From Thermodesulforhabdaceae bacterium (GTDB lineage: Bacteria > Desulfobacterota > Syntrophobacteria > Syntrophobacterales > Thermodesulforhabdaceae): a DNA stretch of 52,222 nucleotides. Below are positions 1 to 52,222 of this stretch, piece after piece. Each line of letters begins with the position of its first letter. Position 1 is the stretch's first letter. The notes under the pieces were generated by a model, which had not been told where the DNA came from, did not search any database, and saw nothing but the letters and a program-made list of their open reading frames with translations. The DNA is taken from positions 1 to 52,222 of the forward strand of contig JBBFKT010000012.1 of NCBI GenBank assembly GCA_037482015.1. The letters run 5' to 3'. The translations under genes and the position numbers were made by a program.

Positions 1-104
1 GGGATGGGAACGGGTGTTTCCCATCCCGAACACGGAAGTTAAGCCCCTCAGCGCCGATGATACTGCGAAGGTAGCTTCGTGGGAAAGTAGGTCGCCGCCG
101 ATCC
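1..104 (+). rRNA. rrf: 5S ribosomal RNA, 3' portion (5' end cut by window edge)
   Basis: The core CCCGAACACGGAAGTTAAG and the block around AGCGCCGATGATACTGC are diagnostic of bacterial 5S rRNA. The 3' strand ends near GTCGCCGCCGATCC and is followed by a T-run. The gene is probably the last of an rRNA operon lying to the left. The first ~21 bases do not read as expected: they equal the reverse complement of the usual upstream loop of this molecule, so the left end looks like a fold-back or assembly artefact rather than true 5S sequence. Confidence 0.9.
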
Positions 105-387
105 TTTTTTATTTAATTAATAATCTTTTTCATAATTAAATTCTTACAAAACACCCCAAAAGAATCTGATCCACTATTCTTAATCTATTGTCTTTCCTTT
201 TGTGGATGATATATTAAAAGCGCCTTTTGGTGAATTAAAATATTGGTGCCTGAATACGCCAAAAATGAAGGGATAAATTTTTGGTTGTTGTGTTACAAGG
301 CTTGCTGTTAAGGCTAGCAAGTAGGAATAAATTTAGCAGTTGGGCTCCTAAACGTAAAAAGTAATTTGAATAGAAAGGTTACGGATT

Positions 388-738
388 ATGCAGTGTGAGT
401 TCCTATCAATAGAAGAATTTAAGAAAACCTATGAAGTTTCTCGAACTTTTTATGTTGGATTCTTGCAGGCTCAAAATGGTTCTTGGTTCCCCTTTTGTAT
501 ATCCAGCTCCCCTGAACAGTCGGTCTTGGATACCCTTTGTGTATCTTCACAGTATGCTTGGCTTGATGAAGTAATAAAGCCTTATGTGACACGACTTCCA
601 TCTGTAAAAAATCATCTTGTTCATTTAGTTTATCGGGAAGAGATAGATAACCTTGTGTCAATGTATGGGCTTGAGCATATAGGATTTGTGACGTCTGAAG
701 AGCAGGCCTCTTGCGAATGTGGTTGTGGGTGTCATTAA
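388..738 (+). CDS. Hypothetical protein, Cys/His-rich C-terminus
   Basis: A 116-residue protein that I do not recognise. It starts at an ATG preceded by GAAAGG. It has no signal peptide or membrane segment and is rich in aromatic residues. It ends in CECGCGCH, a compact Cys/His cluster that could bind a metal or an iron-sulfur cluster (inference). It lies between the 5S gene and another unknown gene, 26 bases upstream of the latter, so the two are probably co-transcribed. Frame openness, the ribosome binding site and spacing support a real gene. Confidence 0.6.
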   Translation: MQCEFLSIEEFKKTYEVSRTFYVGFLQAQNGSWFPFCISSSPEQSVLDTLCVSSQYAWLDEVIKPYVTRLPSVKNHLVHLVYREEIDNLVSMYGLEHIGFVTSEEQASCECGCGCH

Positions 739-764
739 GGAGCCCATGACGCAAGGAGGTTTTT

Positions 765-1292
765 GTGGCAAAAATAATCTACGCTCATCCTACTGTAAAA
801 GGTTATGCACATCATATTTTTACCGATTTGGACTTTTGGGATGCTAGAAAAATACTGCGAGATCTTTTCGATTATTTAAGTGTTAGGAGAAATTTTGGCA
901 ACAATCCCCCGGGAGATGAATTTCCCACCCAGATTGTATTTGAGAAAACATCAAAAATTGTTCTTGCAAAGGTTGAAGCTCGCCTTAAAAAAGCTATTCC
1001 GTCTCCCCCTCGCCATGTTGTGGTCCGTCACATGATTTTGAATGGTTTTTTTAGTTTTAATCCTTCCGATTATTATCCGAATCGTTGGTCTAAAGAAAAA
1101 ATTGAGCATTTTACCTGGTGTCGCCTTCCTCTTGAGCAAACGGCTCTTTGTAGTCCCTATCAAACGGTAGTGCTTGAGTGGTGTGGAGAATTGCTTGTAG
1201 TTAAAAGAACTCAGCGCTCGGAAAAGTATGATCCTAAAATCACAACATACAAGGAAGAGCGTCGTTGGCGCTTCATACCAAGTGCTTTTTAG
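765..1292 (+). CDS. Hypothetical protein
   Basis: A 175-residue basic protein without a recognisable family. The GTG start at 765 is supported by a strong AAGGAGG 5 bases upstream. The sequence begins MAKIIYAHPTVKGYAHH, with no signal peptide, and is rich in Arg, Lys, Tyr and Trp, ending in a basic tail (EERRWRFIPSAF). It follows the preceding unknown gene closely, and the acs promoter lies just downstream. Its function is unknown. Placement between rRNA and the acs operon says nothing decisive. Confidence 0.65.
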   Translation: MAKIIYAHPTVKGYAHHIFTDLDFWDARKILRDLFDYLSVRRNFGNNPPGDEFPTQIVFEKTSKIVLAKVEARLKKAIPSPPRHVVVRHMILNGFFSFNPSDYYPNRWSKEKIEHFTWCRLPLEQTALCSPYQTVVLEWCGELLVVKRTQRSEKYDPKITTYKEERRWRFIPSAF

Positions 1293-1308
1293 ATGTTGTT
1301 ATTATCTT

Positions 1309-1321
1309 CACAATGATTGTG
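1309..1321. promoter_or_regulatory. Inverted repeat abutting the -35 box of the acs promoter (candidate operator)
   Basis: CACAATGATTGTG is a perfect 6-bp inverted repeat around a central G. It ends one base before the TTGACA hexamer at 1323. The position suits an activator or repressor site. It does not match a consensus that I can name with confidence. Confidence 0.4.
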
Positions 1322-1322
1322 C

Positions 1323-1351
1323 TTGACATTTGGAATTTTCTTTATCATACT
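1323..1351 (+). promoter_or_regulatory. Candidate sigma-70 promoter for the acs operon
   Basis: A perfect -35 TTGACA (1323-1328) is followed after 17 bases by CATACT (1346-1351), a 4/6 match to TATAAT. Transcription would begin near 1358, leaving a leader of about 170 nt before acsD. No other promoter of similar quality is visible between 1293 and 1527. Confidence 0.5.
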
Positions 1352-1412
1352 TAAATCTTACAGTCAGGTTAGTTTAAATTATAACGAAAGGTCATCTGCT
1401 AGATAATAGTGT

Positions 1413-1450
1413 AGGACACATCAAAAACTTTTCTCAAAAGATGTGATCCT
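1413..1450 (+). promoter_or_regulatory. Leader hairpin upstream of acsD
   Basis: AGGACACATC (1413-1422) pairs with GATGTGATCCT (1440-1450) with one bulged A. The enclosed loop contains a smaller CTTTT/AAAAG hairpin. It lies in the inferred 5' untranslated region of acsD, about 78 bases before the start codon, with no following T-run. It could affect mRNA stability or bind a regulator; this is inference. Confidence 0.4.
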
Positions 1451-1527
1451 CACTCAAGTAGGTTAGTCGAAGTGTGGGTTTATAGTGGTCTAATGTGGAA
1501 ATAACAAACCAGAAAGGAGGAAGAGCC

Positions 1528-2475
1528 TTGGCATTCGAACCGACAAAACAAAAATATACTGGAGCTATTCGTCAAGTGACGATTGGAACCGGTCCCAAAG
1601 CGGTGACAGTGGGGGGGCGGTCTTGTTTTCCATTTTACACCTTTGAAGGTTCAATGCCCAATCCCCCAAGGATTGCTATGGAAGTGTGGGATAAGGATCC
1701 AGGTGCTGATTGGCCTGATGCGGCAAAGGAGCCTTTCGCTGATGTCTTGGGGGATGCGGCAGCATGGGCAAAGAAGTGTGTTGATGTGTATGGCGCTGAG
1801 ATGATAGCTCTCCAGACAAGAAGTGCGGATCCAAACGCTGATAACCGTCCGGCTGAGGAAGTAGCTGCTGTTGTGAAAAAAGTCGTGGATGCTGTGGATG
1901 TTCCGGTTATCGTCTGGGGAGTTGGAAATCATGAGAAAGACATAGAAGTTATGCGCCTTGTGACTGAGCAGTGCAGCGGAAAACATCTTGCGATAGCTCC
2001 TACAGAAGAGGGCGATCATAAACAAATTGGAGCCTCCTGTATGGCTTATGGTCATGTAGTTGTTGCGTCTACCCCAATAGATGTTAACCTTGCTAAGCAG
2101 CTTAACGTTCTTCTTGGGAACCTGGGTGTAAGAGATGACAACATTCTTATTGATCCTACAACGGGAGCCTTGGGTTACGGTTTGGAATATACCTATTCGG
2201 TCATGGAGCGTATTACCCAGGCAGCGCTGGCTCAGGGAGATGACAAGCTGGCTAATCCTATAATTAACAACATTGGTATTGAAGTTTGGAAGACCAAAGA
2301 GGCAGGACAGACTGTAGAAGAAGCCCCAGAACTTGGAGATCCTAAAAAGCGAGCTGTCATGATGGAGGTTGTTACGGCAGTAAGTTTTCTTCTTGCGGGA
2401 TCAGATGTTGTGATACTTCGTCATCCCGAAAGTGTTAAGCTTGTGAAGAGCTACATTGAAAAGATGATGGCATAA
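1528..2475 (+). CDS. acsD: Corrinoid iron-sulfur protein small subunit (acetyl-CoA decarbonylase/synthase delta)
   Basis: A 315-residue CdhD/AcsD-family TIM-barrel protein. With AcsC it forms the corrinoid iron-sulfur protein that carries the methyl group between methyl-tetrahydrofolate and acetyl-CoA synthase. Family-typical stretches include GGRSCFPFYTFEGSMPN near the N-terminus, VPVIVWGVGNHEKD mid-protein and NILIDPTTGALGYGLEY. An upstream in-frame GTG at 1495 exists, but AGAAAGGAGG at 1511-1520 sits correctly only for the TTG at 1528, so I chose that start. It is the first gene of acsD-cooS-acsB-acsC-acsE and is 54 bases from cooS. Length is normal for the family. Confidence 0.93.
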   Translation: MAFEPTKQKYTGAIRQVTIGTGPKAVTVGGRSCFPFYTFEGSMPNPPRIAMEVWDKDPGADWPDAAKEPFADVLGDAAAWAKKCVDVYGAEMIALQTRSADPNADNRPAEEVAAVVKKVVDAVDVPVIVWGVGNHEKDIEVMRLVTEQCSGKHLAIAPTEEGDHKQIGASCMAYGHVVVASTPIDVNLAKQLNVLLGNLGVRDDNILIDPTTGALGYGLEYTYSVMERITQAALAQGDDKLANPIINNIGIEVWKTKEAGQTVEEAPELGDPKKRAVMMEVVTAVSFLLAGSDVVILRHPESVKLVKSYIEKMMA

Positions 2476-2529
2476 GGTTTTAATTTTCCTAATAAAAATC
2501 CCCAAGAAGGGGTAAAAAGGGGTGTAACT

Positions 2530-4506
2530 ATGGCGGAAGTAGAAAAGAAAGAAAAGAAAAAACAGTATGATTTCAGAGAATTTACCACCTGTGAAGCCAC
2601 CCTTATGATGCTCCAGAAGGCTGCAGAAGATGGGGTGGAAACGGCATTTCAGCGTGCTGCTGAAATGAAGCCTTGTCCTATTGGAGTGGAATCTGCTTGC
2701 TGTAAGCACTGTGCAATGGGACCATGCCGCTTAAATCCGAAAGATCCATATTCAAGAGTTGGTGTTTGTGGTGCAACTATCGATACAATTCAGGCTCGTA
2801 ACTTTGCTCGCATGGTAGCAAGCGGCTGTGCAGCTCATACTGACCACGGCATGACCATGCTTGATGTTTTCCGCGATGTAGTAAATGGTCATATTAAAGA
2901 CTATCAGATAAAGGATGAAGTAAAACTTAGAGAAGTAGCAAAGAGCATAGGTATTTCCGTTGACGGTAAAGATACCCTTACTGTGGCAAAAGAACTTTAT
3001 CATGAATTGGAAAGGACCTACACTCAGGTTGAAGGTGAAATTCCTTTTGCAAAGCGCGTTCCTCCTAAGACTTTGGAGACATGGAGAAAGTATGGGCTGG
3101 TTCCTCGAGGTGCGATGAGAGAAATTATGGAAATTATGCATCGCTCTCATATGGGTGTAGATCAGGATTATCAAAATATTGTTTTACAATGTGGTAGGAC
3201 GGCTCTTGCGGATGGTTGGGGCGGTTCGATGGTAGCAACTGAAATCTCGGATATTCTCTTTGGAACTCCCAAGCCTCTGGTAGCTGGTGTTAATATGGGA
3301 TATCTCAAGGAAGATCATGTTAACATTATCGTTCATGGTCATGAGCCCAATCTTTTTGAATCTATGATCGATTCGGTTAATGATCCTGCACTTATTGAAG
3401 AAGCCAAAGCCGCTGGTGCAGCGGGAATTCAACTCCTTGGGATGTGCTGTTCCGGTGCTGAAGTTCTTAGCCGACATGGGGTTCCGCATGCCGGTAACTT
3501 CATGAGCACGGAAGTGGTTATTGCAACTGGTGCTGTAGATGCGATGGCAGTTGATGTGCAGTGTATTAAACAATCTCTTGTCACCATGTCTAAATGTTAT
3601 GGAACAAAGTTTTTCACCACTAACCCTCGATGTAAAATTGAGGGAGCCGAGCACATTGAATTTCATGAGAGAAGCCCAAGGGAATGCACTGATAAGATAG
3701 TCAAGATGGCTATTGAGCGGTTTAAGAATGCTCGACCCGAAAGAATAGTCATTCCACAGCGTAGAGATCTAGGTATTCATGGATTTTCTCATGAATATAT
3801 TAATTATATGCTTGGTGGAACCTTCCGAGCTTCTTATAAGCCTTTGAATGAAAATATTATAAATGGGCGTATTAGGGGTGTTGCTGGTGTTGTTGGTTGC
3901 ACCAACCCGCGCGTAAGGCAGGATTATTTCCATGTGGAGCTTGTTAAAGAGTTGATAAAGAACAATGTTCTTGTGGTTCAAACCGGTTGTTCCCAGATTG
4001 CTCTTGCTAAAGCTGGTCTAATGAAACCTGATGCGGCTGTTCTTGCTGGAGATGGACTTGCTGAAGTTTGCGAAACTGTTGGTATGCCGCCTGTTCTAGG
4101 ACTTGGTTCCTGCGTGGACAATAGCCGTATTCTTGTTGCTTGTGCTGAAATGGTTCGCATTGGAGGGTTGGGTAATAGTATAGCTGATCTGCCTGTAGCT
4201 GGAGCAGCGCCTGAGTGGATGAGTGAAAAAGCTATATCGATTGGTCATTACTTCGTATGTTCAGGAGTTTACACTGTTTTTGGAGGAACATTCCCTGTCG
4301 TTCAGGGAACCAAGTTCCAAAAATTCCTGTTTGAAGGATTAGCGGAGCTTGGACTTGGAAAATGGGATTTTTCTGATGATCCATACGATATGGCTCGTAA
4401 AATGATAGCCCATATTGACGAGAGACGTATGGCTCTCGGCATTATGGGTCCGCGCGAAAGAAAACTTTTCGATATGGCTGACCGTCGAGCCTTGGAGACT
4501 ATGTAA
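2530..4506 (+). CDS. cooS: Anaerobic Ni-Fe carbon monoxide dehydrogenase catalytic subunit
   Basis: A 658-residue CODH catalytic subunit (CooS/AcsA) that interconverts CO and CO2 at a [Ni-4Fe-4S] C-cluster and feeds CO to AcsB. Near the N-terminus Cys49 and Cys57 fit the inter-subunit D-cluster, and Cys58, Cys61, Cys66 and Cys80 have the spacing of the B-cluster. C-cluster ligands are visible as the His in HGHEPNL and Cys residues in CCSGAE, DVQC, VVGCTNPR, QTGCSQIA and LGSCVDN. It lies between acsD and acsB, so it is the CODH of the bifunctional CODH/ACS (acsA in acetogen nomenclature). No cooC nickel-insertion gene is visible in the window. Confidence 0.96.
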   Translation: MAEVEKKEKKKQYDFREFTTCEATLMMLQKAAEDGVETAFQRAAEMKPCPIGVESACCKHCAMGPCRLNPKDPYSRVGVCGATIDTIQARNFARMVASGCAAHTDHGMTMLDVFRDVVNGHIKDYQIKDEVKLREVAKSIGISVDGKDTLTVAKELYHELERTYTQVEGEIPFAKRVPPKTLETWRKYGLVPRGAMREIMEIMHRSHMGVDQDYQNIVLQCGRTALADGWGGSMVATEISDILFGTPKPLVAGVNMGYLKEDHVNIIVHGHEPNLFESMIDSVNDPALIEEAKAAGAAGIQLLGMCCSGAEVLSRHGVPHAGNFMSTEVVIATGAVDAMAVDVQCIKQSLVTMSKCYGTKFFTTNPRCKIEGAEHIEFHERSPRECTDKIVKMAIERFKNARPERIVIPQRRDLGIHGFSHEYINYMLGGTFRASYKPLNENIINGRIRGVAGVVGCTNPRVRQDYFHVELVKELIKNNVLVVQTGCSQIALAKAGLMKPDAAVLAGDGLAEVCETVGMPPVLGLGSCVDNSRILVACAEMVRIGGLGNSIADLPVAGAAPEWMSEKAISIGHYFVCSGVYTVFGGTFPVVQGTKFQKFLFEGLAELGLGKWDFSDDPYDMARKMIAHIDERRMALGIMGPRERKLFDMADRRALETM

Positions 4507-4626
4507 GGTATTTTGGGGATCCTGGGATATTCCTGGGATCCCGGGCATGGCAAATTTTCCCAAGAAGGGCGGTCATGGAAGATCAGAAAGGCTTAAGAAA
4601 ATATCCTTAAGAAAAGGAGTAAAGAT

Positions 4627-6984
4627 ATGTCGAGATTGGTAGCATTTGCAGCAATACAGGGTGCTTATAACATTGTTGCAAAAGTGGAAGGCAAATGGAA
4701 GCAGACAATGGATAAATATGGGCCAAATGAGCCCATAGGCTTTCCGAACACTGCTTATTACCTTCCTATTATTTATTCAATTCTTGGAATAAAAGTTGAA
4801 AAACTCGGAGATGCTGAGCAGGTTTTGAATAGATGCAAGCAGTTGCTTCCCCCTCATATAAGCAAAAGAATTTACACTCCCTATCTTGGTAATACTCTGG
4901 ATGCGGGTATGGCAGCAATTCTTGCTGAAGAAATTCTGGAAGCGATTCGCTACCTTGAAGAGCCTGATTTCTATTATCCTCAAGAAGATCCCGATATCGA
5001 AAACGGAAAGATCTGGGTTGGTGCTGCCGATGACGTTATTATGAGAAAGCGCGGTGTGGAATTCGTCGATGGAACTGCCCCTGGGTTTGTTGCTATTGTA
5101 GGTGCAGCCCCCGATGTTGAAACCGCTAAAAAGATTGCGGAAGAATATCAGAAGAAGGCTATTTACGTCTTTATGTGCGCCAATCAGAATGGCACAACCT
5201 TTACCGAACAGCTTATTCAAGCGGGAGTTCAGATCGGATGGAATACACGTCTTGTGCCTTTCGGCCCTGAAATTTCTGCGGCTGTGTTTGCTCTCGGTTT
5301 TGCAAACCGTGCAGCTATGGCTTTTGGTGGTGTCCAGCCTGGTGATTACAAAAGGATCCTTCTATATAACAAGGATCGTATCTTCGCCTTCGTTAATGCT
5401 CTTGGTGAAGTAAATGCTGAATGGGCAGCGAATGCTGCTGGTGCTATTAACTGGGGCTTCCCGACAATCGCCGATACGGATATTCCAGAAATTCTACCGA
5501 CAGGTGTATGCACTTACGAACATGTTGTTTCTAATGTGCCTCACGATCAGATTGTGGCAAAATCGATTGAAGTTAGAGGTCTTAAAGTAACGGTTACGGA
5601 AGTTCCTGTTCCTGTGTCTTACGGTCCAGCCTTCGAAGGTGAGCGAGTACGTAAGGATGATGTCTATCTTGAATGTGGTGGTGGTAAGACTCCTTGCTTT
5701 GAGCTTGTGCGTATTGCTGAAATGCACGAAGTTGAAGACGGGAAGGTGGAGGTTATCGGTCCTGACATCAAAGATGTGCCACCTGGTTCGAACCTGCCGC
5801 TTGGTGTTATAGTTGAGGTAGCGGGTCGTAAGATGCAAGAAGATTATGAGCCAATTCTAGAACGTCAAATTCACCATCTTATTAACTATGCTCAGGGCGT
5901 AATGCATATTGGACAGCGCGATATAGCCTGGTATCGTATCAGCAAGTCTGCCGTAGAAAAAGGATTTACTCTTGAACATATAGGGAAGATTCTCCATGCT
6001 AAATTCCATCAGGATTTTGGAGCTATTTTCGACAAATGCCAGATAAAAATATATACTGAAGAAGATAAGGTGCGAGAACTCCTAAAGATTGCCCAAGCTC
6101 GCTATAAGATGAGAGATGAGCGTATTGAAGGTATGACTGATGAGACTACGGATATTTTCTACTCCTGCGTGCTCTGCCAGTCCTTTGCTCCTACTCACGT
6201 GTGCGTTATAAGCCCTGAGAGAACAGGTCTCTGTGGAGCATACAACTGGCTCGATTGCAAAGCCTCTTACGAAATAAACCCAACCGGTCCTAACCAGCCC
6301 TGTCCTAAAGGGGAGGTTTTGAATCCGGTTCTTGGGAACTTTAAAGGGGTTAATGAATTTGTTGAAAGGGCGTCGCGAGGAGCTATTAAGAGCTACAATT
6401 TCTACAGTGTTGTTTATGACCCAATGACAACCTGTGGTTGTTGTGAATGTATTGCGGCGGTTCTTCCGCTCTGCAACGGTGTTATGACAGTAAACCGAGA
6501 ATATACTGGTATGACACCATGCGGAATGAAGTTTACGACTCTTGCTGGAACCATTGGTGGTGGAGCGGTAACACCTGGTTTCGTTGGACATAGCAAGTAT
6601 AATATCACTCAGAGGAAATTCATTGCTGGCGATGGCGGTATAAAGAGGCTCGTGTGGATGCCCAAGATGCTGAAGGAAGAAATTCGAGAGCGACTAATAA
6701 AGCGTGGTGAAGAAATTGGTATTCCTAACTTTATCGATATGATTGCAACGGAAGAAGATGGTGTTACAGAGGAAGAAGTTCTTGAGTTCCTCAAAAAGGT
6801 AGGCCATCCGGCTCTTTCTATGCCTCCTATTCTGGGTGGTGAAATGCCGGCTGCTGCAGAAGCGGCTGAAGCCGCCGCAGCACCCGCTGAGGAAGCGGCT
6901 GCTGGTGAAGCCGAATGGGGTGAAGAAGCAGCTGGTGAAGCCGATTGGGGAGCTGGTGGAGAATCTAAGGAGGAAGGTTGGTAG
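4627..6984 (+). CDS. acsB: Acetyl-CoA synthase (CO-methylating) catalytic subunit
   Basis: A 785-residue AcsB/CdhC-type subunit, in the full-length bacterial form with an N-terminal CODH-interacting domain. It condenses CO, the methyl from the corrinoid protein and CoA at the Ni-Ni-[4Fe-4S] A-cluster. A-cluster ligands are clear: CVLCQSFAPTHVC, then TGLCGAYNWLDC, plus the downstream CGCCECI block. AAGGAG precedes the ATG. The last ~50 residues form an Ala/Glu-rich tail containing two near-repeats, GEAEWGEE and GEADWGAG, and ending KEEGW. This makes the protein longer than the usual ~730 residues. A GC-rich inverted repeat (GGGATCC/GGATCCC) lies in the cooS-acsB gap at 4515-4541. Confidence 0.96.
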   Translation: MSRLVAFAAIQGAYNIVAKVEGKWKQTMDKYGPNEPIGFPNTAYYLPIIYSILGIKVEKLGDAEQVLNRCKQLLPPHISKRIYTPYLGNTLDAGMAAILAEEILEAIRYLEEPDFYYPQEDPDIENGKIWVGAADDVIMRKRGVEFVDGTAPGFVAIVGAAPDVETAKKIAEEYQKKAIYVFMCANQNGTTFTEQLIQAGVQIGWNTRLVPFGPEISAAVFALGFANRAAMAFGGVQPGDYKRILLYNKDRIFAFVNALGEVNAEWAANAAGAINWGFPTIADTDIPEILPTGVCTYEHVVSNVPHDQIVAKSIEVRGLKVTVTEVPVPVSYGPAFEGERVRKDDVYLECGGGKTPCFELVRIAEMHEVEDGKVEVIGPDIKDVPPGSNLPLGVIVEVAGRKMQEDYEPILERQIHHLINYAQGVMHIGQRDIAWYRISKSAVEKGFTLEHIGKILHAKFHQDFGAIFDKCQIKIYTEEDKVRELLKIAQARYKMRDERIEGMTDETTDIFYSCVLCQSFAPTHVCVISPERTGLCGAYNWLDCKASYEINPTGPNQPCPKGEVLNPVLGNFKGVNEFVERASRGAIKSYNFYSVVYDPMTTCGCCECIAAVLPLCNGVMTVNREYTGMTPCGMKFTTLAGTIGGGAVTPGFVGHSKYNITQRKFIAGDGGIKRLVWMPKMLKEEIRERLIKRGEEIGIPNFIDMIATEEDGVTEEEVLEFLKKVGHPALSMPPILGGEMPAAAEAAEAAAAPAEEAAAGEAEWGEEAAGEADWGAGGESKEEGW

Positions 6985-7000
6985 TATTTGAATAAGAGTG

Positions 7001-7042
7001 GGAAGATGACAGGTGATAATCTGGGGATACCTGTCATCTTCC
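7001..7042 (+). promoter_or_regulatory. Perfect 14-bp hairpin in the acsB-acsC gap
   Basis: GGAAGATGACAGGT (7001-7014) and ACCTGTCATCTTCC (7029-7042) form a perfect stem around a 14-nt loop. Only TGTTTGG follows, so it is not a classical Rho-independent terminator. It is positioned to act as an RNA-processing or 3'-end protection element that adjusts the AcsB:AcsC ratio (inference). Confidence 0.6.
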
Positions 7043-7081
7043 TGTTTGGTTCTCTCGAAATGGTGAGGAGGAGACTAAACA

Positions 7082-8434
7082 ATGGGAATGACCGGAATTG
7101 AGATTTTTAAATTGCTTCCTAAGACAAATTGTGGTGAGTGTGGAGTTTCTACGTGTCTTGCTTTTGCAATGAACCTTGCGGCTGGCAAGGCTGAGCTTGC
7201 CTCCTGTCCTTATGTGTCGGAAGAGGCAAAGAAGATTCTTGCGGAACAGTCGGCTCCCCCGATTAGAACCGTAGTTATAGGTACGGGTAATTATGCAACC
7301 AAAGTCGGTGGAGAATTAGTTCAGTTTCGTCATGAGAAAACTTTCAATAATCCAACTGGACTTGGCTGTGTTATTTCAACGGATGAAGATGATGCTTCCG
7401 TTCAGGGCAAGTTGGATCGTTTTAAAGCCCTGCAGTTTGAACGAGTCGGCGTGTTAATGCGTCCCGAATTTATCGCAATTCAGGATAAAACCAACGATCC
7501 GGCAAAGTATAAAGCCTTTGTAGAAAAAATCATGGGACTTACCGATGCAGCGCTTATACTTGTTTCTCCCAATCCTGATGTAATGGAAGCAGCTCTCGCC
7601 GTTGCCAAAGATAGAAAGCCACTAATCTACGCGGTGACTATGAAGAACGGTCCTAAGATGGCACCTATTGCCAAAAAATATGACTGCCCTGTGGCTGTAA
7701 GAAGCGACGGCACGCTTGACACGGTTATGAAGATCACTCAGAATCTCATGAAAATGGAAATTAAAGACATCGTCATAGACACCGGTGTTCGAGATCTAAA
7801 GACAGCTTTTACTCATAGTGTCCAGATCCGAAGAGCTGCTCTTGTTGATAGAGCGAGACCTCTTGGATTTCCAACCATTGTTTTCGCTAACGAAATGGCT
7901 TCCAGCCCTGAAGAAGAAGTTATGGTTGCCGCAACTTTTATTTCAAAATACGGAGGTATAGTCCTTTTAAGCGATTTACAACCTCATTTTGTTTTCCCGC
8001 TTCTCTTGCAGCGGCTTAATATCTTTACAGATCCACAGCGACCCATGACAGCAGAACCCGGTGTCTATCCTATTAACAATCCGGATGAAAATGCACCTGT
8101 TCTTGTTACTTGTAACTTCTCTCTTACTTACTTTATCGTTTCCGGTGAAGTTGAATCTAGCCGTATGCCGGCATGGCTGGTGGTTAAGGACACTGAAGGA
8201 CTCTCTGTTATGACCGCTTGGGCTGCTGGTAAGTTCTCCGGTGAAGATGTGGGAGCCTGGATAAAGAAGTGCGGAGTTCTTGATAAGGTTAAACATAAGA
8301 GTGTGGTAATTCCGGGTTATGCGGCAGCTATAAGTGGAGAGCTTGAGGAAGAACTTGCTGGATATAATGTTGTGGTTGGTCCTCGAGAAGCTAGCCAGAT
8401 TACAAAATTCCTTAAGACTTTTTCTCCTAAATAG
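7082..8434 (+). CDS. acsC: Corrinoid iron-sulfur protein large subunit (acetyl-CoA decarbonylase/synthase gamma)
   Basis: A 450-residue AcsC/CdhE protein, the large subunit that binds the corrinoid and a [4Fe-4S] cluster and partners with AcsD. The N-terminal cluster motif is clear: Cys17, Cys20, Cys25 and Cys42, within TNCGECGVSTC and SCPY. A TIM-barrel domain follows, then a C-terminal corrinoid-binding domain with the family-typical end VIPGYAAAISGELEEEL. The ATG follows GAGGAGGAG. The gene lies 97 bases after acsB, behind a strong hairpin, and 115 bases before acsE. Confidence 0.95.
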   Translation: MGMTGIEIFKLLPKTNCGECGVSTCLAFAMNLAAGKAELASCPYVSEEAKKILAEQSAPPIRTVVIGTGNYATKVGGELVQFRHEKTFNNPTGLGCVISTDEDDASVQGKLDRFKALQFERVGVLMRPEFIAIQDKTNDPAKYKAFVEKIMGLTDAALILVSPNPDVMEAALAVAKDRKPLIYAVTMKNGPKMAPIAKKYDCPVAVRSDGTLDTVMKITQNLMKMEIKDIVIDTGVRDLKTAFTHSVQIRRAALVDRARPLGFPTIVFANEMASSPEEEVMVAATFISKYGGIVLLSDLQPHFVFPLLLQRLNIFTDPQRPMTAEPGVYPINNPDENAPVLVTCNFSLTYFIVSGEVESSRMPAWLVVKDTEGLSVMTAWAAGKFSGEDVGAWIKKCGVLDKVKHKSVVIPGYAAAISGELEEELAGYNVVVGPREASQITKFLKTFSPK

Positions 8435-8464
8435 TTTTTATTAATCATAGGGAAAAGCAAAATT

Positions 8465-8501
8465 ACCAGGGGTAATCGAAAAGTAAAGGATTGCCCCTGG
8501 T
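8465..8501 (+). promoter_or_regulatory. 13-bp hairpin in the acsC-acsE gap
   Basis: ACCAGGGGTAATC (8465-8477) pairs with GATTGCCCCTGGT (8489-8501) through 13 pairs including one U-G, around an 11-nt loop. No T-run follows. It resembles the acsB-acsC hairpin in form and location, which suggests a shared role in processing or partial termination (inference). Confidence 0.55.
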
Positions 8502-8549
8502 TGTAAAGTTGGTCAAAATGGGCACCTCTAAGAAGGAGGAGAGATTCTC

Positions 8550-9431
8550 ATGAAACTTATTGGTGAAAATCTTAACATTGTAAGCAAGAAATATGGTAAG
8601 GCGCTTAAAGAGAGGGATGCCAAGACATTGCAAGAACTAGCTGTTCAGATGGCTGAAGCTGGAATGGATTACATAGATCTTAACATTGGTCCGGCTGGTA
8701 AATATGGAGAAGAATTGATGTCCTGGCTAGTGCCTGTTATTCACGAGGTTGTTGACCTTCCTCTAGCCCTGGACACTTCTAATATAAAAGCTATAGCAGC
8801 GGGGCTTAAGGTTCACAAAAAAGGAAGAGCCATGATTAACTCGATTATGGTTCGCCCTGAGAGAATGGAGGCGCTTCTTCCTTTAGCAAAAGAATATGAT
8901 GCTGAGTTTGTTGGACTTTTGTGGGGACCTGAGGGGATGCCTCGAGATGAAAATGAGCGTGGAGCGCTCTGCGCTGAACTTCTTTTCAGAGCTACTGAGA
9001 TGGGCATTCCACCAGAAAGAATTTATATAGACCCAATTCAAACCCCTGTTAATGTTCAGCAAAACCAGATTATGAGCGCTCTGGCATTTATGAAGATGTT
9101 CCCTGATATAGCTCCAGGTTGCAGTTCAACAATAGGATTATCTAACGTTTCTAATGGTGCTCCTGAGCATCTTCGTCCAATTCTAAATCAAGTAATGCTC
9201 ATTTTATGGAAGCGTTGGGGGATGCAATCAGCTATAGTTGATTGCTTCGATAAAGATCTTCATGCTATAGCTCGGGGCAAGCGTCCCGAACTAGAAGCTC
9301 TTGTGTATAAGGTAGAAGATGGCGAACCCATAGATATGAGTTCTCTTACCAAGGAAGAGCAGGATTACGTTAAGACTGCTCGAGTCATTCTTGGACATAC
9401 TCTATATTCAGATTCCTGGTTAGAACTCTAG
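8550..9431 (+). CDS. acsE: Methyltetrahydrofolate:corrinoid iron-sulfur protein methyltransferase
   Basis: A 293-residue pterin-binding (dihydropteroate synthase-like) TIM-barrel methyltransferase of the AcsE family. It moves the methyl group between methyl-tetrahydrofolate and the cobalt of AcsCD. Recognisable blocks are LIGENLNIVSKKYG at the N-terminus, DYIDLNIGPAG (pterin-site Asp/Asn), PLALDTSN, and GLSNVSNGAP near the C-terminal third. AGAAGGAGGAGAG precedes the ATG. It is the last gene of the acs operon and is followed by a strong terminator. It is slightly longer than the ~262 residues usual in acetogens. Confidence 0.93.
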   Translation: MKLIGENLNIVSKKYGKALKERDAKTLQELAVQMAEAGMDYIDLNIGPAGKYGEELMSWLVPVIHEVVDLPLALDTSNIKAIAAGLKVHKKGRAMINSIMVRPERMEALLPLAKEYDAEFVGLLWGPEGMPRDENERGALCAELLFRATEMGIPPERIYIDPIQTPVNVQQNQIMSALAFMKMFPDIAPGCSSTIGLSNVSNGAPEHLRPILNQVMLILWKRWGMQSAIVDCFDKDLHAIARGKRPELEALVYKVEDGEPIDMSSLTKEEQDYVKTARVILGHTLYSDSWLEL

Positions 9432-9462
9432 ACTTTATTTTCTTCCAAAAACTTTTTACTAT

Positions 9463-9495
9463 AAAACCCCATCTTTGATTCAAGATGGGGTTTTT
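9463..9495 (+). terminator. Rho-independent terminator of the acs operon
   Basis: AAAACCCCATCTT (9463-9475) and AAGATGGGGTTTT (9482-9494) form a perfect stem with a 6-nt loop, running into TTTTTCG. It lies 32 bases after the acsE stop. Confidence 0.9.
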
Positions 9496-9573
9496 CGATT
9501 TTCTTGGTGTTATCCAAGCCTTAAAGATTTTATTAACTGATTGCAAACTTTCTCATAGGGTAGGAGAGAGGTT

Positions 9574-12330
9574 ATGGTGAAGAAATACGTTTATGTTTTT
9601 GGAGGGGGAAGAGCCGAAGGGAATGCTAAGATGAAAGGTCTTTTGGGGGGCAAAGGTGCAAATCTTGCCGAAATGACAAATCTTGGTATTCCCGTTCCAC
9701 CAGGCTTTATCATCACGACTGAAGTATGTTCTTATTTTTACTCTCAAGGTGAAACCTATCCAGAAGAATTGAAGCCTCAAGTTGAAGCAGCTCTTCACCA
9801 CATAGAATCAGTCGTGGGAAGGCGTTTTGGGGATGCATCTAATCCCCTTTTAGTGTCTGTAAGATCTGGTGCCCCGGTAAGTATGCCCGGAATGATGGAT
9901 ACTGTCCTAAATCTGGGTCTCAATGACGAAACTGTTGTAGGCTTGGCTAAGCAAGCAAATAATGAGCGTTTTGCTTATGACTGTTATCGTCGGTTTGTTG
10001 CGATGTATGGAGATGTAGTGCTGGGGCTTAAGCCGGCTGCCAAAGACGAAATAGATCCTTTTGAAGAAATTCTTGATCGCATGAAACACGATCGGGGTGT
10101 TACCTATGATTATGAACTTACAGCCGATGATCTGAAAGAACTAGTAAGACTTTATAAAAAGCTTATAAAGGACCGCCTTAATGTAACCTTCCCGGATGAT
10201 CCATGGGAACAGTTGTGGGGTGCTATTGGAGCCGTTTTTAAGTCCTGGGATAATCCCAGAGCTATCGCTTATCGAGAACTTAACAATATTCCTTCAGATA
10301 TGGGCACGGCTGTTAATGTTCAGGCAATGGTTTTCGGAAATCTAGGAGAAGATTCCGCCACAGGTGTTGCCTTTACTAGAAATCCAGCTACCGGAGAAAA
10401 CGTTCTTTATGGCGAATATCTCATAAATGCTCAGGGTGAAGACGTTGTTGCCGGTATAAGGACACCGCAACCAATCAACAAAGCTCAGAAAGGTGATAAT
10501 GCTGATGTGCTTTCTTTAGAGGAAGCGATGCCCGAGGTGTATGCAGAACTCGAAAGAATTCGTCGTATTCTTGATCGTCATTATCGAGATATGCAAGACA
10601 TCGAGTTTACAATAGAACGCGGAAAATTGTGGATGCTGCAGACTAGATCCGGTAAAAGAACCGCCTTTGCTGCTCTTAGGATCGCCGTGGAAATGGTTGA
10701 AGAGGGAATTCTTTCAGAAGAGGAAGCGGTACTTAGAGTTGATCCTCAACAGCTTACACAGCTTCTTAGACCTACTTTCGATATAAAAGCTAAAGAAGAC
10801 GCTATAAAAAAGGGAGCTCTTATTGCCAAGGGATTAAATGCCGGTCCTGGAGCTGCTACAGGTAGAGTTGTTTTCAACGCTCCTGATGCTGAAGAATGGG
10901 CAGAACGAGGGGAAAAAGTTATTCTTGTGCGTATGGAAACGTCCCCGGAAGACATCCGAGGTATGCACGCTGCTCAAGGAATTCTTACCAGTCGTGGAGG
11001 CATGACCTCTCATGCGGCTCTTGTGGCAAGACAGATGGGCAAAGTCTGCATCGTTGGCTGTGGCGCTTTGGATATAAATTACAAAGCTCGCCAATTTGCC
11101 GTTGGGGACCTGGTGGTTAGAGAGGGAGATTGGATTTCTCTTGATGGATCTACCGGTGAAGTTTTATTGGGTCAGATTCCTACTCAACCTTCTGAAATTG
11201 TGAGAGTAGTGGTTGAGAAAACTCTTGGAATGAACGACTCATCCATAGTTCAGAATTATATGAAACTTATGTCCTGGGCAGATAAATATCGCCGCCTTGG
11301 CATCAGAACAAATGCGGACAAGCCTGATCAGGCTGCTATAGCAATAGCCTTTGGAGCAGAAGGAATCGGGCTTTGCAGAACAGAGCACATGTTTTTTGAG
11401 GGTGATCGCATCGATGCAGTGCGAGAAATGATTCTTGCTAAAGACAGGGAAGGAAGAGAAAAGGCCCTGCAAAAACTTCTTCCCATGCAAAAAGAGGATT
11501 TCAAAGGTATTTTCCGGGTAATGAACGGACTTCCTGTAACTATTAGAACTCTTGATCCACCACTCCATGAATTTTTGCCTGCTGATGAAAAAACTGCTGC
11601 GGATCTTGCCAAAAAGATGGGGGTACCCTTTGAAGAACTGTGGTCTAAGATACAGAACCTCCACGAAGCTAATCCGATGCTCGGTCACCGCGGCTGCCGT
11701 CTGGGAATTGTTTATCCAGAGATTACAGCTATGCAAGCCAGAGCAATTATTGAAGCGGCCTGTGAGGTCGCAGCGGAGGGAATACCGGTTGATCCAGAAA
11801 TTATGATTCCTCTTGTTGGACATGTTCTTGAACTCCGCCATCAGAAAAAGGTGGTTGATGATGTGGCAAAACAGGTTTTCCAGGAAAAGGGCATCTCTAT
11901 AAACTATCACGTTGGGACGATGATCGAGGTTCCAAGAGGAGCCATTACAGCTGGAGAAATTGCCAAAGAAGCGGAATTTTTCTCCTTTGGAACTAATGAT
12001 CTTACTCAGACGGTTTATGGTATTAGCCGGGACGATGCCGCAAAATTCCTTCATCATTACATAGAGATGGAAATTTGGGATAATGATCCTTTTGAAATTA
12101 TAGATCGAGATGGTGTCGGGGAAGTAATGAAAATCGCTGTGGAACGAGGGCGCAGAACCAGACCGGATCTCAAAATCGGTATATGCGGAGAACATGGCGG
12201 TGAACCCCATTCGGTTGCTTTCTGCCACGAAATAGGTCTGGATTATGTGAGCTGTTCTCCGTATCGTGTTCCTGTTGCTCGACTTGCTGCGGCGCAGGCT
12301 GCTATTAGGGAAAAAATGGTTAAAAAATAA
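9574..12330 (+). CDS. ppdK: Pyruvate, phosphate dikinase
   Basis: A 918-residue PpdK that interconverts pyruvate, ATP and phosphate with PEP, AMP and pyrophosphate. The N-terminal nucleotide-binding domain starts [21 protein letters not shown]. The central phosphohistidine is His480 in [18 protein letters not shown]. The C-terminal PEP/pyruvate barrel carries [10 protein letters not shown] with the catalytic Cys. The ATG follows TAGGAGAGAGG. Being next to acs genes, it plausibly lifts pyruvate made from acetyl-CoA to PEP for gluconeogenesis. It has its own transcription unit, because a terminator precedes it. Length is typical for bacterial PpdK. Confidence 0.97.
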
Positions 12331-12427
12331 TATATCAATCAAAAACTGGAGGGGTTTTTAGTGGTTATTCTTGGTTAAGAAATCCGTTATGCTGTTTTGA
12401 TATAGCAGTGGCAACCCAAACCCCTCC
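12331..12427 (+). promoter_or_regulatory. Interleaved inverted repeats between ppdK and the CitE-like gene
   Basis: GGAGGGGTTT (12348-12357) is complementary to AAACCCCTCC (12418-12427), which is followed by TTTAGCTTTT. Independently, TATATCA (12331-12337) is complementary to TGATATA (12398-12404). The order left1-left2-right1-right2 means the two stems interleave, as in a pseudoknot or a pair of alternative folds. This could be a terminator with a long loop or a regulatory leader. The role is inferred. Confidence 0.4.
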
Positions 12428-12460
12428 TTTAGCTTTTATACGATGTGAGGAGTTTTAATT

Positions 12461-13408
12461 ATGGATCGCCCTTTTAGATTGCGTCGCTGCATCCTTTCAG
12501 TCCCAGGTAATAGAGAAAAAATGCTAGCAAAAGCCAGAAACATTGCTGTTGATGTGCTGATGTTTGATCTTGAGGATAGTGTTCCTGTGGACGAGAAGGC
12601 GCGAGCACGCCAGATGATCAGTGAATGTCTTCTTGAAGAAGAGAAATGGGCGAGTGGAAGTCGTTCTGTTCGTATAAATCCTATGGATTCACCCTATGCC
12701 TATCGTGATATTGTGGATGTTGTTGAAAGAGCCGGTAAGGCTATCGACACAATCGTTATTCCTAAGGTCAATCACCCCTGTGAAGTTAAAGCTGTGGATT
12801 ATATTTTGACTCAGATTGAAAGATCTGTGGGATTACCTGATGGAAAAATTGGATTGGAAGCCTCCATAGAAACTGCGGAAGGACTTCTTAGAGTGAAAGA
12901 GATAGCCTTCAGTTCAGAAAGATTGGAAACTTTGGTTTTTGGTATTGCTGATTATGCTGCTTCAGTTGGAGCGATGACCCGAGGGGTAAGTGGACACGGT
13001 GAAGCCGAAGAATTTTATCCGGGACATCGTTGGCATTTCCCGTTAAGTCGCATGATTATGGCGGCAAAAGCTGCAGGACTTGCAGCGATTGATGCACCTT
13101 ATGGAAATTACAAAGATCCAGATGGACTCCGAAAATCTTGTCTCCTTGCTGCTGCTTTAGGTTGTGATGGCAAATGGGCGATACACCCAGATCAGATCTC
13201 AATTATCGAAGAAGTTTTTTCCCCAGGTGAAGAAGATGTTGAAAGAAGCCGAAGGATTATAGAAGCTTATGAAGTATCGAAAAAAGAGGGCAAAGGATCA
13301 TTCTCTCTCGATGGAAAAATGATAGACGGGGCATCACTCCGAATTGCTATGAAGATCAATACTTATGCAGAGCTTATGAAGACTCGGCAACGGGGAAGTG
13401 AAAAATAA
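12461..13408 (+). CDS. HpcH/HpaI aldolase / CitE-family lyase (malyl-CoA-lyase-like)
   Basis: A 315-residue protein of the CitE/HpcH-HpaI superfamily, whose members cleave or form citryl-CoA, malyl-CoA or related CoA esters in a Mg-dependent TIM barrel. Family signatures are RCILSVPGNREKMLAKA at the N-terminus, MFDLEDSVP, SVRINPMDSP, IGLEASIETAEGL (with the metal-ligand Glu), LVFGIADYAAS and GCDGKWAIHPDQI near the C-terminus. The ATG follows TGAGGAG. No citrate lyase alpha or gamma genes are present, so a stand-alone malyl-CoA or methylmalyl-CoA-type lyase is more likely than a citrate lyase subunit. The substrate cannot be read from the sequence. Confidence 0.85.
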   Translation: MDRPFRLRRCILSVPGNREKMLAKARNIAVDVLMFDLEDSVPVDEKARARQMISECLLEEEKWASGSRSVRINPMDSPYAYRDIVDVVERAGKAIDTIVIPKVNHPCEVKAVDYILTQIERSVGLPDGKIGLEASIETAEGLLRVKEIAFSSERLETLVFGIADYAASVGAMTRGVSGHGEAEEFYPGHRWHFPLSRMIMAAKAAGLAAIDAPYGNYKDPDGLRKSCLLAAALGCDGKWAIHPDQISIIEEVFSPGEEDVERSRRIIEAYEVSKKEGKGSFSLDGKMIDGASLRIAMKINTYAELMKTRQRGSEK

Positions 13409-13433
13409 CAATAGCTTTATCGAGGGAGATACG

Positions 13434-14009
13434 ATGATGTTTCTACAAAAACATCTAATATGGTTGGTTTCTTTAGTGGCCTTAGGAGTTTTATATCCCG
13501 TTTTGTCTGAGGCTAAAGTGGTGGTTTGTGAAAGCCACAAGATGCGGTATCGCTTTTGTGAGGTTGAAGTTAGGGGATCGGTTAGAATGATCAAGCAGAT
13601 TTCAGATGCTCCTTGCATTGAAGGACAGACCTGGGGGTATGATCGCTACGGAATCTGGGTAACTAATGGATGTAGAGCAAAATTTGAAATAGAAGAGCGA
13701 GTTAGCGGTCCAAAGGTGATAAAGATATCCTGCGAGAGCGAACATGAAAGATACCAATATTGTCCGGTGAGCGTTGTAGTTGGAGAAGTGAGGCTTTTGA
13801 AGCAGTTTTCAAAAAGCCCTTGTATAGAAGGACAAAGTTGGGGCTTCGATAAACACGGGGTATGGGTTGATAGTGGATGTAGAGGTGAATTTGCTATATA
13901 TCCTGAGGTAAGGTATTATCCTGGTAGGCATCGAATTGAGCCCGATAATCGCGAACCTCAGGTTATTCCTTATAGTCCTAATGTTCCGGTGCAAAAAAGG
14001 AAATGGTGA
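13434..14009 (+). CDS. Secreted DUF3011 protein with two repeats
   Basis: A 191-residue exported protein. GAGGGAGAT precedes ATG 13434 (an upstream in-frame start at 13398 overlaps the previous gene and lacks support). A signal peptide (LIWLVSLVALGVLYPVLSEA) is followed by two ~70-residue repeats sharing the pattern CES-x-RY-x-xC, SDAPCIEGQTWGYD / SKSPCIEGQSWGFD, and GIWVTNGCRAKF / GVWVDSGCRGEF. This matches the DUF3011 family. Each repeat has four Cys residues that may form disulfides. The Pro/Arg-rich tail is probably disordered. The function is unknown. It converges with the NifA-like activator, with a 7-base gap. Confidence 0.75.
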   Translation: MMFLQKHLIWLVSLVALGVLYPVLSEAKVVVCESHKMRYRFCEVEVRGSVRMIKQISDAPCIEGQTWGYDRYGIWVTNGCRAKFEIEERVSGPKVIKISCESEHERYQYCPVSVVVGEVRLLKQFSKSPCIEGQSWGFDKHGVWVDSGCRGEFAIYPEVRYYPGRHRIEPDNREPQVIPYSPNVPVQKRKW

Positions 14010-14016
14010 TTGTTGA

Positions 14017-15522
14017 TTAGGATGATCTAATTTTGAGTCCATACTTGGCAGCTTTATATTGAATAACCCTTCTGGTAGTTTTGAGGAGTCGTGCTGCTTT
14101 AGATACGTTACCACCCGATAGCTGAAGGGCATCCATGATAAGAGATCTCTCATAGGATTCGACCATGGATTTAAGAATTCCAAAAGATTTTTCAGAATGG
14201 GGGATGTTTTTTGGTTGAAGAGTTGGTGGCAAGTGAAAAACTTCAATTGTATCTTCTGTAGCCATTAACACTGCTCGCTCTATGACATTTTCTAATTCTC
14301 GCACATTTCCTGGCCAGAAGTAATTCAGAAAAATTTCGGCTACTGTTGGAGAGATTCTTTTTACGGATTTACTCAGTTCATGCGAATACTTAGAAATAAA
14401 ATGTTCAGCAAGTAGTAGAATATCTGCTCCTCGATCCCGAAGTGGTGGAATATGAATGGTAAAAGCGTTAAGCCGATAATAAAGATCCGCTCTGAATTTC
14501 CCGTTCTCAACTTCTTTCTGTAAATCCCGATTAGTTGCGGCAATAATTCTAACGTCAACCTTTACGGTTTTAGAAGACCCAAGAGGCTGGAATTCCCGTT
14601 CTTGCAGGACTCTTAGTAGCTTTGCCTGAGCGCCTAGAGGCAGTTCTCCCACTTCGTCTAGAAATATGGTGCCTCCGTGAGCTTCTTCGAACCTTCCTTT
14701 TCGCCTTGTAAAAGCACCGGTAAATGCCCCTTTTTCATGACCAAAGAGTTCGCTTTCAAGCAATGTCTCAGGTAGTGCGGCACAATTTACTCTGACAAGG
14801 GGTCCGTTGGCTCTTGGACTATTTTCGTGTATAGCCTTTGCGACCAACTCTTTCCCTGTGCCAGTTTCTCCGTAAATTAGAACCGTCATATTAGATGGGG
14901 CTACCTGGTCAATAAGTATCAGGACGTCTTGAACCCCCTTTGATCGCCCGATGATGTCGGTCTTGGGTCTTTTAGGGTTAGCCACAATTCTTCTTAAACT
15001 TAAGTTTTCTTCCTCGATGGCTCGAACATAGACAGATTTTCCTAGCAGATCGGCAACGGCTGTAAGTAAATTAAGTTCCCTTTCTAAATCTTTTTCATCT
15101 TTTTTCGAAACACTGTCTGCGGAGAGAACACCGACAACTTTTTCTTGATATTTTATGGGAACACAAAAGAATGCAAGCTCTGATCTATTTAGGTTTTTTC
15201 TGATACCGGTGCGATCGAGAAAATGAACCTCTTGTCCTAGATTGGCTACAGCAACGGGACGTCCCGTTTGAGCCACTTGTCCTGTGATGCCTTCACCGGG
15301 GCGATAGGAAATCATAGCGGGGGGAATATTCACACCCTGGATAACATCGAGCCAGACCTCGCCGGTAGAAAGATCTAGAACAGAAATCATACCCCGTTTC
15401 ATTCCAAGATCCTCGCTTAAAATGTCGAGCACCTTTTTGAACTGATCACGGATTTCACTGCCGCTGGTTATAATCTTGGCTATTTTGTAAAGTGCTTGAA
15501 GTTCTTCGTAGGAATAGGCCAT
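14017..15522 (-). CDS. NifA-like sigma-54-dependent transcriptional activator (GAF, AAA+, Fis-type HTH)
   Basis: A 501-residue enhancer-binding protein. The N-terminal GAF domain (about residues 1-165) is followed by a sigma-54 AAA+ domain with Walker A GETGTGKE and the sigma-54-contacting loop in [16 protein letters not shown]-terminal Fis-type helix-turn-helix around [16 protein letters not shown] completes it. The layout resembles NifA/NtrC-type activators that sense small molecules through GAF, without a receiver domain. No histidine kinase or nif gene is adjacent. The target is unknown. The gene is divergent from dnaE across 86 bases. I saw no canonical -24/-12 site near it. Confidence 0.9.
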
Positions 15523-15608
15523 AATGTTTTTGATCGCACCTCCTCTTCGATAGATTTCAGGAGTAATATTTTACATACATTATGGTGATTTAGAAAAGGA
15601 GTTTATTT

Positions 15609-18600
15609 ATGTCTTCCTTTGTTCATTTGCATGTTCACACAGAATACAGCCTTTTGGATGGGGCTATAAAAATAGGTGATCTGGTGAAAACTGCTAAAAG
15701 TTACGGTATGCCTGCCGTTGCTATAACCGATCATGGAAACATGTATGGAGCTTTGGAATTTTACGAAAAAGCCAGGGAAGCTGGTATAAAGCCGATTATA
15801 GGTTGTGAGATATACCTAACCCCTTACGGTTTGAAAGATCAAGCGGTTGAAGCAAAACGCATTAAAGAAGACGACGATGACAAAAACTATCATCTTGTTC
15901 TTCTTGCTGTGAATTTCGAAGGTTACAAAAATCTTTTGAAAATTGTTTCTACAGCCCACCTGGAAGGTTTCTATTACAAACCTTGCATAGATAAAGATCG
16001 TCTATCTGTTCATGCTAAGGGATTGATAGCTCTCTCGAGTTGCTTGAAAGGAGAAATTGCACGGAATATCCTGAAAAATCGCCCTGATAAAGCCCGAGAT
16101 GTGGCAGGGCAATACGTAGATATCTTCGGATTGGAAAATTTTTACATAGAGCTTCAAGCCAACGGATTATTGGAACAGGCTCAGGTTAATGAAGAGTTAA
16201 TTCGGCTTGCCAAGTCAATGGGACTTAAGCTGGTTGCAACAAATGATTGCCATTATTTGAAAAAAGATCATGCCAGGGCTCATGAAATACTTCTCTGTAT
16301 ACAGACTAATAAAACTATTTTTGATGAGAAACGAATGAGGTTTCATACTGATGAGCTATATTTTAAGTCCCCTGATGAAATGGCTCTGGCATTCCGACAT
16401 ATTCCAGAAGCGATCAAAAGCACGATCGAGATTAGCGACCGATGTGAGCTTGAGATCCAGCTAGACAAACATATATTTCCGGAATTTCCTCTTGACAACG
16501 GCGAGACTGCAGAGAGTCGTTTCGAACAACTTGCTCGGAGTGGACTTGTAAAAAGGTGGCAGAAGATTCAGCAAAGATTTTCAGATGAACAGAGAGAAAA
16601 TCAGTGGCGGATATATCAGGAAAGGCTTGAGAAGGAAATAGCGGTAATAAAAAAGACAGGATTTGCCTCTTACTTTCTTGTAGTGGCGGATTTTATTAGT
16701 TACTCAAAAAGTCAGGGTATTCCTGTTGGTCCTGGAAGAGGATCTGCTGCTGGAAGTCTTGCGGCTTATGCTATGGGTATAACAGATATTGATCCTATCG
16801 AGCACGGGCTTCTTTTTGAAAGGTTTCTTAATGAAGAACGTGTGAGTATGCCTGATATTGATGTGGACTTTTGCCAAAGGAGGCGTGAAGAAGTTCTAAA
16901 ATATGTAACGGAGAAATATGGAGCCGATCGAGTTGCTCATATAACCACCTTTGGAACGATGCAAGCAAAACAAGTAGTTCGTGATGTGGGAAGAGCCTTA
17001 GGGGTTCCATATTCAGAGGTGGATAAAATCGCTAAGTTAATCCCAGATTCTCTAGGAATGACTCTTCAGAGAGCTTTTGAACTAGAACCCAGATTAGAAG
17101 AACTTAGGATGCAAAATCCGCAGTACAGAGAGCTTTTCGATATTGCTTTTGTATTAGAAAGACTTGCCCGCCACGCATCAACTCACGCCGCAGGTATCGT
17201 TATCGCTGATCGCCCCATAATCGAATATGTGCCGCTCTATCGAGACCAAAATGGTGAAGTGGTTACTCAATATTCTATGAAATATGTCGAAAAGGTCGGG
17301 CTTATAAAATTTGACTTTTTGGGATTGAGAAATCTCACACTCATAAAAGATGCAGTTGAGATGATTAAAAAAAATCACGGAATAGAACTCGATATGTTAA
17401 ACATCCCGCTTGATGACAAAAAAACCTATGAGCTTTTATGTCTGGGTGACACAACGGGCATTTTCCAGCTTGAAAGTGCAGGCATGAGGGATATTCTGGT
17501 TAGACTTAAACCAGAGCGTTTTTCTGACATCGTGGCTCTTGTTGCCCTTTATCGGCCTGGACCTATCCAGAGCGGGATGGTGGATCAGTATATTCGAGCT
17601 AAACACGGTGAAATCCCCATAAAATACGAACTCGATGAACTCCGACCCATTCTTGAAGAGACTTACGGGGTTATCCTCTATCAGGAACAGGTTATGCAAA
17701 TTGCGAGCACTCTTGCTAATTATTCTCTTGGAGAAGCTGATATTCTTCGTCGAGCCATGGGGAAGAAAATACCAGAGGTTATGCAGGCTCAGCGCAATCG
17801 CTTCCTGGAAGGATGCAAGGCAAACAATATCAGTGAAGAAAAAGCTAATAAGATCTTTGATCAAATGGAAAAGTTTGCTCTCTACGGTTTTAATAAGTCT
17901 CACAGTGCTGCCTACGCCTTTATAACTTATCAAACAGCTTATCTTAAGGCTCACTATCCCCTGGAATTCACTGCCTCTCTCATGAATAGCGTATTAAGCA
18001 ATTCGGATAAGATAGTTAAGCTAATAAACGAATGTAGAGAAAAAGGAATTGATGTCCTTCCTCCCGATATTAATGTTAGCAATAGTGGTTTTAGTGTTTC
18101 AAACGGAAAAATACGTTTTGGACTTGCTGCTGTGAAAAACGTGGGAGAGGCAGCAGTGGAAGCGATTTTGGAAGAGAGATCCAAAAATGGACCATTTAGT
18201 TCGATTTTCGATTTTTGCGAACGAGTTGATTTACAAAAAGTTAATAGGCGAATTATCGAACAACTTATCAAGTGTGGATCCTTTGATTCCATTCATCCTC
18301 AGCGGTCCCAGGTGATGGCTGCTCTAGATGAAGCGCTGGAACGAGCTCAGGCTTTTCAGAAGGAGCGTCAGGGAGGACAAAGGACTCTATTTGAGCTTCT
18401 GGGGAAAAAAGGGTCTAAGAGTGGTGTCAAGCCAATGTTGTCTGCCCAGCTTCCAGAGTGTCCTCCATGGGATGAAAAGACAGTGCTTCGATATGAAAAG
18501 GAATCTCTTGGATTTTATGTTTCATCTCACCCAATGGATATTTACAAAGAACGACTGAAATACATATGTAGTGGAAGTTCTAGAGATGTAGAAACTATGC

Positions 18601-19199
18601 CAGATGGGGCTGAAGTGGTGCTTGCAGGCATTCTTTCGCTTGAAAAGGAGGTGACAACAAGAAGAGGCGAAAAGATGGGGTTTCTCCAGCTAGAGGATAA
18701 AGAAGGTCTGATAGAAATGGTTGCTTTTCCTGAAACATATGCACTGGTGAGAGATCGACTTCACGACGAAGATGAACCTGTTGTGGTGATAGGGACTGTT
18801 CAGAACCAAATAGGAGGGTTTGATGATGAAGAAGCTGGAAGCGCCGATGATGCTCAACAGCAAACTGGTTGGGGAAGACGATCTGGTGTTAAAATAATTG
18901 TGAAGGACATTATTGACATAGACGAAGCTGAGCGACGATCAATAGACAGACTGATACTTCATATGAGAACAGATAAACTTCAGAAGGATGATCTGTTTCG
19001 ATTGCGTAATCTTATCGTGGATCATAGGGGAAATTGTCCTGTGTTCTTGAAGCTTGATGTGGATGGAAAAGGGGAAGTAACGGTGCTTTTAGGAGATGAG
19101 TATAAGGTTAATCCTTCAAGTGATCTGTTGGATGGTTTAAGAAGGCATTTTGGGGGAGGGTCCTTGGAGGTAATCTATGGTATGGCATGTGGGGGTTGA
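15609..19199 (+). CDS. dnaE: DNA polymerase III alpha subunit
   Basis: A 1196-residue replicative polymerase of the DnaE1 type. The N-terminal PHP domain begins HLHVHTEYSLLDGAIK and includes AITDHGNMYG. The polymerase active site carries PGRGSAAGSLAAYA and the catalytic acidic motif MPDIDVDFCQ. A helix-hairpin-helix region and an OB-fold (near GAEVVLAGILSLEKEV) follow. AAAAGGAG lies upstream of the ATG. Downstream it is followed by a Mth938-like gene and holC, the latter encoding another DNA polymerase III subunit, so replication genes cluster here. Length is normal. Confidence 0.97.
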   Translation: MSSFVHLHVHTEYSLLDGAIKIGDLVKTAKSYGMPAVAITDHGNMYGALEFYEKAREAGIKPIIGCEIYLTPYGLKDQAVEAKRIKEDDDDKNYHLVLLAVNFEGYKNLLKIVSTAHLEGFYYKPCIDKDRLSVHAKGLIALSSCLKGEIARNILKNRPDKARDVAGQYVDIFGLENFYIELQANGLLEQAQVNEELIRLAKSMGLKLVATNDCHYLKKDHARAHEILLCIQTNKTIFDEKRMRFHTDELYFKSPDEMALAFRHIPEAIKSTIEISDRCELEIQLDKHIFPEFPLDNGETAESRFEQLARSGLVKRWQKIQQRFSDEQRENQWRIYQERLEKEIAVIKKTGFASYFLVVADFISYSKSQGIPVGPGRGSAAGSLAAYAMGITDIDPIEHGLLFERFLNEERVSMPDIDVDFCQRRREEVLKYVTEKYGADRVAHITTFGTMQAKQVVRDVGRALGVPYSEVDKIAKLIPDSLGMTLQRAFELEPRLEELRMQNPQYRELFDIAFVLERLARHASTHAAGIVIADRPIIEYVPLYRDQNGEVVTQYSMKYVEKVGLIKFDFLGLRNLTLIKDAVEMIKKNHGIELDMLNIPLDDKKTYELLCLGDTTGIFQLESAGMRDILVRLKPERFSDIVALVALYRPGPIQSGMVDQYIRAKHGEIPIKYELDELRPILEETYGVILYQEQVMQIASTLANYSLGEADILRRAMGKKIPEVMQAQRNRFLEGCKANNISEEKANKIFDQMEKFALYGFNKSHSAAYAFITYQTAYLKAHYPLEFTASLMNSVLSNSDKIVKLINECREKGIDVLPPDINVSNSGFSVSNGKIRFGLAAVKNVGEAAVEAILEERSKNGPFSSIFDFCERVDLQKVNRRIIEQLIKCGSFDSIHPQRSQVMAALDEALERAQAFQKERQGGQRTLFELLGKKGSKSGVKPMLSAQLPECPPWDEKTVLRYEKESLGFYVSSHPMDIYKERLKYICSGSSRDVETMPDGAEVVLAGILSLEKEVTTRRGEKMGFLQLEDKEGLIEMVAFPETYALVRDRLHDEDEPVVVIGTVQNQIGGFDDEEAGSADDAQQQTGWGRRSGVKIIVKDIIDIDEAERRSIDRLILHMRTDKLQKDDLFRLRNLIVDHRGNCPVFLKLDVDGKGEVTVLLGDEYKVNPSSDLLDGLRRHFGGGSLEVIYGMACGG

Positions 19200-19221
19200 A
19201 ATTTAGGTTCAGGAGTTATCC

Positions 19222-19563
19222 ATGATAGAGAAGTATGGTTTTGGTTCGATGGTAGTTAGTGGGCAAACCTATAAATCTGACCTAAAAATTATCGGTGATA
19301 GTGTTATTCCAAATTGGTGGAGGAAAGAGGGGCATAAACTAAGAGAAGAAGATATACAAGATATTTTGGATTATGAACCGGAAGTGTTGGTGGTTGGCAC
19401 AGGATTTTTCGGTCTGATGAAAATAGATGATGCACTGAGAAAGTTACTTGAAGAAAAAAGTATAAAACTGATTGCTGAAAGGACCGGTAAGGCTATGAAT
19501 GCTTTTAACGAAGCTTATAAAGAAGCCAAACGAGTAGCTGGAGCCTTTCATCTTACCTGTTAG
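19222..19563 (+). CDS. Mth938-like (DUF498) domain protein
   Basis: A 113-residue single-domain protein resembling the Mth938/DUF498 fold. Features include GSMVVSGQTYKSDLKIIGD near the N-terminus, VLVVGTGFFGLM in the middle and a C-terminal helix. Bacterial members are small soluble proteins of unsettled function; some are linked to respiratory complex assembly in eukaryotes. It starts 22 bases after dnaE and is 9 bases before holC, which suggests co-transcription. A role in replication is not implied. Confidence 0.75.
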   Translation: MIEKYGFGSMVVSGQTYKSDLKIIGDSVIPNWWRKEGHKLREEDIQDILDYEPEVLVVGTGFFGLMKIDDALRKLLEEKSIKLIAERTGKAMNAFNEAYKEAKRVAGAFHLTC

Positions 19564-19572
19564 AAGGATCCC

Positions 19573-20052
19573 ATGGTCATATTCTTTGAGACTACTCGTA
19601 AGGGAAAAGATCGAGATCTGGGTGAGCTTATAGAATCTATAGTGGAACGTTTTTCTCGGTCTGTTCATGTGATTACTTCTTCCACGATAGAAGCCACTCG
19701 TATTGATAATCTCTTGTGGACATTCAAAAAGGAGTCATTCATACCTCATGTTATTTTAGGCCCTGGAGAATCTACAGAAGAACGGTTAGAAAAGGTTTTC
19801 ATTACTGTTGGATTGACTGTTTTACAGAACTGTGATGTTGTAATACCTCTTGATGTTGATCAAGGTGAGGATATTTTTTTATCTTACAAAGATGGTATAG
19901 TAATAGTCCTTGGTGATGATCAGGATCAGAAAGAACGAGCAAGAGAATTATGGCGGAGGCTTGCTAGGCTTAATGTTCCCAGACACCATGTTTTTTCGCG
20001 AGATAAAAATTCATGGCTTGAATTATTAAACCATGTTTGGGAGAAGGCATAG
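19573..20052 (+). CDS. holC: DNA polymerase III chi subunit (HolC) homologue
   Basis: A 159-residue protein matching the HolC pattern: an N-terminal strand (VIFFETTRKG), the block RIDNLLWTFKKESFIPHVI that corresponds to the conserved D-LLWTF-SF-PH signature, then CDVVIPLD and a C-terminal arginine-rich helix. HolC links the clamp loader to SSB on lagging-strand DNA. The position downstream of dnaE supports the call. The ATG follows AGAAGGAT. The sequence is divergent outside the signature, so family membership is likely but less certain than for dnaE. Confidence 0.75.
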   Translation: MVIFFETTRKGKDRDLGELIESIVERFSRSVHVITSSTIEATRIDNLLWTFKKESFIPHVILGPGESTEERLEKVFITVGLTVLQNCDVVIPLDVDQGEDIFLSYKDGIVIVLGDDQDQKERARELWRRLARLNVPRHHVFSRDKNSWLELLNHVWEKA

Positions 20053-20061
20053 AAGGATGCC

Positions 20062-20352
20062 ATGAGCCTAAATGAAGGAGATAATCTTGCATTGCGCAAA
20101 AAGAAAATAAAATATCATGTTTCTAGGCGTGCAAACCTTGAGTTAGAGGCACTTTTAAGAAATTTCTGGACTCAACAGGGGGAGAGCCTTTCAGAAGATC
20201 AAATAAAGGATTTTGAAAATATCCTTGAATTAAACGACCTGGATCTTCTTGAGATGATCTTGGGCATAAAGCCTGTGCTTAAAAAAGAATGGGAAAACAT
20301 TATTCTTATGATTCGCAGATCTTGGAATCAGAAAAAGGAAATTGCTGAGTAA
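20062..20352 (+). CDS. SdhE-like FAD assembly factor (succinate dehydrogenase assembly factor 2 family)
   Basis: A 96-residue all-helical protein with the family pattern SRRANLELEALLRNFW (equivalent to RRG-x-E-D/L-x-L-x-F) and a central acidic LELNDLDLLEMILG. SdhE proteins promote covalent flavinylation of succinate dehydrogenase or fumarate reductase flavoproteins. The gene starts 9 bases after holC, preceded by AGAAGGAT, and is convergent with lepB 17 bases further on. No succinate dehydrogenase gene is in the window. The second motif residue is Ala rather than the usual Gly in RRG, which may affect function. Confidence 0.65.
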   Translation: MSLNEGDNLALRKKKIKYHVSRRANLELEALLRNFWTQQGESLSEDQIKDFENILELNDLDLLEMILGIKPVLKKEWENIILMIRRSWNQKKEIAE

Positions 20353-20369
20353 ACTTTGAACTCCTGTTT

Positions 20370-21026
20370 TTAGCGTATTAATCGTCCAATCCTGCTCCAT
20401 CTTACGAAGAATTTATTTGGGTTTAGGCTTAAGTGGCCGTTTGAATTCCACGACCAGTATATTATAAAGGCTTTGCCTTTAACCGCCGATATGTCAACGA
20501 ATTTCCAGAAACGGCTGTCGTAACTTTCGTCCCGGTTATCGCCCATAACGAAAAAGCTATTAGGTGGGACATTAATGGGGCCCAAGTTGTCCCTAGGGCT
20601 TAATTCAGCGGGTAATATGCGAGAATCTGTGTGTTGAACGTAGGGTTCTTCAAGTTCCCGATCATTAACGTAAACGCGTTTGTTTTTTATGAACACCTTA
20701 TCTCCAGGAACCCCGATTACTCGCTTGATAAAATCCTTTCCAGGATCCAGAGGATACTTAAACACGATAATATCCCCTCTTGTTGGTGTTGCTCTGTGCC
20801 AGATAGTTGTATCTATAAAGGGGATTTTAACGTCATAGGTGAACTTGGTTACTAGGATGTGATCCCCAATTAATAGGGTAGGTATCATTGAACCGGACGG
20901 AATTTTGAACGCTTGCACGACAAAAGCTCGAATGAGCAGGGCAAGCATCAAAGCGATAATGATAGATTTGACATATTCCCAAACGATTTGACGTGGCGAT
21001 CTTTGTGTTTGAGATTGTTCTTCCAT
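20370..21026 (-). CDS. lepB: Signal peptidase I
   Basis: A 218-residue type I leader peptidase. An N-terminal membrane helix (IIIALMLALLIRAFVV, about residues 22-38) precedes the nucleophile Ser46 in PSGSMIPTL. The general base Lys101 is in DFIKRVIGVPGD, and the box GDNRDESYDSR follows. I chose ATG 21026, which has AAAGGAG just upstream; a longer reading to 21206 would run across the divergent pilM start. It cleaves signal peptides of exported proteins such as those encoded nearby. It is divergent from pilM. Confidence 0.95.
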   Translation of the reverse strand: MEEQSQTQRSPRQIVWEYVKSIIIALMLALLIRAFVVQAFKIPSGSMIPTLLIGDHILVTKFTYDVKIPFIDTTIWHRATPTRGDIIVFKYPLDPGKDFIKRVIGVPGDKVFIKNKRVYVNDRELEEPYVQHTDSRILPAELSPRDNLGPINVPPNSFFVMGDNRDESYDSRFWKFVDISAVKGKAFIIYWSWNSNGHLSLNPNKFFVRWSRIGRLIR

Positions 21027-21050
21027 AAAAACTCCTTTTTTATTTTTTTT

Positions 21051-21070
21051 TTGCTTTTTGCAAAAAGCAA
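21051..21070. promoter_or_regulatory. 20-bp perfect palindrome in the lepB-pilM intergenic region
   Basis: The core GCTTTTTGCAAAAAGC is extended by TT and AA on each side to a perfect 20-bp palindrome, next to a long T-run. It lies 25 bases from the lepB start and 76 bases from pilM. It could be an operator or a strong hairpin in the lepB leader. A candidate -10 for pilM (TATAAT) is seen near 21112. Confidence 0.45.
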
Positions 21071-21145
21071 GTATATATGAATTAGCAGCTAACTTGCAAG
21101 ATTGGGGGCTATAATTGTGTCGCAAAAATAGAAAGGGATGAGGGT

Positions 21146-22216
21146 ATGGCCTTTTTAAGAAGAAAGAAGGCGTTGATAGGTTTGGATATTGGTTCTCATT
21201 CCGCAAAAATTCTTCAACTCAAGCAAACCAGAAATGAATTCATAGTTCAGAAAGTTGGGATGGCTCAATATCCCTCGGGTTCTTTTGATGGCCATCACAT
21301 TGCTGATATAAAAGCTGTAGCAAAGACAATATCAAAGCTGTGGCAGAATCTGAATCTGGAAGGGAAAAAAGTGGTTCTTAGTGTGCCTGGTAACGAGATA
21401 ATGACAGAGATGCCTCGTATCCCCCTAATGAAAAGATCCGCTGTTTTCTCTTACGTTGATGATAAAATCAAAGATTTTATTACGTACTCACCTGATGAAG
21501 TTTTTTACGGAGTGGATATTCTTGAAGAAAACAAGGAAGGAACCTTGACTATCCTTATCGCCTATGCAAGGCGGGGTATAGTGTATGATTATGAAAAGCT
21601 TATGAGCATTGCTGGACTCTATCCTGTCATTCTTGATGTTGATTATTTTGCCCTTTTTAATGCATTCGAAGCAACAGAAGGACTTCCTGCCGATGAAGTT
21701 ATAGCTCTGGTGGATATAGGGGCATCTAAAAGTATTTCGGTTATTATCGAAAATAAATTTCCAGCATTTACCAAGTCTTTCCTGATGGGAACTAATGAAC
21801 TAATTTTTCAGTTGATGGATAAATTCACACTTTCTTACCAAGATGCTTATGGTTTTATCACAGGCACTGTCGATCCCGATGTAATTGCCTATCCTGAAGA
21901 TGAAGTTAGAGCGCTCCTCCTGTTTTTTATAGATCAAATGGTTTCAGAGATGAAAAACATTATGGATTATTTTTCAAGCCTCGAGGGCAAAAAAGTAAAA
22001 AGAGTATTTCTAAGTGGAGGACTGGCTCGATCTCCGGGTATAGCTTTGCAAATCGAGAAAAGTCTTGGTATCCCCGTTTTTATTTTTAATCCTCTTGCTA
22101 GCGAGAAAGTTAAGGTGGAATCGGATGTAGATCCAGATTATGTCAGAGCCATAGGTCCTCAGATGGCGATATGTTTTGGATTGGCTTTGAGGCAGGAGGA
22201 GGGCAAGGGGAAATGA
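21146..22216 (+). CDS. pilM: Type IV pilus assembly protein PilM
   Basis: A 356-residue actin-like cytoplasmic ATPase of the PilM family. Features are LIGLDIGSHSAKILQLK at the N-terminus, LVDIGASKSISVII in the second phosphate loop and RVFLSGGLARSPGIALQIE near the C-terminus. PilM binds the short cytoplasmic tail of PilN and joins the cytoplasmic motor to the inner-membrane PilNO platform. It overlaps pilN by 4 bases (ATGA). It is the first gene of pilM-N-O-Q. Confidence 0.95.
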   Translation: MAFLRRKKALIGLDIGSHSAKILQLKQTRNEFIVQKVGMAQYPSGSFDGHHIADIKAVAKTISKLWQNLNLEGKKVVLSVPGNEIMTEMPRIPLMKRSAVFSYVDDKIKDFITYSPDEVFYGVDILEENKEGTLTILIAYARRGIVYDYEKLMSIAGLYPVILDVDYFALFNAFEATEGLPADEVIALVDIGASKSISVIIENKFPAFTKSFLMGTNELIFQLMDKFTLSYQDAYGFITGTVDPDVIAYPEDEVRALLLFFIDQMVSEMKNIMDYFSSLEGKKVKRVFLSGGLARSPGIALQIEKSLGIPVFIFNPLASEKVKVESDVDPDYVRAIGPQMAICFGLALRQEEGKGK

Positions 22217-22812
22217 TACGGCTAAACCTTCTTCGAGAAAGAAAAATCGAAAAGCCCAAAACCCTGATGTGGCAGTTTTGGCTTTATATACTAGTGATCA
22301 TCTTGGAGCTTGCAATAACTGGAGCTGTGTGGAAGTATCAAGATCAAAAAATTAAAAAACTGGATATGGAAAAAAGCCAGCTTGATGCTGAGATAAAGGT
22401 GTATGAAAAATATGACAAAATCTTAAAGGATCTTCAGGCAAAGCTAAACGACGTAAAAAAGAGAACAGAAGTTATATCAGGTCTTACAAGAGATAGGGAT
22501 AATGTTGTTAGACTTCTTGCACTTATGACAATTTTGCTCCCTGAAGATAGTATGTGGTTTGAAGAAGTTAGATTTTCAGGAAATGTGGTTACAATTATAG
22601 GATTTGCTAAAAGTAATGAGACCCTAGTAGAATTTATGAGAAGTTTGGAAAAGTCATCTTTTGCTCCTCAGGAAGATATAAATCTTGTCGTATCAAGGGC
22701 TGAAGAATACTTCGGTAATGTTTTACGTAAATTTGAATTAAGGTTCAAATATAAAAATTTTTCTCAAGTTATAGCTTCGACAAAGGAAAAACAAGAGCCA
22801 AAGAAACCTTGA
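22213..22812 (+). CDS. pilN: Type IV pilus assembly protein PilN
   Basis: A 199-residue bitopic inner-membrane protein. The start at 22213 overlaps the pilM stop and gives the conserved N-terminus MIRLNLLRER, the PilM-binding segment INLL of this family. One membrane helix (about residues 21-40) is followed by a coiled coil and a ferredoxin-like periplasmic domain. It partners with PilO. An in-frame start 42 bases upstream has no support and would add residues inside pilM. The spacing of 21 bases to pilO supports one operon. Confidence 0.92.
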   Translation: MIRLNLLRERKIEKPKTLMWQFWLYILVIILELAITGAVWKYQDQKIKKLDMEKSQLDAEIKVYEKYDKILKDLQAKLNDVKKRTEVISGLTRDRDNVVRLLALMTILLPEDSMWFEEVRFSGNVVTIIGFAKSNETLVEFMRSLEKSSFAPQEDINLVVSRAEEYFGNVLRKFELRFKYKNFSQVIASTKEKQEPKKP

Positions 22813-22833
22813 TATAGTTTGGAGATAAAGAGC

Positions 22834-23454
22834 ATGAAATTTAAAAATGACCTTGCTCAGAAAAAAGAAGTTATAGAATCTTATCTCAAAACTCTTTCTA
22901 ATAGAAAAAAAATTGCGATTTTAATAGGAACTGTTTTGATTATATCTGGAAGTTTTTGGTATTTTATATACCAAGGCAATGAAAAAATAATTGCCCAGAA
23001 GACAAAAGAGATTGAAGAAGCAAGAAACCGTTTAGATCAATTGAAAAGAGCTGAAAAAATGTCCAAAGATTTAGAGAAGCAATTGACTGAAGCAGAAGCT
23101 AAGCTTCAGGAATTGCTTGTGTTTCTGCCTGATATTCGTGAAATTCCATCAATATTAGAGAATATTTCTGGTCTCGGAGGTCGAGTTGGCTTGAAGCAAC
23201 TAATTCTCTTTGAACCTAAAGGCGAAGAGTTAAGAGAATATCACGCTGCCATTCTTATACATCTTACGATGTTAGGCGATTATAACAAGGTGGGAATGTT
23301 TTTTGATGAACTTGCTCACACTCAGAGAGTGCTAAAAGTCAGAGATTTTACAATGAAACGCAAAGGTAATGGAGAAGTTGATGTCGATTGTATGGTTGAG
23401 ACCTACAGGTATGTAGAAAAACCACCTGAACAACCTAAAGGAAAGAAAAAATAG
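22834..23454 (+). CDS. pilO: Type IV pilus assembly protein PilO
   Basis: A 206-residue PilO-family protein. ATG 22834 is preceded by GGAGATAAAG and was chosen over a TTG at 22819. A short cytoplasmic segment precedes a membrane helix (ILIGTVLIISGSFWYFIY), then a coiled coil (about residues 50-95) and a compact periplasmic domain. PilO forms a heterodimer with PilN and normally contacts the lipoprotein PilP. The next gene begins only 15 bases later and is pilQ, so no pilP is present in the usual position. Confidence 0.9.
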   Translation: MKFKNDLAQKKEVIESYLKTLSNRKKIAILIGTVLIISGSFWYFIYQGNEKIIAQKTKEIEEARNRLDQLKRAEKMSKDLEKQLTEAEAKLQELLVFLPDIREIPSILENISGLGGRVGLKQLILFEPKGEELREYHAAILIHLTMLGDYNKVGMFFDELAHTQRVLKVRDFTMKRKGNGEVDVDCMVETYRYVEKPPEQPKGKKK

Positions 23455-23469
23455 GTGGGAGGTAGTGAA

Positions 23470-25425
23470 ATGGAATTTATGATAAACTACATTATTGCGA
23501 GAATTATTAAAGATCGAGGTTTTTATAGTTATAGCGGTAGTGGGATTTTTTTATCAAAAAGAATAGTTTTACTGCTTAGCATAGTTCTTTTGGGAGTTAT
23601 CTTTGTAAAGGTGGGATCAATTTATGCTGATTCTGATGCCAAATTGCTGAAAATATCAGGATTGGATCAGGAAGGAGCTTTTGTGCTAACTATAGAAACA
23701 GATAAACCCTTCAAAGATTGCAAAATCTTAGATCCAAAAGATAAGACGAAACTTAATATCTTGCTCGAAGGGGTTGGTTTAGAAGGGCCTGTGGCATCCG
23801 TTCCTATACGTTCTTCTTACTTAAAACGTGTTATAATGAAGTCGCATAATCAGGGCGTTTTGATTACTGGAGAACCACAATTAGATTGGAATGGCTTTAC
23901 GATAGATAAACATCAGACTACCGTATATATACGAATCTATCCAGCCTCGAATTCAATAACCTCAAATAAAAACAGTTCCTCTGGTGGTTATGCTAAAGAC
24001 GGTTATTCCCACCAGAATTATGCACTTACACCAGTGGTTGATAAAGGTAAGGACTTATTACCTGCGGTTGCCCCAGGTGGTTCTGTAACTATGGGTTCTG
24101 AATCTATAATTGAAGGACCGAAAGTTTATACTGGAAAACCTATAAGTCTTGATCTGGTGGATGCTGATATTAAAAACGTTATACGTTTAATTGCTGATCT
24201 TACTGGCATGAACATTGTCGTGGATCCTGATGTCGGTGGTAAAATTACTCTGAAAGTTGAGCAAGTTCCCTGGGATCAAGTGCTTGATATGATATTAAAA
24301 GTTAATAATCTAGGCACAGAACAAACTGGTGACGTGTTGCGTATTGCAAGAAAAGAGAAACTACGCAAAGAACTTGAAGAACAGCAAGCTCTTATTAAAG
24401 CCAAACAACAATTAATAGAAGAACAAATGAACTTGGAAAAATCCAAGAAAAATGTCGGGGTTCTTGAAACTCACTATCTTACCATCAATTATGCCGACAT
24501 GGACGTCGTAAAAAGGCAAATTGAGAACACTGTAAAAAGTGGTGACGGAAAAGTGGAACTTGATCCCAGGACAAGAACTATTATTTATACCGACTATGCT
24601 CCTAGAATAGATGATGCTAAAAGGCTTATTGCAATGCTTGATAAACCCCTTCTACAGGTTCTACTGGAAGCGCGTATTGTTACCGCAACATCAAATTTTG
24701 CAAGATCGCTTGGAGTAGATTGGGGATTTAACTACCGAAATATAGGGAATACAACCTTTGATCCTACCAATCCTAAAAATAAGGCTACGTCATATTCGCC
24801 TGGTTTTGCTATAAATAACACTCCCGCAACAACAAGTGCACCCCTTAGTTCTACTCTCGGGTTTGGATGGAATCTCCTTCGAGGAAGAGATCTTTTTTCT
24901 ATTGATATGAGTTTGAAGCTAGGAGAAAAGAGAGGGGCTGCGAAGCTGGTTTCTTCTCCTAAAGTTCATACACTTAATAACCAGCAGGCTAAAATAAGCC
25001 AAGGTCTCGAGATTCCTTACACTGTGCAGGGAAAGGAGCAAGAACCTACTACGGAGTTCAAGGAAGCTAAATTAGAACTTAATGTTACTCCAAGTGTTAC
25101 CCCTGACAAAAGGATTTTGCTCGATCTATCCGTGGAAAAATCGGATCCCGATTTTTCCGTAGTTTCGGCTAAAGGTGAACCGTCCATCAAAAGAAGGGCA
25201 GTTACAACCAAAATCCTTGTGGAAGATGGCTCGATTGTGGTGCTTGGTGGAGTTTTGGAGGAGTCGATGAGCACAGCTAATGTTTCAACTCCTGGCATGT
25301 CCAAAATACCTGTTCTTGGGAACTTGTTTAAGTCTAAGGATACCAAGGTTGAAAAAAACGAACTCTTGATTTTTATACGTCCAAAGATTATAGAACTCCC
25401 GCAGGTTCAACTCTCAGCTCAATAA
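23470..25425 (+). CDS. pilQ: Type IV pilus secretin PilQ
   Basis: A 651-residue outer-membrane secretin through which the pilus passes. Start 23470 is supported by GGGAGG seven bases upstream. A signal or membrane segment lies near residues 31-52. An AMIN-like region follows, then a secretin-and-TonB N-terminal domain beginning ISLDLVDADIKNVIRLI, a charged coiled-coil stretch (about residues 294-330), an N1 domain and the secretin core with VPVLGNLFKS-type ending (KIPVLGNLFKSK). The coiled coil between domains is longer than I expect in PilQ. It follows pilO directly without a pilP gene. Confidence 0.93.
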   Translation: MEFMINYIIARIIKDRGFYSYSGSGIFLSKRIVLLLSIVLLGVIFVKVGSIYADSDAKLLKISGLDQEGAFVLTIETDKPFKDCKILDPKDKTKLNILLEGVGLEGPVASVPIRSSYLKRVIMKSHNQGVLITGEPQLDWNGFTIDKHQTTVYIRIYPASNSITSNKNSSSGGYAKDGYSHQNYALTPVVDKGKDLLPAVAPGGSVTMGSESIIEGPKVYTGKPISLDLVDADIKNVIRLIADLTGMNIVVDPDVGGKITLKVEQVPWDQVLDMILKVNNLGTEQTGDVLRIARKEKLRKELEEQQALIKAKQQLIEEQMNLEKSKKNVGVLETHYLTINYADMDVVKRQIENTVKSGDGKVELDPRTRTIIYTDYAPRIDDAKRLIAMLDKPLLQVLLEARIVTATSNFARSLGVDWGFNYRNIGNTTFDPTNPKNKATSYSPGFAINNTPATTSAPLSSTLGFGWNLLRGRDLFSIDMSLKLGEKRGAAKLVSSPKVHTLNNQQAKISQGLEIPYTVQGKEQEPTTEFKEAKLELNVTPSVTPDKRILLDLSVEKSDPDFSVVSAKGEPSIKRRAVTTKILVEDGSIVVLGGVLEESMSTANVSTPGMSKIPVLGNLFKSKDTKVEKNELLIFIRPKIIELPQVQLSAQ

Positions 25426-25458
25426 CACATCAATGGCAGATTTGAAAAGGGGACTGTT

Positions 25459-26079
25459 ATGCGATTTGGAAAATGGTTGTTTCTGCTTATTCTTTTGATG
25501 ATGGTGGCGGGTTGTTCTCTATTTTCTCCCTCTTCTCAGGAAACTAAAGTGGAAAAACCTGTTGTGCCCCCAAAAGTTGAACTCAAATTCGATTACTTGC
25601 GCCCGGCTTATATGGTTAAGGATCCTAAGATCTTCGTCTACAAGTCAAAACGCAGAATGTATGTTTTTGATGGTGATACTATTGTTCGCGACTATCCGAT
25701 AGGTCTAGGGAAAAATCCCCAAGGAGATAAAGAGCGTGAAGGAGACGGTAAAACACCGGAGGGAGTGTTCTATGTTTGTAGGAAAAATGAAAGGAGCAAA
25801 TTTTATAAATCTATAGGTTTGAGTTATCCATCTCTTGCCCATGCTGAGAAGGCTCTAATGAATGGTCTAATTACTGTGAGCGATTATCGAAGAATAGAAG
25901 ATGCATACCGCCGTTATGACACTCCCCCATGGGATACTCCTCTTGGAGGTTATATATTTATCCACGGTGGTGGGGCTCATTCGGATTGGACAGAAGGCTG
26001 TATCGCTCTTTACAATTCTGATATAGACGAGTTGATTGAAATGGTCCGTGTAGGAACTCCTGTTTATATATACCCATGA
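25459..26079 (+). CDS. L,D-transpeptidase lipoprotein (YkuD domain)
   Basis: A 206-residue lipoprotein. The signal peptide ends in the lipobox VAGC (Cys19), and a Pro-rich linker follows. The YkuD domain begins KIFVYKSKRRMYVFDGD and contains the catalytic motif HGGGAHSDWTEGCIAL, with the active-site Cys in the position of the usual SHGC. Such enzymes make 3-3 peptidoglycan cross-links or anchor proteins to the wall. Position after pilQ (33-base gap) suggests co-transcription and perhaps wall remodelling around the secretin; this is inference. An insertion rich in Arg and Tyr lies before the motif. Confidence 0.88.
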   Translation: MRFGKWLFLLILLMMVAGCSLFSPSSQETKVEKPVVPPKVELKFDYLRPAYMVKDPKIFVYKSKRRMYVFDGDTIVRDYPIGLGKNPQGDKEREGDGKTPEGVFYVCRKNERSKFYKSIGLSYPSLAHAEKALMNGLITVSDYRRIEDAYRRYDTPPWDTPLGGYIFIHGGGAHSDWTEGCIALYNSDIDELIEMVRVGTPVYIYP

Positions 26080-26382
26080 CGATTATTTTTATTTGCCCAT
26101 GGTATTACTTAGTAGTTAATTGTATCAATTTTTAGTAAGGATACTGTTTTACGGATTTTTCCTGCAAGTTAAGTTCAACCTTATAAACTACCCTAATGTG
26201 TCATCACTGCTTTGCGATTTTTAGAAAAATAAAAATCAATTCGTTCTAAAAGTGTCCACATCCATTCGTTATGGTCAGCTTTTTGGGAACATACTTGATA
26301 CAATTTGACCATCTCTTGGGACTAGCTATAATCTTCTAGAGAAAAACTATTTCAGTTGCCCTATGTGTGAGGTTTAAGCAAA
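26080..26382 (+). promoter_or_regulatory. Intergenic region with a near-consensus promoter for rarA
   Basis: No gene is visible in this 303-base stretch. A strong sigma-70 promoter is seen at 26305-26332: TTGACC, 16 bases, then a perfect TATAAT. Transcription would start near 26339, about 44 bases before rarA. The rest is AT-rich without a convincing terminator for the pil operon. Confidence 0.6.
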
Positions 26383-27759
26383 ATGAGTCTTGATTTTATT
26401 AGACGAGAACCACTTGCAGAACGTATGCGCCCAACTCGCATTGAAGAATTCGTGGGGCAAGAACATCTTCTCGCTCCGGGAAAGATTCTTTGGAGATTTT
26501 TCCAGAAAAAGGATTTTCCTTCTCTTATACTCTGGGGAACTGCCGGTTCTGGTAAAACCACTCTGGCAAGGCTTATCGTAAAACACTGTGACGGCCATTT
26601 TATGACATTTTCAGCCGTTACCGCTGGAGTTCATGATATTCGGCGAGCAGCTGACGAGGCTGAAACGGTCTGGAAGACTAAAGCCAAACGTTCTTGGCTC
26701 TTTATTGATGAAATTCACAGGCTTAATAAGGCTCAGCAGGATGTCCTTTTGCCTTATGTGGAATCCGGTCTTTTTCGGCTTATAGGTGCTACTACAGAAA
26801 ATCCATCTTTTGAAATCAATAGCCCGTTGCTTTCTAGAGTACATGTGCTTTTGCTTCGTCCACTTTCTTCAAAAGATCTAGCCGCAATAATGGATAGAGC
26901 ACTAACCGATAAAGAACGGGGGCTTGGAGCCTATCCTGTAGAGATTAGCGAGAAGGCAAAGGATTTGATAATCCAGTGGGCGGGTGGAGATGCTAGACGG
27001 CTTCTAAATACCCTTGAAGCAGTTGTTATGACCACACCACCAGACCCAGATAAAAAAATCCGTTTTATTGATGAACAGGCTGTGCAAGATGCCATGCAGA
27101 GACCGGCTATACGATATGATAAAACTGGGGATCAGCATTACGATTTGATTTCCGCCCTCCATAAGAGCATTCGTGGAAGCGATCCAGATGCTTCTCTCTA
27201 CTGGCTTTCCCGTATGCTTGAAGCAGGTGAAGATCCTCTTTACATAATGAGGCGAGTTATCCAGGCGGCTTACGAAGATGTGGGCCTTGCTGACCCATTT
27301 GCCTTGGTGGAAGCTGTTTCTGCTTTTCAGGCTTACCAAATAATGGGAAGTCCAGAGGGTGATCTTGCAATTGCTCATGCCGTTGTATATTTGTCCCTGG
27401 CTCCCAAGAGCAACAGTGTTTATAAGGCTTTTGGAAAGGCAAGAGCGTTTGCTGCTCAAACAGGCACCATCCCTGTCCCTTTGCATCTTCGTAATGCTCC
27501 TACAGAACTTATGAGAAATTTGGGTTGTGGAAAAGACTACAAATATCCTCACGACTACCCAGAAGGGTGGATTCCGGAATTTTATATGCCAGAAGGATGG
27601 GAAGACATTCGTTTCTACGAACCAACCAACCGAGGCTGGGAAGGAAGATGGAGTAACTTGCTTTCTGAACGTCGCAAAAAAATGAAAGCTATGATCAACC
27701 GTGTTAAAAAAGGAGAAGGTCATTATGCTACAGAACAGCAAAAACGTGATGAAACTTGA
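26383..27759 (+). CDS. rarA: Replication-associated recombination protein A (MgsA/RarA AAA+ ATPase)
   Basis: A 458-residue RarA/MgsA clamp-loader-like ATPase acting at stalled forks and on single-stranded DNA ends. The N-terminus has PLAERMRPTRIEEFVGQEHL, Walker A is WGTAGSGKTTLAR, Walker B FIDEIHRLNKAQQD, and the sensor region GATTENPSFEIN. The C-terminal helical domain includes RMLEAGEDPLYIMRR and YPHDYPEGW, both typical of the family. The 3' end overlaps the start of pgi by 35 bases. Confidence 0.95.
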   Translation: MSLDFIRREPLAERMRPTRIEEFVGQEHLLAPGKILWRFFQKKDFPSLILWGTAGSGKTTLARLIVKHCDGHFMTFSAVTAGVHDIRRAADEAETVWKTKAKRSWLFIDEIHRLNKAQQDVLLPYVESGLFRLIGATTENPSFEINSPLLSRVHVLLLRPLSSKDLAAIMDRALTDKERGLGAYPVEISEKAKDLIIQWAGGDARRLLNTLEAVVMTTPPDPDKKIRFIDEQAVQDAMQRPAIRYDKTGDQHYDLISALHKSIRGSDPDASLYWLSRMLEAGEDPLYIMRRVIQAAYEDVGLADPFALVEAVSAFQAYQIMGSPEGDLAIAHAVVYLSLAPKSNSVYKAFGKARAFAAQTGTIPVPLHLRNAPTELMRNLGCGKDYKYPHDYPEGWIPEFYMPEGWEDIRFYEPTNRGWEGRWSNLLSERRKKMKAMINRVKKGEGHYATEQQKRDET

Positions 27760-29110
27760 ATTTGATTGGGCTTTTTTTGATCCACAAATTGTGGGCAAAG
27801 AACATGGCGTGAGTGAAAGTGAGTTGGAAAGATACCTTTTAAAGGCGGAACAGGCATGGAATAAAATTATTGAAGAGCGAGACAAGTCTCAGCTTGCTTT
27901 CTGGAATATACTCCAGAATGACTTGGTTATAAGGGAAGTTCGAACTGTTGAAGAAGTGATTCGACAAAAAAGCTGGGAAAACGTTCTTGTGCTCGGTATA
28001 GGAGGATCAGCTCTCGGGGCTATAGCCATCTTTAAAGCTTTGAGACACCCATTTCATAATCTTGTTGCTACTCCTCGCTTTTTTGTAATGGACAACATTG
28101 ATCCTGTTACCTTTGGATCTCTCCTTGAAATGATCAATTGGGAATCAACCCTTGTTATTGTTATCAGCAAGTCCGGCACTACGGCTGAAACTATGAGCCA
28201 GTTTCTTATTGTAAGGGAAAAAATTAAAAAGGCTGTTGGACCGAATGCAGCTAAGAACCACATTATTGCTATTACCGATCCAGAAAAGGGTATCCTAAGA
28301 ACGATCGCTAGATCTATGGACCTTGTATCATGCACTGTTCCTTCTCTTCTAGGTGGCCGATTTTCCGTGTTATCTCCTGTGGGTTTAGTCCCTGCCCTGT
28401 GCGTTGGAGTTGACATTCAAGCACTATGGGAAGGAGCAGTTATGATGGCTGACGCTGTAAGCGGGTCATCTCTTATGGATAATCCTGTTGTTAAAAACGG
28501 CTTGTATCAATTTGTGTTTGATTCTGAAAAGAAAAAATCGACACATGTTTATTGGGCTTATGCAGATGGATTGTATTACCTTGCCGATTGGTTACGTCAG
28601 CTTGTTGCCGAGAGTCTAGGAAAGAAAAGACTTGATGACGGATATTCCGTGGGAATCACACCGATTAAGGCTCTGGGCGTTACGGATCAACACTCACAGC
28701 TACAACTCTACCGTGAAGGTCCGAATGACAAGGTGATAATTTTTCTTGGGGTCAAAAACTGGGTTTGCGATGTAGAAATTCCCCAGCCGGATAAAGAAGA
28801 AGCTACCCTTGCATATCTGGGAGGACATACTTTAGGTGAACTTTTGCACGCTGAACAGCGTGCCACTGCTTGCGCTCTAGCTGAGGCTGGTCGTCCTAAC
28901 ATGACAGTGTGGTTTCCAACTTTAGATGCTTTTACTTTTGGCCAGGCTTTCTTCATGTTTGAACTTCAGACGGCGTTTATGGGATTTCTTTACGGGATAA
29001 ATCCTTTTGATCAACCCGGAGTAGAACTGTCTAAAATGATGACCTATGGTCTGATGGGACGCCAGGGATTTGAAAAATACGCTGCCATGGTGGAGAATTT
29101 TGGTAGATGA
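27725..29110 (+). CDS. pgi: Glucose-6-phosphate isomerase
   Basis: A 461-residue phosphoglucose isomerase, shorter than the ~550-residue enteric form but similar to compact bacterial forms. The SIS-fold signatures are LVLGIGGSALGAIAI and VIVISKSGTTAETMSQ; the catalytic region includes VTDQHSQLQLYREGPNDK. ATG 27725 was chosen because AAAAAGGAG precedes it, although an in-frame GTG lies at 27701. It interconverts glucose-6-phosphate and fructose-6-phosphate in the cytoplasm. Its stop overlaps the histidine kinase start (ATGA), so the two are coupled. Confidence 0.94.
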   Translation: MLQNSKNVMKLEFDWAFFDPQIVGKEHGVSESELERYLLKAEQAWNKIIEERDKSQLAFWNILQNDLVIREVRTVEEVIRQKSWENVLVLGIGGSALGAIAIFKALRHPFHNLVATPRFFVMDNIDPVTFGSLLEMINWESTLVIVISKSGTTAETMSQFLIVREKIKKAVGPNAAKNHIIAITDPEKGILRTIARSMDLVSCTVPSLLGGRFSVLSPVGLVPALCVGVDIQALWEGAVMMADAVSGSSLMDNPVVKNGLYQFVFDSEKKKSTHVYWAYADGLYYLADWLRQLVAESLGKKRLDDGYSVGITPIKALGVTDQHSQLQLYREGPNDKVIIFLGVKNWVCDVEIPQPDKEEATLAYLGGHTLGELLHAEQRATACALAEAGRPNMTVWFPTLDAFTFGQAFFMFELQTAFMGFLYGINPFDQPGVELSKMMTYGLMGRQGFEKYAAMVENFGR

Positions 29111-30591
29111 AAAATGTAGTTGACTCTTTTACCCAAAAGGTTGGACACCAAAAAGAAGAAGAAACCATCAAGCCTTTTCAACTGGTAAAGTATCTTTCTG
29201 TGGTGGGATTGTGCGTTGTGCTCATAGGAGCTTTTGTTTTTTCAAGCTTTATAGCCCGTGGCGCAAAAAAAATCGTTTTAAGGAAGAGTGAAGAAAATGC
29301 ATCTTTGCTGGCGAAAAACTTGAATTATCGAGTTGTTAGGGAGTTCATACTTGATACTCTAGCTACAGAAGGGGCGATTCGCTTAAGCAAGCGTGAACAG
29401 TATGAGAAGCTTGATATTATAGTTAGAAACACCATACATGGATTTCCCGTCAAAGAAGTAAATATTTATGACCTGCTTGGGGAATTGACTTATAGCACTT
29501 CTAAGGGTGTAACTCTCGGGACTAAAAAAAATTTAGGGGAGCCGTTTAAGAGATCTCTTAAGGGCGATATTGTATCAGTATTCAAGGGAGGTAAGTCCTT
29601 TCTGGGGTTTGAATGGCCCTGGGGAAACAAGGCGCAAGCTCTGGTGACCTACATCCCTATGTGGATTGGAATGATAGAGTTAGAAACGCATCAGGAAGTT
29701 GTTGGCACAGTGGCTGTTTTTGAGATTATTCAAGATATTTCTGGAGATTACGAAAAGATCTTTCGCTTTCAATGGATTGTTATAGGTTCTGTTACTGTGT
29801 TTGTGGGGATTTTGCTTTCTGCTTTGCTGTTTTTTGCAAGACGAGCAGAGAAGATTATCGAAAAAAGAGCCATGGAGCGCATCAGATTAAAAGAGAAATT
29901 ACATAGAGCTGAACATCTTGCCTCTCTGGGAGAAATGGTCGCTTCGGTGTCTCACGAAATTAAAAATCCTCTTGGTATCATTCACAGCACGGCGTCGTTA
30001 TTACGTAAGCGTCTTGAAAATGAAAAAAATCAGCGCCTTGCTAGTATTATTGTAGATGAAGCTACAAGATTAAACAGTATCGTAACGGAATTTCTTGACT
30101 TTGCCCGACCTAAAGATCCCCAGTTTTCTAACATTATTTTAGAAGATTTGCTGGATGAGGCTATATCCTTCATTGAAAATCAGTGTAAGGAACGAGGGGT
30201 AGCAGTTCGAAAAGAGTATAAGAACGGTTTGTTAAAACCCTCGATGGTCCGAGCCGATTCAATGCTTCTACATCGGGCTTTTTACAACCTTTTCGTAAAC
30301 GCTTTGCAGGCAATGCCCAAGGGAGGCGAGCTCACTATAGATATTAAGTTTAATGGCCAATTTTGTGAGGTGAGGATTTCAGATACCGGTCCCGGTATTC
30401 CAGATCATCTCAAGGAAAAAATTTTCAGGCCTTTTTTTACAACAAAAGAAAAAGGAACTGGATTGGGACTGGCTATTGTTAAGTCGGTAATCGAAAGCCA
30501 TGGTGGCGAGGTGGTTGTCGAATCCGAGGAGGGTAAGGGAACTACTTTGATAGTAAGACTTCCTTTTAACGAGAAGTTGTCGGTTCAATAA
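29107..30591 (+). CDS. Membrane sensor histidine kinase
   Basis: A 494-residue kinase with two membrane helices (about residues 31-52 and 222-244) around a ~170-residue extracytoplasmic sensor that I cannot assign. His283 in SVSHEIKNPLG is the phosphoacceptor. The ATPase domain shows the N box NLFVNALQAM, G1 DTGPGIP and G2 GTGLGLAIV. The kinase core resembles NtrB/AtoS-type kinases. No response regulator is adjacent, and the only activator in the window (14017-15522) lacks a receiver domain. Translation is coupled to pgi by an ATGA overlap. Confidence 0.92.
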   Translation: MKNVVDSFTQKVGHQKEEETIKPFQLVKYLSVVGLCVVLIGAFVFSSFIARGAKKIVLRKSEENASLLAKNLNYRVVREFILDTLATEGAIRLSKREQYEKLDIIVRNTIHGFPVKEVNIYDLLGELTYSTSKGVTLGTKKNLGEPFKRSLKGDIVSVFKGGKSFLGFEWPWGNKAQALVTYIPMWIGMIELETHQEVVGTVAVFEIIQDISGDYEKIFRFQWIVIGSVTVFVGILLSALLFFARRAEKIIEKRAMERIRLKEKLHRAEHLASLGEMVASVSHEIKNPLGIIHSTASLLRKRLENEKNQRLASIIVDEATRLNSIVTEFLDFARPKDPQFSNIILEDLLDEAISFIENQCKERGVAVRKEYKNGLLKPSMVRADSMLLHRAFYNLFVNALQAMPKGGELTIDIKFNGQFCEVRISDTGPGIPDHLKEKIFRPFFTTKEKGTGLGLAIVKSVIESHGGEVVVESEEGKGTTLIVRLPFNEKLSVQ

Positions 30592-30605
30592 CCTATAAAC
30601 ATGAA

Positions 30606-30630
30606 GCGGGGACCAGGTCCCCGCCATTTT
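30606..30630 (+). terminator. Terminator hairpin between the kinase gene and convergent mdh
   Basis: GCGGGGACCAGGTCCCCGC (30606-30624) folds into a very stable short hairpin followed by CATTTT. It lies between convergent genes and could stop transcription from either side. The T-run is short, so termination is probable rather than certain. Confidence 0.65.
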
Positions 30631-30639
30631 CTCGCCTTA

Positions 30640-33676
<3,037 letters not shown>

Positions 33677-33719
33677 AACGCCTACTCCTTTTTAACGTTC
33701 GTTAAATAGCGCTACGGTA

Positions 33720-33944
33720 TTATTTGATCAGTCTCATTTGTAAGAATCGTCTCATTTCCATAGCTGCCTGCCGGCCTGAAATTGCCCATAGACTGGGAAT
33801 TGCCACGGGTTTAGCGGGTGCTAGAACTTGAAAGAGTTCTTCTTGTGGAGCCTCAACAGCCAGTCTAGCCTCTTGTTCCGCCTGGAGATACATGGTTATC
33901 GCTCCAGCTATTGCAGCTACAACCTTTTCTTTGTGATTTTTCAT
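33720..33944 (-). CDS. Small OadG-like protein without a membrane segment
   Basis: A 74-residue protein whose N-terminal part (KVVAAIAGAITMYL) and C-terminal part (SLWAISGRQAAMEMRR) resemble the cytoplasmic tail of sodium-pump decarboxylase gamma subunits (OadG/MmdC), but the N-terminal membrane helix of that family is absent. AAGGAG lies upstream of the ATG. It is 43 bases before the carboxyltransferase gene, which supports a role as an assembly or docking subunit. The family link rests on weak similarity. Confidence 0.6.
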   Translation of the reverse strand: MKNHKEKVVAAIAGAITMYLQAEQEARLAVEAPQEELFQVLAPAKPVAIPSLWAISGRQAAMEMRRFLQMRLIK

Positions 33945-33960
33945 GGGAGGATGCTCCTTC

Positions 33961-34533
33961 TTATAATCCTAAAACGCCCGATATTTTTCGCATCGCCTCA
34001 ATGCTTAACTCAATAAAACGCATAGGATCTATTCCTATACGTTCGCAAAGCATTATGTGTTCTCTGTTGACATTTCTCGCAAAATCTTTGCTCTTCATAC
34101 GCTTTTTAACAGACTGGGGCTGAAGTTTTTCGATTTTCTTCTCAGGATGAACAAGAGTTGCCGCCACTATGAGACCGGTTATGGTTTCTGCAGCGGTTAG
34201 AGCGAAGTCCAGGGTGGTTTCTCGGGTGAGGTTTAGAGCTTCCGCATTGTGGCGCATAATTGCCTGGATTACTTCTTCGGGAAGGTTGAAGGACGCAAGC
34301 AGTTCCGCAGTTTTCTTTCCATGCTCCTGAGGAGAGTCCATTGTTAGTTCGTAGTCGAGATCGTGTAAAAGACCGGCAAGTCCCCAAAGATCTTTATCCT
34401 CTCCAAGTTCTTCAGCAAGAACTCTCATGATAGCTTCCGTAGCAATGCAGTGCTTCCTCAGGTTGTCGGATTTCACATGAGTTGATAAAAGTTCCAAAGC
34501 CTGTTCTCTAGTTATGTTTAGCGAATCGCTCAT
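33961..34533 (-). CDS. HD-domain phosphohydrolase-like protein
   Basis: A 190-residue HD-superfamily protein. The metal-binding motif is in GLLHDLDYELTMDSPQEHGKK, where the HD pair and a later His are visible, preceded by KHCIATEAIMR. These proteins are metal-dependent phosphohydrolases acting on nucleotides or related substrates; the substrate here is unknown. The gene lies 16 bases upstream of the OadG-like gene and 33 bases after the Rho_N-like gene in a minus-strand operon. Confidence 0.85.
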   Translation of the reverse strand: MSDSLNITREQALELLSTHVKSDNLRKHCIATEAIMRVLAEELGEDKDLWGLAGLLHDLDYELTMDSPQEHGKKTAELLASFNLPEEVIQAIMRHNAEALNLTRETTLDFALTAAETITGLIVAATLVHPEKKIEKLQPQSVKKRMKSKDFARNVNREHIMLCERIGIDPMRFIELSIEAMRKISGVLGL

Positions 34534-34566
34534 TGTTTAACAGTAACCACCCTTTTGCCGTTAAGC

Positions 34567-34896
34567 CTATGCAGCGGCTCGCCGGGTTTTCTTTTTAAGC
34601 CTGCTTATCGCTTTGCGGAGCTTTTCTACAGCCTTTTTGTCGCCAGCCGCTCTGGCTTCTTCTCGTTTTACCTTTAGTTCCTTAATTTTTGCCTTGATCG
34701 CCCTTACATCGATTGTTGTTGTTTTCTTCTTTTCATCGACAATGCCGCGAGCTTCCTTGATGACTTTGATCAGCTCATCTTTGTTCATACCGTGGACACC
34801 GGTCACGCCTTCAATGGTTAAGGCGATTTCTCTGAGTTCTTTTGCTGTCATTTTCTCCAGAGGTTTTTCCTTCTGTGCTTTCTCTTTCTTACCCAT
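34567..34896 (-). CDS. Small basic protein with a Rho N-terminal-like helical domain
   Basis: A 109-residue Lys/Arg-rich protein. Residues ~14-50 (KMTAKELREIALTIEG, then VHGMNKDELIKVIKEA) fit the Rho_N/SAP-like helix-extended-helix fold that binds nucleic acid. The C-terminal half is a charged helix, perhaps a coiled coil, ending KKTRRAAA. It is probably a small nucleic-acid-binding protein, but its role is unknown. It is 34 bases from the slipin gene, and AAGGAGTGAG precedes the ATG. Confidence 0.75.
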   Translation of the reverse strand: MGKKEKAQKEKPLEKMTAKELREIALTIEGVTGVHGMNKDELIKVIKEARGIVDEKKKTTTIDVRAIKAKIKELKVKREEARAAGDKKAVEKLRKAISRLKKKTRRAAA

Positions 34897-34930
34897 ATTT
34901 GTCTCACTCCTTTCCGGCTGTTAAATTTGT

Positions 34931-35728
34931 TTACATGTCATTCAAGCCATTCTTTTGAGATTCCTTTGTGGGGCTGTCCGACATGTTTAATTTCTGGCGT
35001 ATAAAAGGAGTAATGATGTCTATCGGGATGGGAAAGAGTGTCGTAGAGTTGTTTTCAGAGGCGATTTCTCGCAAAGTCTGTAGATATCTAAGCTGAATAG
35101 CTACCGGATATTTTTGGATAATTGCTGCGGCATCGGCAAGCTTTTGAGCAGCCTGATATTCTCCTTCCGCACCAATGATTTTTGCTCGCCTTTCTCTTTC
35201 AGCTTCCGCCTGTTTTGCCATAGCTCGCTGCATTTCCTGGGGAAGATCTATATGTTTTAACTCAACAACAGTTACCTTAATGCCCCATGGATCCGTATGT
35301 TTGTCGAGAATTTCCTGAAGATGAGCATTGATTTTATCTCGCTCTGCAAGAAGTTCATCAAGCTCTGCCTGCCCGCATACACTTCTTAGAGTTGTTTGAG
35401 CTAGCTGGCTGGTAGCAAAAAGGTAATTTTCTACCGAGATTACAGCCTTTACCGGATCGATTACCCTGAAATACACTACCGCATTTACTTTAATGGAGAC
35501 GTTATCTCTTGTTATGACATCCTGAGGGGCTACGTCCATGGTTACAAGTCTGAGACTTACTTTTTGCATACGATCAATAATAGGAATAAGCAAAATGAGG
35601 CCAGGTCCCTTTGCTCCGATGACTCTACCAAGCCTGAACACTACCCCTCGTTCGTATTCCCTTAGCACACGAAGAGCGTTTGCCAGGAATATAATTCCAA
35701 GTATCACAAGCAAAATAATTCCATACAT
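34931..35728 (-). CDS. Slipin-family SPFH/band 7 membrane protein
   Basis: A 265-residue stomatin-like protein. One N-terminal membrane segment ([16 protein letters not shown]) precedes the SPFH domain, which starts [14 protein letters not shown] and includes [18 protein letters not shown]. The C-terminal part is a coiled coil ([18 protein letters not shown]). Slipins form membrane assemblies and are often paired with an NfeD-type protease. The upstream gene (35804-37159) is exactly that partner, 75 bases away. The short gap and shared strand suggest one operon. Confidence 0.92.
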
Positions 35729-35803
35729 CTCTATTCCTCCCTTACATTGGCTCTGCCGCTAGGTTTTTATTTAGCGGTTAGCCATCTAGAACAAAGGTTA
35801 ATG

Positions 35804-37159
35804 TTATTTAACACCGATTTTTTTCACACGCAACTTTAAATTATGGACTTCCACTACTTCTACTTCTGTTCCTTTTGGGAGAAATTCATCACTTTCAGCG
35901 TTCCAGAGTTCACCCTCAACAAAAATCTTTCCAGTTGGAGTGAGGGGTTCCTCTACGATTCCTCGTGCGCCAATGAGAGCCTCTACGCCTATTTTGGGTT
36001 TCATGCGTTGAGCTCGGTAGGTGAGGCCAGCTACTACCAAAAAGAAAAGACTAATGCCCAGAACCGAAGGGACTAAAACCGAGTAGGGAACCATTAAATG
36101 ACCAGAGGGCGAACGAAATAACATAATAGAACCTAAGGTTAGTGATATCAAACCTGCGATAGCAAGCATCCCATAGGAACTGACTTTTATCTCCAGGATG
36201 AAGAAAATTATGGCGAGAATGATAAACAATATACCAGCGTAATTCACAGGCAGGGTCTGTAATGCATAAAATGCCAGGATTAAAGATATAGCTCCAATAA
36301 CCCCAGGAAGAACGGCTCCTGGTTGAGAAAGCTCAAAATAAAGCCCTGCAAGTCCGATCATAAGAAGTATGTAAGCTAGAGTGGGGTTACTGATTGTCTT
36401 TAGAATTTTGTGTCCAAACCCCGGTTCGATCTTTTGGACTTCTAAACCAGCCGTGTGAATAATTTTCTTAAAATTCTTGCGCTCAATCTCCTTTCCATCA
36501 ATTTTCTGTAAAAGGTCCGGAATATCTTGAGCCACTAAGTCAATGACGTTAAGCTTGTAAGCTTCCAGAGCTGTAGCCGAAGCGCTTTCTCTTATGGCTT
36601 TTTCAAGCCACTCAGAGTTTCTGAAACGTTCTTCGGCAATACTCTTTGCAAAAGCTACCATATCATTCAGAACTTTTTCGTTCATGGTCTTCGGCACATC
36701 TTCGCCCGATCCAGTTACCGGATGTGCCGCTCCTATGTTCGTGCCGGGAGCCATGGCAGCAATATCCGCCGCAACGGTTATTAAGACCCCCGCCGATGCG
36801 GCCTGAGAACCAGGTGGATATACAAAAACCACCACAGGGATTGGTGCGCTCATGATCGCCTGCACCATTTTCCGCATGGACGTCATAAGCCCGCCGGGAG
36901 TATCAAGTAATACCAGAAGGAACTCAGCCCCTGTTCCTTTAGATTTTTCAATGGCGTATTCCAGAAAATCCTGGGTGGCAGGATTAATGGTGTCCTGGAT
37001 AGAAATAAGGCAATAATGTGGTGAAGACTTTGATTTACCAGAGTCAGCAATATAAAGGGGTTTTGAACTGGGTTCGGATCCAAAGATTTTCCATGGACAG
37101 GTTAAAATCATAAGAAGCACTATCAGCGTCAACTTTTTCCACATTTTGTTAATGTTCAT
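35804..37159 (-). CDS. NfeD-family membrane-bound serine protease (ClpP-class N-terminal domain)
   Basis: A 451-residue long-form NfeD protein. ATG 37159 follows AGGTG; upstream in-frame starts are poorly placed. A signal peptide leads to a ClpP-like protease domain with LLDTPGGLMTSMR, the nucleophile Ser122 in AASAG and a probable Lys162. Four to five membrane helices follow (about residues 240-370), then a C-terminal OB-fold NfeD domain beginning IGARGIVEEPLTPTGK. The family cleaves the hydrophobic C-terminus of stomatin/slipin partners, and the slipin gene is directly downstream. Confidence 0.92.
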   Translation of the reverse strand: MNINKMWKKLTLIVLLMILTCPWKIFGSEPSSKPLYIADSGKSKSSPHYCLISIQDTINPATQDFLEYAIEKSKGTGAEFLLVLLDTPGGLMTSMRKMVQAIMSAPIPVVVFVYPPGSQAASAGVLITVAADIAAMAPGTNIGAAHPVTGSGEDVPKTMNEKVLNDMVAFAKSIAEERFRNSEWLEKAIRESASATALEAYKLNVIDLVAQDIPDLLQKIDGKEIERKNFKKIIHTAGLEVQKIEPGFGHKILKTISNPTLAYILLMIGLAGLYFELSQPGAVLPGVIGAISLILAFYALQTLPVNYAGILFIILAIIFFILEIKVSSYGMLAIAGLISLTLGSIMLFRSPSGHLMVPYSVLVPSVLGISLFFLVVAGLTYRAQRMKPKIGVEALIGARGIVEEPLTPTGKIFVEGELWNAESDEFLPKGTEVEVVEVHNLKLRVKKIGVK

Positions 37160-37194
37160 AACCATCACCTGCCTTTTTGTATAAATCACGTTTT

Positions 37195-37878
37195 TTAGTT
37201 CTGAAGAAATTTCCTAAGAGTTGAAAAATCTTCCCAGGCTTTTCTCTTTTCCAAAGCGTTTCTTAAGAGATATGCCGGATGAAAAGTAGGAATAACTGGT
37301 ATACCTTGCCAGTTGAAGATTTTGCCTCTCAATCTGTTCATGGGTTGTTTCGTTCTGAGAAGAGTTTCCACAGCACAGGCACCTAGAGCACAAATAACTT
37401 TGGGATTTATAATTTCCAGCTGTCGAAAAAGGAAGGGACTGCAAATGGCTATTTCATCAGCTAAAGGCGTTCTGTTTTGTGGTGGGCGACATTTTACTAC
37501 ATTGCAGATATAAACTTCCTTGCGAGTGAGTCCAATGGCGTGAATCATTTTAGTAAGGAGCCTTCCCGCCTGCCCAACAAAAGGAAGTCCCTGGATATCT
37601 TCTTCATGTCCTGGTCCTTCACCTACAAACACAAGTTGAGCATTGGGATTACCATCCCCAAAAACAATAGTGTTTCTTCCCTCCGAAAGCCTGCATCTTG
37701 TGCAACCTTCAAGGGATTTTTCGAGCTTACGGAGTTTGTCTTGCTTTTCCTTAGGGTCGTTTGAAAAAGTAGCTTCTTTAGTAAGTATGGGTTCTTTGGG
37801 AATTGTGTCCACTCCAAAAAATTCCCAGGATTTACAGATCATTAAAAGCCATCTAGCCATTTCCCCACTTTTAGACAT
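37195..37878 (-). CDS. Family 4 uracil-DNA glycosylase (iron-sulfur type)
   Basis: A 227-residue UDG-superfamily protein. The catalytic motif is VFVGEGPGHEEDIQG, where the GEGPG replaces the GEAPG of the type, and the second motif is HPAYLL. Cys residues in EGCTRCRLSEGR and CNVVKCRPPQNRTP are placed to hold the [4Fe-4S] cluster. It removes uracil from DNA in base-excision repair, and the family is frequent in thermophiles and anaerobes. It overlaps coaBC by 8 bases, which suggests coupled translation. AAGGAA precedes the ATG. Confidence 0.92.
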   Translation of the reverse strand: MSKSGEMARWLLMICKSWEFFGVDTIPKEPILTKEATFSNDPKEKQDKLRKLEKSLEGCTRCRLSEGRNTIVFGDGNPNAQLVFVGEGPGHEEDIQGLPFVGQAGRLLTKMIHAIGLTRKEVYICNVVKCRPPQNRTPLADEIAICSPFLFRQLEIINPKVICALGACAVETLLRTKQPMNRLRGKIFNWQGIPVIPTFHPAYLLRNALEKRKAWEDFSTLRKFLQN

Positions 37879-39088
37879 TCTGTGCTTCCTTCAGGCTTTC
37901 AATAATGTCGAGAAGTCTTTCTGCTACTTCATCCTTAGGTAAACATGGAAATTCTACCACCTTTTCGTTACGAAAAATAATTTTTACCCGATTTGTATCC
38001 ACACAAAAACCCGAATCTGGTCTGGTTACGTCGTTTGCAACGATAAGATCCAGGTTTTTTTGGATAAGCTTTTTTGTGGCATGTTCTACGATGTTTTCCG
38101 TCTCGGCGGCAAATCCTACGGTGATTTGATGTGGTTTCTTAGTTTTACCAATTTCGGCTATAATATCTGGGTTAGGAGTAAGAACTAGAGTAAGACTTTC
38201 GCCGGTTTTTTTGATTTTCTGGGAATGAATTTTCTCCGGTCTATAATCTCCCACGGCCGCCGCCATTATGATAACATCCATTGAAGGGGCAAGATCTATA
38301 GCTTCGTTATACATGTCTATAGCCGATGTAACAGGGTGGACGATGGCTTTGTAAGGATGGGGAAGCTCCACAGGACCCGTCAAAAGATGCACTTCTGCAC
38401 CTCGCCTAAGAGCGGCTTTGGCTATGGCGTATCCCATTTTCCCGCTGGATGGATTGGATATAAATCTTACGGGATCAAAGAATTCTCTAGTCGGACCAGC
38501 CGATACAAGTACCTTTATTCCCTTCCATTTCTGGGGAGTAATGCTGGTTGCTATAGTTTCAACTATAACATCGATTGCAGGAAACCGCCCCTGTCCTTCT
38601 TCTCCGCACGCCATAGTCCCAGATTCGGGTTCCAGCACTAATACCCCTCGGTCTCTAAGAATTTCGATGTTTTTTTGAGTAACCGGATTTTCATACATTG
38701 CTGGGTTCATTGCTGGACACATGACAATCGGTACTTTTGTTGCCAGCAACACTGTTGATAGATAATCGTCGGCTATTCCGTGAGCCGCTTTGGCAAGAAT
38801 ATTTGCTGTGGCTGGAGCTACAACCACAACATCAGCCATGCGGGCTATCTTTATATGACCAATGTCAGCTTCTTCTCTTAATGAGAAAAGATCTGTTGCT
38901 ACAGGGTTTTGAGAAAGTGTTTGTATTGTAAGTGGAGTTACAAACTGTTGTGCCGCTTTGGTCATAATAACGTGAACGTCTGCTCCTTCATCCTTAAGTG
39001 CTCTTATGAGTTCGACGGCTTTATAAGCGGCAATGCTCCCAGTTATACCAAGCACTATGGTTTTTCCTTTAAGAATAGGTCGGCTCAT
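37871..39088 (-). CDS. coaBC: Bifunctional phosphopantothenoylcysteine decarboxylase / phosphopantothenate-cysteine ligase
   Basis: A 405-residue Dfp/CoaBC protein that catalyses two steps of coenzyme A synthesis. The N-terminal CoaC flavoprotein domain has VLGITGSIAAYKAVEL, AMNPAMYENP and GTMACGEEGQGR, the substrate-recognition loop with Cys. The C-terminal CoaB domain begins VLVSAGPTREFFDPVRFISNP and includes VGFAAETEN. ATG 39088 is best placed behind GAGGTG. The gene supplies CoA for the acetyl-CoA chemistry of the organism but is a general housekeeping gene. Confidence 0.95.
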   Translation of the reverse strand: MSRPILKGKTIVLGITGSIAAYKAVELIRALKDEGADVHVIMTKAAQQFVTPLTIQTLSQNPVATDLFSLREEADIGHIKIARMADVVVVAPATANILAKAAHGIADDYLSTVLLATKVPIVMCPAMNPAMYENPVTQKNIEILRDRGVLVLEPESGTMACGEEGQGRFPAIDVIVETIATSITPQKWKGIKVLVSAGPTREFFDPVRFISNPSSGKMGYAIAKAALRRGAEVHLLTGPVELPHPYKAIVHPVTSAIDMYNEAIDLAPSMDVIIMAAAVGDYRPEKIHSQKIKKTGESLTLVLTPNPDIIAEIGKTKKPHQITVGFAAETENIVEHATKKLIQKNLDLIVANDVTRPDSGFCVDTNRVKIIFRNEKVVEFPCLPKDEVAERLLDIIESLKEAQNV

Positions 39089-39102
39089 TGTTTCCACCTC
39101 TG

Positions 39103-39651
39103 CTAAAGCCTGACTTGAGTCGGAGCAACGTAAATTTCCAGGTAGGTATAGACCAAGTGCGAATGTATGATGATGACACAGGTTTTTTGAGGTTTTTCAA
39201 AAACAAGCACTGACCGATTATACCTAAAGCCACTTTTGAATTGCCATTTTTCTCTAACCATAGCCGCCTGGAAAAAATCCACAAGAGAGTTCGGTTCCAC
39301 TCTGCCCTTAAAAACAAGCACTCCACTTTTAAACTGTCCAACCATGAAAACTCTAGACTCGTCTTCAACTATATTCATTTCCTGAGGAACCGGTATGTCT
39401 TCAAAGTCGTAAAAGAGTGGAGCTATAGGATAGCCAGACGTGCTGGTGGTTGGCTGGGTGGTTGATCCTGGGCCGGGGTATCCGGTGGTGGTTCCAGACG
39501 GAGGTGGCAATGTTTGCCCTGTAGAGGGTGATTGAGATAATCCAGACGTAGGGGGAGGAGGTGGTGATAGAGCTCGACTCTGGGAACACCCTGTTAATGC
39601 AACCACTATTAGCATTAAAGTTATTCCCACCAGTAAGTATTTTTTACTCAT
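39103..39651 (-). CDS. Conserved lipoprotein with Pro/Ser/Thr-rich linker
   Basis: A 182-residue lipoprotein. The signal peptide ends at the lipobox LTGC (Cys22). Residues ~28-78 are a Pro/Ser/Thr/Gly-rich linker that includes PPPPPTSG. A ~95-residue globular domain follows, starting DFEDIPVPQEMNIVEDES and containing FFQAAMVREKWQFKSGF. I recognise the layout from other Deltaproteobacterial lipoproteins but cannot assign a function. It is 14 bases from coaBC and 15 bases from the MBL hydrolase, all on the minus strand. Confidence 0.8.
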   Translation of the reverse strand: MSKKYLLVGITLMLIVVALTGCSQSRALSPPPPPTSGLSQSPSTGQTLPPPSGTTTGYPGPGSTTQPTTSTSGYPIAPLFYDFEDIPVPQEMNIVEDESRVFMVGQFKSGVLVFKGRVEPNSLVDFFQAAMVREKWQFKSGFRYNRSVLVFEKPQKTCVIIIHSHLVYTYLEIYVAPTQVRL

Positions 39652-39666
39652 GTCAGTGCTCCTTGT

Positions 39667-40296
39667 TTAGAAAAATGGGTTAGTTCTTCGTTCTTTTCCT
39701 ACAGTTGTTGAAGGCCCATGTCCTGGATAGACTATAACATCATCACCCAGCGGAAATATTTTTGTGCGAACCGAGGCTATGAGTTGCTCATATGATCCAC
39801 CTGGGAAGTCCGTTCTTCCAATGGAACCATCAAACAGAGTATCGCCAACGAAGATCAGCCTTTGAGATGGAACATAGAAAGAAACATGGCCGGGAGTATG
39901 ACCAGGAGTTTCTATGACGTGGATTTCTATGTTTCCGAGTTTAAGAATATCGCCTTCCTGAAGAGTTTTATCAGCAGAAAGGTTTACAGAAGGAGTTTTT
40001 CCCATAATAAATGCGCCGACACCCACCATGCGATTGTGAAGAAGCGGCTCATCCAGGGGGTGGAGATAAATTTCACCGCCGGACAACTTCTTAAGACTCC
40101 ATGCATCAAGAACATGGTCAAAATGACCGTGGGTTAGAAGAATTGCTTTAAGCGTGTAACCTTTAGATGTAAGAAAGTTGTGGATGCGTTTTGCCTCTCC
40201 TCCTGGATCAATAACAAAGGCTTCCTTAGAAGAAGGGTCTGCAATAATGTAACAGTTTGTCTGAAGCATGCCCACTACTAAGTGTTCGATTATCAT
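39667..40296 (-). CDS. MBL-fold metallo-hydrolase (glyoxalase II-like)
   Basis: A 209-residue metallo-beta-lactamase-fold hydrolase. The metal site is in LLTHGHFDHVLDA, with further ligands in ETPGHTPGHVSF, GDTLFDGSIGRTD and VYPGHGPSTT. ATG 40296 follows GAGGAG; the longer reading to 40431 overlaps the preceding nitroreductase gene. Family members hydrolyse glutathione or other thioesters, but the substrate is unknown here. Compactness and the absence of a C-terminal helical domain argue against classical GloB. It is 19 bases from the nitroreductase gene. Confidence 0.9.
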   Translation of the reverse strand: MIIEHLVVGMLQTNCYIIADPSSKEAFVIDPGGEAKRIHNFLTSKGYTLKAILLTHGHFDHVLDAWSLKKLSGGEIYLHPLDEPLLHNRMVGVGAFIMGKTPSVNLSADKTLQEGDILKLGNIEIHVIETPGHTPGHVSFYVPSQRLIFVGDTLFDGSIGRTDFPGGSYEQLIASVRTKIFPLGDDVIVYPGHGPSTTVGKERRTNPFF

Positions 40297-40315
40297 TTGT
40301 CTTTTCTCCTCTTTT

Positions 40316-40840
40316 CTATTTTTCCAGGACAATAAGTTCTTCCAAAGGCTTTCTATGGGATGTCTGATTTTTTGAAGCCGGATAACCAATAGCCACAACA
40401 GCCATAAGTTCAAGGTGGTCCGGCAGTCCAAGCGTTTCCCTTACGGGTTCCTTGTTTTTTAAGATTTCACCAATCCATACGGCTCCAAGCCCCATTGAAT
40501 GTAAAGCAAGGAGAAGATTTTGAATGCAAGCACCAACTGCCTGACAATCTTTTACGTAATCGTAAGAGGCTTTTTTGTCCAGAAATACGGCAACCGCTAC
40601 GGAAGCGTTCCTTATTATTTGACCGTAACGAGTAAGAGCACCGATTTTATCTCGTAAGTCTGGATCCCATATTATAGCAAATCGCCATGGCTGATTGTTT
40701 AATCCTGATGGCGCCCACGAAGCTGCTTTTAGGGCTTCCATAACCATTTCACGTTTTACAGGTTCCCCCATGTAGGCTCGTACGCTGCGGCGTCCATAAA
40801 TCGCTTTAAATACTTCAGTCATAACACCTTGATGTTCCAT
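40316..40840 (-). CDS. Nitroreductase-family FMN-dependent oxidoreductase
   Basis: A 174-residue nitroreductase-fold protein. Characteristic segments are IYGRRSVRAYMGEPVKREM near the N-terminus, ASWAPSGLNNQPWRFAII (the FMN-binding region), and GLGAVWIGEIL and VAIGYPA in the C-terminal half. ATG 40840 has GGAGAAG upstream and was preferred to the internal ATG at 40822. It is a small NAD(P)H-dependent flavoenzyme of uncertain substrate. It is the first gene of a long minus-strand run, divergent from folC. Confidence 0.88.
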   Translation of the reverse strand: MEHQGVMTEVFKAIYGRRSVRAYMGEPVKREMVMEALKAASWAPSGLNNQPWRFAIIWDPDLRDKIGALTRYGQIIRNASVAVAVFLDKKASYDYVKDCQAVGACIQNLLLALHSMGLGAVWIGEILKNKEPVRETLGLPDHLELMAVVAIGYPASKNQTSHRKPLEELIVLEK

Positions 40841-41069
40841 CTTGTCTTCTCCAAGAAAAATCTATGATGATTTGTTCGGTGCCTAGAAAGTGTTGGTCAC
40901 TAGGTTTTATACACTACAAATGGCAATGGTTAAAATTGAAAATTCAAAGCCACAAGCATCTGATCGCTTTTACGTTTTCCCGGGCAAAGTTCTTGTATTT
41001 TCCAGGTTAATGTGACAATTTATAGAAGCTATGTAAGAGAAGGGATTATCGAAAATTGGAGACAGTATT

Positions 41070-42401
41070 ATGCAGACCCATTGCCCTAAAAGTCAGGATG
41101 AATTGGATAGCTACAATAGGGTTCTTAAGGAGCTTTACCTGCTTCAGAAAATAGGGATAAAGTTTGGGCTAAATCGCACCGAGCACATTCTGGAAAGGCT
41201 CGGTAATCCCCATGTCGGTATCAAATACATCCACGTTGGAGGAACTAACGGCAAAGGATCTGTCGTGGCGATAATCTCATCTATTCTTAAGGCTCATAAC
41301 TATCGAGTTGGAAGTTACACATCGCCTCACCTGCTACGTTTTACAGAGCGGATCAGGATAAACTGGCAGGAAATAGCGCCGTCCAGAGTTGTTGATCTTT
41401 ACAAATCGGTAAAATCCGTTTTGATGCCCGAATCCCCACCTACTTTTTTTGAATTTGTTACAGCAATGGCTTTCCTTTACTTTAAGCAGGAAAATGTTGA
41501 TTGGGGAGTTATCGAAGTAGGAATGGGCGGACGACTGGATTGCACAAATGTTATTACTCCTCAAGTTAGCATAATAACCAACGTTGGCTTCGACCATCAG
41601 GAATTTCTTGGAACATCACTTGCCGCTATAGCTCGTGAAAAAGCTGGAATAATTAAACCTGGTGTCCCTGTTATAACGGCTGCCAGACAGCCCGTGGTCC
41701 AAAGTATAATTAAAACTACCTCTTCCCGTCTCGGATCAGATCTGCTGGTTTTTGGTAAAGATTTCAACATCAGAAAAAATTCTCCCCAGACCTTCCATTA
41801 TCAAGGCTGGATGAGAACATTTCAGAATCTGACTCTGCCGCTTATAGGAGAACATCAGCGAGAAAACGCAGCTCTGGCCCTTGCAGCTCTGGAAGTTTTA
41901 GAAGAGCGGGGAGTGATTGAACTGAGAGAAAATGAAGTAAGAACTGGGCTTGCAGAAACCTCCTGGCCGGGAAGGGCTGAAATCATTTCACGAAATCCCA
42001 CAATTGTGCTTGATGGAGCTCATAACCCTCACGGTGCTGAAAGTCTTAAGCATATACTTAGAACTTATTTTAACTACAACAAACTTTACTTTATCATTGG
42101 CATAATGGGTGATAAGGACGTGAGAGGGATCCTTAGAAGACTTCTACCTCAAGCTGAAGCTGTGATTTTTACCAGACCTCGCTATTCAAGAGCTGCCGAT
42201 CCAGAAGGGTTAAAGAAGATAGCTCGTTCCTATATTTCCAGGTGTTATGTTATTCCTGATGTAGCTCAGGCGATCGAATATGCAAAGAGTGAAGCCGGGC
42301 CCAATGATCTAATTTGTATTACAGGGTCGCTTTATTTTATAGGCGAAGTTAAAGAATTGTTCGGTGAGCAAGCCGATGCCGTGACAAGCCTTTCCCAGTA
42401 A
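41070..42401 (+). CDS. folC: Bifunctional folylpolyglutamate synthase / dihydrofolate synthase
   Basis: A 443-residue FolC that adds glutamate to dihydropteroate and to reduced folates. The P-loop is IHVGGTNGKGSVVAII; further signatures are GSYTSPHLLRFTERI, WGVIEVGMGGRLD and VLDGAHNPHGAES. Polyglutamylated folates are the one-carbon carriers for the acs pathway encoded at the other end of the window, though FolC is also a general housekeeping enzyme. It precedes lptD by 44 bases, perhaps co-transcribed. Confidence 0.94.
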   Translation: MQTHCPKSQDELDSYNRVLKELYLLQKIGIKFGLNRTEHILERLGNPHVGIKYIHVGGTNGKGSVVAIISSILKAHNYRVGSYTSPHLLRFTERIRINWQEIAPSRVVDLYKSVKSVLMPESPPTFFEFVTAMAFLYFKQENVDWGVIEVGMGGRLDCTNVITPQVSIITNVGFDHQEFLGTSLAAIAREKAGIIKPGVPVITAARQPVVQSIIKTTSSRLGSDLLVFGKDFNIRKNSPQTFHYQGWMRTFQNLTLPLIGEHQRENAALALAALEVLEERGVIELRENEVRTGLAETSWPGRAEIISRNPTIVLDGAHNPHGAESLKHILRTYFNYNKLYFIIGIMGDKDVRGILRRLLPQAEAVIFTRPRYSRAADPEGLKKIARSYISRCYVIPDVAQAIEYAKSEAGPNDLICITGSLYFIGEVKELFGEQADAVTSLSQ

Positions 42402-42445
42402 GAGGCAAAAACAAAAGTGCCTCTACGGAGAAAGAAGGAAATTCC

Positions 42446-44695
42446 ATGACCCTGATGAGAAAAATACCCAAGCTTCGGGTTATCGGCGGTAGGGATGAAT
42501 TTCCAATCCGTCCTTATTCTATTTTCGGGTTTCTAATTTTTAGTTTTCTTTTTTGGGGATCCCAGGTTTTTTCTGGTGTGTCTCCTTCTGAGTTGCCCAC
42601 CCCTCGAGATTTCCATCGAGACAATCTCCCGTGGACTCTTACAGCTGATAAGATTGAATATCTCAAGGATGAAGACGCCTATAAAGCTGAAGGGCGAGTT
42701 GTGCTGCAGTCTGGCCCAAGAAGAATTGAAGCCGATAAAGGGATTTTTTACAAAAAGGAAGGACTTGTAAAGCTTGAAAGTAATGTTCTGCTCAGCTATG
42801 GAGAAGACTGGATTAGGGGCGACCTGGTTGTGTGGAATCTTGAACGTCAAACTGGTTATGTTGAGCACGGTAAAGCCTATTTTGCAAAGAATCACTTTTA
42901 TGTAGAAGCTGAGCGTATTGAACGATTGGAAGGAAATGAATACACTTTGGATCGGGGATTTGTAACCACTTGCACTCCTGTTTCCCCTGACTGGTCAATT
43001 CACTACAGACATCTTTATATTCCTTCTGATGGTATGGCAAAAGCCCGTAACGTTGTTTTTCAGGTTGGTTCGGTTCCTGTTATTTTTATTCCCTGGGTTG
43101 TGGTGCCGGTAAATACCGAACGTCACAGCGGGATATTACGACCTGTTTTGGGATTTTCCGATTTAAACGGCTTCATGCTGGAAGTTCCCTACTATTGGGC
43201 AATAGACCATAATCAGGACGCAACTTTTTTCGGTCAGATGCTTCAGAAGCGTGGGTTCATGGGAGGTGTTGAATACAGGTGGAATGATGCCAGATGGGGC
43301 GAAGGAATTTTTCTGGCTAATTATTTACATGACCTTGCCGATACGGAAAGTGTTCGCGCTCATGGGTTTTCGTTAGACGAAAGGGATCGATACTGGATAA
43401 GAGGAACTGCATTAACTGACTTGCCTTATGATATAAAAGCTAGACTGAAGCTTGATATGGTTAGTGATCGAGATTTTTTGAATGAATTTACTCGCGGCTC
43501 TCCTTCCTTTGAATATACAAATTCTGAACTGAGATCCTTCCTTGGAACTGAACTCATTACAGATAAATCTAGAACTGCTCGAGAATCAAACGCTTATTTC
43601 TTCAAAAAAGGGGAGGACACAGATGTGTCCTTTAATCTTCATTATTTTGATGAAAACGACCCTTTGTTAAAAGATGTTACGCTACAGGAACTACCTTCTT
43701 TTGCCTTTTCAATAGGATCTTCGCCTTTTTCGGGGCTTCCTCTTTACTACAGTGTGCGCTCTTCCATTGCTCAATATTGGCGAGACGAAGGAACTCGAGG
43801 CACCAAAATTTACGCTGCTCCGGAAATAAGTATGTCTGAGTCCATAGGTTCAATTCTAAATACTAAAACGACCATCACACTTCACAATGTCCTTTACAAA
43901 ACGGATGGAGACAATGATGATTCAAAGGGATTAGATGGCAGGACTGTCCCGGTTTTTGCTACTGGAGCCAATGTGAAGCTGGAAAGAAGTTATGCCCTGG
44001 ACATTTGGGGGATTCCATCGGTTACTCATACTGTAAGTCCCGAAATAGCCTACGAATATGCCCCGAAAGTTAATGAAAAGAGTGTGCCATCCTTTGATGA
44101 GTCAAAAAGCATTTTCTACACTAATAGAATTCGCTACGGTATTCAGTCATTTTTAACGGCTAATAAGAACAATTCAAGCGAGGAATGGGGCAGGGTAAAT
44201 ATTTTTCAGTATTACCGCATAGGGAACCAAAAGGTGCCCTTTTTCGAAAATGGTTTATCAAGCCCCTTTGAAAAAGGCGAAGGATTTTCGGATGTTTACC
44301 TGGACGTAGAATTTACTCCACATAGATACGTAGATCTTTCTTACACTATGGCGGCTGCGCCCGAAGTTCCATCTGTTAGACAGCACGATGTTCTGTTGAG
44401 CATACAAACATTTACCGGTCAGCGTCTTGGCATGGAATATCGCTATAGAGAAAATACCAGTGTTGATGAGCTTATTGCCTATCTTAACTGGGATGTGCGC
44501 CCCTGGCTTTCTCTGGGAACCTACCATGACTATTCCTTTGCCAGGCATGATATGTTTAAGCATGGCTACAGCGTTACATATCGACGAGATTGCTGGGCCT
44601 TGAGCGTTTCATACGAGCTTGAGGGAGAAGACAGACGATTCTTCGTTAGTATAAACCTTCTCGGACTTGGGCAAGCTGGTGTCGTAGGGCGTTAG
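42446..44695 (+). CDS. lptD: LPS-assembly protein LptD
   Basis: A 749-residue outer-membrane protein that inserts lipopolysaccharide into the outer leaflet. After a long basic N-terminus and signal peptide (about residues 26-48), a periplasmic OstA/LptA-like domain runs from LTADKIEYLKDEDAYKAEG to about residue 175. A large C-terminal barrel then begins SVPVIFIPWVVVPVN and ends with alternating aromatic strands. It shows that the host has an LPS-bearing outer membrane. AAGGAAATT precedes the ATG. Its length is typical of the family. Confidence 0.93.
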   Translation: MTLMRKIPKLRVIGGRDEFPIRPYSIFGFLIFSFLFWGSQVFSGVSPSELPTPRDFHRDNLPWTLTADKIEYLKDEDAYKAEGRVVLQSGPRRIEADKGIFYKKEGLVKLESNVLLSYGEDWIRGDLVVWNLERQTGYVEHGKAYFAKNHFYVEAERIERLEGNEYTLDRGFVTTCTPVSPDWSIHYRHLYIPSDGMAKARNVVFQVGSVPVIFIPWVVVPVNTERHSGILRPVLGFSDLNGFMLEVPYYWAIDHNQDATFFGQMLQKRGFMGGVEYRWNDARWGEGIFLANYLHDLADTESVRAHGFSLDERDRYWIRGTALTDLPYDIKARLKLDMVSDRDFLNEFTRGSPSFEYTNSELRSFLGTELITDKSRTARESNAYFFKKGEDTDVSFNLHYFDENDPLLKDVTLQELPSFAFSIGSSPFSGLPLYYSVRSSIAQYWRDEGTRGTKIYAAPEISMSESIGSILNTKTTITLHNVLYKTDGDNDDSKGLDGRTVPVFATGANVKLERSYALDIWGIPSVTHTVSPEIAYEYAPKVNEKSVPSFDESKSIFYTNRIRYGIQSFLTANKNNSSEEWGRVNIFQYYRIGNQKVPFFENGLSSPFEKGEGFSDVYLDVEFTPHRYVDLSYTMAAAPEVPSVRQHDVLLSIQTFTGQRLGMEYRYRENTSVDELIAYLNWDVRPWLSLGTYHDYSFARHDMFKHGYSVTYRRDCWALSVSYELEGEDRRFFVSINLLGLGQAGVVGR

Positions 44696-44867
44696 CAATT
44701 TAAGCTGAAAACCCAGGCTCTATATTCTAAATCATAAAAAAAACCGGTTGATTTAACTCCAGGTGTTATTCCTTTTCTGCAAAAACCAAGGCTTCAGTTC
44801 AAAATCTTCGATAGGCTTATAGTCCCAGATATTTTTTACAAATTAAAGTATTTATGGAGGTTTAATA

Positions 44868-45374
44868 ATGAAACCAGAGTTTGAAGAACATTTTCAGAAG
44901 GTTATTCAACTTGAAGGCGGCTTTAGGCTTATAAAAAACCCTACAGAGGAGACTCACACTTATGCAGGTATTTATAGAAAGATTTATCCCCAGTGGGAAG
45001 GCTGGAAATATATTGATAAAGGAGAAACTCCGCCAACAGAACTCGTCCGTAAATTTTACTATGAAAACTTCTATCAACCCCTTGAAGGTATAGAAAATCC
45101 GGAAATAAGATTTTCTATATTTGAATTCGGTGTAAACGCCGGTTTAAGGAAGGCTATAAAAATAGCTCAGGCGGTTGTTGGGACATCTCCTGATGGTATT
45201 TTAGGACCAAAAACTCTTGCTGCGCTAAATACCGTAGTTCCTGAAGATTTTATAAAAAGTTACCTTATTGCAAGGATAAAACATTATCTTGACCTCGCAA
45301 ATGCAGATCCTAGGAAATATGGCGTATATCTAAGAGGTTGGCTGAACAGGGCATTTAAAGGAGTGAATGTATGA
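44868..45374 (+). CDS. Phage-type endolysin (GH108 plus C-terminal peptidoglycan-binding domain)
   Basis: A 168-residue muramidase of the GH108 type. The N-terminus has the catalytic Glu16 in IQLEGGF, followed by THTYAGIY. The C-terminal part holds a PG_binding_3-like domain (FEFGVNAGLRKAIKIAQAVVG, then GILGPKTLAALN). There is no signal peptide, as expected for a holin-released lysin. It overlaps the holin gene by 4 bases. TGGAGG precedes the ATG. No other phage structural, packaging or integrase gene is visible nearby, so this is an isolated lysis cassette. Confidence 0.85.
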   Translation: MKPEFEEHFQKVIQLEGGFRLIKNPTEETHTYAGIYRKIYPQWEGWKYIDKGETPPTELVRKFYYENFYQPLEGIENPEIRFSIFEFGVNAGLRKAIKIAQAVVGTSPDGILGPKTLAALNTVVPEDFIKSYLIARIKHYLDLANADPRKYGVYLRGWLNRAFKGVNV

Positions 45375-45799
45375 ATCTTATAGGAATAGGAACGATAATT
45401 GAGACCGTTGGCAGGATTGCCGATGACCTTATAACCACAGACAAAGAAAGGCTTGAACTTGCTTTAAAGGAGCAAGAAATAGAAGCGGAGATTCTTGAAA
45501 AAGTCCATGAGACAAACATTGAGGAGGCAAAGCATCCCAGCATATTTGTTGCAGGCTGGAGACCCTCTATTGGGTGGATAGGTGCAATAAGCCTTGGTTA
45601 TCAATTCGTTTTATATCCTCTTTTAACGTGGCTTTGGAAGATATTACAGGCAAAAAATATAATTCCCTTAAATATGGATCCACCTCCCACGATGGAATCA
45701 GATATACTATGGACAATTATTGTCGGGATGCTCGGAATTGCGGGATTAAGAACTTACGATAAATTAAGAGCTGTTGATACAAAAAGAATCAGCAGATAA
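45371..45799 (+). CDS. Holin-like membrane protein (3TM/GTA-type)
   Basis: A 142-residue protein that starts inside the endolysin stop (ATGA). The N-terminal half is an amphipathic charged helix (about residues 20-45). The motif FVAGWRPSIGWIGAISLGYQ precedes two membrane helices (about residues 60-85 and 110-130). The FVAGWRP-IGW pattern is typical of phage and gene-transfer-agent holins. It probably exports or permits escape of the adjacent endolysin. A role in non-lytic export of enzymes (type X-like secretion) is a possibility but is inference. Confidence 0.8.
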   Translation: MNLIGIGTIIETVGRIADDLITTDKERLELALKEQEIEAEILEKVHETNIEEAKHPSIFVAGWRPSIGWIGAISLGYQFVLYPLLTWLWKILQAKNIIPLNMDPPPTMESDILWTIIVGMLGIAGLRTYDKLRAVDTKRISR

Positions 45800-46376
45800 G
45801 GGTAAAAGCCTGAAGTTAGCGGTTAGAATGATTTAGTTATGCTCTGGCAACGAATAATTATCGTATTGTGACCTGCGCTCTGAATGTTTTTTCGGGAATG
45901 GGACATCGAGAAACTAGCTGGCAGGATATGTTTTGGTGTAGCAAAGTATCAGATAACAGAATTGGTTGGCAAAAAAACTTGCAAAGAAAAACATCTTTTT
46001 TAAAATGAAGCTGACCTGGGCTATTCCCGAATTTTTCATTCTCTTTCAGCTACATATCCTCATTTCACGAAATGGCCTGGTTTTTTAATTGTGGGAAGTG
46101 AAGATAGTTATTTGTAGGGGTATATCGAATATTTATAAGAATCCTCATGAAAAATATCACAAGTAAAGACTATAAATCTTTTTAGGATGTTTGTTCCCTA
46201 TAAAGCTTTGGATGGAAGGTTTTCTTCCTGGTAATAGCCGTTAAGAAGTTTCGTAACAGGTTGAAAGGGTTGGATTTATAAAAGAAGTGGTAGGTTCATT
46301 GGGAAAGGCAGGGAGACCATATACAAAAAGGTTAAATTCCTGCAAGGTTAATTTAGGGTTTAGGGAGGATGTTCTA
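45800..46376 (+). other. Non-coding region between the lysis cassette and the beta-helix gene
   Basis: About 580 bases hold no credible gene. An upstream in-frame extension of the next gene exists but is not supported by a ribosome binding site. A TTGGC-N8-TTGCA element near 45966-45983 resembles a sigma-54 site, but its spacing is one base too long. A small CATTTC/GAAATG hairpin lies near 46065. No terminator is evident after the holin gene. Confidence 0.5.
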
Positions 46377-48381
46377 ATGGATCGAGAAGGTAAGAAGCCA
46401 GGGGGTGTTGTTCTAGCGATTGTGTCATTTGTATGTTTTACATTTGTTATGGCGAGTTTTTCCTATGGAGCCGTTCTGTATGCGGCTCCGGAAGCTCAAG
46501 GGAGCGGCGATTGCTCTTCCTGGACAAACGCCTGCACCCTGCAAACAGCTCTTTCCGGTGCTGGGAGTGGTGATGAGATCTGGGTAAAGGCGGGGGTTCA
46601 TTATCCTGGTGCGGCTGGCAACCGGACCGCCACCTTTCAACTTAAAAGTGGCGTCGCGTTATATGGCGGTTTTGCCGGGACGGAGACCAGTCGGGATCAG
46701 CGAGACTGGCAGACCAACAAGACCATTCTAAGTGGTGATATTGATAAGAACGACATCAATACCGACGGTAACTATATTGCCGAGACAACCGCCGACATCC
46801 AGGGGAGTAATGCCTATCATGTTGTAACTGGAATTAACATTGACGGCACCGCTGTTCTGGATGGTTTTATTATAACCGCCGGGCAGGCGAATGAAATTTA
46901 CGTGCCTCATAGCTACTGTGGCGGGATGTACAACGATAGTTCCAGCCCTACTATTGCTAATGTGGTTTTTTCGGGTAACTGGGCAGGGGATTGCGGCGGG
47001 ATGTGTAACAACAATAATAGCAATCCCACTCTTAATAATGTGACTTTTTCGGGAAACGGGGCATCCTACTGTGGTGGAATGTGCAACCAAGAATACAGCA
47101 ACCCCACCCTTGCCAATGTAACCTTTTTGGAAAACTCGGCAAACAGGAATGGTGGCGGTATGTGTAACTACAAATCCAGCCCTGTTCTTACTAATGTAAC
47201 CTTTTCGGGCAACTCGGCAGACTATGGTGGTGGGATGTACAATCAAGACTACAGCAGTCCCGTTCTTACTAATGTAACTTTTTCGGAAAATTCGGCGGAA
47301 TGGTTTGGTGGCGGGATGCGAAATGCCGGTTATAGCAGCCCAATTCTTACTAACGTAACCTTTTCGGGCAACTCGGCAGGGTACGGCGGTGGAATGGACA
47401 ACAATGATAATTCCAATCCCACCCTTATCAATGTGACCTTTTTTGAGAAACTCAGCGAACAACAATGGCGGCGGAATGAGCAACGGCAATTCCAGCCCCA
47501 CTCTTATCAACGTGGCTTTTTATGGCAATTCGGCATCATGGGGAGGCGGTATTATGAATTACAATTCCAGTCCCGCTATTACTAATGTGACTCTTTCGTG
47601 TAACTCAGCGTGGTACGGTGGCGGGATTTTCAACAGAAATTCCAGCAATCCCACTCTTACTAATATCATCCTTTGGGGAAATAGTGCATCTGTAGGCCAA
47701 AGCATTTACAACGAAGGGAGTACACCGAGTATTTCCTACAGTAACATTCAGGGCTGTGGAGGTTCCGGTGGCGGATGGCAGTCGGCTTGCGGCGTAGATG
47801 GTGGACATAACATTGATCAGGATCCGCTATTTGTGGATCCATCAGGTGGCAATCTGCGCCTTCAAGCGGGATCGCCTGCTATTGATAAAGGAAACAACAG
47901 CGCTGTTCCCTCTGGCGTTACCACTGACCTTGACGGCAATCCCCGGTTTGTAGATGGTAACGGAGATGGCACTGCTACAGTGGACATGGGTGCTTTTGAA
48001 TACCAGTCCGTATATTATACTCTCCAGGTGACAATATCCGGCACAGGAAGCGGCACGGTGAGCGCCACGGGTTGCACCTTGAACTGGACGGGGAATACGG
48101 GAACCTGCACGGCCTCTCATGGGACTTCCATAACCTTGAGTGCAACACCATCTTCGGGTTCTACCTTTGCAGGGTGGTCTAACGGGACGGGGTCTGCTTC
48201 GGGTTGTTCAGGCACAGGAACCTGCAGTTTTACGATAACCCAGAACTCCAGTATAACCGCCACCTTTAACCAGTCTCAGGGAGCGGTGGCAGTGCCTACG
48301 ATGACTGAGTGGGGAATGATAATGTTTATGATTATTGCGGGTCTTGGTTCCGTTTACTACCTGAGAAGAAGAGACATTTAG
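46377..48381 (+). pseudogene. Frameshifted beta-helix surface protein with IPTL-CTERM sorting tail
   Basis: ATG 46377 follows GGGAGGAT and begins a signal peptide (GVVLAIVSFVCFTFVMASFSYG). About ten 25-27-residue repeats of the type SNPTLTNVTFSGNSA-GGGMYN form a right-handed beta-helix. The first frame runs only to 47585; the correct continuation is in the next frame from about 47443 to the stop at 48381. The break lies at a T6 run (47439-47444): removing one T restores NVTF-LRNSANNNGGGMS. The C-terminal part carries a choice-of-anchor Q-like domain, a Gly/Ser-rich repeat and VPTMTEWG, a membrane helix and YYLRRR (IPTL-CTERM). It is probably exported and anchored. The break could be mutation, sequencing error or phase variation. 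Confidence 0.8.
46912..47690 (+). repeat. Ten degenerate ~78-bp repeats encoding beta-helix rungs
   Basis: Each unit encodes GGGMxN, Asn/Ser-rich residues, SP(T/V)LTNVTFSGNSA and a short variable piece. DNA similarity between units is high around the AATGTAACCTTTTCGG block. Repeats of this kind recombine easily, so unit number may vary between strains. Confidence 0.75.
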
Positions 48382-48389
48382 ATACATTA

Positions 48390-48417
48390 AAGGGCAGACT
48401 TTCCAACGTCTGCCCTT
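48390..48417 (+). terminator. Terminator after the beta-helix gene
   Basis: AAGGGCAGAC (48390-48399) and GTCTGCCCTT (48408-48417) form a perfect 10-bp stem with an 8-nt loop, eight bases after the stop. The downstream sequence is AT-rich but lacks a long T-run. Confidence 0.7.
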
Positions 48418-48784
48418 ATATATTCATCTACTCTTATGGGTGAGTCTCTCTTTACCTGTTGCAAGCGAGTTCATTCAAAACATTGGTTTGATGGCAAAGC
48501 GTTTTATTGCAATTTTCAAACTCGGCAGTAAAAGATCCTTTAAGGATAATTTCTTTTTAAGGGGTTACTTTCGTTATTTTGCTCCATCCTCCATGTGCTA
48601 ATGTTTCCTGAAATAAGGGAACATTTCAGCCTGCTCCATATTATCGAAAAATTGTTGACCTGACAAAGCCATTGAAAGTATAAATAGACGGGTTTTTTAC
48701 GGCAATATCCTATTCTTTAGACTGTTCCCTCTTTCTTTCCGTAAAAAATCTCCTGGGGTAACTTATCAGTAGTGTTTCATTAAT
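48418..48784 (+). other. Non-coding spacer with inverted repeats and a promoter-like pair
   Basis: No gene is visible. A hairpin of TGTTTCCT (48602-48609) with AGGGAACA (48616-48623) is seen. A promoter-like TTGACC, 18 bases, TATAAA lies at 48655-48684. A perfect 10-bp inverted repeat, TTTTTTACGG (48693-48702) with CCGTAAAAAA (48739-48748), follows. The stretch may hold a small RNA or be an older insertion-element edge; neither is shown. Confidence 0.35.
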
Positions 48785-50066
48785 TGTGTCTGCTTGACAA
48801 CAGGGGTAAGAAGAGGCTTTCCTCCTGGTGGGTGAGTGTTAGTAAACCTAAATGAAAAAGAAGGAAAGCCCCATGCCCGAGTTAAAAGAAATTTGGCTCA
48901 TGTTCAAAACCGGTGCAACCTAACCAATTGGGAGATAAAAGCAGGGAGACGCTGTTGATGGGGTTAGAGTTCCGAGGGTCAGATAGGGAGATTTCAGACC
49001 CAGGATAATTCCTGAAAGAAGTAAAGCCTCGCTGGATCTCGGAGAGGTAATTTTGGGTTTGTTTGCTTCCGGGTGCAGTGTTAGAGCTATTTCCCGGTTT
49101 ATGGAAACGATTTATGGAGCTTACTATTCCCCTGCCAGTGTTAGCCGTCTCACGGATGTAACGACCCAGGCAATAGATAGATGGAGAACCGTCCTGTTAA
49201 GGAGGAATATTTTGCGCTCTACGTAGATGCAACTTTTCTGAATGTAAGGCGTGGTTCTGTGGGAAAAGAACCTGTCTATGTGGTTGTTGGGATTAATTGG
49301 GATGGGGCAAGAGAAGTTCTTGGTTTTTGGTTTTTCGGTTCTAAAGGGGAGAGTGCCACCAATTGGCAGGAAATACTCGGTGAACTCAAATCAAGAGGGC
49401 TTAAAAGATTTAAGTTGTTAGTAGCTGACGGTCTAAAAGGACTTAAAAAGGCTGTTCTTATGGAATTTCCTGGGACACGATCCCAGCTTTGTGTGCTTCA
49501 TGCTGTAAAGGGAGCTTTGATAAAGGAGTCCCCTCCTCAGCCCTCCCCGTCAACGGGGAGGGAGTGGAAGTTCCCCGCTGATGGGGAAGGTGTGAAAATT
49601 CTCCAGTTGACGGGGATGGCATGAAAGTCCCCCCTTGATGGAAATGGTGTGAAAGTTTCTCAGTTGACCAGAAGGATGTGTAAGTCCTCCCGTTGATGGG
49701 GGATTTAGGGGGCAACAGAGCATCAAGCAGGAAAGAAGCCAGACAGGCTCTTATTGAGCTTAAAGAGAAATGGGTGAAAATATATCCTGAAGTGGTAAAG
49801 AGGTGGGAAGAGGACTTTAAAAAACCTTACTACCTTTGTATCCCAAGGAAATTAGAAGATTTATTTTACACTACCAATCAATTGGAAAGGCTCATGAAAG
49901 AAATCAAAAGAAGAACCAGAGTTATAGAGGTTTTTCCAGAGCCAGAGGCTGTTTACAAAGTGATTTATTTGGTATTATCGGAAATGAAAGATACAGCCAG
50001 AGAAGCTTGCCAGGGTTCTAGGAAACCGTTTCTAAATTCAGGAAAGTCTTTTTATCTACAGACACA
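48785..50066 (+). mobile_element. Decayed IS256-family insertion sequence
   Basis: The interior is a degraded IS256-type transposase. A short inverted match, TGTGTCTG (48785-48792) and CAGACACA (50059-50066), marks possible ends and gives ~1.28 kb, the size expected for the family. GGCTTTCCT (48815-48823) pairs with AGGAAAGCC (48862-48870), covering the ribosome binding site of the transposase ATG at 48873, a translational control common in insertion sequences. The ends are not proven, and no target duplication was identified. Confidence 0.55.
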
Positions 50067-50076
50067 CTTGGACTAA
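48873..50076 (+). pseudogene. IS256-family transposase remnant with stops, a frameshift and a repeat insertion
   Basis: Reading from ATG 48873 gives MPELKEIWLMFKTGAT, then stops at 48921, 48936 and 48984 in the same frame, which otherwise continues as VRVPRVR-GDFRPRIIPERSK and GLFASGCSVRAISRFME. Near 49180 the frame changes; the new frame shows YVDATFLNVRRGS and LLVADGLKGLKKAVL with two catalytic Asp residues. After an ~165-bp repeat insertion the third frame gives SRKEARQALIELKEKW and YTTNQLERLMKEIKRRTR with the catalytic Glu. It cannot make an intact transposase. Confidence 0.85.
49545..49710 (+). repeat. Six degenerate 28-29 bp tandem repeats inside the transposase remnant
   Basis: The recurring core is roughly CCCGTTGATGGGGAAGGTG followed by TGAAAGT. 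Core TTGA positions (or its variants) are near 49550, 49578, 49607, 49635, 49664 and 49693, spaced 28-29 bases. The block replaces the part of the transposase between LCVLHAVKGALIK and ASSRKEARQAL. Each unit begins with a C-run and carries a G-run in its middle, so units can pair with one another. Confidence 0.75.
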
Positions 50077-50210
50077 TATTATGTTATGTTGTCTCCTGAA
50101 ACCTTTATTTGCAAACATTCAAGTGAGGAGGAATAGCTTATGAGTAGGTTTGAAAAAGCTGCTTTAAAAGGTAATGGTGGGGTTTTTTATTAGTTTTACT
50201 GACTTTCATT

Positions 50211-50404
50211 CTGGGCGTTTTCTGTGCGGTCTTTGATGGGCATGCGGGCACAAATGTAATAACAAAAGAAGATGTAACAAAGAAGATCTCGAAGCTCCCC
50301 ATTCCCTCTGGGCGTTTTCTGTGCGGTCTTTGATGGGCATGCGAGCACAAATGTAATAACAAAAGAAGATGTAACAAAGAAGATCTCGAAGCTCCCCATT
50401 CCCT
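50211..50404 (+). repeat. 97-bp tandem duplication at the signal-peptide/mature junction
   Basis: Copy 1 is 50211-50307 and copy 2 is 50308-50404; they differ at one base (GCGGGCAC versus GCGAGCAC). Since 97 is not a multiple of three, the duplication changes the frame. Each copy encodes GVFCAVFDGHA, VITKEDVTKK and ISKLPIP when read in the correct frame. Confidence 0.9.
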
Positions 50405-51051
50405 TTATTGAAAACAAAGAGCAGGTTAACGACGATGTAGCCTTTTACGCCAAGACCATCGGCGGAACGCTCTTTGTTACGAAAGATGGAGAGCTTGTCT
50501 ATTCCTTGCCGAAGTATGAAGAAAATACAGGAAACAAAAAAGGACTGAAACACGAGGAAAAGGTTACGGGCGCCAAGACAACATGCGGAGTTGCCCTCAA
50601 AGAGAGACTTATTGGAGGAAACATAAAAGAAATCAAAGGTGATGAACCCGCTCAGGCAAGGGTCAGCTACTTCAGGGGCAATGACCCGAGCAAGTGGAAA
50701 ACAGGCATAAGGACCTATGGGCTTGTAAGCCTGGAAGAGGTTTATGAAGGGATAGATCTCAAACTCAAAGCCTATGGAAATAACGTAGAGAAGCTCTTTT
50801 ATGTAAAGCCAGGTGCCAAAGCAGAGGCAATAGCCATGTCGGTGGAAGGTGCTAATAGCCTCAAGGTAGATGAAAAGACAGGGGAACTTGTGGCAGAGAC
50901 AGTGTTTGGGGAAGTGAGATTTACAAAACCTGTGGCTTACTACCTTGAGGAGCCGATGAAAAAGATAGAGGTCTCTTACAAAATAGAGGGAAATGCCTAC
51001 ACCTTTGCTATTTCTGAGTATGACAGGACAAAAACGATAGTCATAGATCCT

Positions 51052-52222
51052 CTTCTTGCATCCACATACATTGGGGGAGATAGTGGTGAGGGGGGCCATT
51101 CCATCGCCCTTGACAGTAATGGGAATGTCTATGTGACGGGATATACAGAGTCATTCAACTATCCCACAACAACAGGGGCTTATGATCAAAGCCACAATGG
51201 TGGGTATGACGTTTTTGTTTCAAAACTGAGCAATAACTTGGACACTCTTCTTGCATCCACATACATTGGGGGAGATAGTGGTGAGGGGGGCCATTCCATC
51301 GCCCTTGACAGTAATGGGAATGTCTATGTGACGGGATATACAGAGTCATTCAACTATCCCACAACAACAGGGGCTTATGATCAAAGCCACAATGGTGGGT
51401 ATGACGTTTTTGTTTCAAAACTGAGCAATAACTTGGGCACTCTTCTTGCATCCACATACATCGGGAGAGATAGTTCTGATGTCGCCAATTCCATCGCCCT
51501 TGACAGTAATGGGAATGTCTATGTGGCGGGGACTACATGGTCATCCAATTATCCCGCTACACAAGGAGCATATGATACTAATCTTAATGGGGGTACGTAT
51601 GATGGATTCATCTCGAAGTTCAATAGCTCTCTGAACACACTCCTTGCCTCTACATTTTTTGGGGGATCTAGTGGTGCTGATGGAATACTTTCGATCACGA
51701 TTGACAGTGCTGGGAATGTCTATGTTACAGGACCGGCAGACTCAAGTGATTTTCCCACAACAGCGGGGGCATATGATACATATTGGAATGGACGTACGGA
51801 TGCATTTGTTTCTAAATTCAACAATTATTTATCTAAGCTACTGTTATCCACTTATATAGGAGGATCTAGTATAGATCTTGGCATTTCCATCGCCCTTGAC
51901 AGTAATGGGAATGTCTATGTGACGGGATATACAGAGTCATTCAACTATCCCACAACAGCAGGGGCTTATGATCAAAGCCACAATGGTGGGAATGACGTTT
52001 TTGTTTCAAAACTGAGCAATAACTTGGACACTCTTCTTGCATCCACATACATTGGGGGAGATAGGGGTGAGGGGGGCCATTCCATCGCCCTTGACAGTAA
52101 TGGGAATGTCTATGTGACGGGATATACAGGGTCATCCAACTATCCCACAACAGCATGGGCTTATGATCAAAGCCACAATGGTGGGAATGACGTTTTTGTT
52201 TCAAAACTGAGCAATAACTTGG
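51052..52222 (+). repeat. 195-198 bp SBBP repeat array, running off the window
   Basis: Units begin at the LLAS codons at 51052, 51247, 51442, 51640, 51838 and 52033 (last unit cut). Each encodes about 65 residues containing STYIGGDSG, SIALDSNGNVYVTGYT, YPTTTGAYDQSHNGG and DVFVSKLSNNL. Units 1 and 2 appear identical at the DNA level; units 5 and 6 are nearly so; units 3 and 4 are divergent. Confidence 0.9.

Follow-up and report, generated by a model that had tools for sequence, protein, structure and literature searches.

The DUF7948/SBBP gene that runs off the end of contig C12, which in its entirety (52,222 bp) is the window analysed here, appears to have been inactivated recently, by ordinary loss-of-function lesions in an allele whose product would be an exported protein and a probable exosortase H cargo. 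We hold this reading with moderate confidence. According to it, GGGGTTTTTTATTA would have lost one base and, beginning 22 bp downstream, a 97-bp tandem duplication would have been gained. Together the two lesions leave the signal peptide in a frame shared by neither the start codon nor the mature domain. Since the signal peptide is out of frame with the start, translation from ATG 50140 would end after 17 codons, and the exported protein could not be made. A single error-prone repair or template-switch event may have produced both lesions.

The start codon itself is well placed: ATG 50140 is preceded by CAAGTGAGGAGGAATAGCTT, with an AGGAGG site 8 bases upstream. In three-frame translation its frame reads MSRFEKAALKGNGGVFY and then meets the TAG, and the best 12-residue hydropathy is 0.05 in this frame vs 3.03 in the signal-peptide frame. 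After the second 97-bp copy the mature domain (LPIPFIENKEQVNDDVAFYAK...) lies in the ATG 50140 frame again and stays open to the contig end. An earlier note on this DNA had assigned one frame to the start codon and the mature domain and another to the signal peptide, in an exported SBBP protein whose reading frame is broken twice, and both statements are borne out. Upstream, the signal frame has its last stop at 50172-50174, and the TAG is at 50191, which confines the one-base shift to 50175-50190. The missing base may sit anywhere in this interval, a G of GGGG being as possible as a T; the note's arithmetic, in which +97 and −1 cancel, holds in that the frame returns after the second copy, and the T that it names is one of the possible bases. 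Downstream of its stop at 50172, the signal frame has no ATG, GTG or TTG before the signal core. The first mature-frame start after the 97-bp repeats is TTG 50506, inside DUF7948, and the frames of the locus offer no other usable start before it. A search of the organism's own genome found no other intact copy of the N-terminus, and the viral contigs searched for the duplication junction and the T-run region held no copies. The features of the locus are listed in the table below.

Table. Features of the DUF7948/SBBP locus and its upstream neighbours, in window coordinates.
Feature	Position	Strand	Evidence
Second IPTL-CTERM-like-tail protein, polymorphic-outer-membrane/choice-of-anchor Q type	46287..48381	+	frame broken
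Decayed Mutator-type (IS256-like) transposase remnant, between the two tail genes	48850..50076	+	profile match, frames
Start codon and 17-codon ORF, TAG 50191-50193	50140..50193	+	sequence, three-frame translation, variant table
T6 run, directly after G4	50183..50188	+	sequence, variant table
Signal-peptide core FLLVLLTFILGVFCAVFDGHA, −1 frame relative to ATG 50140	50184..50246	+	translation, hydropathy
97-bp tandem duplication, first copy	50210..50306	+	TRF, sequence, variant table
97-bp tandem duplication, second copy, 1 internal mismatch, 1-bp junction homology	50307..50403	+	TRF, sequence, variant table
DUF7948 domain (PF25778), start of undisturbed mature protein	50404..51054	+	E 5.6e-54
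SBBP beta-propeller repeats, 195-bp DNA periodicity, running off contig end	51050..52222	+	profile match, repeat analysis

Both domains score far above their Pfam cut-offs (PF25778, 183.8 bits against 27; SBBP repeats PF06739, 148.6 bits against 20.5, E 4.2e-44), and the contig ends within the 195-bp array of the latter. At 51050-51439, two neighbouring 195-bp units are 194/195 identical, a second recent tandem duplication in this gene, in frame. The own genome holds one other SBBP match, at the very start of contig C1, where positions 1-1314 continue with repeat domains to the tail VPTMTEWGMMVFMVIAGLGSVYYLRRKGI and a stop at 1314. Exosortase H directly follows this tail on C1, which suggests that C12 and C1 adjoin. 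The SBBP gene probably continues at C1:1-1314; across this putative join, the window contributes 606 open codons downstream of the duplication and C1 another 437, ~1040 assembled codons in all.

The exosortase H gene (C1:1598-2056) is intact and passes its cut-off narrowly (86.3 bits vs 86); C1 1535-2658 comprises exosortase H (184 aa) and, by a weak match, a probable exosortase H-associated membrane protein. Elsewhere on this contig (74581-80891), tandem arrays with a period of ~66 bp extend over 6 kb and are probably a CRISPR array. No curated IPTL-CTERM model matched the IPTL-CTERM-like tail. At C1:1195-1311 it is 85% identical to the tail of the neighbouring gene at 46287-48381, and its linkage to the SBBP gene, being on another contig, is putative. 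Domain order and, granting the C12-C1 join, the tail and the adjoining exosortase gene liken the protein to DUF7948/SBBP cargo of exosortase H (IPTL-CTERM / midcut-by-XrtH type), and we consider it probably a cargo of this system. It differs from such proteins in that this allele lacks the usable N-terminal signal peptide expected of exported DUF7948/SBBP proteins, the core being out of frame. The literature we searched held little on exosortase H cargo names or on a combined one-base/duplication mechanism.

The only other protein found with such a tail, 1.8 kb upstream of the SBBP gene, is broken inside its repeats by a +1 shift near 47437-47455; its counterpart in the relative G002 is open across 909 codons. 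The transposase remnant has breaks in several frames and is further interrupted by an inserted 28/57-bp degenerate tandem repeat (GTTGATGGGGAAGG...) at 49525-49701. Further upstream of the cassette, at 44868-45799, a lysozyme-like (glycosyl hydrolase 108) gene sits beside a gene-transfer-agent-type holin. The adjacent exosortase H is itself intact, while each of its two recognised cargo genes has a broken frame. That both proteins are held off by reversible frame lesions, which would make the surface system of this environmental bacterium phase-variable, seems to us very improbable.

The DUF7948 part has a match in 12 of 59 genomes (own genome counted in). We compared 16 related loci, 15 from matching genomes and one from a Candidatus Brocadia sapporoensis contig. 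In all 16, an upstream start lies in frame with a hydrophobic signal core, and none has a tandem repeat at the signal-peptide position; this intact, single-copy state throughout speaks against the phase switch that the earlier note had proposed. The exosortase H/SBBP cassette is accessory: neither the protein nor exosortase H occurs in three of the four nearest relatives at genus and family level. The one further genome examined from the same genus has neither. Both are present in the two best-matching genomes, G002 and G045, with the G002 exosortase under the curated cut-off.

The 97-bp repeat (2 copies, 98% match, TRF score 383) has the junction CATTCCC/TCTGGGCG, and the sole mismatch between its copies is an internal G/A (Gly/Ser). 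Folded as single-stranded DNA, the region is predicted to be less stable than shuffles (z +2.25), which leaves a hairpin-driven mechanism without support. One copy of such a near-perfect tandem repeat is easily lost via recombination or slippage; with a junction homology of only 1 base, a lost copy would not be regained by recombination.

We scored the open frame for all combinations of run length (5-8) and copy number (1-3). Only a single copy combined with T7 is open (at least 662 aa), in agreement with the earlier claim that one T plus loss of one copy reopens the frame. T6 variants stop at 17 aa at every copy number tried (1-3), and T7 variants at 64 aa once a second or third copy is present, a state in which the run length makes no difference. 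Because the T6 stop precedes the repeat, copy number alone has no effect; for the same reason (the stop at 50191 lies before the duplication) the duplication is ruled out as a suppressor of the one-base loss. Either lesion reverted alone leaves the gene off, so both would have to revert together. The pair does not behave as a switch, and a switch here, although possible, is doubtful.

We consider the lesions probably real in the cell. An assembly or consensus error, in which a misjoin or strain variants placed end to end gave both the repeat and the one-base gap while the gene of the cell is intact, is the less likely but still serious alternative. The contig end inside the repeat array of this gene points towards it, as do the two copies differing by one base, as alleles of two strains might, and the crowding of both lesions within 22 bp when the gene is elsewhere open across about 3.4 kb. 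Two independent lesions would fall this close with a chance of ~1.3%, and such spacing in an otherwise clean gene favours either one complex event or an assembly fault. From the lesions it is 1.8-2.0 kb to a contig end located within a near-identical repeat, a position that calls for caution on recent breakage, but they themselves are outside the unresolved repeats. Moreover, each of the 35 further window genes that were checked is intact, and between them they carry about 94 homopolymers of 6 or more, so that general homopolymer sequencing error is judged unlikely. The 97-bp repeat is also the only tandem array with a period of at least 30 and >90% match in 472 kb (window plus C1:1-420000); this assembly does not often produce them.

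Recent breakage gains from the broken gene at 46287-48381 and the decayed transposase, which fit a real local decay of an accessory cassette and thereby favour it, from the in-frame 195-bp duplication, from the intact signal peptides of the 16 related loci and from the absence of protein and exosortase H in three close relatives. We infer that the lesions are recent from the other ~1040 assembled codons being open. This cleanness also counts against breakage: two lesions 22 bp apart in a clean gene are odd for neutral decay, and the inactivation would have to be very recent.

A reversible, duplication-driven phase variation, with the 97-bp repeat as an off state precisely lost by recombination or slippage and the one-base shift as a second element, is doubtful to a greater degree than an assembly fault. 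A surface protein, an out-of-frame tandem repeat and recent tandem duplications in the gene speak for it, and there is precedent: spontaneous out-of-frame tandem duplications are reported to make pneumococcal capsule genes (type 3 locus, cap8E, tts) phase-variable (Waite et al. 2001, 2003). The likeness is that such a duplication inside an ORF turns a surface product off, and the 97-bp period, not a multiple of 3, has the out-of-frame form that the Waite type requires. The difference is that in this type precise loss of one copy should restore the protein, whereas here the second, one-base lesion keeps the gene off after copy loss (one copy with T6 stops at 17 aa) and at every other copy number tried. 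Re-duplication would have only 1 bp of homology to work with, and the repeat is carried by none of the 16 related loci. In Xenorhabdus nematophila lrp, tandem duplications of 26-116 bp, similar in size and likewise abolishing function, were shown to be plain, non-reverting and not phase variation (PMC6786866), although lrp is a regulator and SBBP a surface protein.

The one-base element resembles homopolymer contingency loci in that a surface-protein gene is thrown out of frame near its start when a run changes by one base. In a large Neisseria meningitidis study, however, poly-A/T tracts below 9 were not counted as over-represented (PMC5084427), and T6 here is well under that meningococcal length of 9 or more. 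Neither T6 nor G4 is of hypermutable length, and the tract is commonplace rather than unusually long: the intact genes of the window hold 29 T6 and 12 T7 runs, and A/T runs of six occur at ~1.5 per kb (472 kb: window plus C1:1-420000). The reversible two-element switch of the earlier note thus finds no support in the tract, in the junction homology or in the reversion of either lesion alone.

That the T run causes frameshifting, whether programmed or transcriptional, and so restores the signal frame in a working gene, is the most improbable of these accounts. Slipping by −1 on TTT within the T6 run would lead into the signal frame, but the zero-frame codons GTT TTT TAT form no canonical X XXY YYZ slippery site, no canonical −1 slippery heptamer lies in the right frame, and the duplication would still end translation at 64 aa.

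As it stands, the locus is one more frameshifted surface-protein gene, and it cautions annotators that a start codon and a mature domain sharing a frame do not make an intact gene. The locus would matter if reads revealed a mixture of forms, for two reasons: to our knowledge, duplication-driven phase variation is on record for few organisms, and here both recognised cargo genes of one exosortase are broken beside an intact exosortase gene.
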